The position numbers and the translations under genes were made by a program. This document shows, piece after piece, positions 1 through 64,000 of a stretch of DNA of 64,000 nucleotides. The stretch's first letter is position 1; each line of letters starts with the position of its first letter. The notes beneath the pieces were generated by a model. That model worked only from the letters and a program-made list of their open reading frames with translations, searched no databases and was not told where the DNA came from. Source of the stretch: a bacterium (GTDB lineage Bacteria > SM23-81 > DAOVCL01). The stretch lies in assembly GCA_029932675.1 (NCBI GenBank), contig JAOZPP010000005.1, forward strand, positions 13,235 to 77,234, given 5' to 3'.

Positions 1-128
1 AAGTCTGGGATTAACCTTGGATTACAATATAATAAAGCCCATTGAGAAAGCAACGATTTTTCGATAACTTGCACTATCCTTCCATTAAAGGACAAAATAA
101 GGGGGCAAAGCGGAGGGAGAAAATTTTA

Positions 129-156
129 GGCACACCCACGAGACCGCGGATGTGCC
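129..156 (-). terminator. Probable terminator after the surface propeller gene
   Basis: On the minus strand a 9-bp stem (GGCACATCC pairing with GGGTGTGCC, one G-T pair) with a 10-nt loop is followed by AAAATTTT. It lies 30 nt past the stop of the propeller gene, where a terminator for the B12 surface operon is expected. The U-run is short, so efficiency is uncertain. Confidence 0.45.
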
Positions 157-186
157 CTTCACAGAGAGAAGCTGGGATAAGCCCGC

Positions 187-1605
187 TCACTTAATCAACA
201 ACATCTTCCGCACTTCCTTTACCCTTTGCCCTCTGACTTTTAACCTGTAGATATAGACTCCACTGGCAACTGGGTTGCCCCCTGAGTCCTTACCGTCCCA
301 GACGACAGAATATCCCCCAGGTCCTTTCTCCTCATCCACCAGGGTCCGCACCAACTGACCAGCAATGTTGTAGACTTTTAAACTAACGTAGCTCGTGCTC
401 GTGGATCGTGCTCGTGAATCACCCTCCCCCGAACACGAGTAACTTTTGAGGGTGGCAGGGTAGAGACGATCTACGAACAACGAGTAACGAACAACGGTTG
501 TTGCATTAAACGGATTGGGGTAGTTCTGTTCCAAAGCAAATCGGCTGGGAAGGGGGACATCTTTGGCTTCGTCAACAAAATCCGCTCCGCCGTAGATGGC
601 CATATCCTGAGCCCCATCGCCAAAGCCGTAGGTGGCCATCACCGAGTCATTTTGGGGAGAGAACTTCTGCACTGCGTCATCACCAAAATTGCTCACCCAG
701 ATCACGTCCTCTCTATCATCGTAGAGAACCCTCATCGCCCCCTTGCCAATGCGGATTGGATTGTCCCGGCTATGGTAAACATCCCCAGTGTAGACATCAT
801 AGCTATAGAGGAAGCCACTTTTCTCATCGCCCCAGTCGGGGAGATAGCCTCTGCCCCCTTGGGTGATTGCTATGTCCCCTGGCCAACCGCCGAGCTCGAC
901 GGTATCCACCACCGCCGGTGTCGAATCCGGTCCTGCCCAGCGGTCTATAACACAGACCTTGCCGGCATTGGCCTCCCAGAGCCCTGAACAGACCACATGG
1001 ACCCTTCCATCTGGAGCCAGGGCCAGGTCCTGGGCGTTGCGGGGCATAGGAAGGGTTGTAGTCACCTCATCGGTAGCAAGATCAATAACCGAGACCGAGG
1101 AAGGTGCAAAGTCTGGATGCCCTCCGCTGTTGGCCACAAAGGCCAGGTTATCCACCACCAAGATTCCCTCAGGCCCAACTCCAACGGGAATATCTTTCAC
1201 CACTAAACCATTCTCTAAATCAACAACCGACACGGTATTTGCCAAGTAGTTGGTCACATAAGCCCTGTTAGAGCCAACAACTGCCATAAACCAGGGATTG
1301 CTCCCCTCGGCCAGGCCGATCCGCCTCTCCACCCCTTCATCTTGGGGATCGATCACCATAATCTCCGGCGGCGTGGAATTGACCACGTAGATCCTCTCTT
1401 CGAAGCCAACCACCTGATTGGGAATATCCCCCAGTTGGAGAAAATCATTGGTGATCTCAGAAGTCTCTAAGTTCATCTTGGAAAGGGTTCTCCCCAACCC
1501 ATTTAGGACATATAAGGTGCGAGGGATATCCCCCCCGTAGAGAACGGAAGCCAAGCCAATCAGAGACAAAACCCTGATCATCAATAGGATTTTTGTGCTT
1601 CTCAC
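187..1605 (-). CDS. Secreted YncE-like beta-propeller with C-terminal sorting domain (BtuG-like candidate)
   Basis: The product is about 472 aa. The GTG at 1605 is preferred over an upstream in-frame ATG because AAGGAGG lies just before it and it places a hydrophobic signal peptide at the N-terminus. The body is a YncE/WD40-like propeller with repeats of the form 'AYVTNYLANTVSVVDL', 'GVGPEGILVVDNLAFVANS' and 'PQDLALAPDG'. From about residue 365 comes a sorting domain (QNYPNPFN, VYNIAGQLVRTLVDE, SGVYIYRL). It lies downstream of the BtuB-like receptor in a riboswitch-led gene set, so by analogy with BtuG it may capture cobalamin at the cell surface; that is inference. Oddity: the sorting domain carries an insertion of roughly 28 residues made of short DNA repeats (393-496). 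Confidence 0.85.
   Translation of the reverse strand: MRSTKILLMIRVLSLIGLASVLYGGDIPRTLYVLNGLGRTLSKMNLETSEITNDFLQLGDIPNQVVGFEERIYVVNSTPPEIMVIDPQDEGVERRIGLAEGSNPWFMAVVGSNRAYVTNYLANTVSVVDLENGLVVKDIPVGVGPEGILVVDNLAFVANSGGHPDFAPSSVSVIDLATDEVTTTLPMPRNAQDLALAPDGRVHVVCSGLWEANAGKVCVIDRWAGPDSTPAVVDTVELGGWPGDIAITQGGRGYLPDWGDEKSGFLYSYDVYTGDVYHSRDNPIRIGKGAMRVLYDDREDVIWVSNFGDDAVQKFSPQNDSVMATYGFGDGAQDMAIYGGADFVDEAKDVPLPSRFALEQNYPNPFNATTVVRYSLFVDRLYPATLKSYSCSGEGDSRARSTSTSYVSLKVYNIAGQLVRTLVDEEKGPGGYSVVWDGKDSGGNPVASGVYIYRLKVRGQRVKEVRKMLLIK
393..496. repeat. Short tandem-repeat insertion inside a sorting domain
   Basis: Within the propeller gene the DNA holds about 7-nt units: ACGAACA/ACGAGTA/ACGAACA near 474-495, and several CTCGTGn units near 399-417. 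It encodes a low-complexity stretch rich in S, R and T, in frame, at the loop between the first two strands of the sorting domain. The other two intact sorting domains of this type in the window (genes at 4245 and 44484) have only a short 'LPK' turn there. Confidence 0.7.
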
Positions 1606-1992
1606 AGCCCCCTCCTTTTTGTATGCACTGAAGGAAAGCAAAAAGACCTAAAGATTTGCCCCTCCTCCGCCGGAATCGCGGATAAAAGCAGTCTTCATAG
1701 TGGGGCAAGGCCGTAACCCAATAATTCACCGCAGAGGACGCTTTAAAGGTTCTTACCACTCTGGTCACTAAATGGATTATGGGCCATTGCGAGCCCCGTT
1801 AGATATCAATGATGGTTCGCTGAACTCCAAGATTGGCAGAAATTATCTAACGGGGCGAGCGAATAAAGTGCGGTAGAAGTTGATACTTTGAGCAACCCAA
1901 AATTGGAGTACAAAGCCGGTGGGGATTTATGAATAATTCGGATCCATCAGGGCAGAGCCCTACCAGCACAGGGAGACTTTGGAGCATACGAA
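1606..1992. other. Intergenic region with hairpin repeats
   Basis: This 387-bp gap separates the BtuB-like receptor from the downstream propeller. No credible gene was seen. It holds two long inverted repeats (1794-1855 and 1930-1999), and a 15-nt word (1864-1878) that recurs inverted at 6889-6903. AAGGAGG just before 1605 is the ribosome-binding site of the downstream propeller gene. Confidence 0.6.
1785..1878. repeat. Dispersed hairpin element
   Basis: It begins CATTGCGAGCCCCG, a word repeated with one change at 7003-7016. It contains 12-bp perfect arms CCCCGTTAGATA (1794-1805) and TATCTAACGGGG (1844-1855), and ends with TAAAGTGCGGTAGAA (1864-1878), whose exact reverse complement is at 6889-6903. 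It looks like a non-coding repeat family, copies of which flank the B12 surface genes. Confidence 0.55.
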
Positions 1993-1999
1993 TTATTCA
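1930..1999. repeat. Inverted repeat over the end of the receptor gene
   Basis: TGAATAATTCG (1930-1940) pairs with CGAATTATTCA (1989-1999). The right arm contains the receptor's stop codon (1993-1995). A second small hairpin, AGGGC/GCCCT (1949-1961), sits within the loop. There is no U-run, so a simple terminator is unlikely; a structured 3' end or a small mobile repeat is possible. Confidence 0.5.
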
Positions 2000-4233
2000 G
2001 CCCGATAATCCCATTTTAAGGCCCTCTTCAGGGTCAGCCCGATCCTCCACTCCCGTGGGGGGAGGGGGGCTCTTTCCATAATCTGGTATTTCACATTCCT
2101 TAGGTTGTATATCGAGCCCCTGATCTGAACATCCACCCCCTTGATCCTTGGCTTCACCCCAACGGTGAGATCATCCACCTCATAGCCAGGCATCTCTACG
2201 GTGTTGGCCTCGGTGACGAATCTCTCACCGATTAGCCTCCGCCGGTATTGGAGTTGGAAGATCCGGTAGTTCAAATCCACTCCGATCCTGACACTCCTGC
2301 GAAGACGGTAAGGAAGGTCCCTGTTGTGAGTGGTCCTCTCCCCGCTTTTGTTGATCGGCTTAAGATGAGTCCGACTCCAGCGCAAGCCAAAGATCTCGTC
2401 AGGACTCTGCCAGCTCAGCTCGTACTCCTCTCCAGATATCTCAGCATTGGTATTAAAGGGAGAGAAGGTGGCAAAGGAGCCCAGCCTCCAAATTATGAGG
2501 TCATCCACCTTGTTGTAAAAATGGGTGAGTTCTGCTTGAAGTTCACCCCAGATATGCCACTTGATGCTTACTCCGAGTTCGAAGGAGAAGGACTTTTCGG
2601 GTTTCAGGTCCGGCTTGCCCTTAACCCGATACTCCTGGTAGAATAGATCAGCGAAAGTCGGGGGACGAAATGAACGACCGAGATTAGCCTTAAGCCCAAT
2701 TCTATTCAGCTTGCCTCGCCAAAGAAGTAGGCCTAGCTTGGGACTCCATTGCCTCTCATACTCACTTGCCTCTTTATTTTTAATGCGGATCCGATCGTAG
2801 CGTAGCGCTGAGGTCAATAGCCCCTGTTTAAACCCTATAGGAAAAGGAAACTTTAATTCATCATAGAGCCAGATCCCATGGGTGTAATCCCTGGTCTCCC
2901 CTATCGGTTCATTAGAGGGCTGAATTAGATCCTCATCGGTATAGTGGGTCCAGTTCCCTTCGTAGCCGAAGCGAAGGGTCCCCAACCCCTGCAGGAAAAC
3001 CTGGGTGGTAAATCTTAGCTGGTAGTCGGTCAGCCAACTTTTAGAGTGATATCGAGGGACAGTGCGATACCGCAGAGGGACATCAGGAGGGTAGATGTGC
3101 CTGTATTCTGTGGTTGATCTGTGATAGCTCAGGTGAATATCTGCTTGCACCCGCCTCCAATGGGCGCCACAGTGACCTCCCAAGATGTTCCGATCTGTCT
3201 TCGCCCTGGCATAAGGGGTGAGGCCAAAGATCAATCCCGGCAATCCCCGCTCTGAGCGGAACCGATAACCGTGTAGTTCAAATTCGTAACTTCCCCATTG
3301 GTAACTGAACTTACCAAACCCACAGTTGGAGAAGAAGTCAGCGTTAATCCGATCTTCCTTAATCGTGGTTCCATCCGGTCGCTCGTAGGAGTAGGGGTAA
3401 TCCCCCTCGCTTTTCTGCTGTTCAAAGGAGACAAAATACCCCAGTCTCTTCAGACTACCAGAGAAAGTTGGGGCCCAGTTAGTTGTGCCATATGCCCCGA
3501 CTTCCCCCTGTAGGGTTATCTGGGACTGGGATGGCTTCCTGGTTAGGATATTGATGACGCCACCGATGGCCCCAGCACCGAAACGGGCCGAGCTCCCTCC
3601 CTTGATGACCTCGATCCTCTCCACCATTCTCAAGGGGATATTGGTCAGATCCACCTCTCCGATTAGAGCATCGTTGAGTTTGATGCCATCCAGCAGAACC
3701 AGCACCTGGTTTGGGCGACTGCCGCGGATGGAAACCGTCTTCTCCCCATCCTTCTCCTGAATCTCCACCCCTGGAACCTGCTGGAGGATCTCCCCTAAGT
3801 TTTGAGCATTGCTTTGTTCGATATCCTTGGCCGTGATGATTACCACCGAGGTTGGCTGTTCCTCTGGAATGCGACTACCAATGACGGTAATACAGGGCAG
3901 GTTAATAACCTTGGGTTGAAGATCGAAATCAACCTCCACAGGACGATCCAGGCCCACCTTAACTCCAGACTTGGTCTGGCTCTCATACCCTATATAGCTG
4001 GCGGTTATGGTGTATTCGCCCACGAAGAGGTTCTCGATCACCCATCGACCGCATTCATCTGAGGAGGTCCCCAGGCCGGTGCCCTCCACCACGATATTGG
4101 CTCCATAGAGGGGCTTGTGGGTGGTTCGATCCCGAACCACCCCCGTTATCTTCACCACCGACTGGCACCAGCCTGAGGTAAAGGTCAGAAGGATCAGAAG
4201 AGCAATCCTTGATAGGTGGATAAGCTGTTTCAT
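1993..4233 (-). CDS. btuB: BtuB-like TonB-dependent outer-membrane receptor
   Basis: A 746-aa receptor for active uptake across the outer membrane. A signal peptide (residues 1-23) is followed by a carboxypeptidase-regulatory-like domain (about 28-110, 'ITGVVRDRTTHKPLYGANI'). Next comes a plug domain (about 115-235, with 'VLVLLDGIKLND', 'VERIEVIKGGSSARFGAG', 'GGVINILTRK'), then a 22-strand-type barrel ending in an aromatic-rich tail. The plug resembles BtuB and other vitamin or metal-chelate receptors more than SusC. It starts 11 nt after the upstream propeller gene, so the two are probably co-transcribed. The cobalamin riboswitch at the head of the gene set makes cobalamin or a related corrinoid the likely substrate. 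The exbB-exbD-tonB operon at 59.4-61.6 kb could energise it. Confidence 0.9.
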   Translation of the reverse strand: MKQLIHLSRIALLILLTFTSGWCQSVVKITGVVRDRTTHKPLYGANIVVEGTGLGTSSDECGRWVIENLFVGEYTITASYIGYESQTKSGVKVGLDRPVEVDFDLQPKVINLPCITVIGSRIPEEQPTSVVIITAKDIEQSNAQNLGEILQQVPGVEIQEKDGEKTVSIRGSRPNQVLVLLDGIKLNDALIGEVDLTNIPLRMVERIEVIKGGSSARFGAGAIGGVINILTRKPSQSQITLQGEVGAYGTTNWAPTFSGSLKRLGYFVSFEQQKSEGDYPYSYERPDGTTIKEDRINADFFSNCGFGKFSYQWGSYEFELHGYRFRSERGLPGLIFGLTPYARAKTDRNILGGHCGAHWRRVQADIHLSYHRSTTEYRHIYPPDVPLRYRTVPRYHSKSWLTDYQLRFTTQVFLQGLGTLRFGYEGNWTHYTDEDLIQPSNEPIGETRDYTHGIWLYDELKFPFPIGFKQGLLTSALRYDRIRIKNKEASEYERQWSPKLGLLLWRGKLNRIGLKANLGRSFRPPTFADLFYQEYRVKGKPDLKPEKSFSFELGVSIKWHIWGELQAELTHFYNKVDDLIIWRLGSFATFSPFNTNAEISGEEYELSWQSPDEIFGLRWSRTHLKPINKSGERTTHNRDLPYRLRRSVRIGVDLNYRIFQLQYRRRLIGERFVTEANTVEMPGYEVDDLTVGVKPRIKGVDVQIRGSIYNLRNVKYQIMERAPLPPREWRIGLTLKRALKWDYRAE

Positions 4234-4244
4234 CGGCGAGGCTT

Positions 4245-5570
4245 CTATCGCAGAAGAACCATCCTTCTTGCCTGGATGAAATCTCCAGCTTCGAGGTGGC
4301 AGAAGTAAACCCCGCTGGCAAAATCTGAGGCATACCAGGAGACGCTCTTCTGCCCTGCTTTCTGGTATTCATCCACCAAAGTGGCCACCCGCTGGCCCAG
4401 CAGGTTATAGATTTCCAGTTTGACCCAACAGCCTTTTGGCAAGCCATAGGCGATCTGGGTGACTGGGTTGAAGGGATTGGGATAATTCTGCAGAAGCGCA
4501 AAACCTCGGGGAACTAAATCCTCCTCCTCTGCCACCCAGGTGGAATCGCTGGCAGGACGGATAGCTATGGACACCGGGCCATCGCCGACCGAGAAGGTCC
4601 ACACCACCACATCGTTGGTATCTATCTGGGAGACGGTATTGGCCATAAAGTTACAGGAGTAGGCGTAGTTATCCTTGTCACAGCCAATTCCCAAAGCACC
4701 CTTTCCCACCAGAATGGGATTATCCGGGCCGCGCAGCACCTGGTTGGTTTCGGTATCAAAAGTGTAGACAAAACCGTGGTCGCTGGGGTACCAGCCTCCG
4801 GCCGCCAGATAAGCTATGCCCCGAGGGCTAATGGCTATGGCTGTTGGGGCTCCGCCGATAGCGATGCTGTCTACGACAGAGTCGCTTACCGTATTGATCA
4901 CATATATCCTTCCTGGGATCGACCAGTAGTCTCCGGTGCAGACGACATTCAGCTCACCGTCTTGGTCTAAGGCCAGGTCCTGTGGATTGGTGCCCACATC
5001 GATAACCTTTACCACCGAGTCTGTGGTTGACTCGATGACGGAGACAGTCCCCTGCCCGTAGGTTCCCGTTAAAGTATCCCACTCCGTGTTGGTTACATAG
5101 ACCTTATCCCCTACCACAGCCACCCCCTCCGGACCAACTCCGACGGCTATTTGATCGATGACCTCTCGGGTGTTGACATTCACCACCGAAACCGAGTCGA
5201 TGTTGAAGTCGGTCACATAGGCAATGCTATCGTTGAGAAAGGCCATATGCCAGGGGTTGCTGTAGGGCTGGGTCATCTCAATGTATCCCTCAGTGCTGTC
5301 TGCATCCAGGTTGATGATCTGGATGTTGTTCGATGTGCGATCTGAGTTGATCACATAACCTTTGTTCCCCCTTATCACAATCTGATTGGGGGTCTTCCCC
5401 ACGTCCACCACATCGTTGAAGACCTCGTTTGTCTCCAAATTGATGCGAGATAGGCTCTCCGACGATGTCGCCCCATTCACCACCCAGGCTGTCTTTGGAT
5501 TCCCTGCGATGGAGCTTGTTACGGCAACTCCAATGATCAGAATCCCTGCAAGAAATAGACTACCCTTCAT
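4245..5570 (-). CDS. Secreted YncE-like beta-propeller with C-terminal sorting domain (BtuG-like candidate)
   Basis: The product is about 441 aa. The ATG at 5570 is preferred over one at 5633 because it follows AAGGGAG and begins a clear signal peptide (MKGSLFLAGILIIGVAV). The repeats ('AYVTDFNIDSVSVVNV', 'VGVGPEGVAVVGDKVYVTN', 'NPQDLALDQDG') form a YncE-like propeller over residues 25-340. A sorting domain follows (QNYPNPFNP, LGQRVATLVDE, SGVYFCHL). Its propeller is clearly related to the one at 187-1605, so the two probably arose by duplication on either side of the receptor gene. BtuG of Bacteroides is a surface propeller that binds B12 and sits on BtuB; the same role here is inferred from fold and context. 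Confidence 0.88.
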   Translation of the reverse strand: MKGSLFLAGILIIGVAVTSSIAGNPKTAWVVNGATSSESLSRINLETNEVFNDVVDVGKTPNQIVIRGNKGYVINSDRTSNNIQIINLDADSTEGYIEMTQPYSNPWHMAFLNDSIAYVTDFNIDSVSVVNVNTREVIDQIAVGVGPEGVAVVGDKVYVTNTEWDTLTGTYGQGTVSVIESTTDSVVKVIDVGTNPQDLALDQDGELNVVCTGDYWSIPGRIYVINTVSDSVVDSIAIGGAPTAIAISPRGIAYLAAGGWYPSDHGFVYTFDTETNQVLRGPDNPILVGKGALGIGCDKDNYAYSCNFMANTVSQIDTNDVVVWTFSVGDGPVSIAIRPASDSTWVAEEEDLVPRGFALLQNYPNPFNPVTQIAYGLPKGCWVKLEIYNLLGQRVATLVDEYQKAGQKSVSWYASDFASGVYFCHLEAGDFIQARRMVLLR

Positions 5571-5815
5571 AGTCTTTCTCCCTTCCAGTTTGAGGTTAAT
5601 GTTGGGCTCCGAAGCCAGAGCACTATCTTTCAAATATGCATTCTATCACCCCCTCGCTTTGAGACTGTCTGCCTATTACAAAACTGGTAAGACAAGGGAT
5701 TGGAAACCTTATTATGGCGATGGAGCCCCATCTTGCGGCTTCGACAAATTGAACCCCTGGTATACACCGAACTTGGCTCCTCAAGGTTGTGTGGGGCGGC
5801 CTCTGTCTCATCTCT

Positions 5816-6799
5816 CTATCTGATCAGCACAAGTCTCCTCGTCCTTTCAGCTTTCGGCTTTCGGCTTTCAGCTTTCAGCCCTATCACTTCTAACCTACAT
5901 AGATACACCCCGCTGGCCAACTCTCCCCCCAGGTTGTCTTTTCCATCCCAGATTACGGTATATTCTCCGGGCGACTGTTGTTCATCCACCAGGGTCCTCA
6001 CCTCCTGGCCTAAGATGTTGTAGACCCGGAGGGTGACGGCGGTCTGCGGACGGCCGACGGCCGACAGACGGTAGCGGATGAGGGTGGAGGAGTTAAACGG
6101 ATTGGGGTAATTTTGGGCCAAGAGAAAGGAGCCTGGTAGGTTTTTCTCATCACCCCCCCTGCACCCACTCGATGAGTGGATGGCAACAATGGCATCCAGA
6201 TCGAAGGAGGGGCCTGAATCCTGAACCAGGCTGTCCGCATCGGTAACCCTGACAAAACGAGCAGAGGGCAAACCCACCTCGGCTAAGTCGAAGGAGTCTC
6301 CCCCAGAGACAGTCGGATCAGTGGGATCCGCGGCCCCATTGGTGGGAGTCACCCCGGCCAATCCGGCGAAGGTTTTGGGATCATAGGGAAACTCAATGAA
6401 GTCAATCCCATCCTGGCTAACTGCCACTATTCCCGTCTCGGCATAGGACTTGGTGGTATCTCCTCCTATATAGAAGGGGTTTTCGAAGACGGTGAAATCG
6501 GGGCCTTCCTTGTCCACTATGATGTTGTCAATAAATTCCAAAATGATACTCCCACCTGTTCCCAGGGACAAAAGTTCCCGAGGGCTACTACTGGGGCTGG
6601 TAGATGTGGCCATTGAATCCGGTGGCCCGAGCACATTGCCCGGAAAATATGGCTCTCCGAAACCGGCTCCCGGCCCGGGAGAAAAAGCAACCACGGAATC
6701 GGCCCAGGGGTCACCAAGATCCTGTGGCAAACCCTCCGAAAAGGGGTAAGATATTGCCAACAGGATAAGCATCCCGATTAAGGTTCTACCTCTTCCCAT
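5816..6799 (-). CDS. Secreted surface protein with C-terminal sorting domain, first gene of the B12-controlled set
   Basis: A 327-aa protein with a signal peptide (about 1-23). GAGGAGG lies 7 nt before its ATG. The body (about 30-215) has a motif-rich region, 'PGPGAGFGEPYFPGNVLGPPD', with acidic beta-rich segments such as 'GPDFTVFENPF' and 'ARFVRVTDADS', resembling discoidin-like sugar or ligand-binding folds. I do not recognise an assigned function. The tail is a sorting domain (QNYPNPFNSSTLIRY, ILGQEVRTLVDEQ, SGVYLCRLEV). As the first gene after the cobalamin riboswitch it is probably a third surface component of corrinoid capture (inference). Oddity: two repeat-derived insertions lie in the sorting domain (5844-5878 and 6043-6070). 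Confidence 0.8.
   Translation of the reverse strand: MGRGRTLIGMLILLAISYPFSEGLPQDLGDPWADSVVAFSPGPGAGFGEPYFPGNVLGPPDSMATSTSPSSSPRELLSLGTGGSIILEFIDNIIVDKEGPDFTVFENPFYIGGDTTKSYAETGIVAVSQDGIDFIEFPYDPKTFAGLAGVTPTNGAADPTDPTVSGGDSFDLAEVGLPSARFVRVTDADSLVQDSGPSFDLDAIVAIHSSSGCRGGDEKNLPGSFLLAQNYPNPFNSSTLIRYRLSAVGRPQTAVTLRVYNILGQEVRTLVDEQQSPGEYTVIWDGKDNLGGELASGVYLCRLEVIGLKAESRKPKAERTRRLVLIR
5844..5878. repeat. Five tandem heptamers inside a coding sequence
   Basis: Five consecutive 7-nt units alternate CTTTCAG and CTTTCGG. They lie in the last coding strand of the surface protein and encode the charged stretch 'KAESRKPKAER' just before the terminal strand. In the related genes the same place holds a short 'GDFIQARR'-type turn. 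Confidence 0.85.
6043..6070. repeat. Heptamer repeat inside a coding sequence
   Basis: Tandem ACGGCCG units (6050-6063) with partial copies either side fall in the sorting domain of the same surface protein. The position is the first inter-strand loop, the one expanded in the gene at 187-1605. It adds about five residues. Confidence 0.65.
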
Positions 6800-7171
6800 T
6801 GTCTGCCTCCTCTGACAAACATTGTTTTAGATCCCAAGTTTTACAGAGTTTTTCATAGAAACCGCAGATTCACGCAAATGGACGCAGATTCTACCGCACT
6901 TTAGTGCGGGTTCAGAAACTGAGAAGAGTGAGATTGCTCGTCGCAGAGCCTGTGCTGAGAGGGATCAAAGCGCTCCTCGCCAAGACCCATCCCTTTGCCT
7001 GTCATTGCGAGTCCCGAGCGGGTGGGTGCCCTTAGCTGATGGTACTGGTGGCAGAATCGGGGTTCTTCCACCTCGGTAATAACTTTCTAATTTCCATTTT
7101 CGCCTCGATTTGCGGCTTTGCTGCGCTATGTCTATCTGGGTTCATCCGTGGTTGGCTATTATTTGAAATAA
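6800..7171. other. Long leader between riboswitch terminator and first gene, with repeats
   Basis: No credible gene was seen. It holds CCGCACT/AGTGCGG (6894-6909, 2-nt loop), the 15-nt word shared inverted with 1864-1878 (6889-6903), CATTGCGAGTCCCG (7003-7016) and a hairpin copy GTGGCAGAA/TTCTTCCAC (7048-7071). On the minus strand it is the 5' untranslated region of the surface operon. Confidence 0.55.
7048..7071. repeat. Copy 1 of the GTGGCAGAA hairpin repeat
   Basis: GTGGCAGAA, loop TCGGGG, then TTCTTCCAC (one mismatch in the stem). The same hairpin and loop recur exactly at 48034-48057 and in diverged form at 55719-55738, each time between genes. Confidence 0.7.
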
Positions 7172-7206
7172 AAAACCCGACCTTCTTAGGAAGAAAGTCG
7201 GGTTTT
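7172..7206 (-). terminator. Intrinsic terminator downstream of the cobalamin riboswitch
   Basis: On the minus strand a 10-bp stem AAAACCCGAC/GTCGGGTTTT, extended by an inner CTTCTT/AAGAA pairing, is followed by a run of T. It lies about 50 nt after the end of the riboswitch, fitting transcription attenuation when cobalamin is bound. Confidence 0.85.
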
Positions 7207-7257
7207 ACCCGGATACTCCGAACCTCACCCTCGAAGGTTTCTGGAATTCCAAACGAA

Positions 7258-7455
7258 CCCGGCAGGTTTCCTGACTTAGGGCTTCAAACCTACTCACCAG
7301 ACCTTCCCATTCCGACTTCGGTCAGAACAGTGGTTCTCTTAAGTCATCAGGCCTAATCGCCTGAATGACTTGGCTGGCTTTCGTAGCCCATCACAGTAGC
7401 GGGGCTGTGACGGATTCTCACCGTCTTCCCTTTTACCCTGATAAGGCACCGGGAA
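7258..7455 (-). promoter_or_regulatory. Cobalamin riboswitch
   Basis: Read on the minus strand the element has the family landmarks in order: GGTGCC (7450-7445), the core GGGAAGACGGTGAGAATCC, CAGCCCCGCTACTGTGA, then CCACTG ... AATGGGAAGG, and closes with GTCAGGAAACCTGCC (7275-7261). The length of about 195 nt is normal. A promoter lies 30 nt upstream and an intrinsic terminator 50 nt downstream, so cobalamin binding should repress the minus-strand surface operon. Confidence 0.96.
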
Positions 7456-7481
7456 CACAAGATTTACCAAAGAACAAACTC

Positions 7482-7509
7482 AATATAGCAGACTCTCAGC
7501 AGAAGTCAA
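7482..7509 (-). promoter_or_regulatory. Sigma70-type promoter of the B12 surface operon
   Basis: On the minus strand TTGACT (7509-7504), a 16-nt spacer and TATATT (7487-7482). Transcription would start near 7475, just ahead of the riboswitch. Confidence 0.8.
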
Positions 7510-7752
7510 GGGTTTTTTGGGGCCAAAAGTTCCCGCCAAGTGCTTAGCTCGAGTTATTTATACACCCCAGGCCTGAAAATTTAGTCTCTTTGGGAAGGAA
7601 TTTTTTTCCCATTATCCATCCTTTTGGCGTGAAAGGAAAAAAGAGTGGTTTTTTAACTCCCAGAAATTCAAGGAGATAGAAAAAAACCAAGGGGAATATA
7701 TCTTGGTATGGTTTTTGTATAGACCTCCATCGATGAAAACCAAGGAGAGGAG
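7510..7752. other. Divergent upstream region of the flagellar locus
   Basis: This 243-bp stretch separates the B12 promoter from flgC. I see no clear sigma70, sigma54 or sigma28 promoter on the plus strand. A small inverted repeat ACCAAG (7686-7691)/CTTGGT (7702-7707) could be an operator. AAGGAGAGGAG just before 7753 is the flgC ribosome-binding site. flgB is absent here. Confidence 0.45.
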
Positions 7753-8268
7753 ATGCCCATAGAGGGATTATTTACCAGTATGGGGATAAGTGCCTCTGGC
7801 CTCCTTGCCCAGAGGGTGAGGATGAATGCCATTGCCTCAAACATTGCCAATGTAAACACAACTAAGACCCCGGAGGGGGGTCCATATAGGAGACAATGGG
7901 TTGCCCTTGTTGCCAGTGGGCAAGGGGGATTCCTCATCCCCGAAGGAGATTACCCTCCCCTTTCCCTATCACTTCCCCTGGTTTCCACCAACCGGGCCCA
8001 CCTTCCGCGAGAAGGGCTTCATCCTATAGCACGAAGGCCAATGGGGGTTAAGGTGAAGGGGGTGATTAGGGAAGAAGGGGACTTTAAACGGATATATGAT
8101 CCCCAGAATCCCGAGGCAGATGAAGACGGATGGGTGACTATGCCGAATATAGATCTGGCCACTGAAATGGTGGATATGATAACGGCAACAAGGGCCTATG
8201 AGGCAAATGTCACCGCATTCAACGCAGCGAAGCACATGGCTTTGAAATCAATGGAGATTGTAAGGTAG
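7753..8268 (+). CDS. flgC: Flagellar basal-body rod protein FlgC
   Basis: A 171-aa proximal rod subunit. The N-terminal rod domain has the family signature 'RMNAIASNIANVNTTKTPEGGPYRRQ', and the C-terminal helix is 'DLATEMVDMITATRAYEANVTAFNAAK'. It is exported by the flagellar type III system and polymerises outside the MS ring. A strong ribosome-binding site precedes the ATG, and fliE follows after 4 nt. It is the first gene of the locus; its usual partner flgB is not upstream. Confidence 0.96.
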   Translation: MPIEGLFTSMGISASGLLAQRVRMNAIASNIANVNTTKTPEGGPYRRQWVALVASGQGGFLIPEGDYPPLSLSLPLVSTNRAHLPREGLHPIARRPMGVKVKGVIREEGDFKRIYDPQNPEADEDGWVTMPNIDLATEMVDMITATRAYEANVTAFNAAKHMALKSMEIVR

Positions 8269-8272
8269 AGAA

Positions 8273-8563
8273 ATGGATGGTATATCGAAATTATCGTCCC
8301 TTTCCGGGCTCTTCAAATCGCCTCCAGGGCCAAAGCCCGATAAGGAGTCCTTCAAGAAGACGCTCTTAGGATATATAGACCAGATTAACGAGCTCCAAAA
8401 TCGAGCTGACAAATCCATTGAGAAGCTTATCTCCGGTGAGGCGAAGGATCTCCATCAAGTGATGATCGCCGCTGAAGAGGCCTCTATAAGCTTTCAATTG
8501 ATGATGGAGCTACGGAACAAGATATTGGATGCTTACCACGAAGTGATGAGGATTCAAGTTTAA
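8273..8563 (+). CDS. fliE: Flagellar hook-basal body protein FliE
   Basis: A 96-aa protein linking the MS ring to the rod. The C-terminal half carries the typical 'DLHQVMIAAEEASISFQLMMELRNKILDAYHEVMRIQV' pattern (read in parts: DLHQVMIAAEEA, LRNKILDAYHEVMRI). Length is normal. It sits directly after flgC and is probably translated from the same message. Confidence 0.94.
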   Translation: MDGISKLSSLSGLFKSPPGPKPDKESFKKTLLGYIDQINELQNRADKSIEKLISGEAKDLHQVMIAAEEASISFQLMMELRNKILDAYHEVMRIQV

Positions 8564-8744
8564 CGAAGCCTCGCCTTCCCGCTCCAAGAGGGCAAATTAA
8601 CGAGTGCAGCGATATGGGTTAGGCGAAGCTTAGGATGGAGGATCAAGAATGACAGAGATTCGTAACCGGGAAGAATCAGGGCCTCAGCCCAATTGCTTTT
8701 GCTTCCCGCTTTGCCTTATGAAGTGGTTCAATCGGGAGTAGGAA

Positions 8745-10223
8745 ATGGGATCCTGGCAACAGTTGACTAAGGCAGCACAAAGGCTCAGTATAGGGCAGAA
8801 GTTGGCTATGGGAGCCGTTTGCCTCCTCGTCCTCCTCAGCATCATATTTGCCCTCCATTGGGCGAAGAGGCCGGATTTTGCTCCCCTCTATACCAACCTC
8901 TCCCCTCAGGATGCTGCCCAGATGGTGGATAAACTGAGGTCAGCGAAGATACCCTATAGGTTAGCTGCCGGGGGGACGACGATTATGGTTCCCTCTAAGG
9001 ATGTCTACCAGACGAGAATAAGCTTGGCCTCTGAAGGTCTTCCTCAGGCAAGCACGGTGGGATTTGAGATCTTTGATAAGACGAACCTGGGAACAACCGA
9101 TTTTGTGCAGAAGATCAACTACCATCGAGCATTAGAAGGGGAACTCACCAGGACCATTGAGCAATTGGCCGCGGTTCAATCGGCCAGGGTGCACCTCGTC
9201 ATCCCCAATCCCAGCCTTTTTGCCCAAGAGCAGAGGGAGGCTACAGCATCCGTTGTCTTGAATTTGGCGGGAGGGGGGAGGCTTAACCAAAATCAAGTTA
9301 AGGGGATAACTCATCTCGTGGCCAGTTCAGTGGAGGGTTTGAAGCCAGAGAATGTGACCATCTTGGATAGTTGGGGGAATATCCTTTCCGGTGGAGATGG
9401 GGAGGAAAATTCCCTTTTTACCCTGACCAGCAACCAATTGGACCTGCAGAAGAACGTGGAGAGTTACCTCTCCCATAAGGCCTTGGCTATGTTGGAAAAG
9501 GCAGTAGGGGTGGGGAATGCCATAGTGAAGGTGAATGTGGAGCTCGATTTCAAGAACATAGAGAAGACTGTGGAGAGTTACGATCCGGAGAGCTCGGTGA
9601 TCAGAAGTGAGGAGAGGAACGAACAGACCTCAGCTTCCCAAGGGGGAAAGAGCGAAAGTTCTATTACCAATTACGAGATCTCCAAGACAGTGGAACATAT
9701 AGTGGATAAGACCGGAAACATAGAGAAGCTCTGGGCTTCCGTTCTCATAAATGGAACCTACATCAGCAAAAAAGGGAAAAAGGGAAAGGAAATAAAGGTA
9801 TATCAGCCGAGGTCGGAAGAGGAAATCGGTCGGCTGACTGAAATAGTGAAGAAGGCCATTGGCTTTGATCCCGCCCGCGGCGACCAAATTGAGGTGGCCA
9901 ATATCCAGTTTGGAACTTCCCCTCAGCCAGCTCAGGTCAATTTGAAACCCTCTCCCCTGGCGAGGATGGGGTCTGGGATGGGGAGGAAAGTTTTGATAGG
10001 GATTATTTTAGTTGTGGCCCTCTTCTTTTTAAAGCTTGCCCTTAAGCAATTGGGGGAGATAGCCTCCTCCCTTCAGCCCACCCCTTCAGCCCCCACTATG
10101 GGTGGAGGGGAGGAAGGGGAGAAGGAGGTTAGATATGATCCCAAGGCGGAGATAATCAAGATGGCCAACGAGAAACCGGACCAACTGGCCTCTTTAGTGA
10201 GGAGTTGGCTAACCAAAGAATAG
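8745..10223 (+). CDS. fliF: Flagellar MS-ring protein FliF
   Basis: A 492-aa inner-membrane ring protein that seeds the flagellum. A transmembrane helix lies near residues 20-42 and a second near 420-440. Between them are ring-building motifs ('PLYTNLSPQDAAQMVDKL', 'YQTRISLASEGLP', 'FDKTNLGTTDFVQKINYHRA', 'ALEGELTRTI'). The cytoplasmic C-terminus that binds FliG ends in 'PDQLASLVRSWL'. A 181-bp gap with no gene separates it from fliE; fliG follows after 4 nt. Confidence 0.97.
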   Translation: MGSWQQLTKAAQRLSIGQKLAMGAVCLLVLLSIIFALHWAKRPDFAPLYTNLSPQDAAQMVDKLRSAKIPYRLAAGGTTIMVPSKDVYQTRISLASEGLPQASTVGFEIFDKTNLGTTDFVQKINYHRALEGELTRTIEQLAAVQSARVHLVIPNPSLFAQEQREATASVVLNLAGGGRLNQNQVKGITHLVASSVEGLKPENVTILDSWGNILSGGDGEENSLFTLTSNQLDLQKNVESYLSHKALAMLEKAVGVGNAIVKVNVELDFKNIEKTVESYDPESSVIRSEERNEQTSASQGGKSESSITNYEISKTVEHIVDKTGNIEKLWASVLINGTYISKKGKKGKEIKVYQPRSEEEIGRLTEIVKKAIGFDPARGDQIEVANIQFGTSPQPAQVNLKPSPLARMGSGMGRKVLIGIILVVALFFLKLALKQLGEIASSLQPTPSAPTMGGGEEGEKEVRYDPKAEIIKMANEKPDQLASLVRSWLTKE

Positions 10224-10227
10224 GGAG

Positions 10228-11250
10228 ATGGCTTTAGCGAAGGGGAAATTATCTGGAGCCCAGAAGGCTGCAGTGTTGCTGATAACTTTGGGGCCGGATG
10301 CTGCTTCGCAGGTCTTGAAGGAATTGAGCCAGACAGAGGCGCAAATGGTAGTGGGGGAGATAGCTAAACTCAAGGAGATACCTCCGGAGCTAAAGGATGA
10401 GGTGGTGGAGGAGTTCCTCGATGTCAGCCAGAGGAAAAATGAGGCAACCGAGGGGGGAACTGAATTTGCCAGTGAACTCCTCCGCAAGGCGATTGGGGGG
10501 AAGAAGGCCCAGGAGATGCTGCGCAAGGCCATGGAGGGGTATGAGATAAACCCCCTGGAGCTCATCAAAAGCAGTGAACCGGAGGAACTCACCAAACATC
10601 TCCAGGAGGAACATCCCCAAATCATCGCCCTTATCCTTGCCTTTCTTCCCCGGGACTTGGCTTCGCAGGTCCTCTTAAACCTCCCTGAGGAGACCTCCCG
10701 GGATGTTATTAAAAGGATGGCGGTCACGGAGAGGATCTCCCCTCAGATAATAAAGGAGGTAACTGACCTCCTTGGCGAGAAGTTGGACACGGGCTCCGCT
10801 TTGGGGGTGGAGGCCTTTGATGGGGTGAAGACAGCGGCTGAACTCTTGAGCTTCTTGGGAGCTTCAACGGCAAAGGATATACTTGACGATCTGGAGAAGG
10901 TGAATCCGGAGATGGCCCAGAAGATGCAGGAGTTCCTCTTTATGTTTGATGATATAGCCCATCTGGATGATCGTTCGGTGCAGAGGTTGCTTAAGGAGAT
11001 CGATACCAAGCAGTTAACTTTTGCTTTGAAGGCAGCAAGCGAGGAGGTGAAAAAGCGCTTCCTGCAGAATATGTCGGAGAGGGCTCAAGAGGCTCTCAGG
11101 GAGGATATGGAGCTGTTGGGCCCGGTGAGGGTCTCGGAGGTGGAGGAGGCTCAGAGGGCTATAGCTGCAACGGTGCGGAATCTCTCCTATGCTGGGGAGA
11201 TAATCATCCCCCGAAAGGGGGGTGAGGGAGGAGGGGATGAGTATGTATAA
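10228..11250 (+). CDS. fliG: Flagellar motor switch protein FliG
   Basis: A 340-aa rotor protein that couples the MS ring to the C-ring and contacts the stator. N-terminal FliF-binding and armadillo-like middle domains are visible ('EEHPQIIALILAFL' carries the EHPQ motif, near residue 130). The C-terminal torque helix region has charged residues ('LDDRSVQRLLKEID', 'LRALK'-like 'TFALKAASEEVKKRFLQNMS'). The length is normal and it overlaps the start of fliH. Confidence 0.97.
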   Translation: MALAKGKLSGAQKAAVLLITLGPDAASQVLKELSQTEAQMVVGEIAKLKEIPPELKDEVVEEFLDVSQRKNEATEGGTEFASELLRKAIGGKKAQEMLRKAMEGYEINPLELIKSSEPEELTKHLQEEHPQIIALILAFLPRDLASQVLLNLPEETSRDVIKRMAVTERISPQIIKEVTDLLGEKLDTGSALGVEAFDGVKTAAELLSFLGASTAKDILDDLEKVNPEMAQKMQEFLFMFDDIAHLDDRSVQRLLKEIDTKQLTFALKAASEEVKKRFLQNMSERAQEALREDMELLGPVRVSEVEEAQRAIAATVRNLSYAGEIIIPRKGGEGGGDEYV

Positions 11251-11845
11251 TAAGGTGATAAAAAGCAAGATACCACCCGTGGGGATCAGGGTGGTGGGAG
11301 GAAACTTGAGCCCTTCCCCTCCACCCCTTCCTTTGCCTCAGAAGCCACAGTCCTCTTCAGCATCAAATTACCAGAAGGGATTTGAGGAGGGGAAGAGGGA
11401 GGGCCTGAGGTTGGGCAGAGATGAGGTAGCTCAAGTAGTTTCTCAACTTAAGGCCATCTCAGGGGCCATCCTGGAAGCGAAAAAGGAGATCATCAATCAA
11501 GCCCAAAGGGAAGTGGTGGAGCTGGCTCTGGCCATAGCGAAGAGGGTGGTGAGGGCCAATGTACAGGTTAATAAGGAAATAATCATCAATATGGTTGAGG
11601 AGACCCTGCGGCGGACAGTGGATAGGGAGAGGATCGTCATCAGGGTTAATCCAAGCGATGTGGAGGTGATAAAGTCAAATCGCTCCCAGTATACCTCCTC
11701 AATTGAGGGGATAGAGAACTTGGAGATAGTCGCTGATCGGAGGGTTTCACCAGGTGGCTGTGTGGTGGAGACGAACACGGGGAGCGTAGTTGCTGACATC
11801 GATGCTCAATTGGAGGAGATAAAGGAGAAACTTATTGGAAGCTGA
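11243..11845 (+). CDS. fliH: Flagellar assembly protein FliH
   Basis: About 200 aa; regulator of the export ATPase FliI. Three in-frame starts exist (GTG 11222, ATG 11237, ATG 11243). The ATG at 11243 has the best spacing to GAGGAGGGG. A proline-rich N-terminus leads into 'YQKGFEEGKREGLRLGRDE' and a helical segment, then the C-terminal FliH/HrpE-type domain ('VVELALAIAKRVVR', 'VRVNPSDVEVI'-like, 'DRRVSPGGCVVETNTGSV'). It overlaps fliG and fliI. Confidence 0.92.
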   Translation: MYNKVIKSKIPPVGIRVVGGNLSPSPPPLPLPQKPQSSSASNYQKGFEEGKREGLRLGRDEVAQVVSQLKAISGAILEAKKEIINQAQREVVELALAIAKRVVRANVQVNKEIIINMVEETLRRTVDRERIVIRVNPSDVEVIKSNRSQYTSSIEGIENLEIVADRRVSPGGCVVETNTGSVVADIDAQLEEIKEKLIGS

Positions 11846-13208
11846 AATGGATTTAGAGAAATACCTAAAAGCCATCGAGAGGATAGATCCCATAAAACAG
11901 AGGGGAAAGGTGACCCAAGTAGTGGGATTGTTGATAGAGTCGTTGGGCCCTTCGGTCTCAGTGGGGGAGATCTGTGATTTGGTTTACAGTAGAACGGCAA
12001 AACCGGTAAAATCTGAAGTGGTAGGTTTTAAGGAAAGGAAGGTTCTCCTGATGCCCCTTGGGCCAATGCTGGGGATTGGCCCGGGAACAGAGGTAGTGGC
12101 TACCCACCAGGCCCTTTCTGTGGGGGTAGGAAGGGAGCTTTTGGGGAGGATCCTCAATGGTTTGGGGGAGCCGATGGATGGTAAAGGCCCCCTGGTGACC
12201 AGCCAGAGGAGGTCTGTATATGCGTCTCCGCCCCACCCCTTGGAGAGGAAAAGGATTAAGGAACCTTTGCCCACTGGAATTAGGGCCATTGATGGTCTGC
12301 TTACCTGTGGAAAGGGACAGAGGGTAGGAATATTTGCTGGTAGCGGAGTGGGAAAGTCCGTCCTCTTAGGGATGATTGCCAAAAAGAGCGAGGCCGCCGT
12401 CAATGTCATTGGACTTATTGGGGAGAGGGGGAGGGAGGTAAGGGACTTTATAGAGAGGGATCTGGGGGAGGAAGGGTTGAAGAGGTCTGTTGTCGTAGTG
12501 GCCACCTCAGATCAGCCTCCCTTGATTAGGTTAAAGGGTGCTCTGGTGGCCACCACTATAGCGGAGTTCTTTCGGGATGAGGGGTTTGATGTGATGTTGA
12601 TGATGGATTCGGTGACCAGGATCGCCATGGCCCAAAGGGAGATTGGGCTAGCCATTGGTGAACCACCCACTTCAAAGGGGTATACCCCTTCTACCTTCGC
12701 CTTTTTGCCCCAGTTCTTAGAACGGGCGGGAAATTCCCATCGGGGAAGCATCACCGGCCTCTATACCATATTGGTAGAAGGGGATGATATGAACGAGCCC
12801 ATCTCCGATGCCTGCCGGGCAATACTTGATGGGCATATAGCCCTCTCGCGTAAATTGGCTTCTCAGAACCACTATCCGGCCATCGATGTGTTGGAGAGCG
12901 TTTCCCGGGTAATGATAGATGTGGTTGGGCCTGAACATATGGAGGCAGCCAAGAAGCTACACGAGGCCTTGGCTACTTACCGGGATTCCGAGGATCTGAT
13001 AAACATTGGGGCATATGTGCCTGGATCGAACAAAAGGATAGACTACTCCATCTCTATGATCGATCGGATCAACTCCTTTCTCAAACAGGATATTGAGGAG
13101 GACACTGGATATGAGGAGACGGTTGATCGGCTGATCGGGATGTTCAAGTTCAATCCGGCCCAGGAGATTACCCCTCCTGAGAAGGACCTGGCCCAGAGGG
13201 TAGGATGA
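11835..13208 (+). CDS. fliI: Flagellum-specific export ATPase FliI
   Basis: A 457-aa F1-beta-like ATPase of the flagellar type III export apparatus. Walker A is 'GIFAGSGVGKSVLL' (about residues 164-177) and Walker B lies near 'VMLMMDSVTRIAMAQREIG'. The family signature 'PTSKGYTPSTFAFLPQFLERAG' is present (given in parts: PPTSKGYTPS, LPQFLERAG). The TTG at 11835 sits 7 nt after AAAGGAG and is preferred; an in-frame ATG at 11847 is possible. It overlaps fliJ by 4 nt (ATGA). Confidence 0.97.
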   Translation: MEAEMDLEKYLKAIERIDPIKQRGKVTQVVGLLIESLGPSVSVGEICDLVYSRTAKPVKSEVVGFKERKVLLMPLGPMLGIGPGTEVVATHQALSVGVGRELLGRILNGLGEPMDGKGPLVTSQRRSVYASPPHPLERKRIKEPLPTGIRAIDGLLTCGKGQRVGIFAGSGVGKSVLLGMIAKKSEAAVNVIGLIGERGREVRDFIERDLGEEGLKRSVVVVATSDQPPLIRLKGALVATTIAEFFRDEGFDVMLMMDSVTRIAMAQREIGLAIGEPPTSKGYTPSTFAFLPQFLERAGNSHRGSITGLYTILVEGDDMNEPISDACRAILDGHIALSRKLASQNHYPAIDVLESVSRVMIDVVGPEHMEAAKKLHEALATYRDSEDLINIGAYVPGSNKRIDYSISMIDRINSFLKQDIEEDTGYEETVDRLIGMFKFNPAQEITPPEKDLAQRVG

Positions 13209-13657
13209 AACGTTTTAACTTCAGGTTAAAGAAGGTTCTCAAACACAGGGAGATCTTGGAGAACTTAGAGAAGGAGAGGTTGGGAAGGGTCAAATCAGAG
13301 CTGAAAAGGGAGACGGAGTTATTGAAGGAGATGGAAGACACGAGAAGGAGGGCAAGGGAAAAGTTGAGGGAGAGGAGGGAGGAAGAGATTAACCTTCCCG
13401 AAGCCCTGATCTATGAGGCATTCCTGGAGAGGATGGACGAGGAGGTTAACCTCCAGGCGGCGAAGGCTGCCCAACTTACCCAGAAGGTGGAGGAAACCAG
13501 GGAGGACCTCCTGCGTGCCTCTAAGCGAAAGAAGATTGTGGAGAAATTGAAGGAGAGGAAAAAAGCTGAATATGCCTCCGAGGTGAGGAGGTTTGAGCAG
13601 GGGATAAGCGATGAAGCCTCGATCAACCGGTTCAATCGTAAAGCGGGGGAAAAATGA
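13205..13657 (+). CDS. fliJ: Flagellar export chaperone-like protein FliJ
   Basis: A 150-aa, highly charged, almost entirely coiled-coil protein with the typical N-terminal 'FRLKKVLKHREILENLEKE'. FliJ helps FliI deliver energy and substrates to the export gate. The call rests on coiled-coil content, length and position after fliI. It overlaps both neighbours by 4 nt. Confidence 0.92.
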   Translation: MKRFNFRLKKVLKHREILENLEKERLGRVKSELKRETELLKEMEDTRRRAREKLRERREEEINLPEALIYEAFLERMDEEVNLQAAKAAQLTQKVEETREDLLRASKRKKIVEKLKERKKAEYASEVRRFEQGISDEASINRFNRKAGEK

Positions 13658-14232
13658 TGAAGAAGGTAATTTTGAACCTTATCCTCACCCTGGTCATCTT
13701 TATCGGGATGATGATGGCCACTGGGGTAATGCAGAAGCAACTGTTGCCGGTGCTAAGATTGAAGAAGGAGTTGGCGAAAGGCTCCCCAGCCCAGCGAGGT
13801 GAGGCAGCAGGTGATACCCTCTTGGCAGAGCAGAGTTCACCTCCAGATTCGGCCACTCTGATGCGCAAAGAGATAGAGGCCCAGAGGAAGGAGATAGCCG
13901 CCAAGCTGGCTGCATTGCGGAAAAGGGAGAAGGAGGTCTCCCAACGGGAGCAGAAAATAGAAGAGGAACTTGCCCAACTTAAGAGCTTAAAAGAAGAGCT
14001 CAACGCAACGGCCAGCACTCAGGCCTCCAAGTTGGCCAAGGCATTTCAGGCGATGGATGCGGGTCAGGCAGCAAAGATAGCCGGAAACCTTGATGATCGA
14101 ACGCTAACCGACCTTTTGCTGCAGTTAAGGGAGAGGAATGCGGCCAAGATACTTGCTGCCTTGGACCCTTCCCGTGCAGCCCGCATCTACAAAAGTTTGA
14201 GTAGCAAAGATCTACAGGCCTCAAGCCAATGA
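13654..14232 (+). CDS. MotE-like protein with MgtE N-terminal-type domain
   Basis: A 192-aa protein: one N-terminal transmembrane helix (about 5-25), a coiled coil (about 65-125), then a C-terminal MgtE_N-like helical repeat domain ('AMDAGQAAKIAGNLDDRTL', 'MRERNAAKILAALDPSRAA'-like). Such proteins commonly sit between fliJ and fliK. The best studied, MotE of Helicobacter, chaperones a stator-supporting scaffold. The role here is inferred from domain order and position. Confidence 0.82.
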   Translation: MMKKVILNLILTLVIFIGMMMATGVMQKQLLPVLRLKKELAKGSPAQRGEAAGDTLLAEQSSPPDSATLMRKEIEAQRKEIAAKLAALRKREKEVSQREQKIEEELAQLKSLKEELNATASTQASKLAKAFQAMDAGQAAKIAGNLDDRTLTDLLLQLRERNAAKILAALDPSRAARIYKSLSSKDLQASSQ

Positions 14233-14305
14233 AGCCATCTATAATGAGAGAAGCCCCCCTCCTCACCGGAGAGGGTGAAAATTAACCAAAGGTGAGTTTC
14301 GCAAG

Positions 14306-16060
14306 ATGAACCAGTCTGTGTTGAACATATCGCCACCTCCGTCTGAGGGGGAAGTCCATTCCCTCAGGAGGAAGAGGAGGGGTTCAACCAAGTTCCAGGA
14401 CCTTGTTCTGGGGCCAACTCAAGAGGGCTCAGTACTCGAGGGCAACAGGGTTGACCCGTTTTCAGGAGGGGAAGAGGACCCCACTAACTGCATCCAGGAA
14501 TCCGCTAAGGGGCAGTCCTTCTGGGGAGGAGATCTCTCCAAGGTTTTCCCTCAAGGGGGAAGGGTTAGGGGTGGTAAGGCCTTCCTCTCCCTTTTGAAGG
14601 GAACCCAGCCCAAAGGAGCAGATCTTCCTTCCATCCCTGAAAAGCAGAATTCAGAGGGGGGAGGAAAGCCCGCCATTGGGCCAGATGGCCCCCTCTCTCC
14701 TGGGGTAAAGCCGCGTTCATTGAGGCTTTCATCCCTCTGGCCAAAGGGGAATAGAGGCAAAGCAGTGGCTGCGTTTCCACCTATAAGTCATTTGCCTTCA
14801 ACCTCAAACATTTCCCCTTCCCCCTCTCTGAATTTTAAAGCTGCCCTCTTAGGAGCAGGCCTTCCAGCCACCATTGCAACCCCCACTCCTCCAGGTTATC
14901 AATGTCTAAAGGTTCCCTCTCAGGGTGATCCGCAAGGCCTTACTTCCTCACCGCGGGTCCAGCAGGGTATTCCTCCGGCAGATCTAAAGGCCAGGTTGGG
15001 AGAAACCGCTTGGGCTATCAATGATGGTTCGGCTTCCTCCAGGGGATTGAGGGCTGGGAAGAGCGGAACCCCTCACTCTCAGGGGGCCTCTCCGCTCTCC
15101 CCAATAAAGGTTGAGGTGGTAGAGAGACCACCATCCCAACTTACCCTCATCCTCCGCTCCTCTCGAGCTGATGGCCCATTGAGGTTGGAGGTAAACCTTT
15201 CTCAGGTGGATTCCTTCTTGAATAGGGTAATGATGAAGTCCCTCGAGAAGGCAGTTGGCTGGGGAGGTAAAGGATGCGAGTTGACCATTAGGTCGGAAAA
15301 TGGCTTAAGCGATAAGCCCCAACTCAATTTTACCTTTAAGGAAGGGAAGATCATTGGAGAGGTAACCCTTTCCGATCAGAGGGTGAAGGGGATCATTAAC
15401 CAGGCCCTGCCCCAACTGAAGAGGGCTTTGAGCCAGGTTGGGATAGAGGTGGACAGCCTCCAGGTATCTCTACCTACCCCTCAGCGGAGGAGATCGCCGC
15501 AGGCTTCATCAAAGCATTCATCTGCCCCCTCCCAGGCTGAGGAGGCAAAGGCTTTTAGGCTAAACTTCCCTTCGTCACCAGTGAGGTTACCGGCTGCCCT
15601 CTCTCACCACCAGCAATCACCCATCTCCTCCCCTCAGGTCAAGGGCTTGAACCCCCTGATAGATCAGCTTATCGGAAAGCTTAAGGTAAACCTCCAGCAG
15701 GGGAGATCAGAGGCTACGGTGGCTTTAAAGCCCGATTATTTGGGAAACCTCCAGATAAAGTTAACCTTAGAGGGGAAGAATATCGTGGGGAAGATTCTGG
15801 TTGATAATCCCCTAACCAAGAGTTTGATTCAAAGCTCTTTGCCCCAACTCAGGGACTCCCTCACCCATTTGGGTATTCAGGTTCAGAACTTTGATGTCGC
15901 CGTTGGAGGGAAATTTCCTTCCCCTCAGCGAAGGTCGACCTCACGGGGGAAGAGGGAGAAGCTTCCCCCCTATTCCAAACCGCTTCCCTCCCTTCATTCC
16001 CTTTCCCCTGTTTTGGGGGTGAATATGGCTGCCGGAGGGGGGGTGGATTACTTGGCTTGA
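14306..16060 (+). CDS. fliK: Flagellar hook-length control protein FliK, with two C-terminal-type domains
   Basis: A 584-aa secreted ruler that switches export from hook to filament. Residues 1-270 are disordered and rich in P, S and G. The C-terminal hook-control domain is clear at about 450-535 ('LKPDYLGNLQIKLTLEGKNI', 'LPQLRDSLTHLGIQV'). A related segment precedes it at about 278-390 ('FTFKEGKIIGEVTLSDQRVK', 'LPQLKRALSQVGIEVDSLQV') and each is followed by 'PSPQRR/PTPQRRR'. This suggests an internal duplication. Position before flgD is standard. Confidence 0.9.
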   Translation: MNQSVLNISPPPSEGEVHSLRRKRRGSTKFQDLVLGPTQEGSVLEGNRVDPFSGGEEDPTNCIQESAKGQSFWGGDLSKVFPQGGRVRGGKAFLSLLKGTQPKGADLPSIPEKQNSEGGGKPAIGPDGPLSPGVKPRSLRLSSLWPKGNRGKAVAAFPPISHLPSTSNISPSPSLNFKAALLGAGLPATIATPTPPGYQCLKVPSQGDPQGLTSSPRVQQGIPPADLKARLGETAWAINDGSASSRGLRAGKSGTPHSQGASPLSPIKVEVVERPPSQLTLILRSSRADGPLRLEVNLSQVDSFLNRVMMKSLEKAVGWGGKGCELTIRSENGLSDKPQLNFTFKEGKIIGEVTLSDQRVKGIINQALPQLKRALSQVGIEVDSLQVSLPTPQRRRSPQASSKHSSAPSQAEEAKAFRLNFPSSPVRLPAALSHHQQSPISSPQVKGLNPLIDQLIGKLKVNLQQGRSEATVALKPDYLGNLQIKLTLEGKNIVGKILVDNPLTKSLIQSSLPQLRDSLTHLGIQVQNFDVAVGGKFPSPQRRSTSRGKREKLPPYSKPLPSLHSLSPVLGVNMAAGGGVDYLA

Positions 16061-16135
16061 TCCACCGAATGACCAGTTAACAACAAACAATTGTTAATTA
16101 ACAAACGAAAACAGTTGGAAAGGAGGTGAAAGGAT

Positions 16136-16798
16136 ATGAGCAATGAATCCATTGCTCCACTCAGCTTAGGAGCCGATCAGACCCTTTACTCCATGGGGGG
16201 AACAACTCTGGGAAAGGAGGATTTCCTCAAGCTCCTCATCACCCAGCTCCAGTATCAAGATCCGCTAAGTCCCCTGAACAACCAGGAGTTTATGGCTGAA
16301 CTGGCCCAATTTAGCTCCTTGGAGCAGCTTCAGAACGTCAACTCCAACCTCCAGACAAGTATGCTCCTCAGCCAGTCCCTCAACAACTCCTCAGCTACTA
16401 ACTTGATCGGAAAGAGGGTCATAAGCTTGGGCAACCAGGTCTACTTGTCCGGTGAGGGAGGGGAGGAGATAACCTTTGACTTAGCTGAGGATGCAGGGGT
16501 CACCATAGAGATCTACGATGAGGAGGGAAATCTGATCAGGACCCTCAAAGGTGGCTCCCTCCCGGGAGGGAGAAACCAGATCCACTGGGATGGGGAGGAT
16601 GGAGAGGGCAACCAGCTTCCTCCTGGCAACTACAGCTTTAAGGTTATAGCTGTTGACTCAGAGAGCAATGTGGTGGATGTAACCACCTATAGCACAGGTT
16701 TGGTAGAGGGGGTAAGGTTCAAGGAGGGGAATGCTGTGCTCATATTGGGGGATGAGGAGATCAACCTCTCCGACATCGTAGAGGTCCTTAGGCCGTAG
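16136..16798 (+). CDS. flgD: Flagellar hook cap/assembly scaffold FlgD
   Basis: A 220-aa hook-capping protein. The N-terminal export and assembly region has the signature 'KEDFLKLLITQLQYQDPLSP' and 'AELAQFSSLEQLQN'. The C-terminal FlgD Ig-like region runs from about 95 to 185 ('VTIEIYDEEGNLIRTLKGG', 'HWDGEDGEGNQLPPGNYSF'). A complete Shine-Dalgarno (AAAGGAGGTGA) lies 9 nt before the ATG. The Ig-like domain shares its fold pattern with the sorting domains of the exported proteins in this window. Confidence 0.96.
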   Translation: MSNESIAPLSLGADQTLYSMGGTTLGKEDFLKLLITQLQYQDPLSPLNNQEFMAELAQFSSLEQLQNVNSNLQTSMLLSQSLNNSSATNLIGKRVISLGNQVYLSGEGGEEITFDLAEDAGVTIEIYDEEGNLIRTLKGGSLPGGRNQIHWDGEDGEGNQLPPGNYSFKVIAVDSESNVVDVTTYSTGLVEGVRFKEGNAVLILGDEEINLSDIVEVLRP

Positions 16799-16815
16799 GA
16801 AAGGAGGTGATGAGA

Positions 16816-17202
16816 GTGGTAGACCTAATCCACGGCACCCCTGCTGAGCCCTTAAATTACCCCTTCCTGCAGCAGGGAAAATGCGGAAGTTCTAATAGTA
16901 CCTCCTACTTTCAGCAGATCCTTAGCCAGAAGCTGGAGGAAGGGAACCAGGACCTAAAGTTCTCCTCTCATGCAATTCAGAGGTTGGCTTCCCGGGAGAT
17001 CAACCTCACCTCCTATGATCTGAGCAGGATCAACGGAGCTGTGGAAAGGGCAAAGGCGAAGGGGGCCAAGGATTCATTGGTTCTCTTAGGCAACTTGGCC
17101 TTTGTAGTCAGTGTGGAAAACAAGACAGTTATCACCGCCTTAGTCGATTCTTCCCTCCGGGAGAGGGTCTTTACCCAAATCGACAGTGCGGTGATAGCTT
17201 AA
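16816..17202 (+). CDS. Small flagellar operon protein (TIGR02530-like)
   Basis: About 128 aa. The GTG at 16816 is preferred because AAGGAGG ends 8 nt before it; GTG 16807 and ATG 16810 overlap or crowd the ribosome-binding site. The core 'KFSSHAIQRLASREINLT' and 'GAKDSLVLLGNLAFVVSVENKTVITALV' (read in parts) matches the small conserved protein found between flgD and flgE in many flagellar operons. Function not established; a role in hook assembly is likely from position. Confidence 0.85.
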   Translation: MVDLIHGTPAEPLNYPFLQQGKCGSSNSTSYFQQILSQKLEEGNQDLKFSSHAIQRLASREINLTSYDLSRINGAVERAKAKGAKDSLVLLGNLAFVVSVENKTVITALVDSSLRERVFTQIDSAVIA

Positions 17203-17232
17203 AACCGGGCTGGACCCCTTTGGGGAGGCCCA

Positions 17233-17258
17233 GGGCTGCTGAACGAATGAAGCAGCCC
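17233..17258. repeat. Intergenic hairpin before flgE
   Basis: Perfect 8-bp arms GGGCTGCT/AGCAGCCC with a 10-nt loop, in the 77-bp gap before flgE. There is no U-run, so an mRNA stability or processing element is more likely than a terminator. Confidence 0.5.
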
Positions 17259-17279
17259 AGAAGAAGGGGGTAGATTAAA

Positions 17280-19322
17280 ATGATGCAGTCTCTTTATGCC
17301 GGTGTATCCGGGTTGAGGAACCATCTCACCAGGATGGATGTTATCGGCAACAACATAGCCAATGTGAATACCATAGGCTTTAAGGCGGGGAGGGTAACCT
17401 TCAAAGAGACTATGGCCGCCCTCCTGCGGGGAGCGACCAGGCCTACCTCTGACAAAGGAGGGGTTAACCCTATGCAGATAGGGTTGGGAATGGCCATTGG
17501 TTCAATCGATAACCTCTTTACTCAAGGGAGCTTGGAGACGACTGGGATCATTACCGATCTGGCCCTGCAGGGCGATGGCTTCTTTGTCCTCCGGGATGGG
17601 GAGAAGAGGTACTATACCAGAGCGGGCGCCTTTCGGGTGGATTCCCTGGGAAGGTTGGTCAACCCAGATGGTCTCATAGTCCAGGGGAGGATGGCTGATG
17701 CCTTGGGAACTATAGGATCGGGAACGGTGGTGGGGGATATAACCCTCCCCTTTGGGCAGAAGACAGCAGCCAAGGCTACATCGAGGATAGGTTTTACCTG
17801 CAACCTGGATTCCAGGGAGAGCCCCTTGGGAGCGATCTTCGACTCCAAATCCCTCTTCGCCGTTGAGGATGGAAGCAGCGATATGAATGGCCTCTATGCC
17901 AATGGTAATGCGGACAGTAGTTTATCCCTCACCCCAGGGGATACGGTTACAGTGCAGATAGGGACCGCAACGGCTACCTACACCTATGTGGATACGGACG
18001 CGGGAACCACCTCCGATGATTTCCATACCATCAATGACCTCATAGCCGAATTGAACAACGACTTCTCCAGCACCGTTACCGCGAGCATAGATTCGGACGG
18101 GGCCATCAATATCCTCAATGGTTCAGGTGGGGATATTGTCTTGACCATCACCAGCTCCAATACCACCTTGCAGAGCGCACTGGGAGCAGGGAGTGGGGTA
18201 ACCATTGCCGACGGCGAGTCCCATCTCACAGACCAGTTCTCCCATACGGCCACGGGGAGCGATCTTTTGGTCAACCTGAGGGATTCAGAGGGGAACAGCC
18301 TGGGACTGGGAGCAGGGGATGCAATTAGCATCAGCGGTTCCATTGCAGGAACGGGGATTGGGGCGAATAGCTTTACTGTGGGCACCCATACCTTATCCGA
18401 TCTGGCCACAGAGATCGAGGCTGACTTCGATAACTCCATCCCTGCAGGTGGCAATGATATAGCTGAGGTGGTCATCGACAGCGACGGCTCCATCAAGGTA
18501 GGGACTGTGGCTGGAGCCCCCTCCCAGATAACATCGGTTACCGTGAACTGCAGTGGGAAGGCCACCTTCAACACGGCGATGACCTTTATGCAGACGCAGC
18601 AACCAACGACTGTCTCCCATTCCACCTCGATCACCGTCTATGACAGCCAAGGGGGGACGCATGTGATCACCTTTACCTTCACCAAAGATGCCACCGCGGA
18701 AAACACCTGGAATTGGACAGCTTCTGTAGAGGAGCCAGCGACGGTGATCAGCGGCTACTCAGGGAAGATTGAGTTCAACTCCGATGGTTCCTTGAAGAGC
18801 TTCAGCTACGACACGGGCAGCAGTTTCAAGTTTGATCCAGGGACTGGTGCTGATAGCCCGGTGGAGATTAGCTTGGATCCCGGTGAAATTGGTGGTTTCA
18901 ATGGTATCACTCAGTTTGCTTCTTCCTCCACCACCATCGCCTCCAGCCAGGACGGATACGGAATGGGAACCTTGGACTCTATCTCCATCGGTGAGGATGG
19001 AACGATCACTGGCTCCTTTACCAACGGGGTGTTGCGCACCTTGGCTCAGATATCACTTGCTTCCTTCAACAACCCGGAAGGACTGAAGAAAGCCGGGGAT
19101 AACCTCTTTGAGGAGACCACCAACTCTGGGCTTCCCCTTATCGGTGCGGCTGGGACCACCGTCCACGCCACCATATCCTCCGGGGCACTGGAGATGTCCA
19201 ATGTAGACCTGGCTCAGGAATTCGTCAATATGATCGTCGCTCAAAGGGGATTTCAGGCCAACGCCCGTATTATTACTACCAGCGATGATATGCTGCGGGA
19301 ACTAGTCAACTTGAAGAGGTAA
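17280..19322 (+). CDS. flgE: Flagellar hook protein FlgE
   Basis: A 680-aa hook subunit, longer than the 400-aa enteric form. The N-terminal rod/hook domain ('SLYAGVSGLRNHLTRMDVIGNNIANVNTIGFKAGR', given as one family signature: GNNIANVNTIGFK) and the C-terminal helix ('LAQEFVNMIVAQRGFQANAR') are intact. The extra length lies in the middle (about 190-430): threonine-, serine- and glycine-rich surface domains repeated in style ('LTPGDTVTVQIGTATATYTY', 'LGAGDAISISGSIAGTG'). AAGAAGGGGG precedes the ATG pair. Confidence 0.96.
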   Translation: MMQSLYAGVSGLRNHLTRMDVIGNNIANVNTIGFKAGRVTFKETMAALLRGATRPTSDKGGVNPMQIGLGMAIGSIDNLFTQGSLETTGIITDLALQGDGFFVLRDGEKRYYTRAGAFRVDSLGRLVNPDGLIVQGRMADALGTIGSGTVVGDITLPFGQKTAAKATSRIGFTCNLDSRESPLGAIFDSKSLFAVEDGSSDMNGLYANGNADSSLSLTPGDTVTVQIGTATATYTYVDTDAGTTSDDFHTINDLIAELNNDFSSTVTASIDSDGAINILNGSGGDIVLTITSSNTTLQSALGAGSGVTIADGESHLTDQFSHTATGSDLLVNLRDSEGNSLGLGAGDAISISGSIAGTGIGANSFTVGTHTLSDLATEIEADFDNSIPAGGNDIAEVVIDSDGSIKVGTVAGAPSQITSVTVNCSGKATFNTAMTFMQTQQPTTVSHSTSITVYDSQGGTHVITFTFTKDATAENTWNWTASVEEPATVISGYSGKIEFNSDGSLKSFSYDTGSSFKFDPGTGADSPVEISLDPGEIGGFNGITQFASSSTTIASSQDGYGMGTLDSISIGEDGTITGSFTNGVLRTLAQISLASFNNPEGLKKAGDNLFEETTNSGLPLIGAAGTTVHATISSGALEMSNVDLAQEFVNMIVAQRGFQANARIITTSDDMLRELVNLKR

Positions 19323-19400
19323 TTCCTTGGTATTAATGGGAGCCTAACCTTGATAGCCGCCTCCCCTCTCTGGGGGGCAACAAGCTAAACTAAAGAAGAG

Positions 19401-20924
19401 ATGAAGATTCTCTATATCTGGGTTCTCCTATCCATTCCCCTTTTGTGCTCATCCTGTGCTAAAAAGCCGACTAAAGAGGAGAATCATCCACCGGTGATAA
19501 GCAAGCTTAAAGCAAGCCAATCGGCGGTTGACCTGCGCACCGATGTGATCATTACCGCGCAGGTTACTGATCAGGATGAGGATGTACTCAGTTCGGTTTG
19601 GGGGGCCAACTGGGGGGAGTTTAAGGCCACCTCCCTTGATTCGGCTATCTGGACTTCACCTTCCTCTCCAGTTATTGCCACCATTAGGTTAAGGGTCTCC
19701 GACGGAAATGGGGGGAGTGCCAGGGATAGCTTACAGATAATGGTGAGGAATAACCCACCCCAAATAATGGCCCTTACTGCCCCCATCTCCAATCTGACCT
19801 TGGGGGGAGAGACGGTGATCGGGTGCCAAGCTACGGACCCTGATGGGGATACCCTCAGCTATCAGTGGGAGAAGGATGGAGGGGAGTTCTCCCAGTTCTG
19901 GGGGGATTCCTGCAGATGGGTAGCCCCGGCTGCGGAGGGGGTCTATCAGATCAAGGTGAAGGTCTCTGACGGCAAGGGAGGGCAGGCCAGGGATAGCCTC
20001 CAATTGAATGTGTATAGCGAATCCGGATGCTGTTGGATATCCGATACGTTTAACGATCGCCTAGTGAAGGTCTCCCCTGGGGGCATAATCCTCCTGCGGT
20101 TAAGTGGTTTCTCCCGACCAATGGGGTTGGCCGTCAACCCCGCAGAGGAGGTCTGCTGGGTAGCGGATACCTACAACGATCAGGTCCTTAAATTGAACTC
20201 TCAGGGGAAGAGTGAGGTTAAGGTGACTGGGTTCCAAGCCCCCAAGGCCCTCTCCTGTTTCTGGGTGGAAGGGTCCTGCTGGATAGCCGATTCTGGGGGA
20301 GATCGGGTAGTGAAAGTGGCTTATGATGGAGAGGAACTCCTTAGGGTGGGAGGGTTCAATTCTCCCCAATCTTTAGCCGTTGATGAGAGGGATGGAAGCT
20401 GTTGGGTAGCAGATACAGATGGGGACCGGGTGATTAGACTCTCTCCCTCCGTACCTGATGGGGCAAGGGTGGATAGCCTCTCCTCAGACTATGCTATGAT
20501 AGTAGGGGGATTGGGAGGCCCCATAGCTGTTTCCGTAGGAAGATTGGATGGCTCTTGTTGGGTTGCGGAGAGGGACTCCAACCAAGTGGCCAAGATCTCC
20601 CCCCAGGGGGAAGTTCAGCTACGGGTAAATGGTTTTCAGGCCCCTCAAGCAGTAAGCGTAAACTCTAAGGATGGAACTTGTTGGGTAGCAGATACTGGGG
20701 GAGATCGAGTGGTCAAGCTCTCCCCCTCGGGGGAGCTCCTTCTAAGGGTGGAGGGTGAGTTTCATCAACCCTATTCAGTAGCGGTCAACCCCACCGATGG
20801 TTCCTGTTGGGTAGCAGACACCTATGGTTATCGGGTGGTGAAGCTTTCCCGGCAAGGAGAGGTTCTCTGCACCATAACTGGCCTCAAAGCCCCCCGGGTT
20901 ATCTCCGTTAATCCAGGGCAATGA
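19401..20924 (+). CDS. Lipoprotein with two Ig-like domains and a seven-bladed CWVAD propeller, inside the flagellar locus
   Basis: A 507-aa lipoprotein. The N-terminus 'LLSIPLLCSSCAKK' has a lipidation cysteine at residue 19. Two PKD/cadherin-like domains follow (about 30-112 and 113-205), each ending 'VSDGxGGxARDSLQ'. Residues 208-507 form an NHL-type propeller of seven blades, each opening with 'C-W-(V/I)-(A/S)-(D/E)' (for example SCWVADTDGDRV, TCWVADTGGDRV). It overlaps flbD by 4 nt, so it is a true operon member, not a stray insertion. It is not a known flagellar component. A periplasmic or surface role near the motor is possible; function unknown. Confidence 0.85.
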   Translation: MKILYIWVLLSIPLLCSSCAKKPTKEENHPPVISKLKASQSAVDLRTDVIITAQVTDQDEDVLSSVWGANWGEFKATSLDSAIWTSPSSPVIATIRLRVSDGNGGSARDSLQIMVRNNPPQIMALTAPISNLTLGGETVIGCQATDPDGDTLSYQWEKDGGEFSQFWGDSCRWVAPAAEGVYQIKVKVSDGKGGQARDSLQLNVYSESGCCWISDTFNDRLVKVSPGGIILLRLSGFSRPMGLAVNPAEEVCWVADTYNDQVLKLNSQGKSEVKVTGFQAPKALSCFWVEGSCWIADSGGDRVVKVAYDGEELLRVGGFNSPQSLAVDERDGSCWVADTDGDRVIRLSPSVPDGARVDSLSSDYAMIVGGLGGPIAVSVGRLDGSCWVAERDSNQVAKISPQGEVQLRVNGFQAPQAVSVNSKDGTCWVADTGGDRVVKLSPSGELLLRVEGEFHQPYSVAVNPTDGSCWVADTYGYRVVKLSRQGEVLCTITGLKAPRVISVNPGQ

Positions 20925-21121
20925 TCCACCTGACCAGACTGAACGGCAAGCCGGTGGTGGTTAATGCGGAGCTTATAGAGACGATGGAAGCTACCCCGGA
21001 CACCATCCTCACCCTCACTACGGGAAGGAGGATAATGGTAAAGGAGGATATGGAGGAGGTAGTGGAAAAGGTGAAGGAGTATTTAAGGGAGACTAGGGTA
21101 TGGACATTACCACCTTCATAG
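20921..21121 (+). CDS. flbD: Flagellar protein FlbD/SwrD
   Basis: A 66-aa protein starting 'MIHLTRLNGKPVVVNAELIE' and containing 'TGRRIMVKEDMEEVVEKV', the normal family pattern and length. In Bacillus SwrD raises flagellar motor power; it is usually encoded directly before motA, as here. It overlaps the lipoprotein stop by 4 nt and motA by 22 nt. Confidence 0.93.
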   Translation: MIHLTRLNGKPVVVNAELIETMEATPDTILTLTTGRRIMVKEDMEEVVEKVKEYLRETRVWTLPPS

Positions 21122-21894
21122 GGATTATCAGCGGGGTCTTTGTCCTCATAGTAGCCATCTTTATGGGTGGTGGGTTGGCCATCTTCATCAACGTCCCCTC
21201 GATGATGGTGGTAGTGGGTGGGACCTTTGCCGCCACCCTGATCAACTATCCACTGCCGGAGATGCTTAGGCTGATCAAGGTGGTGAAGAATGCCTTCCTC
21301 CATAAGGTGATCTCTCCGGTAGAGACCATCAACAAGTTGGTTTCTTTTGCCGAGATAGCCCGCAAGAACGGGATGCTTGCCTTGGATAAAGAGCTTAAGA
21401 GCATCGATGATAACTTCCTGCGGGAGGGGATGCAATTGGCCGTAGATGGGATGGACCCAGAGCTGATCAGAAATGTCTTGGAGGTGGAGAAAGCATTCTT
21501 AGAGGAGAGACACACGGTGGGTCAAGGGATCTGTAAGGCTATGGGGAAGTATGCCCCTGCCTTTGGTATGCTGGGGACCCTTATTGGACTTATCCAGATG
21601 CTCAGATCCCTTGATGATCCAACCCAGATAGGGCCGGGGATGGCTGTTGCCTTGATTACCACCTTCTATGGGGCCTTGATGGCCAACCTTCTCTTCCTCC
21701 CCTTGGCCGGGAAGTTAGAGACCCTCTCTCAACAGGAGTTGCTCCTCAAGGAGCTGGCCGTAGAGGGGATACTGGCCATCCAGGCCGGGGATAGCCCCCG
21801 CATAGTGGAGCAGAAGCTGCGCGCCTTTTTGGCCCCCCATCTTCGGGCAGGGATAAAGAGGAAGAGGGCAGGGGAGGGCGAAGGTGGCGGTTAA
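21100..21894 (+). CDS. motA: Flagellar motor stator protein MotA
   Basis: A 264-aa stator subunit with four membrane helices: a pair near residues 3-50 and a pair near 148-205. Family motifs include 'FINVPSMMVVVGGTFAATLI' and 'GMLGTLIGLIQMLRSLDDP', with the conserved prolines and the charged cytoplasmic loop between helices 2 and 3. It overlaps motB by 11 nt. Confidence 0.96.
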   Translation: MDITTFIGIISGVFVLIVAIFMGGGLAIFINVPSMMVVVGGTFAATLINYPLPEMLRLIKVVKNAFLHKVISPVETINKLVSFAEIARKNGMLALDKELKSIDDNFLREGMQLAVDGMDPELIRNVLEVEKAFLEERHTVGQGICKAMGKYAPAFGMLGTLIGLIQMLRSLDDPTQIGPGMAVALITTFYGALMANLLFLPLAGKLETLSQQELLLKELAVEGILAIQAGDSPRIVEQKLRAFLAPHLRAGIKRKRAGEGEGGG

Positions 21895-22636
21895 GAAGAG
21901 GAAGAAACCGGCGGAGGAAGGGGCACCTGAATGGATGGTCACCTATGGAGATCTGATGACCTTACTGATGACCTTCTTTGTCCTGCTCTTCTCCTTCTCC
22001 TCCATTCAGGAGGCCAAGTTCAGGAATGCTATCGGTTCCTTGAAGGGGGCCTTGGGGGTGCTCTCCAAGAACCCTAAGGCGATGAGCCAGGTTAAGTCTG
22101 ATGAGCGATTTATCCCCCAGAGGGATAGGAAGTTGATGAGGGCCTTGAAACAGGTGAGGAAGCTCTCCCAGGAGGGGAGGTTCAAGGGACAGATAAAACT
22201 GGTAAAGACGGAGAAAGGGTGGTTGGTGAGCATCTCCAATCCAGTGATGTTTGAGATCGGCAAGGCAGAGATCAAACCACCTCTCTACCCTGTTTTAGAC
22301 AAGATAGCGGAGATAATTAGGGTCAAGCCAATGGAAGTGCGAGTAGTGGGCCATACCTGCGATCTTCCTATCCACACCAGCCAGTTCCCCTCCAACTGGG
22401 AACTCTCGGCGACAAGGGCAGTGAATGTGGTCAAATACTTTGAGTCCAAGGGGATTCCAGGGGCTAAATTTGCCGCGGTGGGGAGGTCCAAATACTCCCC
22501 CATCGTTCCCAACGATTCGGAAAAACATAGAAGGTTAAATCGGAGGGTGGAGATATACTTGGATTACATTAACCCTCCCCTAAAGCCAGTAGAACCGCTT
22601 ACCCCTATCTCCCCATCAGGAAAGGAGGAGAGCTAA
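21884..22636 (+). CDS. motB: Flagellar motor stator protein MotB
   Basis: A 250-aa stator subunit with GTG start. The single membrane helix begins 'EWMVTYGDLMTLLMTFFVLL', carrying the ion-binding aspartate at residue 23. The C-terminal OmpA-like peptidoglycan-binding domain (about 120-225) has 'VRVVGHTCDLPI', 'NWELSATRAVNVVKYF' and 'NRRVEIYLDY'. Sequence alone does not settle whether protons or sodium drive it. Confidence 0.96.
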   Translation: MAVKKRKKPAEEGAPEWMVTYGDLMTLLMTFFVLLFSFSSIQEAKFRNAIGSLKGALGVLSKNPKAMSQVKSDERFIPQRDRKLMRALKQVRKLSQEGRFKGQIKLVKTEKGWLVSISNPVMFEIGKAEIKPPLYPVLDKIAEIIRVKPMEVRVVGHTCDLPIHTSQFPSNWELSATRAVNVVKYFESKGIPGAKFAAVGRSKYSPIVPNDSEKHRRLNRRVEIYLDYINPPLKPVEPLTPISPSGKEES

Positions 22637-23214
22637 TGGCAGCAAAGAAGAAAGAACCAGTAAAGGAGGGGAAGGAATCCCCTCCTCTCCAGGAGCCTGT
22701 TGAGCCCAAGGACCAGCCCAAAAAGGGGTTTATGTCGGGCAAGTTAAAAAAAGTGGCCTTCCCTCTGATCGTAGTCATCCTTTCCTATGTTGTGGTAACT
22801 AAAGTAATTTCCCCAAAGCTATTGGCGGAGAAGAAGGAATTGGAGAAGAAGAAGAAATTGGAGCTAAAAGGAGAAGAGGAGAAACCCAAGGATAAGTCTC
22901 CAGATAAGATGATCGGGCAGGTTTATACCATCTCTGACATAATAGTCAACCCAGCAGGCTCCAATGGGGAGAGGTTCGTCAAAACCTCTATAGCCCTGGA
23001 GATAGAGGGGGCTAAACTTACCGAGGAACTGACCAAGAGGGATGTCCAACTCAGGGATATATTGATTGGTATCTTCACCAGCAAAACGATTGGGGAACTT
23101 ACCAATCCGGCGAGGAGAGAGGATCTGAGGAGAGAGGTTAAGGAGAAGATAAACTCACTTCTGGTATCCGGAAAGATAAAGAATGTTTACTTCACTGATC
23201 TGGTGATCCAATAA
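22636..23214 (+). CDS. fliL: Flagellar basal body-associated protein FliL
   Basis: A 192-aa single-pass protein: a charged N-terminus, a membrane helix (about 35-55), then the periplasmic FliL domain ('YTISDIIVNPAGSNGERFVK', 'LRREVKEKINSLL', 'VYFTDLVIQ'). FliL rings surround and support the stator. The ATG shares its A with the motB stop codon (TAATG). Confidence 0.93.
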   Translation: MAAKKKEPVKEGKESPPLQEPVEPKDQPKKGFMSGKLKKVAFPLIVVILSYVVVTKVISPKLLAEKKELEKKKKLELKGEEEKPKDKSPDKMIGQVYTISDIIVNPAGSNGERFVKTSIALEIEGAKLTEELTKRDVQLRDILIGIFTSKTIGELTNPARREDLRREVKEKINSLLVSGKIKNVYFTDLVIQ

Positions 23215-23237
23215 CTTGCAGCAACCATGGAGTCCTA

Positions 23238-23305
23238 TACAATTAGCAATTAACAAGTTAGCTGAACCGGAGGCCATTTTCCATTGCTAATTGATCGTTT
23301 CCCTA
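23238..23305. repeat. AT-rich inverted-repeat element, copy A
   Basis: AATTAGCAAT (23241-23250) pairs with ATTGCTAATT (23283-23292). Much of the element is the reverse complement of the one at 27377-27449, including the shared words CGATCAATTA and AATGGAAAATG. It lies in the fliL-fliM gap. Confidence 0.6.
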
Positions 23306-23336
23306 TCAATCCGTGGTTATCATTAAGGAAGGAGCG

Positions 23337-24392
23337 ATGCCTGGTATCCTATCCCAAGAAGAGATAGATCAGTTAGTCTCCTCGGTGGCTAAGGGAAAGA
23401 CTGAAGAGAAGAGGCCGTTTGGTGCGAGGAAAAAAGCGATTCCCTATGATTTTCGTCAACAGAACATCATCCCTAAGGCCTCGCTGCATGCTATAAAGAG
23501 CCTCCACACCGATTTTGCCAAGTCGCTGAGTATTTTTCTCCTGCGGACGGTGAAGAATGAACTGGGGGTGAAGTTGGCCACGGTCAATTCCCTTCCCTTG
23601 GGGGAGTTTATCAAGTCTCGTGCCAACCCTACCTATCTCAGCTTAGTGAGGCTTAAACCCTATAATGGTGAGTTAATCATAGATATCTCCCCTAATCTGG
23701 TTTTCCTTTTAGTCGATCTCCTCTTCGGAGGGACAGGCAGTCCCCCACCGGCAAATGGGGTAATTACCCATATGGAGAAGAAGTTTATGAGAAAATTGGT
23801 GGAGGGGATGCTCAGTGAGTTCAAAGCGATCTGGGAAAAGGTAACCCCCTTTCATCCGAGGATAGAAACCGAAGGAACAGACCCCGCCATTGCCGGTTCA
23901 CCCTCCGACTTGGAGAATGCGATGATGGTGACCTATGAGTTGACCCTGGGGGAGGGTTCAGAGGGTCATCTCCCCTTAAGCTTCTGCTACACTGCTAAGC
24001 TTCTTAAATCGCTGGTAGCTGTCTTGGGACAGAAAAAGGTAGGGGAGGGGGAACTGCCCCCAAGAGAGGAGGCTCAGACCGAGGAGTTGCTGAAGAGTTT
24101 GAGTCAAGTGGAAATGCCTGTGTCCGTAGAGCTTGGCAGGACCCTTCTGACCATCAGGGATTTGATTGGCCTTCAGATAGGGGATGTCATTCGGTTAGAC
24201 AATTACATAGATGATGAGTTGAAAGTCGAGGTTGAGGACAGAGCGAAGTTCCTGGCCCGGCCAGGGGCTTATCGAGGGAGGAAGGCGGTGATAATATCTT
24301 CAATCTTTAAGGAAGGAGAGGTGAGAAATGGCCAGCAAAAAGGGAAAGGTGAACCCCCAGCCGACGGAGGAAGAGGCCCCAAAGGCGGGTAA
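23337..24392 (+). CDS. fliM: Flagellar motor switch protein FliM
   Basis: About 352 aa. The ATG at 23337 follows AAGGAAGGAG and gives the canonical start 'MPGILSQEEIDQLVSSV', the CheY-binding segment; an upstream GTG at 23313 is less likely. A middle CheC-like domain (about 45-225) and a C-terminal SpoA domain ('PVSVELGRTLLTIRDLIGLQ', near 265) follow. The tail past the SpoA domain overlaps fliN by 65 nt, which is unusually long. Confidence 0.95.
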   Translation: MPGILSQEEIDQLVSSVAKGKTEEKRPFGARKKAIPYDFRQQNIIPKASLHAIKSLHTDFAKSLSIFLLRTVKNELGVKLATVNSLPLGEFIKSRANPTYLSLVRLKPYNGELIIDISPNLVFLLVDLLFGGTGSPPPANGVITHMEKKFMRKLVEGMLSEFKAIWEKVTPFHPRIETEGTDPAIAGSPSDLENAMMVTYELTLGEGSEGHLPLSFCYTAKLLKSLVAVLGQKKVGEGELPPREEAQTEELLKSLSQVEMPVSVELGRTLLTIRDLIGLQIGDVIRLDNYIDDELKVEVEDRAKFLARPGAYRGRKAVIISSIFKEGEVRNGQQKGKGEPPADGGRGPKGG

Positions 24393-24864
24393 GGGTCCAG
24401 AGGAGGAGGAAATCACCGAGGAGGCATCAACTGATAGGGCGGCGGTGGAGGATCAAGCCACTATAGATCAACCAGACCCGGATGCCAATCTAAAGTGGCC
24501 AGAGGAGGAGAACCCTTCTGGAGAGGGGAAACCCACTGAGGAAGAAGTGGTAATCCAAGATGCCCAATTTGATCAGATTAAGCCCCCCCAGTCTACTGGT
24601 AAGGGTAACAACATAGATCTCCTTCTCGATGTCAATCTCCCCATCTCGGTGCAATTAGGAAAGACATCGATGACCATCCAGGAGCTTTTAGAGATTAGCC
24701 CTGGTTCGGTGATTGAGCTGGACAAGATGGTAGGTAGCCCGGTGGAGATTTTGGCCAATGACAAAACTATAGCCCAAGGTGAGGTAGTGGTGGTTGATGA
24801 GAATTTCGGGGTAAGGATAACCTCTCTCCTTAGCCCGGCGGAAAGGATAAAGAGCCTCAGATGA
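24328..24864 (+). CDS. fliN: Flagellar motor switch protein FliN
   Basis: A 178-aa C-ring protein. The first 90 residues are an acidic, proline- and glutamate-rich extension. The SpoA domain follows ('LLLDVNLPISVQLGKTSMTI', 'LLEISPGSVIELDKMVGSPV', 'VVVDENFGVRI'). The ribosome-binding site GGAAGGAGAGG lies within fliM coding sequence. It overlaps fliO by 4 nt. Confidence 0.95.
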   Translation: MASKKGKVNPQPTEEEAPKAGKGPEEEEITEEASTDRAAVEDQATIDQPDPDANLKWPEEENPSGEGKPTEEEVVIQDAQFDQIKPPQSTGKGNNIDLLLDVNLPISVQLGKTSMTIQELLEISPGSVIELDKMVGSPVEILANDKTIAQGEVVVVDENFGVRITSLLSPAERIKSLR

Positions 24865-25406
24865 AGGTTTTCCTCCTTATAAGCTCAATTCTGAACCAGC
24901 AAGGTCCAGCCCTCCCCTTCTCCTATCAGGAGCCAACCCCCCTCTCCCCGGGGAGCTTCTGGAACCTGGCCGGGAAGACCATTGGCTCGCTCTTCCTTGT
25001 CTTGGGATTAATCGTTTTGTTCATATTCTTTTTGAAGAGGCTTAATCTCCGCGGCCCGTTAACTGGTTCCCACTCGAATATAGTGAAGGTCATCTCTCAT
25101 CAGACCCTTCTTCCCAAGAGATCCCTCTACCTGGTCAAGGTGGCCGAGAAGTTCCTCGTGTTGGGGGTGAGCCCCTCCGGAATAAACCTGATAACCGAAC
25201 TGGAGGATGGGTTGGAAGCAGAATTGCAGGGTCAGAATAATCTCAGCGGATTTTCCCAGCAGTTGGATAGGTTCCTCTCTAAATTCAAGGGTAGAACATC
25301 CTTAAAGATGATGACCTCTCTGCAATCTGAATTTCAGGGGAACCTGAGGAAGATACGAGAGAGGATTGGTAATTTGGAGAAGCTTGTCAACTCCAGTTTG
25401 CAGTAG
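24861..25406 (+). CDS. fliO: Flagellar biosynthesis protein FliO
   Basis: A 181-aa membrane protein with one main helix (about 38-58, 'IGSLFLVLGLIVLFIFFLKR'), then the FliO domain ('VKVISHQTLLPKRSLYLVKV', 'LVLGVSPSGINLI'). FliO assists assembly of the FliP ring. Position between fliN and fliP is standard. Confidence 0.9.
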   Translation: MKVFLLISSILNQQGPALPFSYQEPTPLSPGSFWNLAGKTIGSLFLVLGLIVLFIFFLKRLNLRGPLTGSHSNIVKVISHQTLLPKRSLYLVKVAEKFLVLGVSPSGINLITELEDGLEAELQGQNNLSGFSQQLDRFLSKFKGRTSLKMMTSLQSEFQGNLRKIRERIGNLEKLVNSSLQ

Positions 25407-25536
25407 GGGGGAAGGTGTTGTCATTAATATGGACTATCGCTCCCCTGGTGCTCCGCAAGGTCTTATTAACCAATTGGAGACTCCCTGAAGAGTAGATGGT
25501 GAGGGAAGGTAAAAATGATTTAAGGAGGTTTAAATC

Positions 25537-26295
25537 TTGAGAAATAAAAATTTACGACTTAAATCAATCCTCTTGCCGGGGCTTCTTCCGGTGATCCCCC
25601 TGTTGCTTCTCCTCTCCCCTCGGGCAGATGCGTTTCCTCTTCCCTCCCTTGGAGGAGGGAACCCCCAGAACCTCTCCACCGCCATCCAGATACTCCTTCT
25701 GCTCACCGTTATCTCCTTGGCCCCGGCCATTCTGGTTACCTTAACCTCCTTTACTCGGATTATCATCGTCTTCTCCCTGCTGAGGCGATCTATGGGAACA
25801 ATGCAGATGCCTCCCAACCAGGTTATGATTGGTTTGGCCCTCTTTCTCACCTTCTTCATAATGGCCCCAGTCTTTACTCAGATAAACGACCAAGCATTGA
25901 AGCCATTTATGGCAAAGGAGATAAGCACCCAAGAAGCCTATGAAAGGGGGGTTCAACCACTGAGGGATTTTATGCTCAGACAGACAAGGGAGAAGGACCT
26001 AGCCCTCTTTGTCCATTTTGCTAAATTGGAAAGGCCAAAGGGGCCGTCCGATCTTCCCACTTATGTGATCATCCCTGCCTTTGTGATCAGTGAACTGAAG
26101 ACTGCTTTCCAGATGGGGTTCCTCATGTATCTACCCTTCCTGATCATTGATATGGTGGTGGCCTCTGTGTTAATGTCAATGGGGATGCTGATGCTTCCTC
26201 CGATAATGATCTCCCTTCCCTTCAAGATCTTGCTCTTTGTAATGGTGGATGGATGGAACTTAGTAGTTAGATCTTTGGTGATGAGCTTTCGCTAA
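25537..26295 (+). CDS. fliP: Flagellar export gate protein FliP
   Basis: A 252-aa core gate protein. The TTG start is supported by AAGGAGG 8 nt upstream and by the cleavable N-terminal signal-like segment typical of FliP. Motifs: 'VTLTSFTRIIIVFSLLRRSM', 'GLALFLTFFIMAPVF', 'FVISELKTAFQMGFLMYLPF', 'MLPPIMISLPFKILLFVMVD'. A 130-bp gap after fliO holds no gene. Confidence 0.97.
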   Translation: MRNKNLRLKSILLPGLLPVIPLLLLLSPRADAFPLPSLGGGNPQNLSTAIQILLLLTVISLAPAILVTLTSFTRIIIVFSLLRRSMGTMQMPPNQVMIGLALFLTFFIMAPVFTQINDQALKPFMAKEISTQEAYERGVQPLRDFMLRQTREKDLALFVHFAKLERPKGPSDLPTYVIIPAFVISELKTAFQMGFLMYLPFLIIDMVVASVLMSMGMLMLPPIMISLPFKILLFVMVDGWNLVVRSLVMSFR

Positions 26296-26309
26296 GGAGG
26301 GATAAGCAG

Positions 26310-26579
26310 ATGAGTCCAGAGACGTTCCTCTCCCTCTTCCGGGAGACCTTGATTACCACCCTTCTGGTGGCCGGTCCAATGCTTTTGTCCGGTCTGGTAG
26401 CCGGCCTGTTAGTCAGTATATTTCAGGCGGTAACATCGATTCATGAAATGACCCTTACCTTCATTCCCAAGATATTGGCTGTAGCCTTGGCCCTGATTAT
26501 CTTTCTCCCCTGGATGATAGCTAAACTACTGGACTTCACCTCCAATCTCCTCATTAACCTCCTCTCCTATATAGGTTGA
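26310..26579 (+). CDS. fliQ: Flagellar export gate protein FliQ
   Basis: An 89-aa protein with two membrane helices ('TLLVAGPMLLSGLVAGLLVS' and 'ILAVALALIIFLPWMIAKLL') and the FliQ signature 'FQAVTSIHEMTLTFIPKI'. AAGGAGGG lies upstream. It overlaps fliR by a few nt. Confidence 0.96.
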   Translation: MSPETFLSLFRETLITTLLVAGPMLLSGLVAGLLVSIFQAVTSIHEMTLTFIPKILAVALALIIFLPWMIAKLLDFTSNLLINLLSYIG

Positions 26580-27361
26580 GTATGGAGATCTCCCAATTGG
26601 ATCATCGGTCTCTCGTGGGGTTCAGTCTGCTGTTTCTGAGGGTCGTAGGGTTGATATTTGCCGCCCCCTTCTTTGGCAATATTGCCATCCCCAAGAGGAC
26701 TAAGGTGGCATTCTCCCTGATCTTAACTGGACTCCTCTTCCCCTTTATCCCCTCATTGGCTGGTGTGCCCACCAGCCCTCTGCCCATAGCCTTCGCTGTG
26801 GCCAAGGAACTCTTGATTGGTATTTGCTTAGGGTTTGCCCTTTATCTACTCTTTGAAGCTGTGGTCTTTTTCGGTCAAATAGTTAGCTATCAGATGGGGT
26901 TTGCCATCGTCTCCTCCATCGATCCAGAATCCCAACAAAGGGTGCCGATCATCGGTCAGTTCGAGTACCTCCTGGTCCTCCTGGTCTTCTTAGCCTTAAA
27001 CGGACACCATCTCCTCCTCTCCGGGCTCTATTCCAGCCTAAGGACAATCCCCTTGGGCAGGGCATCCCTGAGCTCATTGCTCCTCCCCCAGTTGATAGAT
27101 TCGATGAAAAACGTCTTCGTCATTGCTCTCAAATTGGGTGCCCCAGTTATAGCTGCATTGCTCTTTGGCGATCTGATAATGGGATTGATGGCTCGGGCAA
27201 TTCCTCAGATGAACGTCTTTATCATTGGTTATCCCATAAGGATCGGAATTGGTTTTCTGGCCTTAGCACTTTGTATCCCCCTTTTAGTGAGCAACTTACA
27301 CCAACTCCTCAAGGGGTTAGAAGGGGAGATCATCATCCTGCTCCGGATTTTGGCTCCTTGA
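26576..27361 (+). CDS. fliR: Flagellar export gate protein FliR
   Basis: A 261-aa integral membrane protein of the export gate with six or more helices. Family motifs include 'LLFLRVVGLIFAAPFFGN', 'ELLIGICLGFALYLLFEAV', 'GQIVSYQMGFAI' and 'PQMNVFIIGYPIRIGIGF'. The start is TTG 26576 or ATG 26582; both leave the family N-terminus intact. Confidence 0.96.
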   Translation: MSMEISQLDHRSLVGFSLLFLRVVGLIFAAPFFGNIAIPKRTKVAFSLILTGLLFPFIPSLAGVPTSPLPIAFAVAKELLIGICLGFALYLLFEAVVFFGQIVSYQMGFAIVSSIDPESQQRVPIIGQFEYLLVLLVFLALNGHHLLLSGLYSSLRTIPLGRASLSSLLLPQLIDSMKNVFVIALKLGAPVIAALLFGDLIMGLMARAIPQMNVFIIGYPIRIGIGFLALALCIPLLVSNLHQLLKGLEGEIIILLRILAP

Positions 27362-27376
27362 GTAGGGGTTCAATAC

Positions 27377-27449
27377 AACGATCAATTATCAATGGAAAAT
27401 GACACTTCAGTCTCCATCACATCTTAACTTGCTAATTGTAAATTGATCA
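27377..27449. repeat. AT-rich inverted-repeat element, copy B
   Basis: GATCAATT (27380-27387) pairs with AATTGATC (27441-27448). It shares ACGATCAATTA and CAATGGAAAATG with the reverse complement of copy A (23238-23305). It lies in the fliR-flhB gap. Confidence 0.6.
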
Positions 27450-27484
27450 TTTCTCAGTGATGGAGTGGAGCGGAATGGAGAGAT

Positions 27485-28555
27485 ATGCCTGAAGATTCCT
27501 TCCAAGAGAAGACAGAGAAGGCGACCCCCCGTCGGAGGCAGAAGGCAAGGGAGAAGGGGAATGTAGCTAAAAGCAGTGAGCTGAATTCGGCCCTTGTTCT
27601 TTTGGCTGGTTTGGCTGGTTTGGGATTTTTGGCCGCTGGGATGAGCAGGAGGTTGATGGGCCTGTTCCGCTTCTTCCTCTCGCAGGGTTTTGCCATCCAG
27701 CTCAACCAAGTAAACGTATACGCCTATCTCGTCTTCGTCCTCAAGCAGATCTTCTCCCTTTTGGCCCCTTTTCTCCTGGCTGTGGTTATCGCCGGAGTAG
27801 CCTCTAACCTAGCCCAGATTGGGTTCCTCTTCACCACTGAACCGCTTAAGCCTAAGTTAGGGACCCTCAATCCGATAACTGGCTTTAAGAAGCTCTTCTC
27901 CCTCAAGGGACTCTTCGAGCTTCCTAAGGCGGTTATTAAACTGGTGATTATTGGGGTAATTAGCTATCTCACTATTAGGGGGAAGCTGCCCCAGTTCTTC
28001 CTCCTCTCCCAGATGGGGCTGGATGCCATCGTGGGGGTCATCGGGAAGATCGCTTTACTCCTCGGATTTCGGGTGTCAGTAGTATTCCTTATCTTGGCTG
28101 TAATTGACTATGCCTTCCAAAAATGGGATTACGAGAAGAGGCTAAGGATGACCAAGGAGGAAGTGAAGGAGGAAAGAAGGCAGCATGAAGGTGATCCCCT
28201 GGTCAAAGCGAGGATAAGGAGTGTGCAGAGGGAACTGGCCAGAAGGAGGATGATGAAGGAGATCCCCAAGGCCGATGTGGTTATCACTAACCCCACAAGC
28301 TTGGCCGTGGCCCTGCGGTATGATCCGGAGAAGATGTCTGCCCCCCAGGTGGTGGCCAAAGGAGCAAGGTTGTTGGCTAAGAAGATTGTGGAATTGGCCA
28401 AGCAACACTCGGTCCCCATTGTGGAGGATAAGAGGCTGGCCAGACTTCTCTATAGAAAGGTGAAGATAGGGGAAGAGATACCCGTGGTTCTCTATCAAGC
28501 AGTAGCAGAGGTGCTCTCCTACATCTATAGGTTGAAGAACAAGCTAATAGACTAA
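27485..28555 (+). CDS. flhB: Flagellar export gate protein FlhB
   Basis: A 356-aa substrate-specificity switch. N-terminus 'EKTEKATPRRRQKAREKGNV' is diagnostic. Four membrane helices occupy about 35-210, and a cytoplasmic domain follows. The autocleavage site reads NPTS (about 269-272), not the usual NPTH, in 'DVVITNPTSLAVALRYD'. The cleaving Asn-Pro pair and threonine are kept, so self-cleavage may still occur. The C-terminus ('VPIVEDKRLARLLYRKVKIG') is normal. Confidence 0.96.
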   Translation: MPEDSFQEKTEKATPRRRQKAREKGNVAKSSELNSALVLLAGLAGLGFLAAGMSRRLMGLFRFFLSQGFAIQLNQVNVYAYLVFVLKQIFSLLAPFLLAVVIAGVASNLAQIGFLFTTEPLKPKLGTLNPITGFKKLFSLKGLFELPKAVIKLVIIGVISYLTIRGKLPQFFLLSQMGLDAIVGVIGKIALLLGFRVSVVFLILAVIDYAFQKWDYEKRLRMTKEEVKEERRQHEGDPLVKARIRSVQRELARRRMMKEIPKADVVITNPTSLAVALRYDPEKMSAPQVVAKGARLLAKKIVELAKQHSVPIVEDKRLARLLYRKVKIGEEIPVVLYQAVAEVLSYIYRLKNKLID

Positions 28556-28670
28556 TGGTTTACTGGGATTGGGGATCAGCAGTCGAACGTTTTCAGCCGT
28601 TGCCCTCCTGGCCTCTGCGGTCAGGATGGGGCTCTTACCGTCTAACCTTTAAGGTAGTACCATAAGGCCG

Positions 28671-30752
28671 ATGAAGAGGGAAATTTCAGAGAACAGTTTC
28701 ATCTCCGCTCTAGCCAAGAGGGGTGATACCATCGCTGCAATTGGGGTGATTGCGGTCATTACCCTTATCGTCATCCCTATGCCCCCTCGCCTGATGGATA
28801 TTCTCCTCACCTTCAACATAACATTCTCCATGATCATCGTCCTGGTCTCAATGTATACCCTCCGGCCCCTCGACTTCTCCGTCTTTCCCTCCCTCCTTTT
28901 GGTGGCCACCCTCTTCAGGCTGGGCCTCAATGTCTCCACCACCAGGCTAATCCTGCTGAAAGCCTATGCAGGGGAAGTAATATTTGCCTTTGGCAACTTT
29001 GTGGTCGGGGGGAATTATGTGGTAGGCGTAGTGATCTTTTTGGTAATTGTGGTCATTCAGTTTGTGGTAATTACCAAAGGGGCTACCAGAATAGCGGAGG
29101 TAGCGGCCAGATTTACCTTGGATGCTATGCCTGGAAAACAGATGGCCATTGATGCAGACCTGAATGCTGGTTTGATCGATGACGAGGAGGCCAGGCGGCG
29201 GAGGGCGGAGATAGCTAAGGAAGCCGATTTCTATGGAGCAATGGATGGAGCCTCCAAGTTCGTGAGAGGAGATGCAATTGCTGGCCTCATCATTACCACG
29301 ATCAACATATTGGGTGGTTTAGTTATCGGGGTGTTCCAGAGGGGGATGAACCTCCCCACGGCCCTCCATACCTATACCCTCCTTACAGTTGGCGATGGAT
29401 TGGTAGCTCAGATCCCTGCCTTAATCGTCTCCACTGCAGCAGGGATAATTGTCACCCGGGCGGCGGCAGAGGCCGATATGGGTGCGGATATAATTAAACA
29501 GTTATTGGTGCAGCCTAGGGCAATTGCCCTCGTTGCTGTAACCTTGCTTTTCTGTGGTTTAGTTCCTGGTTTGCCTACTGTGCCCTTCTTCGCCCTTTCC
29601 GCTGCCGCAGGGGGTGTGGCTTATCTCACTAGACAGGCCCAAAGGAGGGCCGAGGAAGAGCCACCTTTAGAGGCCAAGGAGCAACCGAAGAGGGAGGGAA
29701 TGGAGGATATCAAGCAACTGCTCCATATAGATCCAATGGAATTGGAGATCGGCTATGGACTTATCCCCTTGGTAGATAGGGAGCAAGGTGGGGATCTTCT
29801 GGATCGGATATCAATGCTTCGCCGTCGCTCCGCTCTGGAGCTGGGGATTATCGTTCCTCCTATTAGAATTAGGGATAACGTCTCCCTTGAACCTGACGCA
29901 TATCTGATCAAGATAAAGGGAACTGAGGTAACTAAGGGGAAGCTAAAGGGGAACTGTTACCTGGCGATGAACCCAGGTCTGGCAAAGGAGGGGATCGAGG
30001 GAACCCCCACCTCCGAGCCGGTCTTTGGCCTCCCCGCCTATTGGATAGACCCCTCCCAGAAGGGGAAGGCGGAGAGGGCCGGTTACACAGTAGTAGAACC
30101 CCCAGCGGTGGTGGCTACCCATCTCTCCGAGGTGATTAGGTCTCATGCCGATGAACTTCTTGGCCGCCAGGATGTGCAAAATCTGATAGATGGAATAAAG
30201 GAGAGCCATCCGGCCGTGGTGGAGGAGCTGATTCCCAAGGTAATGGGGATAGGAGGGGTGCAAAAGGTCCTTCAAAGGTTACTCAAGGAGAGGATAAGCA
30301 TCAGGGATCTCGTGACTATACTGGAGACCTTGGCCGACTATGGGCCAATGGTCAGGGATATAGACCAACTGACCGAATATGTGAGGCAAGCCCTCTCCCG
30401 CTCCATCTGTAAACAGTTCTCCAATGAGAAAGGGGAGATAAACTGTCTTACCCTTGATCCCAAGTTAGAGCAAATACTTTCTGACTCTATTAAACGGTCG
30501 GAGACTGGGGCAACCCTAGCCTTGGAACCTGGGCTCGTGCGGCGGCTCTTTGACAGCATCTCTGCTAAACTGGAGAAGTTTGCCCCGCTCAATCAACAGC
30601 CCGTGATCCTCTGTCCAGCCAGTATTAGGGTACACCTCCGCAGGTTGGTGGAAGGGGTTCTCCCTAACCTCGTCGTCCTCTCCTATAAGGAGATTGCCCC
30701 ACCCACAAAGATTAACTCTATTGGGATGATCGGATTGGAAGATGAGAGTTAA
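28671..30752 (+). CDS. flhA: Flagellar export gate protein FlhA
   Basis: A 693-aa protein of normal length. Eight membrane helices lie in residues 20-320, with the FHIPEP region ('PSLLLVATLFRLGLNVSTTR', 'FVVGGNYVVGVVIFLVIVVI', 'ARFTLDAMPGKQMAIDADLN'). The cytoplasmic ring domain follows ('LEIGYGLIPLVD', 'LAMNPG', 'HLSEVIRSHADELLGRQDV'). It overlaps flhF by 11 nt. Confidence 0.97.
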   Translation: MKREISENSFISALAKRGDTIAAIGVIAVITLIVIPMPPRLMDILLTFNITFSMIIVLVSMYTLRPLDFSVFPSLLLVATLFRLGLNVSTTRLILLKAYAGEVIFAFGNFVVGGNYVVGVVIFLVIVVIQFVVITKGATRIAEVAARFTLDAMPGKQMAIDADLNAGLIDDEEARRRRAEIAKEADFYGAMDGASKFVRGDAIAGLIITTINILGGLVIGVFQRGMNLPTALHTYTLLTVGDGLVAQIPALIVSTAAGIIVTRAAAEADMGADIIKQLLVQPRAIALVAVTLLFCGLVPGLPTVPFFALSAAAGGVAYLTRQAQRRAEEEPPLEAKEQPKREGMEDIKQLLHIDPMELEIGYGLIPLVDREQGGDLLDRISMLRRRSALELGIIVPPIRIRDNVSLEPDAYLIKIKGTEVTKGKLKGNCYLAMNPGLAKEGIEGTPTSEPVFGLPAYWIDPSQKGKAERAGYTVVEPPAVVATHLSEVIRSHADELLGRQDVQNLIDGIKESHPAVVEELIPKVMGIGGVQKVLQRLLKERISIRDLVTILETLADYGPMVRDIDQLTEYVRQALSRSICKQFSNEKGEINCLTLDPKLEQILSDSIKRSETGATLALEPGLVRRLFDSISAKLEKFAPLNQQPVILCPASIRVHLRRLVEGVLPNLVVLSYKEIAPPTKINSIGMIGLEDES

Positions 30753-31785
30753 GGTGTTTTCTGCCCCTTCAATGAAGGAGGCCTTAGAGAGGATTAAGAG
30801 GGAGCTTGGTCCTCAAGCTATTATTCTGAAGACCGAAGAGTTCAGGAACAAGGTGGAGATAACAGCAGCCACCGATGTAGACTACCCTCCTCTGGAGAGG
30901 AGCCAAAGCAACGCTAAGGGGATATGGGATACCTTAGACCAGATAAGGGAAAAGGTGGACTCCATCTCCCAACTATTGAGCACATCACCTCTCCTCAGTG
31001 ACTCTCCTCTCTCCAAGCTATTCCTTGAGCTTTTGGGTCGCAGAATAGGGGAAGAGGTCTCTCTGAAGGTGGTCAACGATCTCAGAAGGGATGATCCTCC
31101 GTCACAGGGGGGTTGGGAGGAGTTAAAGGGTAAGGCGCTCTCCCATCTGAGCCTCCTCCTCCCTTCAGAGGGGATCAGGGAGAGCCCCAAAGGTCCAACC
31201 GTCGTAGCCTTAATCGGCCCAACCGGGGTAGGAAAGACTACCACAGCCTCTAAGCTGGCTGCTCAATTCTCCCTTTTGAAAAAGAAAAAGGTGGCCTTGT
31301 TGAGTATAGACAACTTCCGTCCCGCAGCAGGGGAAGAGTTGGAGGAAGTTGCTCAAACCTTAGATATTCCCTTCCAGGTTACCAAGACACCGGAGGGGAT
31401 GAGGAAAACCATGAGGGATTTCCGGGATCGGGATTTTGTTTTCGTTGATACTGCTGGCCATAGCTATAGGGATGGAGAGCAGATCTTTGAGCTAAGGAAT
31501 TTTTTTAAGCATTATCCACCTACTGAAACCCATCTCGTCCTCTCCACAACCACGAAGCCGGAGGATAACCTGGAGGCGTGGAGGAGATTTCGTTCCATCC
31601 CTATACAGAAGCTTCTCTTCACCAAGCTCGACGAAACCCTCTCCCCAGGAGGAATGGTAGAAATCATCGTCAAGACAAAAAGACCTGTTTCCTACCTCAC
31701 TAATGGGCAGAGGATACCAGAGGATATATGGGAAGTGGAGAGCAGAGCTTTGGCCGAGATAGTCATGGGAGAGAGGACCTTATGA
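30742..31785 (+). CDS. flhF: Flagellar SRP-family GTPase FlhF
   Basis: A 347-aa GTPase that sets the site and number of flagella. The N-terminal segment is 'RELGPQAIILKTEEFR'-like. The NG domain carries G1 'GPTGVGKTTTASKLAAQF' (about 157-174), 'DNFRPAAGEELEEVAQTL', 'FVFVDTAGHSYRDGEQ' and 'FTKLDETLSPGGMVEI'. It overlaps flhG by 4 nt, the usual pairing. The G3 motif reads DTAGH as in FlhF/Ffh proteins. Confidence 0.95.
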   Translation: MRVKVFSAPSMKEALERIKRELGPQAIILKTEEFRNKVEITAATDVDYPPLERSQSNAKGIWDTLDQIREKVDSISQLLSTSPLLSDSPLSKLFLELLGRRIGEEVSLKVVNDLRRDDPPSQGGWEELKGKALSHLSLLLPSEGIRESPKGPTVVALIGPTGVGKTTTASKLAAQFSLLKKKKVALLSIDNFRPAAGEELEEVAQTLDIPFQVTKTPEGMRKTMRDFRDRDFVFVDTAGHSYRDGEQIFELRNFFKHYPPTETHLVLSTTTKPEDNLEAWRRFRSIPIQKLLFTKLDETLSPGGMVEIIVKTKRPVSYLTNGQRIPEDIWEVESRALAEIVMGERTL

Positions 31786-32567
31786 AAAAGAACCCTTATA
31801 TGATAAGCTTTCCCAGTGGAAAGGGAGGAGTGGGGAAGACCAACATTGTAGCTAGTTTAGCAGTTGCCCTTTCTCAAAGGGGAAAGAAGGTAGTGGTCTT
31901 GGATGGGGATCTAAGCTTGGCCAATGTAGATCTCCTTTTCGGGGTGAACCCTTCCTTTACCCTGCAACATGTTCTTTTGGGGGAGAAGGAGTTGTCCGAG
32001 ATCTTGGTAGAAGGTCCCCCAGGGGTGAGGATCATTCCGGCTAGTTCCGGGGTGGACGAACTCTCCCAGTTAAGGGAGGGGGAGAGGAGGAGGTTAATCA
32101 GAGAGTTCAAGCTTGTGGGGCGAGACGCTGATTTTCTCCTTATAGATACCCCCCCAGGTCTTACCCCCAATGTAATGGACTTTGTTTTAACCTCGGATCT
32201 GGCCGTCGTGGTCACCACACCGGAGGTTACCTCTATAACAGATGCCTACGCCACAATTAAGGCTATCTCGTTGCGGAGACCAACTAAGCAACTGCCCGTA
32301 GTGGTGAATATGGCCGGTGGGGAGGGGGAGGCATTTGAGATTATAGAGAGGATAGGGTTGGTGGCGGCCAGGTTTCTTCAGGTTGAAGTGAGGGGTTTAG
32401 GTTTTATCCCCTCTGACCAATCTGTTCCCCAAGCTGTTGCTGAGCAAAAGCCCTTTTATTTGGCCTTTCCCCACTCACCAGCTTCCCAGGGGGTAGCCTC
32501 CCTTGCCCAAAAATTGATGCAAGCTGACCGATCTGTAAATGGACCAGGTAATCAACAGATTAGCTAA
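31782..32567 (+). CDS. flhG: MinD-like flagellar number regulator FlhG
   Basis: About 261 aa from the ATG at 31782, which overlaps the flhF stop (ATGA). An earlier in-frame ATG (31728) would add a non-homologous extension inside flhF. The deviant Walker A 'SGKGGVGKTNIVASLAVAL' is near residue 10, followed by 'VVVLDGDLSLANVDLLFG', 'DFLLIDTPPGL' and the switch region. FlhG stimulates FlhF GTPase and limits flagellar number. Confidence 0.94.
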   Translation: MKKNPYMISFPSGKGGVGKTNIVASLAVALSQRGKKVVVLDGDLSLANVDLLFGVNPSFTLQHVLLGEKELSEILVEGPPGVRIIPASSGVDELSQLREGERRRLIREFKLVGRDADFLLIDTPPGLTPNVMDFVLTSDLAVVVTTPEVTSITDAYATIKAISLRRPTKQLPVVVNMAGGEGEAFEIIERIGLVAARFLQVEVRGLGFIPSDQSVPQAVAEQKPFYLAFPHSPASQGVASLAQKLMQADRSVNGPGNQQIS

Positions 32568-32772
32568 AGCCCTTGCTTTTACCTTAGCTGGAGTCACTGC
32601 CTTGAGCGGTCTTCTGTTTGGTGTGGGAGCGGGAAGGATATTAATCCGCACCCTCGCTGTTTATCTCTTTTTCCTCTATGAGATCAGATTTTTGGGAAAG
32701 ATAATAGGAAAGATTTTGGTCTCTGCGTTGGCCGAGGAGGAGGCCCCCCCAGAGGAGGAAGTTCGGGGTTAA
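32539..32772 (+). CDS. Small membrane protein between flhG and fliA
   Basis: A 77-aa protein with two hydrophobic stretches (about 10-33, 'LAFTLAGVTALSGLLFGVGA', and 35-60) and a highly acidic tail ('LAEEEAPPEEEVRG'). It overlaps flhG by 29 nt and ends 6 nt before fliA, so it is translated as part of the operon. I do not recognise a family. Position suggests a link to FlhF/FlhG placement or to sigma-factor control, but nothing in the sequence proves it. Confidence 0.7.
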   Translation: MDQVINRLAKALAFTLAGVTALSGLLFGVGAGRILIRTLAVYLFFLYEIRFLGKIIGKILVSALAEEEAPPEEEVRG

Positions 32773-32778
32773 AAAAAG

Positions 32779-33522
32779 ATGGATAACTCTGAAAAGGAAA
32801 AGTTGCTCTTAGAATATGCCTCATTGGTTAAGTATGTCGTTAACCGGATGTTGATCAGTATCCCTCCCTGTCTGGAGAAGGAAGATCTGATCAGTGTGGG
32901 GACGATTGGGTTGTTGGAGGCAATCGAGAAGTATGATTCCCAAAAGGGGATAAACTTTGAGACCTATGCCATTCACCGGATAAAGGGAGCGATATTGGAT
33001 GAGTTGAGGTCGGTCAACTGGGCTCCCAGAACCGCCTTGGAAAGGGCCAGGGAGTTGGAAAGGGTCTACCGCAGACTCGAGCAGAAGCTGGGGAGAACGG
33101 CTACAGATGAGGAGGTAGCTGGGGAGATGGGGATTACTATGGAGGAATTCTACCAGAGATTAGATGAGGCAAGAGGGATCTCTCCACTCTCCTTGGAGCA
33201 GTTTCAATACTCCCCCAATGGAGGAGGAGAGGTAACCCTCTTAGATAGCTTAAGCAGTAATTTACCTTCACCCTTAACGGATACCGAGAGGGTGGAACTC
33301 AGGGAGACTATTGCTAAAGCCCTCAACTCCTTACCTGAGAAGGAAAGGATGGTAATGACCTTATACTATTATGAGGGCTTGACCCTCAAGGAGATTGGGA
33401 AGGTCCTTCATCTGTCTGAACCCAGGGTCTGCCAAATCCATACCAAGGTGATCATTAACCTCCGGGTAAAGTTAAGAAAACTCATAGAACCTGAGGTTTC
33501 TTTAAGGAGAGATATTATCTGA
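32779..33522 (+). CDS. fliA: Flagellar sigma factor FliA (sigma28)
   Basis: A 247-aa group 3 sigma factor for late flagellar genes. Region 2 is 'LVKYVVNRMLISIPPCLEKE' and 'TYAIHRIKGAILDELRSVNW'. Region 3 includes 'GRTATDEEVAGEMGITMEEF'. Region 4 is 'LPEKERMVMTLYYYEGLTLK' with the helix-turn-helix 'EIGKVLHLSEPRVCQIHTKV'. The stop codon lies inside an 18-bp perfect hairpin (33510-33558). Confidence 0.96.
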   Translation: MDNSEKEKLLLEYASLVKYVVNRMLISIPPCLEKEDLISVGTIGLLEAIEKYDSQKGINFETYAIHRIKGAILDELRSVNWAPRTALERARELERVYRRLEQKLGRTATDEEVAGEMGITMEEFYQRLDEARGISPLSLEQFQYSPNGGGEVTLLDSLSSNLPSPLTDTERVELRETIAKALNSLPEKERMVMTLYYYEGLTLKEIGKVLHLSEPRVCQIHTKVIINLRVKLRKLIEPEVSLRRDII

Positions 33523-33558
33523 AAGGGATAATTTATCACCCCCTTTCAGATAATATCT
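33510..33558. repeat. Perfect 18-bp hairpin spanning the fliA stop codon
   Basis: AGATATTATCTGAAAGGG (33510-33527) and its exact complement (33541-33558) with a 13-nt loop. The left arm includes the last fliA codons and the TGA (33520-33522). No U-run follows, so it may be an mRNA processing or stability element, or an operator, and not a plain terminator. Confidence 0.8.
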
Positions 33559-33623
33559 TAACGGAAGGTAGTTGAAGTAACTTTACGCTCTGTTTGTTAT
33601 TCAGGCGTTTAGCTCAGAGTGAG

Positions 33624-33890
33624 ATGCCAGAATCGATAAATTTCCCCCGCGGTCTTCCTGAACCAGGAAACATTGACCGAGTGCATGGTGTAGGACATCA
33701 ATCCAGTGAGTCGGAGAAGAGGAAGTTCGCCCGGCTCTTGGAAAAGGAGGAAGGTAAAGGGGAGGAGGAGAAGAAGGAGGAACAGGGGGAAAGGGAGATG
33801 CCTTCCCCAGCTTCTGGGAAGGAGAGCTCCTCCCCCAAGGAGAAGCCTTCCCCAAATGGACGAGGTAGGTTCATAGATGTGACCATTTGA
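33624..33890 (+). CDS. Small charged protein of unknown function
   Basis: About 88 aa from ATG 33624; a TTG at 33594 is possible but lacks a ribosome-binding site. The N-terminus 'PESINFPRGLPEPGNIDRVH' may be structured. The rest is Lys/Glu-rich, then Ser/Pro-rich, ending 'GRGRFIDVTI'. The stop TGA overlaps the next ATG (TGATG), arguing for real translation. No family recognised. Confidence 0.55.
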   Translation: MPESINFPRGLPEPGNIDRVHGVGHQSSESEKRKFARLLEKEEGKGEEEKKEEQGEREMPSPASGKESSSPKEKPSPNGRGRFIDVTI

Positions 33891-35026
33891 TGAAGAAGAG
33901 TGAGAGGGTAAAAGATAAGCCTTTATTCTATATAACTTCTCCGTCTGCAGGATCTTTCCTTTCTGGTCTAAAGCCGGGCAGGGTGGTCAGGGGAAGGGTA
34001 GTGCAGCTTCTTCCCCCTGATAAGGCCATAGTGAGGATAAGGGGATTCCACCTTTTAGCCGAGAATCGCGGGGGACTGAAGGAGAAAGAGCGCTTTGAAG
34101 CATCTGTAGATAGGGTTGGGCCTCCGTTGACCTTAACCCTTTTGGTAGAGGAGGAGTCTATCTCTAAAAAACTGAAGGAGATAGGTATCAAGCCTACTCG
34201 GTTCAATAGAACCTTAGCTCAAGCCCTCCTCTCCCACCACCTTCCTTTGAACAGGAAGGGGTTTGAAGACCTTCTCTCCCTCTGGGAGGGAATCTCCTCA
34301 CTCTTTGGCGGAAGGGAGCCCCCGGAGAGGCTTTGGATTGCTCTTCTTTTAAAGAAGATGCGAATCCCTCCTACCTCCAAGCTGTTTACTCTTCTTCAGG
34401 AGGAGGACTTCCTTATTGGGGAGAAATTGAGGAAGATAATCCATCACTTTCCTCGGCTTGACAAGGCTATAAGCCAACTTGTCCCCCGTCTCGACGACCC
34501 CGAGCTTCCCATCAGGCTAAAGCAATTCCCTCAGGAGATGGAGATGTTCTTGATGGAAGTTTCCTCCTTTATGAGGCGGATTCCCCCCCAGGATTGCCGT
34601 TGGCTAAGAGAGAGTAACGAGGAAATTGAGTATATCAGGAAGTTGGAACTCCTCCTTGCCCACTCCCAGGAGATAACCTATAGGCAGATACCAATCGAGG
34701 AGGAAGATAAGTTCCGGACCTTACAGGTAAAGTTCGAACGAAGGAGTAATTCAGATTGGCTGCGGATCTCAGGGGAATTCAGAGCTATGGGAAGGGTTGA
34801 ACTGGAGGTCCTTCTTTTAGATGGAGAGAAAGTTCTCCTAAGGGTCTGGGTTGAGCGGGAGGAAGTGGGTTCTCTCTTTGAGAAGGGGCTACCCCATCTG
34901 GAGGAGAGGTTAGGGGCCTTAGGGTTACAACTGACTACCCCCCTTATTTGGCAGAAGAAGATTACCCTCTCTCCTCTTTTCTTCCTCGGTTCCCCCTGGG
35001 AGGGGGAGATAGACATCAGGGGATGA
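33890..35026 (+). CDS. Second FliK-like protein (hook-length control C-terminal domain)
   Basis: About 378 aa. An N-terminal segment ('GRVVRGRVVQLLPPDKAIVR', 'IRGFHLLAENRGGLKEKERF') resembles the small beta-domain found in FliK-like proteins of many bacteria. A helical middle follows, and then a C-terminal region (about 285-350: 'MGRVELEVLLLDGEKVLLRV', 'LPHLEERLGALGLQL') matches the pattern of the FliK hook-control domain. The classic fliK is at 14306, so this would be a paralogue or a regulator. Assigned from pattern only. Confidence 0.65.
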   Translation: MKKSERVKDKPLFYITSPSAGSFLSGLKPGRVVRGRVVQLLPPDKAIVRIRGFHLLAENRGGLKEKERFEASVDRVGPPLTLTLLVEEESISKKLKEIGIKPTRFNRTLAQALLSHHLPLNRKGFEDLLSLWEGISSLFGGREPPERLWIALLLKKMRIPPTSKLFTLLQEEDFLIGEKLRKIIHHFPRLDKAISQLVPRLDDPELPIRLKQFPQEMEMFLMEVSSFMRRIPPQDCRWLRESNEEIEYIRKLELLLAHSQEITYRQIPIEEEDKFRTLQVKFERRSNSDWLRISGEFRAMGRVELEVLLLDGEKVLLRVWVEREEVGSLFEKGLPHLEERLGALGLQLTTPLIWQKKITLSPLFFLGSPWEGEIDIRG

Positions 35027-35123
35027 AAGATAATCGATATGGAAGAAGAAACTATTCTCTATAGGCTTGCTGCTGAACTCATTAGCTATCTTTACTCTTT
35101 AGGCTCTTCTCAGAGGAAGGAAG

Positions 35124-35984
35124 ATGAAAGGGACTGACCTAAAGGTCATCTCAGGTGATGTTAACCAGATGAGTGGAGAACTAATCTGTGAGGGTTCCCT
35201 TAAGGTGGAGGGGGGGGTGTGCAGTGGGCAACGATTGAGGGTTGCCGGGAACCTTTTGGTGGAAGGGGATATTGAGGATGCTGAGGTAGAGGTTAAGGGC
35301 AAGCTCATCGTCCAGGGGGCGATTACCGGTGATGGTAAGGGCCTGATCACCGCCTATGGGGATATAGAGGCTAAGTATATTAACCGTCAGACGGTGATGA
35401 GTCACTCCTCAGTGAAGGCCAAAGAAGAGATTAGGTATGCTACCGTAAAGGCTGACCAAAGAGTAGTAGTCACCCAAGGGAGGGGTTGGATAGTGGGGGG
35501 GACGGTGACCGCGGGAAAGGAGGTGAGGGCAAGGAATATCGGCAGCCGATATGCCACTCCTACCATTATTAAGGTTGGCCTCGCCCCAGAGGTATGGGAT
35601 AAATTGGATGGCTTGAGGAAGAGGATCTATATGAAAGAGAAGATAAGATCTCAGATGGGAAGGGAATTGGCATATCTGCAAGGACTTAGGGAAAGAGAGG
35701 GAGGACTTCCCCCCAAGAAGGAGGAGATCTTCCAGGAGATTGATTTTCTCCATGGGATCTATGGGGATCAACTGAAGAAGATGAGGGAGGAGTGGGAATT
35801 TCTGGAAGAGCACTTGAAGGAGTTAAAAGTGGGGGTAGTCATAGTGGAAGATGTGATTTTCCCTGGTGTAGTCATCAATATTTTGAACTCCTGTCGCAAG
35901 ATAGCGGAGGTGAAAACAGGCGTGGTGTTCAAGAAGGATAAAGATGAGGTAATCGACCTTCCCTTCTCCTCCAAGAAGAGATAG
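35124..35984 (+). CDS. DUF342/FapA-family protein, short form
   Basis: A 286-aa protein with the FapA beta-helix repeats ('GDVNQMSGELICEGSLKVEG', 'VAGNLLVEGDIEDAEVEVKG', 'ITAYGDIEAKYINRQTVMSH', 'GGTVTAGKEVRARNIGS'). A coiled-coil C-terminal region follows (about 150-240), then a beta tail. Full FapA proteins are 450-650 aa; the N-terminal domain is missing here. FapA proteins are linked to flagellation and signalling in Vibrio. It is the last gene before the terminator at 36147. Confidence 0.85.
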   Translation: MKGTDLKVISGDVNQMSGELICEGSLKVEGGVCSGQRLRVAGNLLVEGDIEDAEVEVKGKLIVQGAITGDGKGLITAYGDIEAKYINRQTVMSHSSVKAKEEIRYATVKADQRVVVTQGRGWIVGGTVTAGKEVRARNIGSRYATPTIIKVGLAPEVWDKLDGLRKRIYMKEKIRSQMGRELAYLQGLREREGGLPPKKEEIFQEIDFLHGIYGDQLKKMREEWEFLEEHLKELKVGVVIVEDVIFPGVVINILNSCRKIAEVKTGVVFKKDKDEVIDLPFSSKKR

Positions 35985-36286
35985 GAGGTATAAGTGGGTG
36001 AAAAACCTCTTATTCCACAGGTGGGTTTCCTTGACTAATGGGTTAAGCTGCTTATCTCCTCGGTCAGTTTGTTGCCAGTATGTCCCTCTCCTATCATAGG
36101 GGTAGCCCTGTTTTTAAAGGAAAGGTAAGGATAGACTGTATTATCTCTCGGAATCTGCCAAAAGGTTCCGAGTTTTTTTATTGTTGGGAATTTAAATCGA
36201 CTAATATTTAAGTTAATGCCAAAGCCAATGGAGTAGACTTTCTTTATTTTATATCCTTGATTCTAAATGGGGAGTTTTTAATTTTG
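35985..36286. other. Gap between the flagellar locus and the IS remnant
   Basis: No gene seen. It holds the operon terminator (36147-36179) and turns AT-rich after about 36180. Confidence 0.6.
36147..36179 (+). terminator. Intrinsic terminator of the flagellar locus
   Basis: Stem CTCGGAA/TTCCGAG with a 12-nt loop followed by seven T. It lies 160 nt after the DUF342 gene and is the clearest terminator on the plus strand of the flagellar region. Confidence 0.9.
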
Positions 36287-36709
36287 GGGACTGTTAAGTT
36301 AGCTGGTGCTGTTTTTTCCTTTGTGAGAATTTTAGCCAATCAATTCTTGATGTTTCAATCCCTGATAGAGAAAGGGGGCAGTGACCATTGCAGGGTGAAT
36401 AGTTGCACCTGTGAAAGATATAAATCGATAAGCATAGAACCAGAGTTTCAGGAAAATATAGGTATTTTGAGGGTTTTTAAACCCCCTGCATTTGAGCAAG
36501 TTTTCTATCCAGTGCTTTGATGACATTTTCTACTCTATTGGTATCTCTCAGCAAGTCTGGGAGAAAGAAAGAGGTTGTCAATAGCTTGAAGTTCCTCCGC
36601 AGCGATCTGATAGTCTCTTCTAATGAATCGACAAGTCAATATTTTTCTCTAAGTATAAGAGATTAAAAAGGAAATCACAAGAAGTAGTAACAGTTAACTT
36701 AACAGTCCC
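36287..36709. mobile_element. Decayed insertion sequence with terminal inverted repeats and target duplication
   Basis: The ends are GGGACTGTTAAGTTAGCTG (36287-36305) and the inverted CAGTTAACTTAACAGTCCC (36691-36709), one mismatch in 19. Both sides are flanked by the exact 8-bp direct repeat TAATTTTG (36279-36286 and 36710-36717). At 423 bp it is an internally deleted element; a transposase remnant lies inside on the minus strand. The family is not certain; the 8-bp duplication fits IS256-like or related mutator-type elements. Confidence 0.88.
36385..36629 (-). pseudogene. Transposase C-terminal remnant, frameshifted
   Basis: Reading the minus strand gives 'DSLEETIRSLRRNF...LPDLLRDTNRVENVIKALDRKLAQMQG'. 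After one frameshift near 36485 it continues 'GFKNPQNTYIFLKLWFYAYRF'. The pattern 'NxVENxIxxLxRKLxxMxGF ... FLxLWFxxYRF' is typical of the C-terminus of DDE transposases. The N-terminal catalytic part is missing. Confidence 0.78.
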
Positions 36710-36738
36710 TAATTTTGAAAAAAAATTAAAAAAAATCC

Positions 36739-36767
36739 TTGACAGTCCTAAAGAGAGGTATTAATAT
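36739..36767 (+). promoter_or_regulatory. Strong sigma70-type promoter of the receptor cluster
   Basis: TTGACA (36739-36744), a 17-nt spacer and TAATAT (36762-36767), preceded by an A-rich tract that could act as an UP element. It lies 60 nt before the TonB-dependent receptor and just outside the right end of the IS remnant. Confidence 0.88.
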
Positions 36768-36826
36768 AGCTTGTCCAATTAAGGATTCTCTATGGATGAG
36801 AGGACTAAAGAAAGGAGGGAGAAGAG

Positions 36827-39766
36827 ATGATTAGAATAAAAAGCATAGTTATCTTTGTAGGTGTTTTTATTCCCTTAGTTCTTGCCGTTTCCCTTTGGGC
36901 GGGAACCACGGGCAAGATAGTGGGAACGGTGAGGGATAAAGACACCGGTGCCTCTCTGCCTGGGGTGAATATCGTAATCAGGGGGACGACGATGGGTGCG
37001 GCCACTAATTTAAAGGGAGAGTACTTTATCATCAATGTGCGGGCTGGCACCTATACTTTGGAAGCTACAATGGTTGGTTATAAAAAGATGGTTGTCTCGA
37101 ATGTGAAGGTATCAGCCGATCTAACTACTACTGTGAACTTTGAGCTTGAACCTACAGTGCTGGAGTTGGGGGAAGTTGTGGAGGTGACTGCGGAGAGGAA
37201 AATCGTTAGAAAGGATGTGACCTCTTCACAGAGGATAGTTGGCGGGCGGGAGATTCAGGAGATGCCAGTAAGCGATTTTGATGATGTGGTTGTTCAGCAA
37301 GTTGGTGTAGTAGAGACGAACTTAGGGTTATCTGGTGGGGTGCATATCCGTGGCGGTAGAGAAAATGAAACGGCCTATATTGTTGATGGAGTATATACTA
37401 ATGATCCATTTACTTCTCAGAGAGGGATATGGCTTGATAACAATGCAATTTCTGAGATGTCAGTTACTACAGGGGGGTTTGATGCTGAATATGGGCAGGC
37501 TATGTCAGGGGTGGTTAATGTGGTAACTCCAGAGGCGGGAAGGGATTATGGTGGAATGCTGGAGTATACTACAGATAGGCCTCTGAACGGTACTGATTAT
37601 GACAATGACTATGACAATACCTATTTTAGCTTTGGTGGCCCCATACCTTGGTCCCATAGTAAGGCTGGGTTTTTCCTCTCTGGAGCTTATTTGGATGTGG
37701 GGAACCGGAATCCAATGATCCTGCCCACACCCCGAAATGATGAAATTCACCCCAGTGGGACAGCTAAGATTACTATTAGACCGACTAAGGCGATTAAGTT
37801 AACCCTTAACGGTAACTGGTCCAGACGGAAGTATCATGCTTACTCCACTCAGCAACACCACCGTTCACGTGGGAAATGGTTATATGAGTGTCCTCTTTAC
37901 AGGAGGGGAAACAGTCAGGTTAATTTGAAGTTCAACCATACTTTAAGTAAGAATACCTTCTATACAATTAATATGGGGAGATTTAACACTTACACCAAAT
38001 ATAGTGCACAAAACGGAAGACATTACCACGATTTTCGGGCGATTGGCCCTGGCCTTAAATGGATGAGTGACCCGATAAAGTATGGCTGGTATGATCAGGA
38101 GTGGGGTACTTGGTTGGAAGGTCTAAACCCAGATTCGGTTTGGTTGGACTATTATAAAAAAGAGATGTATTATTACCAAGATTCGAGTGGCACCTGGAGG
38201 TGGGTCAGTCCTGAACTCCACGCGGAGGCCTTAAATGATCGCTGGTTTGATACGGGTCATTGGATTGTGGACTATTCTGCTCCGGAGTCGGTGAGGTATG
38301 TGCCATTTGATCTGGATGCCTATTTGGAAGATGTGGCCAATTCACCAAATCACCAAAGCGACCTATATCAGGGTGATATAGACAGGTGGGCTTATCCTTA
38401 TCCCCGTGATGAGTACCAACAGTTTATATATAACTTCTTCCCAAGATGGCATGATAGAAGGAGTACACATCATTTTTTGGACTTTAAATTGGAGAGTCAA
38501 GTAGATAAGTACAATTACTTGAAATTTGGGGTTAATGTGAGGAAATATGATTTGGAATTCACTGACATCCAATTTTCCAATTCACGTCCTTACTCCGATC
38601 ACTACCACAAAAAACCTTTAGAATTTGCTATTTACTTGCAAGATAAAGTGGAATTCGAGGATCTGGTTTTCAAACCAGGCCTTAGGCTGGATTACTTCGA
38701 CCCTGCTTCTCAGCGATACAAAGATTACACCAATGTGGAGCTGGGCAAAGAGGAGGCCAAATCCAGGGTTCAGATAAGTCCCAGAGTAGGAATTTCCTTC
38801 GCTGTAGGCGACAAAACGGTCTTGTATTGTAGCTATGGACACTTCTTTCAGATACCAGATCTAAGTGAGATATATATGGATCTTAACGCTGATCTAGCCA
38901 CAGGTTATCCTCTGATTGGAGACCCAGGTTTGCCCCCTAAAAAGACGATTTCCTATGAGATTGGTTTGAAACACGCCTTTACTCCAGATGTAAGGGGTGA
39001 TATCACTGCCTATTATAAGGACGTTCCAGTGCTTTTATCCAGCGAACAGGTGGATACGTATCTGGAAAGGGTTGGTATGCCCGTGCAATACACCCGAATG
39101 ACAACGAATGATTTTGCCACTATTAAGGGGATAGATGTGAGTTTAAGTAAGAGGAGAGGTATATTTACAGGGAAGTTAACTTATTCCTACTTGAGTGCTA
39201 AGGGGAGCGGTTCTAATGGAAGGGAGTTCTACTACTATTATATGGTGGAAGGCGAACCACGTCCCAAAAGAGAATATCCGTTGGAGTTTGATATCAATCA
39301 TACGATTAAGGCGAGCCTGAATATGTATCTAAAAAAGGGATATGGTCCTGCTCTTTGGGGGTTTAAACCTCTCTCTGATTTGAATGCCAATCTTCAGTTT
39401 ACCTTCATGTCAGGGGCACCTTATACACCCGTGAATGAGAAGGGCAAGCCAATGGAGATGGGTTCCAAGAAGATGCCCTCATTTCAGAAAACCGATTTGA
39501 AAGTGGAGAAGGGATTTGGATTGGGCGGCAAATATGAATGTAGCTTTTTTATAGATGTGAGGAATCTCTTTGATGTGGAAAACGTTGTGAACATTTATCG
39601 CTCCACAGGTAAACCAGATGATGATTCATATAAGCCTACAAGGGAAAGTTTCTCTTCGGAGGAGGAGTGGAAGAAGGCCGTAGAAGATTGGTATAAGTAT
39701 GTCAAGAATCCCAACAATTATGGGGAGCCTCGAATTATCAAATTGGGATTGAGGTTATCCTTTTAA
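36827..39766 (+). CDS. Large TonB-dependent outer-membrane receptor with carboxypeptidase-regulatory-like domain
   Basis: A 979-aa receptor. AAAGGAGGG precedes the ATG. A signal peptide (about 1-25) is followed by a regulatory-like domain (about 28-115, 'GKIVGTVRDKDTGASLPGVN'). The plug is at about 125-235 ('GGVHIRGGRENETAYIVDGV', 'MSVTTGGFDAEYGQAMSGVV') and the barrel runs to the C-terminus ('PRIIKLGLRLSF', aromatic end). No SusD-type lipoprotein is adjacent, so it is not a standard SusCD pair. The next gene encodes a giant exported protein, and a PorV-like barrel follows. Substrate unknown. Confidence 0.93.
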   Translation: MIRIKSIVIFVGVFIPLVLAVSLWAGTTGKIVGTVRDKDTGASLPGVNIVIRGTTMGAATNLKGEYFIINVRAGTYTLEATMVGYKKMVVSNVKVSADLTTTVNFELEPTVLELGEVVEVTAERKIVRKDVTSSQRIVGGREIQEMPVSDFDDVVVQQVGVVETNLGLSGGVHIRGGRENETAYIVDGVYTNDPFTSQRGIWLDNNAISEMSVTTGGFDAEYGQAMSGVVNVVTPEAGRDYGGMLEYTTDRPLNGTDYDNDYDNTYFSFGGPIPWSHSKAGFFLSGAYLDVGNRNPMILPTPRNDEIHPSGTAKITIRPTKAIKLTLNGNWSRRKYHAYSTQQHHRSRGKWLYECPLYRRGNSQVNLKFNHTLSKNTFYTINMGRFNTYTKYSAQNGRHYHDFRAIGPGLKWMSDPIKYGWYDQEWGTWLEGLNPDSVWLDYYKKEMYYYQDSSGTWRWVSPELHAEALNDRWFDTGHWIVDYSAPESVRYVPFDLDAYLEDVANSPNHQSDLYQGDIDRWAYPYPRDEYQQFIYNFFPRWHDRRSTHHFLDFKLESQVDKYNYLKFGVNVRKYDLEFTDIQFSNSRPYSDHYHKKPLEFAIYLQDKVEFEDLVFKPGLRLDYFDPASQRYKDYTNVELGKEEAKSRVQISPRVGISFAVGDKTVLYCSYGHFFQIPDLSEIYMDLNADLATGYPLIGDPGLPPKKTISYEIGLKHAFTPDVRGDITAYYKDVPVLLSSEQVDTYLERVGMPVQYTRMTTNDFATIKGIDVSLSKRRGIFTGKLTYSYLSAKGSGSNGREFYYYYMVEGEPRPKREYPLEFDINHTIKASLNMYLKKGYGPALWGFKPLSDLNANLQFTFMSGAPYTPVNEKGKPMEMGSKKMPSFQKTDLKVEKGFGLGGKYECSFFIDVRNLFDVENVVNIYRSTGKPDDDSYKPTRESFSSEEEWKKAVEDWYKYVKNPNNYGEPRIIKLGLRLSF

Positions 39767-39902
39767 AGAGCCGTTATCCTTCCTTCCCCAATAGGGGTAT
39801 GGATCTGTTTTAACGGGCCCTCAACTCTGAAATTTCTTAGAGATGATTCCCAAATGGCCATTTATGTTCGGTTAAACTGTAAAATGCCATAAGGAGGAGA
39901 AG

Positions 39903-42900
39903 ATGCATAATAGTATAATCAAAGTTAGTTTATTTACGCTTTTAGGGACTGTTACCCTGTTAGTGGGGAATCCTCATCCAGGGTGGGCACGTTGGCAGGA
40001 TGATTATTATCAAAAATATAAGGAGTTTTTGAGAACAAAGGGGGAAAACTCCGAGAGTAGTGGGTATTATAAGGTAGGTTTCACTACTGGTGAGATGCCG
40101 GACACCTCGATTGGTCCTACCTCACCGATGATTTCTTGGTTGGGGGTAGGTAAACTCTGTGCTATTACGGTAAGTAATACCGCCCAGGGGGGACTTTTTT
40201 CACCTCCAATTGGTTGGAGTGGATACAATGGGAGGTGGCCTACAGGTTACTTTTATGGGGAAGGATTTAATGGGGACTATCCTTGTGGGCAAAATCAATA
40301 TTATAATTGGGGATGTGGGGTTTGGATTGGGGGGTTATATCCGAGGATCAATCCAGTCACACAGGAGACCACCTGGGTGCCTAGAGTTGTTACTGGGGGC
40401 TATTACTCTGATCTGTCGGCGATGAGCAAGCTATATGCAACCAATGAGGTGATACCAGCCGGTCAGGAAGGAGCGGGGGATAGGTTGTTTGCAGACCCCG
40501 GGACCACGCCAGCTAGCTATCAGTATCGTTGGGTTTTTGCCGATACTGAGGCTATAAATCCCCGCCGCCGAAAGAATTTTCCTGATCTGTATGACAGGTT
40601 TAGATTAGACCCGGCCAATGGGGATATGGTGGCTATAGAGGAGACTTGGTCTGTGGCGGGGGATTGGGTCTCCGAGGACGAGGCAAGAACCCTTTTTACC
40701 TTTGGATATGATGGAGATCCACTTGGGGTCAAATTGATCCAGAGGACTTATGATTGGAACTATGGTTATAACGATGATTATATTTACATCAACTACCGGA
40801 TTGTGAATATGAACGAAGTTCCCATAGAGAGCGTTTATGTCGGTTATTTTATGGACAATGACATTGGTGCTTTGGGGATAGAGGCTGCAGAAGGTAGTAA
40901 CGACGATTTGGTGGGTTTTGATAAAGAGCTTAACCTGGGTTATACCTATGATTCGAACTTAGGTGAGCCCGGTTGGAAGACACCAGCAGGCTATATTGGA
41001 TGTGTCTTCGTGGAAACGCCACGCAGGCCAGATGGGGAACAGATTGGTTTGACTGGTTTTCAGACCTGGACCAGAGAAGGTCCTGAGGGAAGAACTGTCG
41101 ATGATCTGGAGGCGGATTGGGCAAAATATGCCGAATTGGATGGCCGTTATTCTAAGACTAAGGAGTGTTATGATCCCGATACTGCCCGCTTTGAGGTTTT
41201 CCAGAAACCTCAGGATGTGCGTCATCTTTCTGCTTCAGGGCCTTATTATCGATTAGAACCTGGGGAGGAGATTTCCTTTACTATTGCCATTGTGATGGGG
41301 ATGAGTTTATCGGAATTGAAGGAAAATACTCTCCAGGCGGTAAAACAGTTTGAGATGGGGTATATTGGTACAGCTCCTCCTCCTCCTCCTCATTTGACGG
41401 TCACTCCTGGTGATCAGAAGGTCTTTCTATCCTGGGATAATTACCCAGAAGATAAGGAGGATATAATTACTGGGGAGAAGGACTTTGAGGGATACAGAGT
41501 TTATAAAAGCACAACTGGTGTTGAAGGTGATTGGACGCTTTTGGCCGACTATGATATTAACTCCGATAGCTTAGGAACCCCAGGTACTGCAGACAGCACC
41601 GGAAATGTAGTTATAGTGAAGTATAAGAGAGGAACTTCTAAACTCAGATTTGGAGCAGGTGGTTTTTACCCACCCATGCTGCCATATTTTTCGGGCAATG
41701 AATATGCTATTGAGTTCCTGACCGATGATTATTTTCAGGTTGAGAATGTGTCCAAGCAGATAACCTATAAATGCAGAAAGCAGTATAAAGGAGGAGATTA
41801 TTTTGCAGTTTTGCACGCTGACACAGTGGTAGAGGGGAGCGGTGACACTTTGATTTTTCCGGATACCACCAATTTTTACGATCCGGATTTCTCTAATTAT
41901 CCTCACTCCCTTTTTCATGCTCAATATCATCCGGGGGCTTTTATCTATATGGATGGGTTCTATGTCTATATAGCCAATGGTAAACCCAGCCCAGATGATC
42001 CACCATTGACTAAATATGAACCTCAAAAAGGGGACCTTTTTCGCATCGTTACCAAGGTCAGCACTGATATCGGCCCCCAAAATGGGCTTCAATATCATTA
42101 TGTTGATGATGAGGGATTAATCAATGGGATGCCTTATTACTATGCGGTCACCTCATACGATAAAGGTTACCCAGGGATGGAGTTGGAACCTTTAGAGAGT
42201 GCTAAGATTAAACATTTGGTTATTCCCAGGGCTACTCCTGCTGATGAATATGGTCCATCGGCCAGCTCAATTTCCCATGTCTGGGGTGTTTGCGAGGGGG
42301 AAGTAAGGGTTGAGATTACTAATCCGGAGAAGTTGCAATCTGGAAATTATGAGGTGACTTTCTACCCTGACACTGGCGTCTATGTGCCAGCTAGTGGGTG
42401 GAATCTAACAAATATTACCGATCCTTCTAATCCGGTTCCAGTTTTACAAAACAAGGGGTTGTATGTTAACCCCTTTACCCATCAGAAGTACGCCAGCTGT
42501 GATACCCTAGGGTTCCATATTTCGATAGTTGGACCCGACCGGAATATGGTGATTCCAGACACCTTAATCGATCTGGTTGAGGGAGATACTACTATCTATG
42601 CAGGGGAATGGAACAATGAATGTTCTTTCAACTTTATTCTCCAAGGGGATCAAGGGGTTGGGCCTTATACTTACGAAATTACCTTTCCTGATAGCGGATG
42701 TATAGATGTGGCTGCTGATTCAATAGTTCCCTGGTGTGTAAGAAATAAAACCTTGGATGAACCGTGCCCTACCTATTATACGGGAAGGAATGATAATACG
42801 ATACGTATATTGAAAAGGGATTACAGCGATTTTGGTGATGTCGCTATAGAGATGATTCCAGATTTTCTGCATTTCAAAGACCCAGTTTTGGATACCATAT

Positions 42901-43343
42901 TTGGGGTTTATCCGGACAGCAGCGATCCTCCAACTCCTAATGATATCTATACCATTAGAACCCGTAAGACCTTTGCTGGGGGTAGCAAGGGAGATGTGTT
43001 CAGGTTTAGCATTAGGTCTCTAAAGGAGAAAAAACCTGCTTACAATTTGGAGAGGATAAGGGTAGTTCCTAATCCCTACTATATGAAGGCTGCCTGGGAT
43101 ACGGACAAATACCATCGGAAAATTATGTTTACTCACCTTCCTGCGAAATGCACTATTCGAATTTTCACCGTATCTGGGCTTCTGATCCGCACCATTAAAC
43201 ACGAAAGCGAAAGTGGTAATGGAGATGAGTTTTGGAATATGACTACAGATGAAAATTTGGATATTATGAGTGGTTTATACATCTACCAAGTCAAAGCAGA
43301 GGATGGGAAAACCAAAGTGGGTAAATTTGCCATTATTCGCTAA
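39903..43343 (+). CDS. Giant exported FN3-type protein with C-terminal sorting-like domain
   Basis: A 1146-aa protein with a signal peptide (about 1-29). Residues 30-480 form a large aromatic- and glycine-rich region with no family I recognise. A fibronectin type III-like domain is at about 497-560 ('PPPPPHLTVTPGDQKVFLSW', 'DFEGYRVYKSTTGVEGDW'), and a further domain follows. The C-terminus ('VVPNPYYMKAAWDTDKYHRK', 'IRIFTVSGLLIRTIKHESES', 'SGLYIYQVKAEDGKTKVGKF') is the PNPY-type relative of the sorting domain. It is probably exported by a type IX-like route and placed at the surface near the receptor. Confidence 0.82.
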   Translation: MHNSIIKVSLFTLLGTVTLLVGNPHPGWARWQDDYYQKYKEFLRTKGENSESSGYYKVGFTTGEMPDTSIGPTSPMISWLGVGKLCAITVSNTAQGGLFSPPIGWSGYNGRWPTGYFYGEGFNGDYPCGQNQYYNWGCGVWIGGLYPRINPVTQETTWVPRVVTGGYYSDLSAMSKLYATNEVIPAGQEGAGDRLFADPGTTPASYQYRWVFADTEAINPRRRKNFPDLYDRFRLDPANGDMVAIEETWSVAGDWVSEDEARTLFTFGYDGDPLGVKLIQRTYDWNYGYNDDYIYINYRIVNMNEVPIESVYVGYFMDNDIGALGIEAAEGSNDDLVGFDKELNLGYTYDSNLGEPGWKTPAGYIGCVFVETPRRPDGEQIGLTGFQTWTREGPEGRTVDDLEADWAKYAELDGRYSKTKECYDPDTARFEVFQKPQDVRHLSASGPYYRLEPGEEISFTIAIVMGMSLSELKENTLQAVKQFEMGYIGTAPPPPPHLTVTPGDQKVFLSWDNYPEDKEDIITGEKDFEGYRVYKSTTGVEGDWTLLADYDINSDSLGTPGTADSTGNVVIVKYKRGTSKLRFGAGGFYPPMLPYFSGNEYAIEFLTDDYFQVENVSKQITYKCRKQYKGGDYFAVLHADTVVEGSGDTLIFPDTTNFYDPDFSNYPHSLFHAQYHPGAFIYMDGFYVYIANGKPSPDDPPLTKYEPQKGDLFRIVTKVSTDIGPQNGLQYHYVDDEGLINGMPYYYAVTSYDKGYPGMELEPLESAKIKHLVIPRATPADEYGPSASSISHVWGVCEGEVRVEITNPEKLQSGNYEVTFYPDTGVYVPASGWNLTNITDPSNPVPVLQNKGLYVNPFTHQKYASCDTLGFHISIVGPDRNMVIPDTLIDLVEGDTTIYAGEWNNECSFNFILQGDQGVGPYTYEITFPDSGCIDVAADSIVPWCVRNKTLDEPCPTYYTGRNDNTIRILKRDYSDFGDVAIEMIPDFLHFKDPVLDTIFGVYPDSSDPPTPNDIYTIRTRKTFAGGSKGDVFRFSIRSLKEKKPAYNLERIRVVPNPYYMKAAWDTDKYHRKIMFTHLPAKCTIRIFTVSGLLIRTIKHESESGNGDEFWNMTTDENLDIMSGLYIYQVKAEDGKTKVGKFAIIR

Positions 43344-43375
43344 TCTTTGATCTTAACAAAATAGGAGGTGGGGTC

Positions 43376-44347
43376 ATGAAAAGAATGTTGGCTTTTATAC
43401 TCTTTTTGCTTTTTGTTCAAGTCTTCATCCCCCAGGTCTCAAAGGCCAGATTAGGGGGGGCAGGTGTGGGGTTCCTCAATTTGGGGGGGGGGAGTAGGGG
43501 TATAGCTTTAGGGGGAGCGTACAGTGCTCCAGCAGAAGGGTTAGAGGCTATCTATTGGAATCCTGCGGGATTGGCCTATATGGAGAGGACGAGTGTCTCT
43601 TTCACCCATGGTCAACTTTACGCCGATCTCAAAAATGAGAATGTCGCTTTTGCTATGCCCTTGGGAGGAGGTGTATTGGGATTTAGTGGATATGCCCTTC
43701 TATCTGGAAAGATAGAGAAGACCACCATAGAAGATCAGGACGGCACAGGGGAATTTTATACCGCTAATGATTTCGCCGGTGGCATATCTTACGCCCGTAT
43801 GATGACCGACAAATTCGCTTTTGGTTTAACAGTCAAACTAATTGACGCAAATATAGACAAATGTTCAGCTATTGCTTGGGCCTTTGATATAGGGGGGACC
43901 TATAACACCGGTTTTAGGAATTTGCGGTTGGGATTCGTTATACGCAATTTTGGGCCAGATACCCATTATGAGGGGGAGAATTTGCAATATCTCGAAAACG
44001 AGTATTTGAAGGCTACTTACCGTTCCGATCCCTTCCCCTTGCCAATGAGCTTTCAAATGGGCTTTGCCTATGATGTTATTAACTCTAAGGATAACAAAAT
44101 AACTGCGCTTGTCGATTTAGTTCATCCGATTGATCAGGACGAAACGATTGCTGGGGGGATCGAATATTGGTTGAGGGACACATATGCCTTAAGGGTAGGT
44201 TATTCTGAAGAAAACAATAGAGGATTGCGTGGGGGGGTGGGAGTGAAACTCTCTTTGGGGACGATCAAAACAAATATCGATTACAGCTATGAGTTTCATC
44301 AATATCTTGATGGGATTCAACGTTTTACAATTGAGTTTACATATTGA
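43376..44347 (+). CDS. PorV/PorQ-family outer-membrane barrel protein
   Basis: A 323-aa protein with a signal peptide (about 1-25). AGGAGGTGG is the ribosome-binding site. The N-terminal motif 'GAGVGFLNLGGGSRGIALGG' with 'AIYWNPAGLAYMERTSVSFT' is typical of PorV/PorQ (UPF0164-like) barrels, and alternating strands continue to an aromatic end ('RFTIEFTY'). PorV-type proteins shuttle cargo of the type IX secretion system. Its place beside sorting-domain proteins supports that role, although the rest of the system is not in the window. Confidence 0.88.
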   Translation: MKRMLAFILFLLFVQVFIPQVSKARLGGAGVGFLNLGGGSRGIALGGAYSAPAEGLEAIYWNPAGLAYMERTSVSFTHGQLYADLKNENVAFAMPLGGGVLGFSGYALLSGKIEKTTIEDQDGTGEFYTANDFAGGISYARMMTDKFAFGLTVKLIDANIDKCSAIAWAFDIGGTYNTGFRNLRLGFVIRNFGPDTHYEGENLQYLENEYLKATYRSDPFPLPMSFQMGFAYDVINSKDNKITALVDLVHPIDQDETIAGGIEYWLRDTYALRVGYSEENNRGLRGGVGVKLSLGTIKTNIDYSYEFHQYLDGIQRFTIEFTY

Positions 44348-44483
44348 AAGGATTTGATGGCACACTAACTAACAATTGAGGTTTAAGGTGAAATGGGGAA
44401 GGAGGTGATGTTTATTGGAAAGAAAGTATAGATAGTATATGGTGCTTATAACCTTTTGAATGAAATATAAGGAGGGTAAGGAA

Positions 44484-46784
44484 ATGAAGAAAGGCATGTT
44501 GTTTTTTAGTGTGGGAGTGGTGATTTTTATATTGGGTAATTACGTCTTTGCTGGAAATAACTTCCCGGGAAAGGGTGTGGCCCCTGTTCAGGGTTTACCA
44601 TTCTTAGAAAAGCCAGGCCCCTTGGCTACAAAGCCCACTGTGTCATTATCCAAAGAGGGGGTGAAGAGCCTCTCCTTTGTGGATAGTCATGGACAGCAGC
44701 ATTGTATGGTCTTTGATCCATCGGGTAAGAGGAAAAGTGTGATCGATACTTTGAAGTGGTATGTGGGGGAACCTTATGATTGTAACGACTATACAGGAGC
44801 CCTGGATACTAGTTTTATCTGGTTCTATCCAGCAGCTCGCTGTTCCCTTTTGGAAGTGTGGGGTAACTTTCACGACCGGGCTGTAGAGGGTAGCCAGAAG
44901 ATTTCCATCGCTGGCCTATGCTTTGAGGAACGGGGGGATGCTTGCACTGATACTTGTTGTCCCATGTGGATTCATGTATCCGAGGATGAGAGTGATACTT
45001 TTGCCATCTCCCTCACGGATAACCTATTACCGTGGGAGCTTCTCTGGTCTGTAAACGGTGGTGATACTTGGTCCAAGAAGGACTTTACTGAATACCCTCC
45101 TGGGTTTGTTCTCGAATTGCCTCCAGATACTGCCTTCTTTGTGATATTGAGGGCCAGCTCTGGCGGTGGGCAACCTCACATCAATTGGGATGACTGTAAT
45201 GGTTTCACCAGGCAGTGTGAGCCCCGATGTGCCCACTGGTATTTTACCTATCAGCACGCAACCCATGGAAGTCGTTATTGTCCAGGGGTCTCTTGTCAAT
45301 CCCACTACTATGTCTATTATGCAACTGAACCATGGAGTTATCCAGAGCTTCTGGTTAAGGCTGTAGTTAGCTACCAATCAGTTCCCCCTTTCATCGATTC
45401 CTTGACTCAGCTAATGGATAACTACTATCCGGAGGAGAGTTTTGAGGTTAAAGCGGGAATGAGGGATTTGGATGGAGAGGTTACCGAAGCTATCCTTCAC
45501 TTTACAGTGAGAAACTCTGGTGATACCACCAACTTGTCTATGGACATTGTGCCTGATCCTCACTGTCCCACTGGATTTATAGGCACTGCTGACATCAGCG
45601 GTTCCTTCTCATTTTTGGATACTGTTGATTATTGGGTCACTTGTAAGGATAACGATGAGAAGGCGGGGATATGGCGTGGCCAGGGTGACGGTGTTCAGTC
45701 CTTCGTCTTCCAAAAGCCAAACCTCAAAGCGGATATTTTCTTAGCCAATGATATGGGTGGGGACAGGGGTATCTATTATCGTGCACTTCTGGATAGCCTT
45801 GGTTATGAGTATGAATACTGGGATCTCACTAAGAGTCATGGGTTGGATGAAACTATATTAGGCTATGGGAGATGGAATACGGTGATACTATTCGGTTGGG
45901 GTTGTAGCACATTGCCAGGAAAGGATCCCACCGGAAGTATGTGGGCCAATTTCTTGGACCAAGGTACCCTAGACACCACAAGGAACATCCTCTATGTAGA
46001 TCAGGACTACTTCTGTGTGCACGATGATAGTTTGGACTACCCTGATGGATGTGGCTTTGAGGGGAATTTAAGCGCGGGTGAGTTCTTATACGACTATTTT
46101 GGGGTGGGTTGGGCCAAGAGCGATCCAGAGGAGCAGGACACCCTCTTTATTGGTTTAGATGCACAATTAGTGGGGTCTTATGTGGGGGAGATTTTCGCGC
46201 TGAATACGGACCACGTAGGGATAACTCCTTGGCCAGATTACACCAGGGCCAATAGTCAAGCCACTGATATCTTTCAAGCTGTTTATGGGGAAGAGCCATG
46301 TGGCACCAGATATAATGGTGGGAACTTCAAGACCGTTTTTCTTCCTTTCCCCTTTGAGGCCTTATGTGATTATGATACTCTAAACCAGGAACCTGTTCTT
46401 ACCGATAAGGCCTTGACCGTGATGGATAGTATTCTGTCGTGGTTTGGGACTCGGGATTCAATCCCTGAAGGTATTCAGCAGCTCCCTGATGGGGGAGAGT
46501 TGCCGAGGGTCTTTACCCTCTCCCAGAACTACCCCAATCCATTCAACCCAGTGACCAGCATAGAGTATACAGTTCCCAAATCTGCTGAGGTGAGCCTGAA
46601 GGTCTATAACGTTCTGGGCCAGGAGGTGAAGACCTTGGTGGACCTGCGGCAGAATGCAGGTAGGTATCGGGCCACTTGGAATGGGGAGGATAGTCACGGC
46701 CAGAAGGTCTCCAGCGGTATCTACTTCTATCAGTTGAAGGCGGGAGACGTCTCGTTAGTGCGCAGGATGATCCTCTTGAAGTAG
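44484..46784 (+). CDS. Secreted protein with type IX-like C-terminal sorting domain
   Basis: About 766 aa. The ATG at 44484 follows AAGGAGG by 9 nt and begins the signal peptide 'MKKGMLFFSVGVVIFILGNY'; an ATG at 44460 lies before that site. The body is cysteine-rich in residues 110-280. Near 420-600 is an alpha/beta segment ('DIFLANDMGGDRGIYYRALL', 'NTVILFGWGCSTLPG') like the flavodoxin-type folds of some peptidases, but no catalytic set is evident. The tail is a complete sorting domain (QNYPNPFNPVTSIEY, VYNVLGQEVKTLVD, SSGIYFYQLKAGD). Confidence 0.83.
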   Translation: MKKGMLFFSVGVVIFILGNYVFAGNNFPGKGVAPVQGLPFLEKPGPLATKPTVSLSKEGVKSLSFVDSHGQQHCMVFDPSGKRKSVIDTLKWYVGEPYDCNDYTGALDTSFIWFYPAARCSLLEVWGNFHDRAVEGSQKISIAGLCFEERGDACTDTCCPMWIHVSEDESDTFAISLTDNLLPWELLWSVNGGDTWSKKDFTEYPPGFVLELPPDTAFFVILRASSGGGQPHINWDDCNGFTRQCEPRCAHWYFTYQHATHGSRYCPGVSCQSHYYVYYATEPWSYPELLVKAVVSYQSVPPFIDSLTQLMDNYYPEESFEVKAGMRDLDGEVTEAILHFTVRNSGDTTNLSMDIVPDPHCPTGFIGTADISGSFSFLDTVDYWVTCKDNDEKAGIWRGQGDGVQSFVFQKPNLKADIFLANDMGGDRGIYYRALLDSLGYEYEYWDLTKSHGLDETILGYGRWNTVILFGWGCSTLPGKDPTGSMWANFLDQGTLDTTRNILYVDQDYFCVHDDSLDYPDGCGFEGNLSAGEFLYDYFGVGWAKSDPEEQDTLFIGLDAQLVGSYVGEIFALNTDHVGITPWPDYTRANSQATDIFQAVYGEEPCGTRYNGGNFKTVFLPFPFEALCDYDTLNQEPVLTDKALTVMDSILSWFGTRDSIPEGIQQLPDGGELPRVFTLSQNYPNPFNPVTSIEYTVPKSAEVSLKVYNVLGQEVKTLVDLRQNAGRYRATWNGEDSHGQKVSSGIYFYQLKAGDVSLVRRMILLK

Positions 46785-46806
46785 GTCTTGTAATTTGGTA
46801 ATGGAA

Positions 46807-46842
46807 AAAAGGCTGTCTGGGCAGAATGCCCAGACAGCCTTT
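46807..46842. terminator. Bidirectional terminator between convergent genes
   Basis: A perfect 16-bp stem AAAAGGCTGTCTGGGC with a 5-nt loop. T-rich sequence follows on both strands. It separates the plus-strand secretion cluster from the minus-strand DUF362 gene. Confidence 0.93.
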
Positions 46843-46875
46843 TATTTTAGGCTGATCCTATGGGAACAAAATAGG

Positions 46876-47988
46876 CTAAACCTTAATCAATTCATATCCT
46901 CTCTTCCCCAATCCCAAGCCTTCCCCATAACTAAGCTGAATGGTGTAGTCGATCTCTGGATAGATATCCTTGATCTTATCATCTCCGGGGTTGAAACTCC
47001 TCTGGAGGGCAGAGTTTTTTAGCCCCGGGCTTTGGTTGAGGAGGTCAACCGAGGCCTGGTCGATAGCTATGGGGTCTGGAGAGGCCAGGATACCGATATC
47101 GGGGACTAAAGGGGCGTCTGAACGGTCAAAGCAATCACAATCAGGGGTTATGTTCAAAAGAAAGTTGATATAGCCTACTCTCCCACCCTTTCCCCTGGTC
47201 ACCGCCCAAAGGTATTCCACCATCCTCTCCTGGAGCTCCCTACTCGCTGCATCCCACTTCACCCTGATCGCCCCTGTGGGGCAGCTTGGGATACACTCAC
47301 CACACCCAGTACATTTCTCTCCCACAATGTAAGCCTTTCCCTCCCTGAGCTCTATGGCCTGGGGGAGGCAGTAGGGGCGACATCTTTCACAGCCCGTGCA
47401 TCTCTCCTCCTTTATGAAAGGACGAAAGTTGGAGTGCTGAGCTAACTTACCAGCTATACTGGCACAGCCCATACCAATGTTTTTAATCGCCCCTCCAAAT
47501 CCCGTCGCTAAGTGGAGCTTGAAGTGGGCAACCCCAATTAAGGAATCAGCATAAGCGATATCGGAGCCAATGTAGGCCTTTTTTATATGTTTCCCCTCTA
47601 TCTCCACCTCTTGGAAGGATTGTCCCCGCAGCCCATCGCCGATAAGCAAAGGCGCCCCCGTGACTACTTGATTAAATCCATGTTCTGCGGCCAGGAGGAG
47701 GTGGTCGTAGGAATTTGAGCGAGAGCCAGGATAGAGGGTGTTGGTGTCTACCAAGAACGGTTTCCCTCCCGCCTCCTTTACCTTCTCCACAATGGGCCTG
47801 AGGAAGATCGGCCGGATGAAACCTGAGCCTCCTCTCTCCCCGAAGTGGAGTTTCACCGCGGTCAGCCCATCTTTCTCCACTATCCTCCCTAAGCCCGCTC
47901 GATCGAAGAGACGGCTGAGCTTCTGGAATAGGTTTGTGCCTGACCTTGTCCGCAGGTCGGTAAAGTAGACCTTGCTCTTGGTTTCCAT
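46876..47988 (-). CDS. DUF362 protein with two 4Fe-4S clusters
   Basis: A 370-aa protein. The N-terminal DUF362 region has 'VKLHFGERGGSGFIRP' and 'PFLVDTNTLYPGSRSNSYDH'. A ferredoxin domain (about 195-250) has two cysteine sets 'CTGCERCRPYC' and 'CTGCGECIPSCPTGAI', each able to bind a cubane cluster. The DUF362 region resumes after it. These proteins occur widely in anaerobes; the electron partner is unknown. It stands alone, facing the bidirectional terminator. Confidence 0.9.
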   Translation of the reverse strand: METKSKVYFTDLRTRSGTNLFQKLSRLFDRAGLGRIVEKDGLTAVKLHFGERGGSGFIRPIFLRPIVEKVKEAGGKPFLVDTNTLYPGSRSNSYDHLLLAAEHGFNQVVTGAPLLIGDGLRGQSFQEVEIEGKHIKKAYIGSDIAYADSLIGVAHFKLHLATGFGGAIKNIGMGCASIAGKLAQHSNFRPFIKEERCTGCERCRPYCLPQAIELREGKAYIVGEKCTGCGECIPSCPTGAIRVKWDAASRELQERMVEYLWAVTRGKGGRVGYINFLLNITPDCDCFDRSDAPLVPDIGILASPDPIAIDQASVDLLNQSPGLKNSALQRSFNPGDDKIKDIYPEIDYTIQLSYGEGLGLGKRGYELIKV

Positions 47989-48004
47989 TTATTTATAACC
48001 TGAG

Positions 48005-48057
48005 CCGTCAGATGCCCTCATCTGACGGGGGTAGTGGCAGAATCGGGGTTCTGCCAC
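48005..48057. repeat. Copy 2 of the double-hairpin repeat
   Basis: Two hairpins in tandem: CCGTCAGATG/CATCTGACGG (48005-48028, 4-nt loop) and GTGGCAGAA/TTCTGCCAC (48034-48057, loop TCGGGG). The second matches the copy at 7048-7071. Confidence 0.8.
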
Positions 48058-48103
48058 CTCATCTTGGGTTTCCTTCATTCTTAATTTTACATTTGGTTTT
48101 TTG

Positions 48104-48754
48104 CTAAGAGAATATCCTGAACTTGGCCAATACCCGGGCCAGTGAACCCAATATCTGCGCCTCCTGATCAGAACGTCCTTGCTGATCCGTAATCTGGCGA
48201 ATTGCTGACCAGAGATAGACTACCATCGAGAGGGGGGTGAGGGTCCCTACGCCCCAGTATCCAATCCTGAGCACAGTTGGTGGAGAGGAGAAGAGGAACA
48301 TAAAGAGGAGGATGAGTTGTGCCCAGGTGGTGGCCTTACCTAAGAGGTTTGGGGTAGTGAGGGTATTCCTCATCCTCAAGAAGGAGGGGAGGGGTTCACC
48401 AGAAGCGCGCAGGGCGAAAAACCAGAGCCCCCCCAGGAGGATGAACCGCCCTAAGACCATCCCAGTTATCAACCAGGTGGGGCGGCCAAGGAGGAGGCTA
48501 AAACCTAAGTAGCCAATGCCAATACAGACCTTGTCGGCCAAGGGGTCCAGGAAACGGCCTAAGGGGTTCTCCTCCTTTGATGCTCTGGCCAGGCTTCCAT
48601 CCAAGAGATCAGAAATAGCTACCCAGGAGATGATCAACTTAGCGGCGAGGGGAGCCCAATTCCATTTTCCCCAGTTGCCAAGACAGAGCAGAAAGGGGGG
48701 AATCATAAATAGGCGGCTTAAGGTTAACCAATTGGCGGTTTTTCTTAGATCCAT
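48104..48754 (-). CDS. CDP-alcohol phosphatidyltransferase (PgsA-like)
   Basis: A 216-aa integral membrane enzyme of phospholipid synthesis. The catalytic motif D-x2-D-G-x2-A-R-x8-G-x3-D-x3-D is intact in 'DLLDGSLARA' and 'GRFLDPLADK' (about 50-75). Five or so membrane helices are visible. PgsA (glycerol-3-phosphate transfer) is the likeliest function; a related head-group transferase cannot be excluded. It shares 1 nt with recN (TAATG). Confidence 0.88.
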   Translation of the reverse strand: MDLRKTANWLTLSRLFMIPPFLLCLGNWGKWNWAPLAAKLIISWVAISDLLDGSLARASKEENPLGRFLDPLADKVCIGIGYLGFSLLLGRPTWLITGMVLGRFILLGGLWFFALRASGEPLPSFLRMRNTLTTPNLLGKATTWAQLILLFMFLFSSPPTVLRIGYWGVGTLTPLSMVVYLWSAIRQITDQQGRSDQEAQILGSLARVLAKFRIFS

Positions 48755-50457
48755 TATGCTTTTCCCCCTTCCTTGATAAGTTCCTCGGCCTGCTCCAAGG
48801 CGGTGAGGCTTATCCTCTTCCCCGCCAACATCCTTGCTATCTCCTTTACCCTCTCTCCCGGGGTGAGCTTACGGATCTTTGTCTGGGTCTTCCCCTGGTC
48901 AGTGGTCTTCTCCACCTTATAATGATGTTGCGCCAGAGAGGCGATCTGTTGGAGATGGGTGATACAGATTATCTGATGGGAATCAGCCAACTTCCTTAGC
49001 TTTTCCCCTACCTGATGGGCAACCTTTCCCCCTATCCCCACATCTATTTCATCGAAGATCAAAATCGGAATTTGATCTACCTTGGCCAAGATGGCCTTTA
49101 GGGCAAGCATTATCCGAGAGGCCTCCCCTAAGGAGGCTATTTTGGTCAGAGGTTTGACTTCCTCCCCGGGGTTGGGGGATATATAGAACTCCCCCTTCTC
49201 CATCCCCTTCTCCGTGGGTTCATACCTTTCTCCTGCAACTTCAATTAGGCCATCCGCTGTCTTTAATGGGGTAAGTTTCACCTTAAACTTAGCCTTTCCC
49301 ATACCTAAGGAGGAGAGCTCTTCCTGCACCCTTCCCTCCAATCTATCTGCTGCCTGGTTCCTCTTCTGGGAGAGGAGGTGGCAAAGGGAGGTGAGATCAG
49401 CCCGAAGTTGGATGATCCTTCCTTCAATTGTTGCTAAGGCTGAATCAAAATCCTCGATTGAAGCCAATAACTCCTTGAGCTTTGCTTGGTGTTGGAGGAC
49501 AGCCTCTATACTTCCCCCATACCGTTTCTTTAGTCCCCTAAGGGAGAGGAGCCTCTCGGTTACCGCCTCCAACCTGCGAGGATCGGATTCAATCCTCCCC
49601 AGATGGGAGGTGAGGAGGTGATAGATCTCTTCCACTCGCAGGGAAATCTCCCTCAGATCCTCAACTGGTTTTTCCAACCGGTGATCAATCTTAGCTGCCC
49701 TCTCCACCTCCGTTTCTGCCCGCTGGATATTTTCTAAGGCCGAACCGCTTGCTTGGTAGAGAAGGTCAACTGCTGTGGCCAGGCTCTGACTGAGGGTCTC
49801 CGTATTCTCTAAGACCTTCTTCTCCTCTTCTAATTTCTCCTCCTCCCCGGGTTGAGGGTCGATCCTCTCAATTTCCCTCAACTGGAAGGAGTAAAGCTCC
49901 CTCTTCTCCTCGGCCTTCTCCTTGGCCTTGATCAATTCCTCTCGCCGGTTTATCTCCTCTTTTAAAGCCTTATAGGCAGCTCCTACCTTCCTCCTTAAAG
50001 GCCAGAGGCCGCCGAAGCCATCTAAGAGGTCCAGATGGGAGCCCCGGTGCAGGAGGGATTGATGCTGATGGGGGCCATGGAGGTCTACCAGGAGGTCCCC
50101 TATCCCCCGCAGGGCAGCCAAGGTGATCAGCCTTCCGTTGGCATAACAATGTGATGGACCCTGAGGGAATATCTCCCTCTCCAGGATTAGTTCCCCCTCC
50201 TCGGCCTTAACTCCCCACTGGGAAAGCAACCTTTGGATAGTCTCATCCAGTGTAAAGAGACCCTCCACCTTAGCTGATTCAGCTCCTGATCTGACCTGAG
50301 TCCTCTCCGCTCTCTCCCCTAAGAGGAGCCCTATCGCCCCGACTATTATGGATTTTCCTGCCCCGGTAGAGCCAGTGAGCACATTGAGCCCGGCACCAAA
50401 CCTAATGGAGAGCTTATCGATGAGGGCGTAATCCTTAATTCGCAACTCCCTGAGCAT
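48754..50457 (-). CDS. recN: DNA repair protein RecN
   Basis: A 567-aa SMC-like ATPase for double-strand break repair. Walker A 'LTGSTGAGKSIIVGAIGLLL' is at about 28-45. A long coiled coil follows (about 155-370). The C-terminal half has the signature 'SLGEASRIMLALKAILAKVD' and Walker B 'ILIFDEIDVGIGG', then 'ICITHLQQIASLAQHHYKV'. It lies between NAD kinase and the phosphatidyltransferase; recN next to NAD kinase is a common order. Confidence 0.96.
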   Translation of the reverse strand: MLRELRIKDYALIDKLSIRFGAGLNVLTGSTGAGKSIIVGAIGLLLGERAERTQVRSGAESAKVEGLFTLDETIQRLLSQWGVKAEEGELILEREIFPQGPSHCYANGRLITLAALRGIGDLLVDLHGPHQHQSLLHRGSHLDLLDGFGGLWPLRRKVGAAYKALKEEINRREELIKAKEKAEEKRELYSFQLREIERIDPQPGEEEKLEEEKKVLENTETLSQSLATAVDLLYQASGSALENIQRAETEVERAAKIDHRLEKPVEDLREISLRVEEIYHLLTSHLGRIESDPRRLEAVTERLLSLRGLKKRYGGSIEAVLQHQAKLKELLASIEDFDSALATIEGRIIQLRADLTSLCHLLSQKRNQAADRLEGRVQEELSSLGMGKAKFKVKLTPLKTADGLIEVAGERYEPTEKGMEKGEFYISPNPGEEVKPLTKIASLGEASRIMLALKAILAKVDQIPILIFDEIDVGIGGKVAHQVGEKLRKLADSHQIICITHLQQIASLAQHHYKVEKTTDQGKTQTKIRKLTPGERVKEIARMLAGKRISLTALEQAEELIKEGGKA

Positions 50458-50459
50458 CT

Positions 50460-51332
50460 CTACCCCTCAGATCCCGGTTCCAACCCCCATTTGAGCTTTT
50501 CTCTGAGGACCTGGTAGAAAGACTGTGCGGTAGAGTGGACTAACGTTATCTTGTAATCCCCCTTGGTTATCCTTACCCTATCCCCGGAAGACAGTTCATA
50601 TCCCACCTGACCGTCTATGGTGAGCATTGCTAAGTTGTGATCAGAATAGACCGCAACTTCAAAGACCTCCTCTTGAGAGATGACCATGGGCCTTACTGAG
50701 AGGCTGTGCGGACAGATGGGGGTGATGATGATCGCCTCCATACGGGGGTTGATGATCGGCCCCCCGGCAGAGAGGGAGTAGGCGGTGGACCCAGTGGGAG
50801 TGGAAAGGATGAGACCATCAGCGGAAAATGTGGAGAGGGACTCGCCGTTGATGAAGGTCTCCAATTGGATTACGCGGGAGAAACTTCCCTTGTCTATTAC
50901 CAGGTCATTGAGGGCATAGAAAGTGGGTTTCCCTGGTTTGGAGAGGAGCACGGCCTTGATGATCATCCTCTTCTCCAGGGTATAGTGTTCTTTCCAGATC
51001 CTCTCCAGGGTGGAAAAGATCTCCTCTGGTTTCAGTTCGGTGAGAAAGCCCAGCCTGCCTAAGTTTACCCCTAAGATGGGGGTTCCTCTTCTCCCTACCG
51101 CCCGCGCTGCAGCGAGGAGTGTGCCATCACCCCCTAAGGCAATGATCATATCGGAGTGGCTAGCCACTTCCTCCCGGGGATAGGCCGATTCTCTTTTACC
51201 TACCAAGGGAAGGAGCTCTTCTTCTAAGGCAAATTCAGCCCCTTTGGTCTCCAACCACTCTACCAAGGAGATTAAGACCTCCTTAGTCTTTGGCTTCTCA
51301 ATGTTGGCGATAATCCCAATTCTTTTCAACAT
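50460..51332 (-). CDS. nadK: NAD kinase
   Basis: About 290 aa. The ATG at 51332 (MLKRIGIIANIEKPK) follows GAGG by 9 nt and is preferred over 51347. The enzyme phosphorylates NAD to NADP. The GGDGT motif 'IALGGDGTLLAAARAVGRRG' and the substrate loop 'SADGLILSTPTGSTAYSLSA' are complete, followed by 'PLSVRPMVI'-type sequence. It ends 2 nt before recN. Confidence 0.96.
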   Translation of the reverse strand: MLKRIGIIANIEKPKTKEVLISLVEWLETKGAEFALEEELLPLVGKRESAYPREEVASHSDMIIALGGDGTLLAAARAVGRRGTPILGVNLGRLGFLTELKPEEIFSTLERIWKEHYTLEKRMIIKAVLLSKPGKPTFYALNDLVIDKGSFSRVIQLETFINGESLSTFSADGLILSTPTGSTAYSLSAGGPIINPRMEAIIITPICPHSLSVRPMVISQEEVFEVAVYSDHNLAMLTIDGQVGYELSSGDRVRITKGDYKITLVHSTAQSFYQVLREKLKWGLEPGSEG

Positions 51333-51364
51333 AATTTGCATCCTCAAAGTAGAGGAAAACTTCT

Positions 51365-52330
51365 TCAGGGCATAGCTTGAGCCTCTATGCCCAGGGTTTT
51401 TCTGATCTGGCTGGCCAGGGCGGGGGCGTCTCCCACCCGATAGTTGTCGGTGATTACCAGTTCTGGCCCACTCCTTTGCACATACTCCATCAATTCCTCA
51501 AAGTCAGAATGGTCGCTTAAGGCCACCAGATAATCCCTCTTCGCTGTCTGCCTCCAGGGGTGACTAAACTCCCATCCGGAGAGGGTTATCCTGTATCCCC
51601 TTGTTTCGATGTATCTTTTAGCTCCTGTATGATAGAGGACGATATGGGGCCCCGCCTTTGCTTTTTTCCCCTCTTCGCTGGTCGAGGGGAGGTAGGGAGG
51701 AAACTTCATTCCATACTTTTCCCCCAGTTGGGCCAAACGGAAGGTGCGTTGGGGGAGGAGTATGGGGACCCTTAGGCCAAACCCCTTGATCATAGCCAGA
51801 ACCTCTAATAGTTTGCCATGATAGCCAAAGATATGAACTGGTCCTGATTTCAGCAACCTCTCCAGGAGTTCCTTCATCCTTTGGCTCAGTTCTTCCTTAA
51901 ATTTCCTCACCTGTTCAGGATGGCCATAGGTAGCCTCTATTACCAAGGTGTCTGCCTGGATAACTTTCGTCCGGTGAAGGCAAAAATCACCGGTGTAAAG
52001 GAGCCTTCGCCCATTTTCCCTTTCCAGCAGAACCTGAGCTGAACCTAATATATGGCCTGCTTCAAACAGGGTTATTCTCTCCCCGTTAAACTCCATAGGT
52101 TGCCCAAAGGGGAGGGGAGTAAGCCCCCCAGTGCCTCTCAATATCTTCACCAATTCCACGGTGGCCGGGGAGGAGATCACCTGATCACATCTTTGCAAGC
52201 TCTCCTCAAGGCCCCAGAGGTGGTCGGAATGGGCGTGGGTTACAACCCGTAACCTCCGGTTCCAATGACCATCACAGGTCACTGTATTCCCTAAGAGGAC
52301 CGCCCCGTTGGGAGCTATTGAGGCATCCAT
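51365..52330 (-). CDS. Metallo-beta-lactamase-fold exonuclease-like protein
   Basis: A 321-aa protein with the metal-binding 'VVTHAHSDHLWG' (H-x-H-x-D-H) near residue 30, 'FEAGHILGSAQVLLERENGR' and 'LLYTGDFC', as in beta-CASP/YSH1-type nucleases. The size is smaller than full RNase J/CPSF-73 proteins, and the C-terminal metal segment 'YLVALSDHSDFEELMEYV' is present. It is likely a nucleic-acid-processing hydrolase; substrate not identified. Confidence 0.85.
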   Translation of the reverse strand: MDASIAPNGAVLLGNTVTCDGHWNRRLRVVTHAHSDHLWGLEESLQRCDQVISSPATVELVKILRGTGGLTPLPFGQPMEFNGERITLFEAGHILGSAQVLLERENGRRLLYTGDFCLHRTKVIQADTLVIEATYGHPEQVRKFKEELSQRMKELLERLLKSGPVHIFGYHGKLLEVLAMIKGFGLRVPILLPQRTFRLAQLGEKYGMKFPPYLPSTSEEGKKAKAGPHIVLYHTGAKRYIETRGYRITLSGWEFSHPWRQTAKRDYLVALSDHSDFEELMEYVQRSGPELVITDNYRVGDAPALASQIRKTLGIEAQAMP

Positions 52331-52488
52331 CTAAAGAATTTAGCACAAGTTTACCCCTGAGGCAAGGAGTTTTTCGCCCTCAGAGGCAAGGCCACCGGGA
52401 GGGGAGGAATTAAACGAGTAGATATTGTTGTTTTGGTGTTACATCCTTTGGGGTGGCTGTGGAAGGGCGATGGGGCAGCTTAGAAGTG

Positions 52489-53712
52489 CTACTCGTACCT
52501 TAAGGCCGCGATGGGATTGAGTTTGGCGGCCTTGGAGGCGGGGTATATACCGAAGAATATCCCTACTGCTGCCGAGAAGGTAAACCCTAAGATGATTGAC
52601 CAGATAGGGATGGTAGCCGGGAGGGGTGAAATTGCCCCCACAAGTTCACCTATTCCAACTCCAAGGCCAATGCCCAATATTCCCCCAAGCCCGCTGAGGG
52701 TTACTGCTTCGATGAGGAACTGGTAGAGGATATCGCTTCTTTTCGCTCCAATGGCCTTTCTGATCCCTATCTCCCTGGTGCGCTCGGTGACCGAAACGAG
52801 CATTATGTTCATAATGCCGATTCCGCCAACTAAGAGGGAGATCCCGGCTATTCCCACCATTGCTCCAAATACCGATCCGGTTAACTTCTTGTATACATCC
52901 ATTAGCATATCCAAGGTCATAATCTCAAAGTCGTTTGGCTGATCATAGGGGACCCCTCTTCTCCTCCTCAAAACCTGAGTGGCTTGGTCTATAGCTAATT
53001 GGGTGGCCTCTACGCTCACCGGCTCGACGACGATGGTAACTGACCTTCTCCTCTTTCCATAGAATTTCATCAGGGTAGTGATGGGGGTGATGACGAAATC
53101 GTCCATTGATTCCCCCAAGAAGTTGCCCTTTGGTTCCAGGGTGCCTACTACCGTGAACCTATGTCCCTTAATGAGGACCTGTTGGCCGATGGGATCCAGA
53201 TGGGGAAATAGATCCTCGGTGATGTCCGCCCCCAGGACCACCACTGCCCTCCTGTGCTGGACATCAAGGGGGGTAAGGGATCTCCCCCTCTCCAAGGAAT
53301 ATTGGTGGAGCTCGAGGAATTCCGGTGTTCCCCCAATCAGCGAGATATAGGGTGTCTTTTCGCCTTTGTATTTGGCTCTTACCGGAAACTCTTGGGCATA
53401 GGCGGAGGCCTTCTTCACCGCTGGACAGAGCCTGGCTATCGCTTGGGCATCCTCTATGGTGAGATCCTTGCGCTTTCTGTACTTCTCCCCCAACCTCCCC
53501 ATCCTGATGGCGGGAAATTTCTGGATATAGAAGGTGTTTGATCCCAGCGATCTTATCTGGCCTTGCACAGATCTATTCATTCCTTGGATCAGGGAGAGCA
53601 TAGTGATTACTGTGGTTACGCCGATGACTATCCCTAAGGTGGTGAGGAATGACCTCAGTTTGTGGGCCTTGAGGGCCTGCAGGGCCTGGAAGATGTTCTC
53701 CCTTATCTCCAT
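52489..53712 (-). CDS. MacB-type ABC transporter permease (2)
   Basis: A 407-aa permease: one N-terminal helix (about 20-45, 'TLGIVIGVTTVITMLSLIQG'), a periplasmic MacB core domain (about 50-270), then an FtsX domain with three helices (about 285-400, '[20 protein letters not shown]', '[20 protein letters not shown]'). It is a close paralogue of the gene at 53716 and starts 3 nt after it. It may form a heterodimer with that paralogue. Confidence 0.93.
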   Translation of the reverse strand: MEIRENIFQALQALKAHKLRSFLTTLGIVIGVTTVITMLSLIQGMNRSVQGQIRSLGSNTFYIQKFPAIRMGRLGEKYRKRKDLTIEDAQAIARLCPAVKKASAYAQEFPVRAKYKGEKTPYISLIGGTPEFLELHQYSLERGRSLTPLDVQHRRAVVVLGADITEDLFPHLDPIGQQVLIKGHRFTVVGTLEPKGNFLGESMDDFVITPITTLMKFYGKRRRSVTIVVEPVSVEATQLAIDQATQVLRRRRGVPYDQPNDFEIMTLDMLMDVYKKLTGSVFGAMVGIAGISLLVGGIGIMNIMLVSVTERTREIGIRKAIGAKRSDILYQFLIEAVTLSGLGGILGIGLGVGIGELVGAISPLPATIPIWSIILGFTFSAAVGIFFGIYPASKAAKLNPIAALRYE

Positions 53713-53715
53713 AGG

Positions 53716-54936
53716 CTACTCGTATCTGAGGGCAGTAATGGGGTTAAGCCTTGCCGCCTTTGCTGCCGGCCAGATGCCAAAACAAAGGCCAACCGCGGAA
53801 GAAAATCCCAGGGCAAGGATGATCGACCATAGGGGGGTGGTTGCCTTCAAGGGGGTCACCGCGGAGATCAGCTTCCCTACCCCTCCTCCTAAGCCTAAAC
53901 CTATTATCCCCCCTATTCCGCTGAGGATGAGTGCCTCGATGAGAAATTGGAGGAGGATGTCCTTCCTCTCCGCCCCAATGGCCTTTCTAATCCCTATCTC
54001 CCTGGTGCGTTCGGTGACCGAGACGAGCATTATGTTCATAATGCCGATCCCCCCAACCAGAAGGGAGATGGAGCTGATTCCCACCATCACCAAAAAGAGG
54101 ATGCGAGTGAGGTTCTTGTAAACATTCATTATTGTATCTTGGGTGTTGATGGCAAAATCGTTGGGTTTTTTGGGGGGGACCTGCCTGCGGCGGCGCATAA
54201 GGGAGGTGACCTCGTCCTTGGCCTGTTCAAAGAGTCCTGACTTGGCCTCAACGAGGATGGTCACTGAACGGTGCGTGCCAAAGAGCTTCCTGAAGGTGGT
54301 AATGGGGATGATGACCGCTGCGTCCATATCGTTGCCAAACATACTTCCCTTCTTCTCCTGAACCCCCACTACCCGGAACTTCCGTCCGCCTATGCGGATA
54401 TAACTTCCAAGGGGTTCCTCATCCTTGAATAACCCCTGGACAATTGTCCGGCCGATGATACAGACTTGGCGGCGATGGTTTAGCTCGGTCTGGGTGAAGA
54501 ACCTGCCTCTCTCTACGGTTGTATTCCTCACTTCCTGGTAGGAGGGGGTGGTGGCCCAGATGCCTACCCTCTCCGTTGATCTATCCTTATACTTGATCAC
54601 CTTACCGGAGTAAAGCACGGGGGCTATATTCTTTACAGATGGGCAGAGTTGGGCTATGGCCTGGGCATCTTCCAGGGTGAGGTTTTTTCTGTTTCTGTAC
54701 TCAAACCAATCCCGTCCAGCAAACCAGGGGTATTTCTGCAGATAGAAGACATTGGCCCCTAACCCGGCCACCTGCTGGGAGACGGCTCTATTCAATCCCT
54801 GGATGAGGGAGATGATCGTGATTACCGTCATCACCCCGATGATTACCCCTAAGATGGTAAGGAGGGCACGCACCTTGTGCATCCATAGGGAACCTATGGC
54901 CATCCGTACCCCCTCCCATAGTTCCCTAAAGTTCAT
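53716..54936 (-). CDS. MacB-type ABC transporter permease (1)
   Basis: A 406-aa permease with the same layout as its neighbour: N-terminal helix (about 22-48), MacB core, and FtsX-like C-terminal helices ('[20 protein letters not shown]', '[20 protein letters not shown]'). The start overlaps the ATPase stop by 4 nt, so translation is coupled. Confidence 0.93.
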
Positions 54937-55622
54937 CTGCTCTCCTCCAGGTGGATATCATCCTGAACCCTGCCGTCAAGGAGCTTTAGCCTCCGCTGAG
55001 AGTATTGGGCAATATACTCCTCATGGGTTACCAAGACGATCGTATTCCCTTCTTGGTGAAGCTTCTTAAATAACTCCATAATCTCCGCCCCTGTCTTGCT
55101 GTCCAGATTACCCGTTGGCTCGTCAGCCAAGATAATGGAGGGGCGATTGACTAAGGCCCGGGCTAAGGCCACCCTTTGTCTCTGTCCTCCGGAGAGCTCA
55201 TTGGGCCTGTGGTTGAGCCTGTCCCCTAACCCCACACTTTCTAAGGCCTCTGCAGCCCTCCTCACCCGTTCGGAGGCGGGGACTCCACTATAGATCAAGG
55301 GGAGTTCCACATTGTGCAGGGCAGTGGCGCGGGGAAGGAGGTTGAAGGTTTGAAAGACAAACCCGATCTTCCGGTTTCTTATCTGGGCCAATTCATCATC
55401 GGTGAGGTTAGCTACCTCGCGGCCAGCGAAGATGTAGGAGCCCTTAGTAGGGGTATCCAAACAGCCTAATATGTTCATTAGGGTGGATTTGCCGGAGCCA
55501 GAGGGGCCCATTATGGCCAAGTACTCATTGGCCTCGATCTTTAGGTCGATTCCCCGCAGGGCGGGAACCTCTACTGCTCCCACTTTATAGACCTTCTCTA
55601 CCTTCTTAAGCTCGATTAACAT
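54933..55622 (-). CDS. ABC transporter ATP-binding protein (MacB/LolD type)
   Basis: A 229-aa ATPase. Walker A '[18 protein letters not shown]' is near 38-55, the Q-loop is in '[10 protein letters not shown]', the signature is '[16 protein letters not shown]', Walker B is '[13 protein letters not shown]', and the H-loop is in '[13 protein letters not shown]'. It powers the two permeases that follow. ATPase and permease are separate proteins here, unlike E. coli MacB. Confidence 0.96.
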
Positions 55623-55696
55623 AATAGCGTTTTAGTTGCCATACCCCCTTCTTAATCCTCCCCTATCGAGGGGAAGGTAAGCCCAGTGGTGTGAGC

Positions 55697-55740
55697 AAAG
55701 TCATTCCTCTCTGACTTTGGCAGAGGAGGGGTTCTGCCAC
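55697..55740. repeat. Copy 3 of the double-hairpin repeat (diverged)
   Basis: AAAGTCA/TGACTTT (55697-55718) is followed directly by GGCAGA ... TCTGCC (55719-55738) with an 8-nt loop. This is the same two-hairpin order as at 48005-48057, in the gap between the ATPase and adaptor genes. Confidence 0.6.
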
Positions 55741-55820
55741 CTCGCTGGTTCTCATTCATGCGCTGCGAAAATCTGTGGTCATCAGCGTTTATGAATGACT
55801 GCCGAATCACCTAAGGTTAT

Positions 55821-57011
55821 CTACTTCTCCTCCTTCCCCAAAAGGGCCTTCTTCACTGGCTTTACCTTATCCCCGTCCTTGAGGTTGCGTAACTCCCGAT
55901 AACCTCCGGTAACTACTTTCTCCCCCTCCTTCAGGCCATCCAATATCTCCATATCCGTTTCACTGCTGATCCCGGTCTTTACTTCCCTTTGATGGGCTGT
56001 CCCATCTTTGACAACGAAGACGACCTCCACCGGTTTAGACTTCTTCCCCTTTGTTGATAGGGTATCGCCTTCCTCTTTCAAAGGAGGCCGCATCACCACT
56101 GATTGGATGGGAACGGATAAGGCCTCAGGGTGATGAGCGGTAATTATATCCACAGTGGCTGACATCCCTGGGCGGAGTGAGGGGAGTGGGTCAAGGACAG
56201 AGACCTTAACCTTGAAGTTAGTGACCTCTTCTTGGGTTCCATATCCGGTGGTGGTAGCTGTATTGGATATCTCCTTGACCAAACCATGGAGAACCGTATC
56301 CGGAAGGGCATCGACTTCAATCCTTGCTTTCTGTCCTGGTTTTACATCCACAACATCGGTTTCGTCGACATCTACTTGGGCTTCAATCTTGCTCAGATCG
56401 GCAACAACCATTATCACGTCCTCCTGAAATTGGGCTCCCAAGACCATCTCCCCCTCCTCCTTGTTTAGTTTGGTGATCAGTCCGGAGATGGGGGAAGTGA
56501 TGGTGCACTTGGAGAGGTCGTCTTCAGCCTCCTTTAGGGATGCCCGCCCCTGTTCTACTCCGCTTTTCGCCGCCTCGTATTGGGCCTGGAGGAGCTCCAT
56601 CTCCGATTCTGAGGTTAACCCCTTTTCGTAGAGCTCCTTTGCCCTTCTGTAGTCCCCTTCCACCTTTTTTAGGTTAGAGATTGCTGATTTGAGGCTCGAC
56701 CTTGCCCTCTCCACATTGGCTACATACCTGGTCTTGTCCAGGAGGACGAGGAGTTGCCCCTTTTCCACCTTTTGCCCCTCCTTCACCGGAAGGCTAATAA
56801 TCCTCGCTGGGATATTGGCACTTATCTTCACCATCGTTTCTGGCTGGATCTTTCCTGAAGCGGTGATCTTAGATTTTAGATCCTTCCTTTTCACCTCTTC
56901 TACCTGCACCTTTACGACCGGTTGGGTTGACCTGGTCAAGTTCAGGATGATGATGAGCACCACTACACAGAGGCCAATGCCAATAAGGATCGTCTTTTTC
57001 CCCTTAGTCAT
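55821..57011 (-). CDS. Periplasmic adaptor (membrane fusion) protein of the efflux operon
   Basis: A 396-aa HlyD/MacA-type adaptor. An N-terminal helix anchors it (about 7-25). The barrel-sandwich hybrid is split ('SANIPARIISLPVKEGQKVEKGQLLVLLD' in parts: IISLPVKEGQKVEKGQ; 'SPISGLITKLNKEEGEMV'), with a coiled-coil hairpin between (about 85-160). Beta-barrel and membrane-proximal domains complete it. It joins the MacB-like permeases to the TolC-like channel. Confidence 0.94.
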   Translation of the reverse strand: MTKGKKTILIGIGLCVVVLIIILNLTRSTQPVVKVQVEEVKRKDLKSKITASGKIQPETMVKISANIPARIISLPVKEGQKVEKGQLLVLLDKTRYVANVERARSSLKSAISNLKKVEGDYRRAKELYEKGLTSESEMELLQAQYEAAKSGVEQGRASLKEAEDDLSKCTITSPISGLITKLNKEEGEMVLGAQFQEDVIMVVADLSKIEAQVDVDETDVVDVKPGQKARIEVDALPDTVLHGLVKEISNTATTTGYGTQEEVTNFKVKVSVLDPLPSLRPGMSATVDIITAHHPEALSVPIQSVVMRPPLKEEGDTLSTKGKKSKPVEVVFVVKDGTAHQREVKTGISSETDMEILDGLKEGEKVVTGGYRELRNLKDGDKVKPVKKALLGKEEK

Positions 57012-57156
57012 AGGATAACTCCATTTCTTTGGTTCAATTATTCATTAGCTTGGAAGGCCCCCTAAAATTTGGGTTAGTTCGTAAAATAGCAGAGATGAAC
57101 TTGAAGATCTATCAGGATCTCTAAGAAATTCCGAAAGGCGAAGCGCTTTAGCGGCC

Positions 57157-58431
57157 TCAGTAAGAGGATAATCCTAAGGCCTTCTCCACTTCTGCTTGGG
57201 CTAATCTGTATGCATAGAGGGCCTCAATCCAACCTGCCTGGATGGAGGAGTAGCTTGCTTGAGCATCTAATACCTCAAGCATTGTCACAGAGCCTAATTT
57301 ATACTTCTCCTGAGCCAACCTGAGGTCTTCACGGGCCGCAGAAAGGCTCTCCTTAGTTACCTCCAGGCTTTCCTGGGCTTTATTGAGGTTCTGGAGGGCT
57401 TCCTGGATATCGAGCTGCACCTTCCTCTTGGTTTGCTTCAATCTCAACCGCGCGTTTACCAAGCCCTCTTTTGCCTGATTGATATTGGCTTTGGTGGAGA
57501 GGCCATCAAAGAGGGGCAAGGTAACCGTTCCCCCTATCCGCCAGGTATAGTCCCGGTCAAAGAGGTTCTTGGCTTCAGATGCCTTTTCATTCTCCCAGGA
57601 GTAGCTGCCGGAGAGGGTCAACCTGGGGAGCCTTCCCCCCTTGGCCATAGAGAGGGTTCCTTCCGCTTTATTCATTTCCGCTTCAGCCTTTAGAATTTCC
57701 GGATGGGTTTCCAATGCCTGTTTGATCAATTTTCCGTAGTCGGCCTCTTCCCCGATCTTCTCCAAGTCGTCCACGATCTCTGTGGGGGAGTTCAAGGGAA
57801 GCCCTAAGGTATGGTTTAACTCTGAACGGGATTGCTTTAGCTGATTTTTTGCATCTATTAAGGCCAGCCTATCCTTTCCCAACTGCACCTTCGCCTTGAG
57901 CACATCGGAGATGGTTACCGAGCCAAGCCTATAGAGGTTCTCGGCCTTCTTTACCTGTTCTTCGCTCCTCTTCACCGCATCCCCTCTCACCTGGAGGAGC
58001 CTCTTAGCCCTGAGCAGACCATAATATTTCTGCTTGATCTCCCAAACCAATAAGGATTTGGTGAGCTTAAGCTGTTCCTCATACCATCTCCGATTTGCCC
58101 TCTGGTATTTGATGTTGGCTAAGTTGGATCCGCCATTGTAGATGGATTGTTCCAGGGAGAAGCCTATGGCATAGGACCTTGTCTCCGGGAAGGACCAATT
58201 CTTAGATCTACTATAGCTTGCCTGTGAGTTGAGATGGGGGAGGAAGGCTGACCAGGCCCCCAGCACATTGGCCTTGGCCGCCCGCAGGTTTGCCTGGGCG
58301 TTGAGCATATCCTCATTTTTCTCCAAGGCCAGCTCAATACACTCCTTCAGGGTGAGGGGATGGGAGAGGGGAGAAGAAGAAAGTATTAGAGGGAGGAGCA
58401 AAGTTAAGAGAAAGAAAGTGATCCTTTTCAA
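57157..58431 (-). CDS. TolC-family outer-membrane channel
   Basis: A 424-aa protein with a signal peptide (about 1-24) and two OEP repeats: 'LTLKECIELALEKNEDMLNA' opens the first, and 'KLIKQALETHPEILKAEAEM' the second. Long amphipathic helices dominate. It forms the exit channel of the operon. It follows the Yip1-like gene by 8 nt. Confidence 0.94.
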   Translation of the reverse strand: MKRITFFLLTLLLPLILSSSPLSHPLTLKECIELALEKNEDMLNAQANLRAAKANVLGAWSAFLPHLNSQASYSRSKNWSFPETRSYAIGFSLEQSIYNGGSNLANIKYQRANRRWYEEQLKLTKSLLVWEIKQKYYGLLRAKRLLQVRGDAVKRSEEQVKKAENLYRLGSVTISDVLKAKVQLGKDRLALIDAKNQLKQSRSELNHTLGLPLNSPTEIVDDLEKIGEEADYGKLIKQALETHPEILKAEAEMNKAEGTLSMAKGGRLPRLTLSGSYSWENEKASEAKNLFDRDYTWRIGGTVTLPLFDGLSTKANINQAKEGLVNARLRLKQTKRKVQLDIQEALQNLNKAQESLEVTKESLSAAREDLRLAQEKYKLGSVTMLEVLDAQASYSSIQAGWIEALYAYRLAQAEVEKALGLSSY

Positions 58432-58439
58432 TTTTCCTC

Positions 58440-59153
58440 CTAAAAAACCTTAAAGAGGTTTTTAAGAACCAGACTGATGATTATCCAAAGGAGCCACCAA
58501 CTAAAGACCATTCCGGCTGATTTCTTAAGGTTGAAACCAAAAATTGCCGTGATGCCTATTGAGGCCAAGATTAAAGTCCAGATCTGGAAGAAGTCTAAGT
58601 GGTTCAAGAACTGGTAAAGAATGGTTTTCGATTTCTCGGTAGGCAAGAGGAGGGCAAGGCCTGTCTGGATGTGTAAGGTATTCTTGGCCAGGATGAGTGG
58701 TGTCTTAATTGCTAAAGCTGGAATGGCTATGAAATTGGCATAGCTACAGATAGAGAATACCTGCCGGAAGGAACCCTCTCCCCCTAAGATAAGGCTGGCA
58801 CCGAAGTAAAAGACGCCAGCCTGCACACCGAGGACGAGGAGGAGGCCCAAAGGGGTAAAGATGATTATCTTCCAGTCCCTTCCTCCTTTTTCCTCCATCC
58901 GTTGGATTATCTCCTCTTTCTTCTCTTGGGGGATCCTCTCGCTCCGCAGGATTATCTTTTTCCTCTCCTCCAAGCCGAGAGGGGCCATCCGCCAGGCGAA
59001 GAGGGTGGTAGCTATGGCCACAATTAGAAAAGGGAGAAACCAGGTAGGGTTCTCTTTCAGATAGGAAAAGAGACGAGTGGGGCTAACGATTACCCCCCAA
59101 AGCCTAGTTAGGGGCCCCAGTCTACCCTCTTCTATTCCAATTTGTTCTTCCAT
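58440..59153 (-). CDS. Yip1-family membrane protein
   Basis: A 237-aa protein with about five membrane helices ('WFLPFLIVAIATTLFAWRMA', 'LLLVLGVQAGVFYFGASLIL', 'ILASIGITAIFGFNLKKSAG') and an N-terminal 'GVIVSPTRLFSYLKENPTWF' typical of bacterial Yip1-domain proteins. Such genes often precede efflux operons. It leads this operon; its role in transport is not known. Confidence 0.8.
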   Translation of the reverse strand: MEEQIGIEEGRLGPLTRLWGVIVSPTRLFSYLKENPTWFLPFLIVAIATTLFAWRMAPLGLEERKKIILRSERIPQEKKEEIIQRMEEKGGRDWKIIIFTPLGLLLVLGVQAGVFYFGASLILGGEGSFRQVFSICSYANFIAIPALAIKTPLILAKNTLHIQTGLALLLPTEKSKTILYQFLNHLDFFQIWTLILASIGITAIFGFNLKKSAGMVFSWWLLWIIISLVLKNLFKVF

Positions 59154-59444
59154 TTCTGCTCCTTTTTGGGACTAACTGCCAATTTACCATCGGATCATCC
59201 GTAAATCGCCTATAAGGTTAAATGAGAGATCTACTATAGAACTTTATAATGCGGCAAGCCAGGGAATTTCTCCTCCGCCCCGGTGGAGGTTTACCAGTTT
59301 GAATTCCGTGAAGGGTAAAGAACATAGGGGGTTTCCCCTGTGGGGGCTCCAATTTAGATTAACGAGCTGAAGGGCCGGATGTTTCAAAAAAGGGGGACAG
59401 GCAAAGTGTCCCCCTCTCTTTTGCTAACCCCTTAAAGCCCCTTT
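59154..59444. other. Gap between efflux operon and TonB operon
   Basis: No gene seen. It holds the terminator of the exbB-tonB operon at its right end (59386-59414). Confidence 0.6.
59386..59414 (-). terminator. Intrinsic terminator of the exbB-exbD-tonB operon
   Basis: On the minus strand GGGGGACA/TGTCCCCC with a short loop is followed by six T. It lies 30 nt past the tonB stop. Confidence 0.9.
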
Positions 59445-60077
59445 TCATTGGGATTTGGCTTCTTTAAGGATAAATCTAACCGGATAGCTAATCCATACCT
59501 TTACTGGCTTATCCCTTTGCATAGCTGGTTTGAACTTGCACTGCATTGCTGCAGCGATGGCCGCCTCATCACACCCTGCTCCTAAGCTCTTGAGCACTTT
59601 AGCATTGACCACATTTCCCTTCTCATCGACCTGGATCTTGAGGATGACCATCCCCTCAACGCCGGCCTTCCGCGCGATCTCTGGATAAACAGGCTTGACC
59701 AGCTTGATTAACTGAGGTGCTTCATCATAAGGCACAAACTCGGTCTGTTCTGGGGCTGGAGGTGGGGGGGGTGGAGGAGGTTGGGTAAGGTCGAGGTCGG
59801 TTTCCCCAATGGTGACATCCTCCGGAACCTCCTCTGACTCCGTCTCCACGGGGATCGAGGGCCTTGGAGGGGGAGGAGCAACTTTCTGCTGATGGGTCTC
59901 AGGGACATTCTCCACTTGGATGATCTCTTGTTTCTTTATCCCCTCGTATGGTTTCACCTTCATTGAGGGATAAGCCAAGAATAGAAAGAGGAAAAGGGCT
60001 AAGGCAACAGTAATCGCCTTCTCCATCGCCTTTGGATATTGGGCCCTGAGGTTGGCCTGTGGGTTTCTATACTTCAT
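59445..60077 (-). CDS. tonB: TonB energy-transducing protein
   Basis: A 210-aa protein: N-terminal membrane helix (about 20-38), a proline-rich linker with eight consecutive prolines and glutamates (about 65-115), and the TonB C-terminal domain ('VKPVYPEIARKAGVEGMVIL', 'KIQVDEKGNVVNAKVLKSLG', 'KPVKVWISYPVRFIL'). It transmits the proton motive force from ExbBD to outer-membrane receptors. It overlaps the upstream exbD by 4 nt. Confidence 0.95.
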   Translation of the reverse strand: MKYRNPQANLRAQYPKAMEKAITVALALFLFLFLAYPSMKVKPYEGIKKQEIIQVENVPETHQQKVAPPPPRPSIPVETESEEVPEDVTIGETDLDLTQPPPPPPPPAPEQTEFVPYDEAPQLIKLVKPVYPEIARKAGVEGMVILKIQVDEKGNVVNAKVLKSLGAGCDEAAIAAAMQCKFKPAMQRDKPVKVWISYPVRFILKEAKSQ

Positions 60078-60496
60078 TGGATACCACCTCTTTTCTCCTT
60101 CTTCGTGCCAAAGCTTACCCTTAAAGCATCGGCCTTTCTTAATTCCTCCATCAGATCAGAGACAATTCCATATCTGGCCCTCTTGTCTGCGCGCAAGGAG
60201 ATGATGGTCTTCGGATCATTCTGTAACTTCCTCTTCATCACCTTCTCTACCATTGGGAGCTTTACATCCATATCATCTATCCTTATCTGGCCTGCTGGAT
60301 CTATCCAGATGTGGGTTATGTGCCTTCTGGTCTCTATCTTTTGGGTCTTCTCCGCTTTGGGGAGGAGAACCTTTAAGCCAGCATATTGCTTAAAGACGGT
60401 AGATACCATAAAGAAGATGAGCAAAAGGAAGGCTATATCGGCCATCGAGGCTGTGGGTATCAGGCTCTCTACCTTAGATTTTCTGCCAAAGGTCAT
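60074..60496 (-). CDS. exbD: ExbD/TolR-family protein (2)
   Basis: A 140-aa stator subunit with one membrane helix carrying the proton-binding aspartate ('PTASMADIAFLLLIFFMVST', Asp near 19) and a periplasmic domain. It is the second of two exbD genes in the operon. Its partner may be tonB, which it overlaps. Confidence 0.94.
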   Translation of the reverse strand: MTFGRKSKVESLIPTASMADIAFLLLIFFMVSTVFKQYAGLKVLLPKAEKTQKIETRRHITHIWIDPAGQIRIDDMDVKLPMVEKVMKRKLQNDPKTIISLRADKRARYGIVSDLMEELRKADALRVSFGTKKEKRGGIQ

Positions 60497-60511
60497 CTAA
60501 AAAGCCTCCTT

Positions 60512-60913
60512 TTAGTCTGGAGCGGCCAGGGATATCCGTTTAGCCCCAGCCAACTTGATCTCATCCAATACATCAATCATCGCATTATAAGAGGCCATTT
60601 TATCAGTTTTTAGGGAGACGATAAGCTTTTCATTTTGCTGCAGTTTCTCCTCTAAGATAGGCCTTATCTGCTCCAGACTCACCGATTTGCCATCTAAAGC
60701 AATCTTATCCTGGGCATTTATCCAGATATTGCAGATATTCTTCTTTCGCACCTTAACGGTGCTTTGGCCATAAGCGGGAAGGGTAAGGCCTAAGCCCTGA
60801 TCCCTCTTCATTGTAGTGCTCACCAAGAAGAAGATGATCATCAGAAAAGCGATATCGGCCATAGAAGCGGTGGGAATAGAAGCAGGAGCCCTTAATTTCT
60901 TCTTGATTTCCAT
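60512..60913 (-). CDS. exbD: ExbD/TolR-family protein (1)
   Basis: A 133-aa stator subunit with 'PTASMADIAFLMIIFFLVST', the same helix and aspartate as its neighbour, and a periplasmic domain ending 'GAKRISLAAPD'. It starts 11 nt after exbB. Two ExbD paralogues side by side are common in FCB bacteria. Confidence 0.94.
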   Translation of the reverse strand: MEIKKKLRAPASIPTASMADIAFLMIIFFLVSTTMKRDQGLGLTLPAYGQSTVKVRKKNICNIWINAQDKIALDGKSVSLEQIRPILEEKLQQNEKLIVSLKTDKMASYNAMIDVLDEIKLAGAKRISLAAPD

Positions 60914-60923
60914 AGTTTCTCCT

Positions 60924-61574
60924 TTAAGCTACCTTCTCCCCAAGCTTGGAGGATTTCCCCTCTTTTGAGATCCCCATTTCGGTGAGGGTTTCTACCATGT
61001 CGGTTGAGCTCTCTTCCATATCGATGATCAGCCGATCGATTTTGGAGATGAAGTAGTTATAAAAGGCCTGCATAGGAATAGCAATAGCCAACCCAGTAGC
61101 GGTGGTGATCAAGGCCTCGGAGATCCCTGAGGCCACTAAGGTAGGTTCTACTTCACCTACTTTGGCAATGGCCTCAAAAGCATGGATCATTCCGCTTACC
61201 GTGCCTAAAAAGCCAAGCATTGGAGCTACATTGACTACAGTGGCTAACCAGACCATCCCCCTTTCCAGGAAGGACATCTCCAAGGATGCGGCATCTTCGA
61301 TGGATTTCTCCACATATTCGATTCCTCTCCTTGCCCTCAGGAGGCCAGCATGGAGGATGGCAGCCACTGGTCCTCTGGTGGACTCACATAGTTTCACTGC
61401 ACCATCTAAGCTCCCTGTGGTGAGGGATTCCTTTAATTTTTTCATAAACTTCTTGGTGTTAATGGAGGCGCGAAACAGGGTCCAAAATTTAACGATGATG
61501 ATGACCACTCCCGCAATCAAGGCGAAAAGAAGAGGCCACATGAATATTCCGCCCTTGATGAAAAACTGAACCAT
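60924..61574 (-). CDS. exbB: ExbB/TolQ/MotA-family proton channel protein
   Basis: A 216-aa protein with three membrane helices ('FMWPLLFALIAGVVIIIVKF', and a pair at about 120-190) and the family motif 'VVNVAPMLGFLGTVSGMIHA', 'ISEALITTATGLAIAIP'. It is first in the operon with AGGAGG nearby and a strong promoter 60-80 bp upstream. Confidence 0.95.
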   Translation of the reverse strand: MVQFFIKGGIFMWPLLFALIAGVVIIIVKFWTLFRASINTKKFMKKLKESLTTGSLDGAVKLCESTRGPVAAILHAGLLRARRGIEYVEKSIEDAASLEMSFLERGMVWLATVVNVAPMLGFLGTVSGMIHAFEAIAKVGEVEPTLVASGISEALITTATGLAIAIPMQAFYNYFISKIDRLIIDMEESSTDMVETLTEMGISKEGKSSKLGEKVA

Positions 61575-61816
61575 TTGGTATTCCTCCTTCGATTAAAGGT
61601 TTGAGAGTTACGCCTACAGACTTAAATATAATTTTATTCTCCCGACCTGTCAACAGTTTTTTGGGTCATTCTTAGAAAAAGGAAATGAGGTTAAGTTAAT
61701 GATTTTCCCTTCCCAACGCTCGCAAAGTTCTCCATAGGGGCTTATCCCCTTCAAACTACCCCCAACATTTCGGGATTTCTAAAAAATTCCGAAAATGTTT
61801 CGTTATGGGGTAAATT
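61575..61816. other. Gap between priA and exbB
   Basis: No gene seen. It holds the exbB promoter. Near 61767-61800 AACATTTCGG pairs imperfectly with CCGAAAATGTT, a possible weak structure past the priA stop. Confidence 0.55.
61625..61653 (-). promoter_or_regulatory. Near-consensus sigma70 promoter of the exbB-exbD-tonB operon
   Basis: On the minus strand TTGACA (61653-61648), a 17-nt spacer and TATATT (61630-61625). I see no Fur-box-like or riboswitch element beside it, so expression may be constitutive. Confidence 0.88.
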
Positions 61817-64000
61817 TTACATCATATCTTGCGGGTCAACATCAACAGATATTTTAACCCCGCGCTGAGGGTAATGGACCGCTGGGAGGACAACTTCTCG
61901 CAGATATTTTTTCGCCTCCCTTTCATCTTTGCTCTTCAGGAGCAACCTCCACCTAAACTCGTTCCTTAACTTATAGAGAGGGGCAGGAGCAGGTCCCAGG
62001 ATAGTATATGCTACTCCCCTCTCCTCTTCCCTTAATATAGCGGCCAATTCCTCTGCCTTTCTTTGCACTAAGGTTTCATCCTTTCCCCTGATCAGGAAGG
62101 AGATCAGGTGGGTGAAGGGGGGATAGGAGAGCTCTTTCCTCAGTTGGAACTCCTTTTGGTAGAAGCCGGTGTAGTCATATTGGGCGGCTAACCTAATGGG
62201 AGGGCTCTCCGGGGAGGATGTCTGCACTACCACCAGGCCGGGAGAAGGACCCCTTCCCGCACGGCCAGCTACCTGAGTGAGGAGCTGGAAGGTGCGCTCA
62301 TTGGCCCGGAAGTCTGGCAGATGAAGGGAGGTATCGGCAGAGATCACCCCCACCAGGGTTACCTGGGGGAAGTGAAGCCCCTTGGCCACCATCTGAGTTC
62401 CCAAGAGTATTTGGGCCTCTCCTCTGCGGAAGGATTCATAGATCTGGCGATGGGTCCCCTTCCGCGAGGTGGTATCTGTGTCCATCCTCAGGGTGGTATA
62501 ATTGGGAAAAAGCCTTTTTACCTCTGCTTCCACCTTCTGCGTCCCCAAACCCCGGTAGATGATCCTGTGTCCCCCGCACTGCGGACAGTGGGCTGGTGCT
62601 TCCTCCCCATATCCACAGTAATGGCAGAGAAGGCTATGGCTCTGGAGGTGGAAGGTTAGGGTTAGGCTACATCGAGGACATTTAGCCACAAAGCCGCACT
62701 CTTCACATTTTATACAGGTGGAAAAGCCCCTTCTATTCAAGAATAGGATCACCTGATGGCCCTCCCTCAGCCTCTTGGCCATCTCCTCCTGCAGGGTCAG
62801 GGAGAATACCCCCCAGTTTCCCCTCTCCCTTTCCGTCCGCATATCCACGATGGTCACAGGGGGAAGGGGTGTCTTCCCCACCCTTTGAGGGAGCCTGAGG
62901 AGCTTGTATTTACCGATCTGGCAGTTGTGCAGGCTTTCTATGGAGGGGGTAGCGGAACCGAGGATGACTACTGCTCGATTAAGTTTGGCCCTGACCACTG
63001 CCAGATCCCGGGCATTATACCGCGGGGCAGGATCTTTCTGCTTATAAGAAGGGGAATGCTCCTCATCGACGATGATCAGACCCAACTTCCTCAAGGGGGC
63101 AAATATGGCCGACCTAGCCCCGATGACGACAGCGTGTTTTCCTTCCCTAATCTTCCTCCAACTATCATACCTCTCCCCGGAGGAGAGATAGGAGTGGAGG
63201 ATAGTTACCTTTGATCCCAGGGATGAGCGAAATTTGGCTACCATCTGGGGGGTGAGGGAGACCTCGGGGAGGAGAAGGAGGACACCCATCCCCATCTCCA
63301 CTACTGTTTTTGCTGCTCGGATGTAGATTTCGGTCTTCCCAGAGGAGGAGACCCCATAGAGGAGAAAGGCCTTATATTCTTTCTTCTTGAGGGAGGCAGT
63401 GATTTGGGATAGGGCCTTGTCCTGGGTTGGGGTGAGGGGATAGAGGGGGGGAGGGGAGGGAAGGAGATCTGCGTAGGGGTCCCTTAATCTCTCCAGGGGA
63501 TAGATCTTAATTAGCCCCTTCTGGGCCAGGGAGGCAATTACTGAGTTGCTTACCCCATATTTCTTCCTGAGATGGGATCTAAGGATGGGGGAGGGGGAGT
63601 CTAAGAGGATCTCCAAACAGCGGGCTTGTTGGGGGGCCCTCCTGCGGAGCTCTTGAGGGACTTCCTTCACCTTGGGGGAAAGATATGTGGCCAGGAGGGG
63701 CCTCACCTTAGGAGGGTTGATCTTCTCCGTTATCTCCACAATCCCCTTTTGGGAAAGCTTCGCCAAGGCCGCGGTTAACCCCTTTTGGCCAACCCTTTTG
63801 GATAACGCCCTTAGGGTGAGTTGCCCCCTTTTGAGCTCCGCACAGATCTTGGTGGAGAAGGGATCGAGGGAGTCTAAATCAGCTTCCGGCCTTAGGCTTA
63901 TCACCCTCCTCCCCTGGACATTGATCCCCCCCGGAAGGCAGGCCCTAAGGACCTCCCCCCAGCTACTCAGGTAATATTGGCTTATCCATTGGGTGAACCT
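61817..64000 (-). CDS. priA: Primosomal protein N' (replication-restart helicase PriA), 5' end beyond the window
   Basis: Partial: 727 codons are visible. The frame stays open to the right edge with recognisable PriA sequence ('SSWGEVLRACLPGGINVQGR') before an internal GTG at 63904 that could be mistaken for the start. Helicase motifs: 'LLYGVSSSGKTEIYIRAAKT' (Walker A), 'LIIVDEEHSPSYKQKDPAPR' (DEEH) and 'RAGRG'-type motif VI 'LTQVAGRAGRGPSPGLVVVQ'. Between them four CxxC pairs bind zinc ('CIKCEECGFVAKCPRC', 'CHYCGYGEEAPAHCPQC'). Confidence 0.97.
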   Translation of the reverse strand, partial: RFTQWISQYYLSSWGEVLRACLPGGINVQGRRVISLRPEADLDSLDPFSTKICAELKRGQLTLRALSKRVGQKGLTAALAKLSQKGIVEITEKINPPKVRPLLATYLSPKVKEVPQELRRRAPQQARCLEILLDSPSPILRSHLRKKYGVSNSVIASLAQKGLIKIYPLERLRDPYADLLPSPPPLYPLTPTQDKALSQITASLKKKEYKAFLLYGVSSSGKTEIYIRAAKTVVEMGMGVLLLLPEVSLTPQMVAKFRSSLGSKVTILHSYLSSGERYDSWRKIREGKHAVVIGARSAIFAPLRKLGLIIVDEEHSPSYKQKDPAPRYNARDLAVVRAKLNRAVVILGSATPSIESLHNCQIGKYKLLRLPQRVGKTPLPPVTIVDMRTERERGNWGVFSLTLQEEMAKRLREGHQVILFLNRRGFSTCIKCEECGFVAKCPRCSLTLTFHLQSHSLLCHYCGYGEEAPAHCPQCGGHRIIYRGLGTQKVEAEVKRLFPNYTTLRMDTDTTSRKGTHRQIYESFRRGEAQILLGTQMVAKGLHFPQVTLVGVISADTSLHLPDFRANERTFQLLTQVAGRAGRGPSPGLVVVQTSSPESPPIRLAAQYDYTGFYQKEFQLRKELSYPPFTHLISFLIRGKDETLVQRKAEELAAILREEERGVAYTILGPAPAPLYKLRNEFRWRLLLKSKDEREAKKYLREVVLPAVHYPQRGVKISVDVDPQDMM

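Follow-up and report, generated by a model that had tools for sequence, protein, structure and literature searches.

We describe a cobalamin riboswitch-controlled locus that very probably encodes a B12-repressed system for corrinoid capture and import, a variant of the BtuB/BtuG/BtuH machinery whose capture proteins, predicted to bind B12, would be sorted by the type IX pathway instead of being lipid-anchored. The locus lies in a 64,000-nucleotide stretch of DNA (the window) from a draft genome (3.03 Mb, 116 contigs, 97% complete). The GTDB phylum of this host counts very few genomes and includes a record named "candidate division Zixibacteria bacterium SM23_81". Behind the leader, the minus strand carries four ORFs (5816-6799, 4245-5633, 1993-4233 and 187-1641), which encode, in order after the terminator, a 327-aa secreted protein, a seven-bladed propeller, a BtuB-family TonB-dependent receptor and a second propeller (Table 1). 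Signal peptides of the locus proteins were judged by eye. The mechanically called ORFs of genes 2 and 4 reach 5633 and 1641, and reading the sequence places their probable starts further downstream, at the ATG at 5573 and at the GTG at 1605 behind AAGGAGG. Because a gap of about 350 nt separates gene 3 from gene 4, gene 4 is placed on the riboswitch transcript only presumptively. A search of a plasmid collection gave no match. Divergent from the B12 locus, a putative flagellar operon begins right behind the promoter of the riboswitch on the plus strand (7753-14232), with a basal-body rod protein recognized by Pfam and FliE-, FliF-, FliG-, FliH- and FliI-like proteins recognized by eye.

Table 1. 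Features of the B12 locus, in window coordinates
Feature	Position	Strand	Evidence
Promoter-like site, TTGACT-16-TATATT, TG before second hexamer	7482..7509	minus	10/12 consensus matches
Cobalamin riboswitch aptamer RF00174, complete	7244..7468	minus	cmscan 90.4 bits, E=4.5e-21, model 1-189
Intrinsic terminator and probable expression platform: hairpin of 16 pairs with a U run behind it	7172..7206	minus	16-pair hairpin and T run; 5' arm can pair with P1 3' strand
Gene 1, 327-aa secreted protein: BtuH-like domain, then type IX sorting tail	5816..6799	minus	ORF, Pfam, NCBIfam, profile, model
BtuH-like domain of gene 1	6158..6739	minus	profile, predicted structure, conserved residues
Gene 1 C-terminal tail for sorting (FlgD_ig / Por_Secre type)	5819..6115	minus	FlgD_ig 9e-10; TIGR04183 24.9 bits, above cut-off
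Gene 2, tailed seven-bladed propeller, probable ATG start	4245..5573	minus	ORF, Pfam, profile, model, tree
Propeller domain of gene 2, net charge -28	4518..5522	minus	model pLDDT 93.3, pTM 0.91
Gene 3, BtuB-family TonB-dependent receptor, N-terminal CarboxypepD_reg	1993..4233	minus	Pfam CarboxypepD_reg, Plug, barrel; profile
Gene 4, second tailed propeller, probable GTG start	187..1605	minus	ORF, Pfam, BtuG profile, tree
Propeller domain of gene 4, net charge -28	556..1539	minus	61% identity to second propeller of L095

The leader contains a complete cobalamin aptamer. The RF00174 match (gathering score 31.5 bits) encloses the span 7258-7455 in which the first-pass annotation, made from the DNA letters, had recognized a riboswitch, and the leader as a whole (7160-7475) is more stably folded than 100 out of 100 dinucleotide shuffles (z=-4.43). 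The minus-strand intrinsic terminator of that annotation was likewise recovered, as a hairpin followed by a T run. As read from the sequence, the P1 3' strand (CCGGGTT) is able to pair with the terminator 5' arm (AACCCG), and a terminator/antiterminator switch is therefore likely. The proposed promoter fared less clearly: a site with the consensus matches given in Table 1 is present, but sites of this type are no commoner than in shuffled sequence (8 observed versus 8.0), so that it is the position upstream of the riboswitch that argues for it. Some 370 nt (6800-7160) run from the terminator to the start codon of gene 1; they hold no notable ORF and resemble dispersed intergenic sequence.

On profile and model evidence, gene 1 is a compact, distant BtuH-like protein that would bind B12, which replaces its earlier description as an uncharacterised surface component. 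Its domain of ~190 aa (net charge -22) sits between the signal peptide and the sorting tail and has no match in Pfam, even at E 10; an assignment to DUF4465/BtuJ was rejected on this basis, and the LIC_13355 family scored 32.8 bits against a cut-off of 120. For BtuK, a B12-binding lipoprotein of B. theta, no report of a fold was found (PMC12751083). Used whole as a query on genome contigs, the gene 1 protein returned mostly matches to its generic tail, with a full-length match only at one locus (L003). Relatives of the domain itself were gathered from whole genomes. It is present in 45 of 395 Bacteroidota genomes and, within the window's phylum, in one of the three further genomes; 82 genomes from the phylum to which a KSB1 record belongs (the KSB1-type phylum) gave 33 strong matches. 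Searched against the PDB, a profile built on 44 sequences matched two chains only, 8blw_B (BtuG1, in its H-domain, E=3e-6) and 7biz_A (BtuH2, E=0.0027). The AlphaFold model of the domain (pLDDT 92.4, pTM 0.90) leads to the same two proteins: VIA-align ranks B12-bound BtuH2 first (7biz_A, Z 14.0, 149 residues, 2.9 Å) and the BtuG1 H-domain second (8blw_B, Z 13.1), followed by unrelated folds, jelly-rolls such as CBM32, at Z 9.5 and below. Foldseek alone placed 8blw_B on top with a poor superposition, and the clear answer came from VIA-align.

BtuH2 holds the phosphate of B12 through Asn399 and contacts its lower ligand through Phe401 (PMC8941943). hhalign, which aligns the gene 1 family with BtuH2 (95.8%), maps these residues, with the BtuH2 numbering checked against the chain, to two positions of gene 1: Asn107, conserved in 66/66 sequences of the domain alignment, and Phe109, conserved in 64/66. 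Together, the PDB profile matches, the best structural alignments and these conserved residues argue for the BtuH-like assignment. The alignment covers only the part of BtuH2 with Asn399 and Phe401 and ends before the corrin contacts His476, Tyr510, Trp511 and Trp577. Since these contacts are unmatched and the domain is shorter (190 versus about 270 aa), its corrinoid pocket may differ from that of BtuH2. The recovered contacts also bear on the ligand. Something other than B12 could be imported, either another corrinoid or a precursor such as cobinamide, as cobamide riboswitch operons of B. theta answer to several cobamides (PMC12751083) and BtuG2 binds cobinamide (PMC10404256). We consider this quite unlikely, because the contacts recovered from BtuH2 target the phosphate and lower ligand only, both absent from cobinamide, which favours a complete cobamide.

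The family extends beyond the set discussed here. Weak matches to the BtuH-like profile with no riboswitch nearby occur at four loci (L136:6685-8406, L173:6665-7870, L175:7081-8028 and L176:7361-7990), one of them fused to an OmpA domain, which suggests a wider superfamily with other functions. At three more (L129:2291-4022, L132:1368-3100 and L133:6524-8250), a second BtuH-like subfamily stands behind a weak riboswitch together with a DUF6580-type membrane protein, a hint that DUF6580 is a corrinoid transporter component.

The receptor was correctly recognized in the first pass as BtuB-like; Pfam finds its Plug and barrel domains. In the PDB, a profile of eleven operon receptors ranks the three B. 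theta BtuBs (BtuB1-3) highest (E 5e-79 to 5e-63), with E. coli BtuB next and the colicin I receptor after it. Because BtuBs outrank every other PDB receptor, gene 3 is classed by sequence as a BtuB-family receptor, with B12 transport predicted. Its top NCBIfam model is that of the B12 receptor (TIGR01779, E=2e-50), at 171.8 bits, below the cut-off of 599.7. The protein carries a net charge of +14.

The propellers are related to BtuG, though at one remove. When a profile is built from Bacteroidota operon proteins of BtuG type alone, it aligns to genes 2 and 4 in one colinear match each (142 and 110 bits), whereas two other propellers encoded by the host reach no more than 44 and 37 bits in any single match. 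Gene 4 also scores above the cut-off (28.6 versus 27.2 bits) for DUF5074 (PF16819), the Pfam family matched by BtuG-type proteins. In a maximum-likelihood tree, 75 propellers split into 35 and 40 (support 98/86). One side includes the BtuG lipoproteins; the other contains both window propellers, those of another genome of the phylum (G002), all KSB1-type propeller+BtuH-like fusions and extra, mostly tailed Bacteroidota propellers. The loci sampled contain 26 Bacteroidota propellers with a lipobox but no tail; the window's two propellers and 15 of 17 KSB1-type fusions show the reverse, a tail but no lipobox. As the tree places both in the tailed sister clade, the window propellers are, on sequence grounds, BtuG relatives and not BtuG orthologues; of the first-pass term "BtuG equivalents", the relationship stands and the equivalence becomes an analogy. 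Comparison with BtuG structures, suggested at the same time as a check, gave high scores that do not discriminate: the gene 2 model aligns with BtuG at Z 34.5-35.4, but best with the generic YVTN propeller 1l0q (Z 38.6). Because all seven-bladed propellers score high, fold comparison cannot separate BtuG from the others, and for this we relied on the tree and on the BtuG-only profile. A profile of window-phylum propellers also ranks 1l0q first, so we do not accept a sequence score alone as proof of BtuG membership.

Whether the propellers themselves hold B12 is a separate matter. Residues described for the B12 pocket of BtuG2 include Trp194, Trp272 and Tyr316, and the propeller loops of the window diverge too far from BtuG2 for a trustworthy map of pocket residues. 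BtuK2 and BtuL of B. theta belong to B12 loci and fail to bind B12 (PMC12751083), so membership of such a locus need not mean binding. Alternatively, only the BtuH-like protein and the receptor might handle B12, with the tailed propellers acting as a lid, spacer or docking platform that has no corrinoid pocket. Such a division of labour, which we rate as somewhat unlikely, would suit a clade that stands apart from the BtuG lipoproteins, and several loci hold a tailed propeller besides a BtuG-type one, as if their jobs differed. Yet the window and most KSB1-type loci lack a BtuG-type propeller, so that the pocket-bearing lid would be missing, and the tailed propellers are strongly acidic (net -28), like BtuG2 (-18; PMC10404256), and match the BtuG profile far better than the two other genome propellers do. 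We therefore keep to propellers that take part in capture as the preferred reading.

The presence of two propellers per receptor, taken as unusual in the first pass, turned out not to be so, because it recurs in at least 11 other loci (L003, L137, L153, L158, L168, L169, L170, L171, L203, L204 and L205), each with one BtuG-type and one tailed-clade propeller. Two tailed-clade propellers in one locus have so far been seen only in the window's phylum. Three of these loci (L203:528-4122, L204:1-3268 and L205:883-4375) place BtuG-clade propellers in KSB1-type genomes, two of them with a lipobox; BtuG proper therefore also occurs outside Bacteroidota.

Export by a type IX-like system through C-terminal sorting domains in place of lipid anchors, as first proposed, is well supported by sequence for genes 1, 2 and 4. 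All three end in a YPNPF sorting tail that matches Por_Secre_tail or FlgD_ig, the tails of genes 1 and 2 passing the TIGR04183 cut-off, and the host genome encodes the type IX translocon protein SprA (758.7 bits summed). A lipobox was sought in the three proteins and found in none. Being generic, with more than 150 in the genome, the tails tell us little of B12 function. Two of them have unusual segments: in the tail-coding end of gene 1 (5844-5879), a CTTTCAG heptad repeated about five times yields a repetitive KAESRKPKAER between sorting-tail strands, and in the gene 4 tail (190-531) the YPNPFN strand is set apart from the FlgD-like part by an additional segment (RLYPATLKSYSCSGEGDSRARSTSTS).

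Type IX substrates may be released or surface-attached, both of which occur, and those with type A tails are usually attached. The absence of a lipobox and the possibility of release would allow the tailed proteins to act as soluble carriers ("cobalophores") that bring B12 back to the receptor, much as the vesicle-borne BtuJ of B. theta has been described as siderophore-like (PMC12751083). The tails, however, resemble type A, as the TIGR04183 matches of genes 1 and 2 indicate, and the fusion of capture domain and propeller seen in other genomes suggests work at the receptor. This makes soluble carriers unlikely, and surface-held capture proteins are what we assume below.

The gene set recurs behind cobalamin riboswitches in three phyla, in answer to the first-pass question of whether related genomes keep the order. 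In a Melioribacter-like genome (L003), a riboswitch is followed by a BtuH-like gene, a receptor, a BtuG-type lipoprotein and a tailed propeller. In G002, of the window's phylum, two riboswitches lie upstream of an ECF S-component-like gene, followed by a receptor, a tailed propeller+BtuH-like fusion, a second propeller and a second BtuB-like receptor (L095). A Bacteroides-like locus (L174) shows the BtuGH-type fusion, already known, downstream of a riboswitch. Among the 45 Bacteroidota genomes with the domain, 24 have a BtuH-like gene no more than 5 kb downstream of a co-oriented riboswitch, for a chance expectation of about 0.04. In the KSB1-type phylum, a riboswitch was found in 19 of 20 loci, and the one locus that lacks it is truncated by the end of its contig; a propeller+BtuH-like fusion is present in 17 of the 20. 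The BtuH-like domain is thus usually fused to a propeller in that phylum, as it is in the window's own. That ordinary type IX surface proteins came to lie beside a BtuB gene by chance could be argued from the abundance of such tails and from several other propellers in the genome, but it is contradicted by this linkage, with the same set, fusions included, behind cobalamin riboswitches in three phyla, and we give it almost no credence.

Under the capture-and-import model, scarce B12 would lead the riboswitch to permit read-through into the genes. The gene 1 protein and the two acidic propellers would use first Sec and then the type IX translocon to reach the cell surface, where the BtuH-like domain may grip the corrinoid nucleotide loop with its invariant Asn-x-Phe motif. 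From a position over the BtuB-type barrel or close to it, a propeller could then hand the corrinoid on, by analogy with the BtuBG complex, described as a "pedal bin" (PMC10404256), and TonB would power import through the barrel. The inner membrane would probably be crossed by an ECF transporter. The second cobalamin riboswitch of the host genome (L096:4255-6941) governs an ECF S-component-like protein (a weak Pfam match) and a second BtuB-like receptor, and this S component-like gene suggests an ECF route rather than BtuCDF. The host also encodes a B12-dependent methylmalonyl-CoA mutase and a corrinoid methyltransferase protein whose gene adjoins one for homocysteine methyltransferase.

The closest known system is BtuB-BtuGH (BtuB1-BtuG1 of B. 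theta locus 1, 8blw), which shares the riboswitch, receptor, propeller and BtuH domain and, with the L095 and KSB1-type loci, the joining of propeller and BtuH in one chain. Its parts are lipoproteins, whereas the window proteins have a C-terminal type IX tail and no lipobox, their BtuH-like domain is shorter and encoded separately, and the propeller comes from the sister clade. BtuH2 (BT1956, 7biz) has the same B12-binding-domain fold and Asn399/Phe401 nucleotide-loop contacts, but also N-terminal PKD/Ig domains and a lipid anchor. BtuG1, BtuG2 and BtuG3 are, like the window propellers, acidic seven-bladed propellers beside a BtuB-type receptor behind a B12 riboswitch; they differ in clade, in anchoring and in sequence (roughly 20-30% identity). 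With type IX substrates (Por_Secre_tail PF18962, FlgD_ig PF13860, CHU_C PF13585), the three non-receptor proteins share their tails, the cargo here being a corrinoid-capture set instead. Each part is thus of a kind already known; the novelty lies in sorting by type IX, in a compact BtuH-like domain found outside Bacteroidota, in the sister clade of tailed propellers and in the frequency with which a second phylum joins propeller and BtuH-like domain in a single chain. Our search of the open-paper literature found no account of any of these, type-IX-sorted BtuG or BtuH included, which is not proof of absence. A survey of genomes from the human gut reported BtuG in Bacteroidetes only (PMC6143338), and no known structural homologues were reported for the BtuH domain (PMC8941943). 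More speculatively, FCB phyla outside Bacteroidota might have a type-IX propeller+BtuH machine that evolved apart from the BtuG lid, the tailed clade then being a second class of corrinoid-binding propeller, possibly one that leaves the cell to carry B12.

Altogether, at least three phyla of mostly uncultured bacteria combine BtuH-like domains with BtuG-related propellers in a system linked to a riboswitch, so that this scavenging machinery extends well beyond gut Bacteroidetes and includes a compact BtuH-like domain missed by Pfam. Lipid anchoring appears to be one of two ways to hold the capture proteins, and the natural minimal versions found here, a 190-aa domain and a single-chain propeller fusion, may serve for studying the transfer of B12 from capture protein to receptor.
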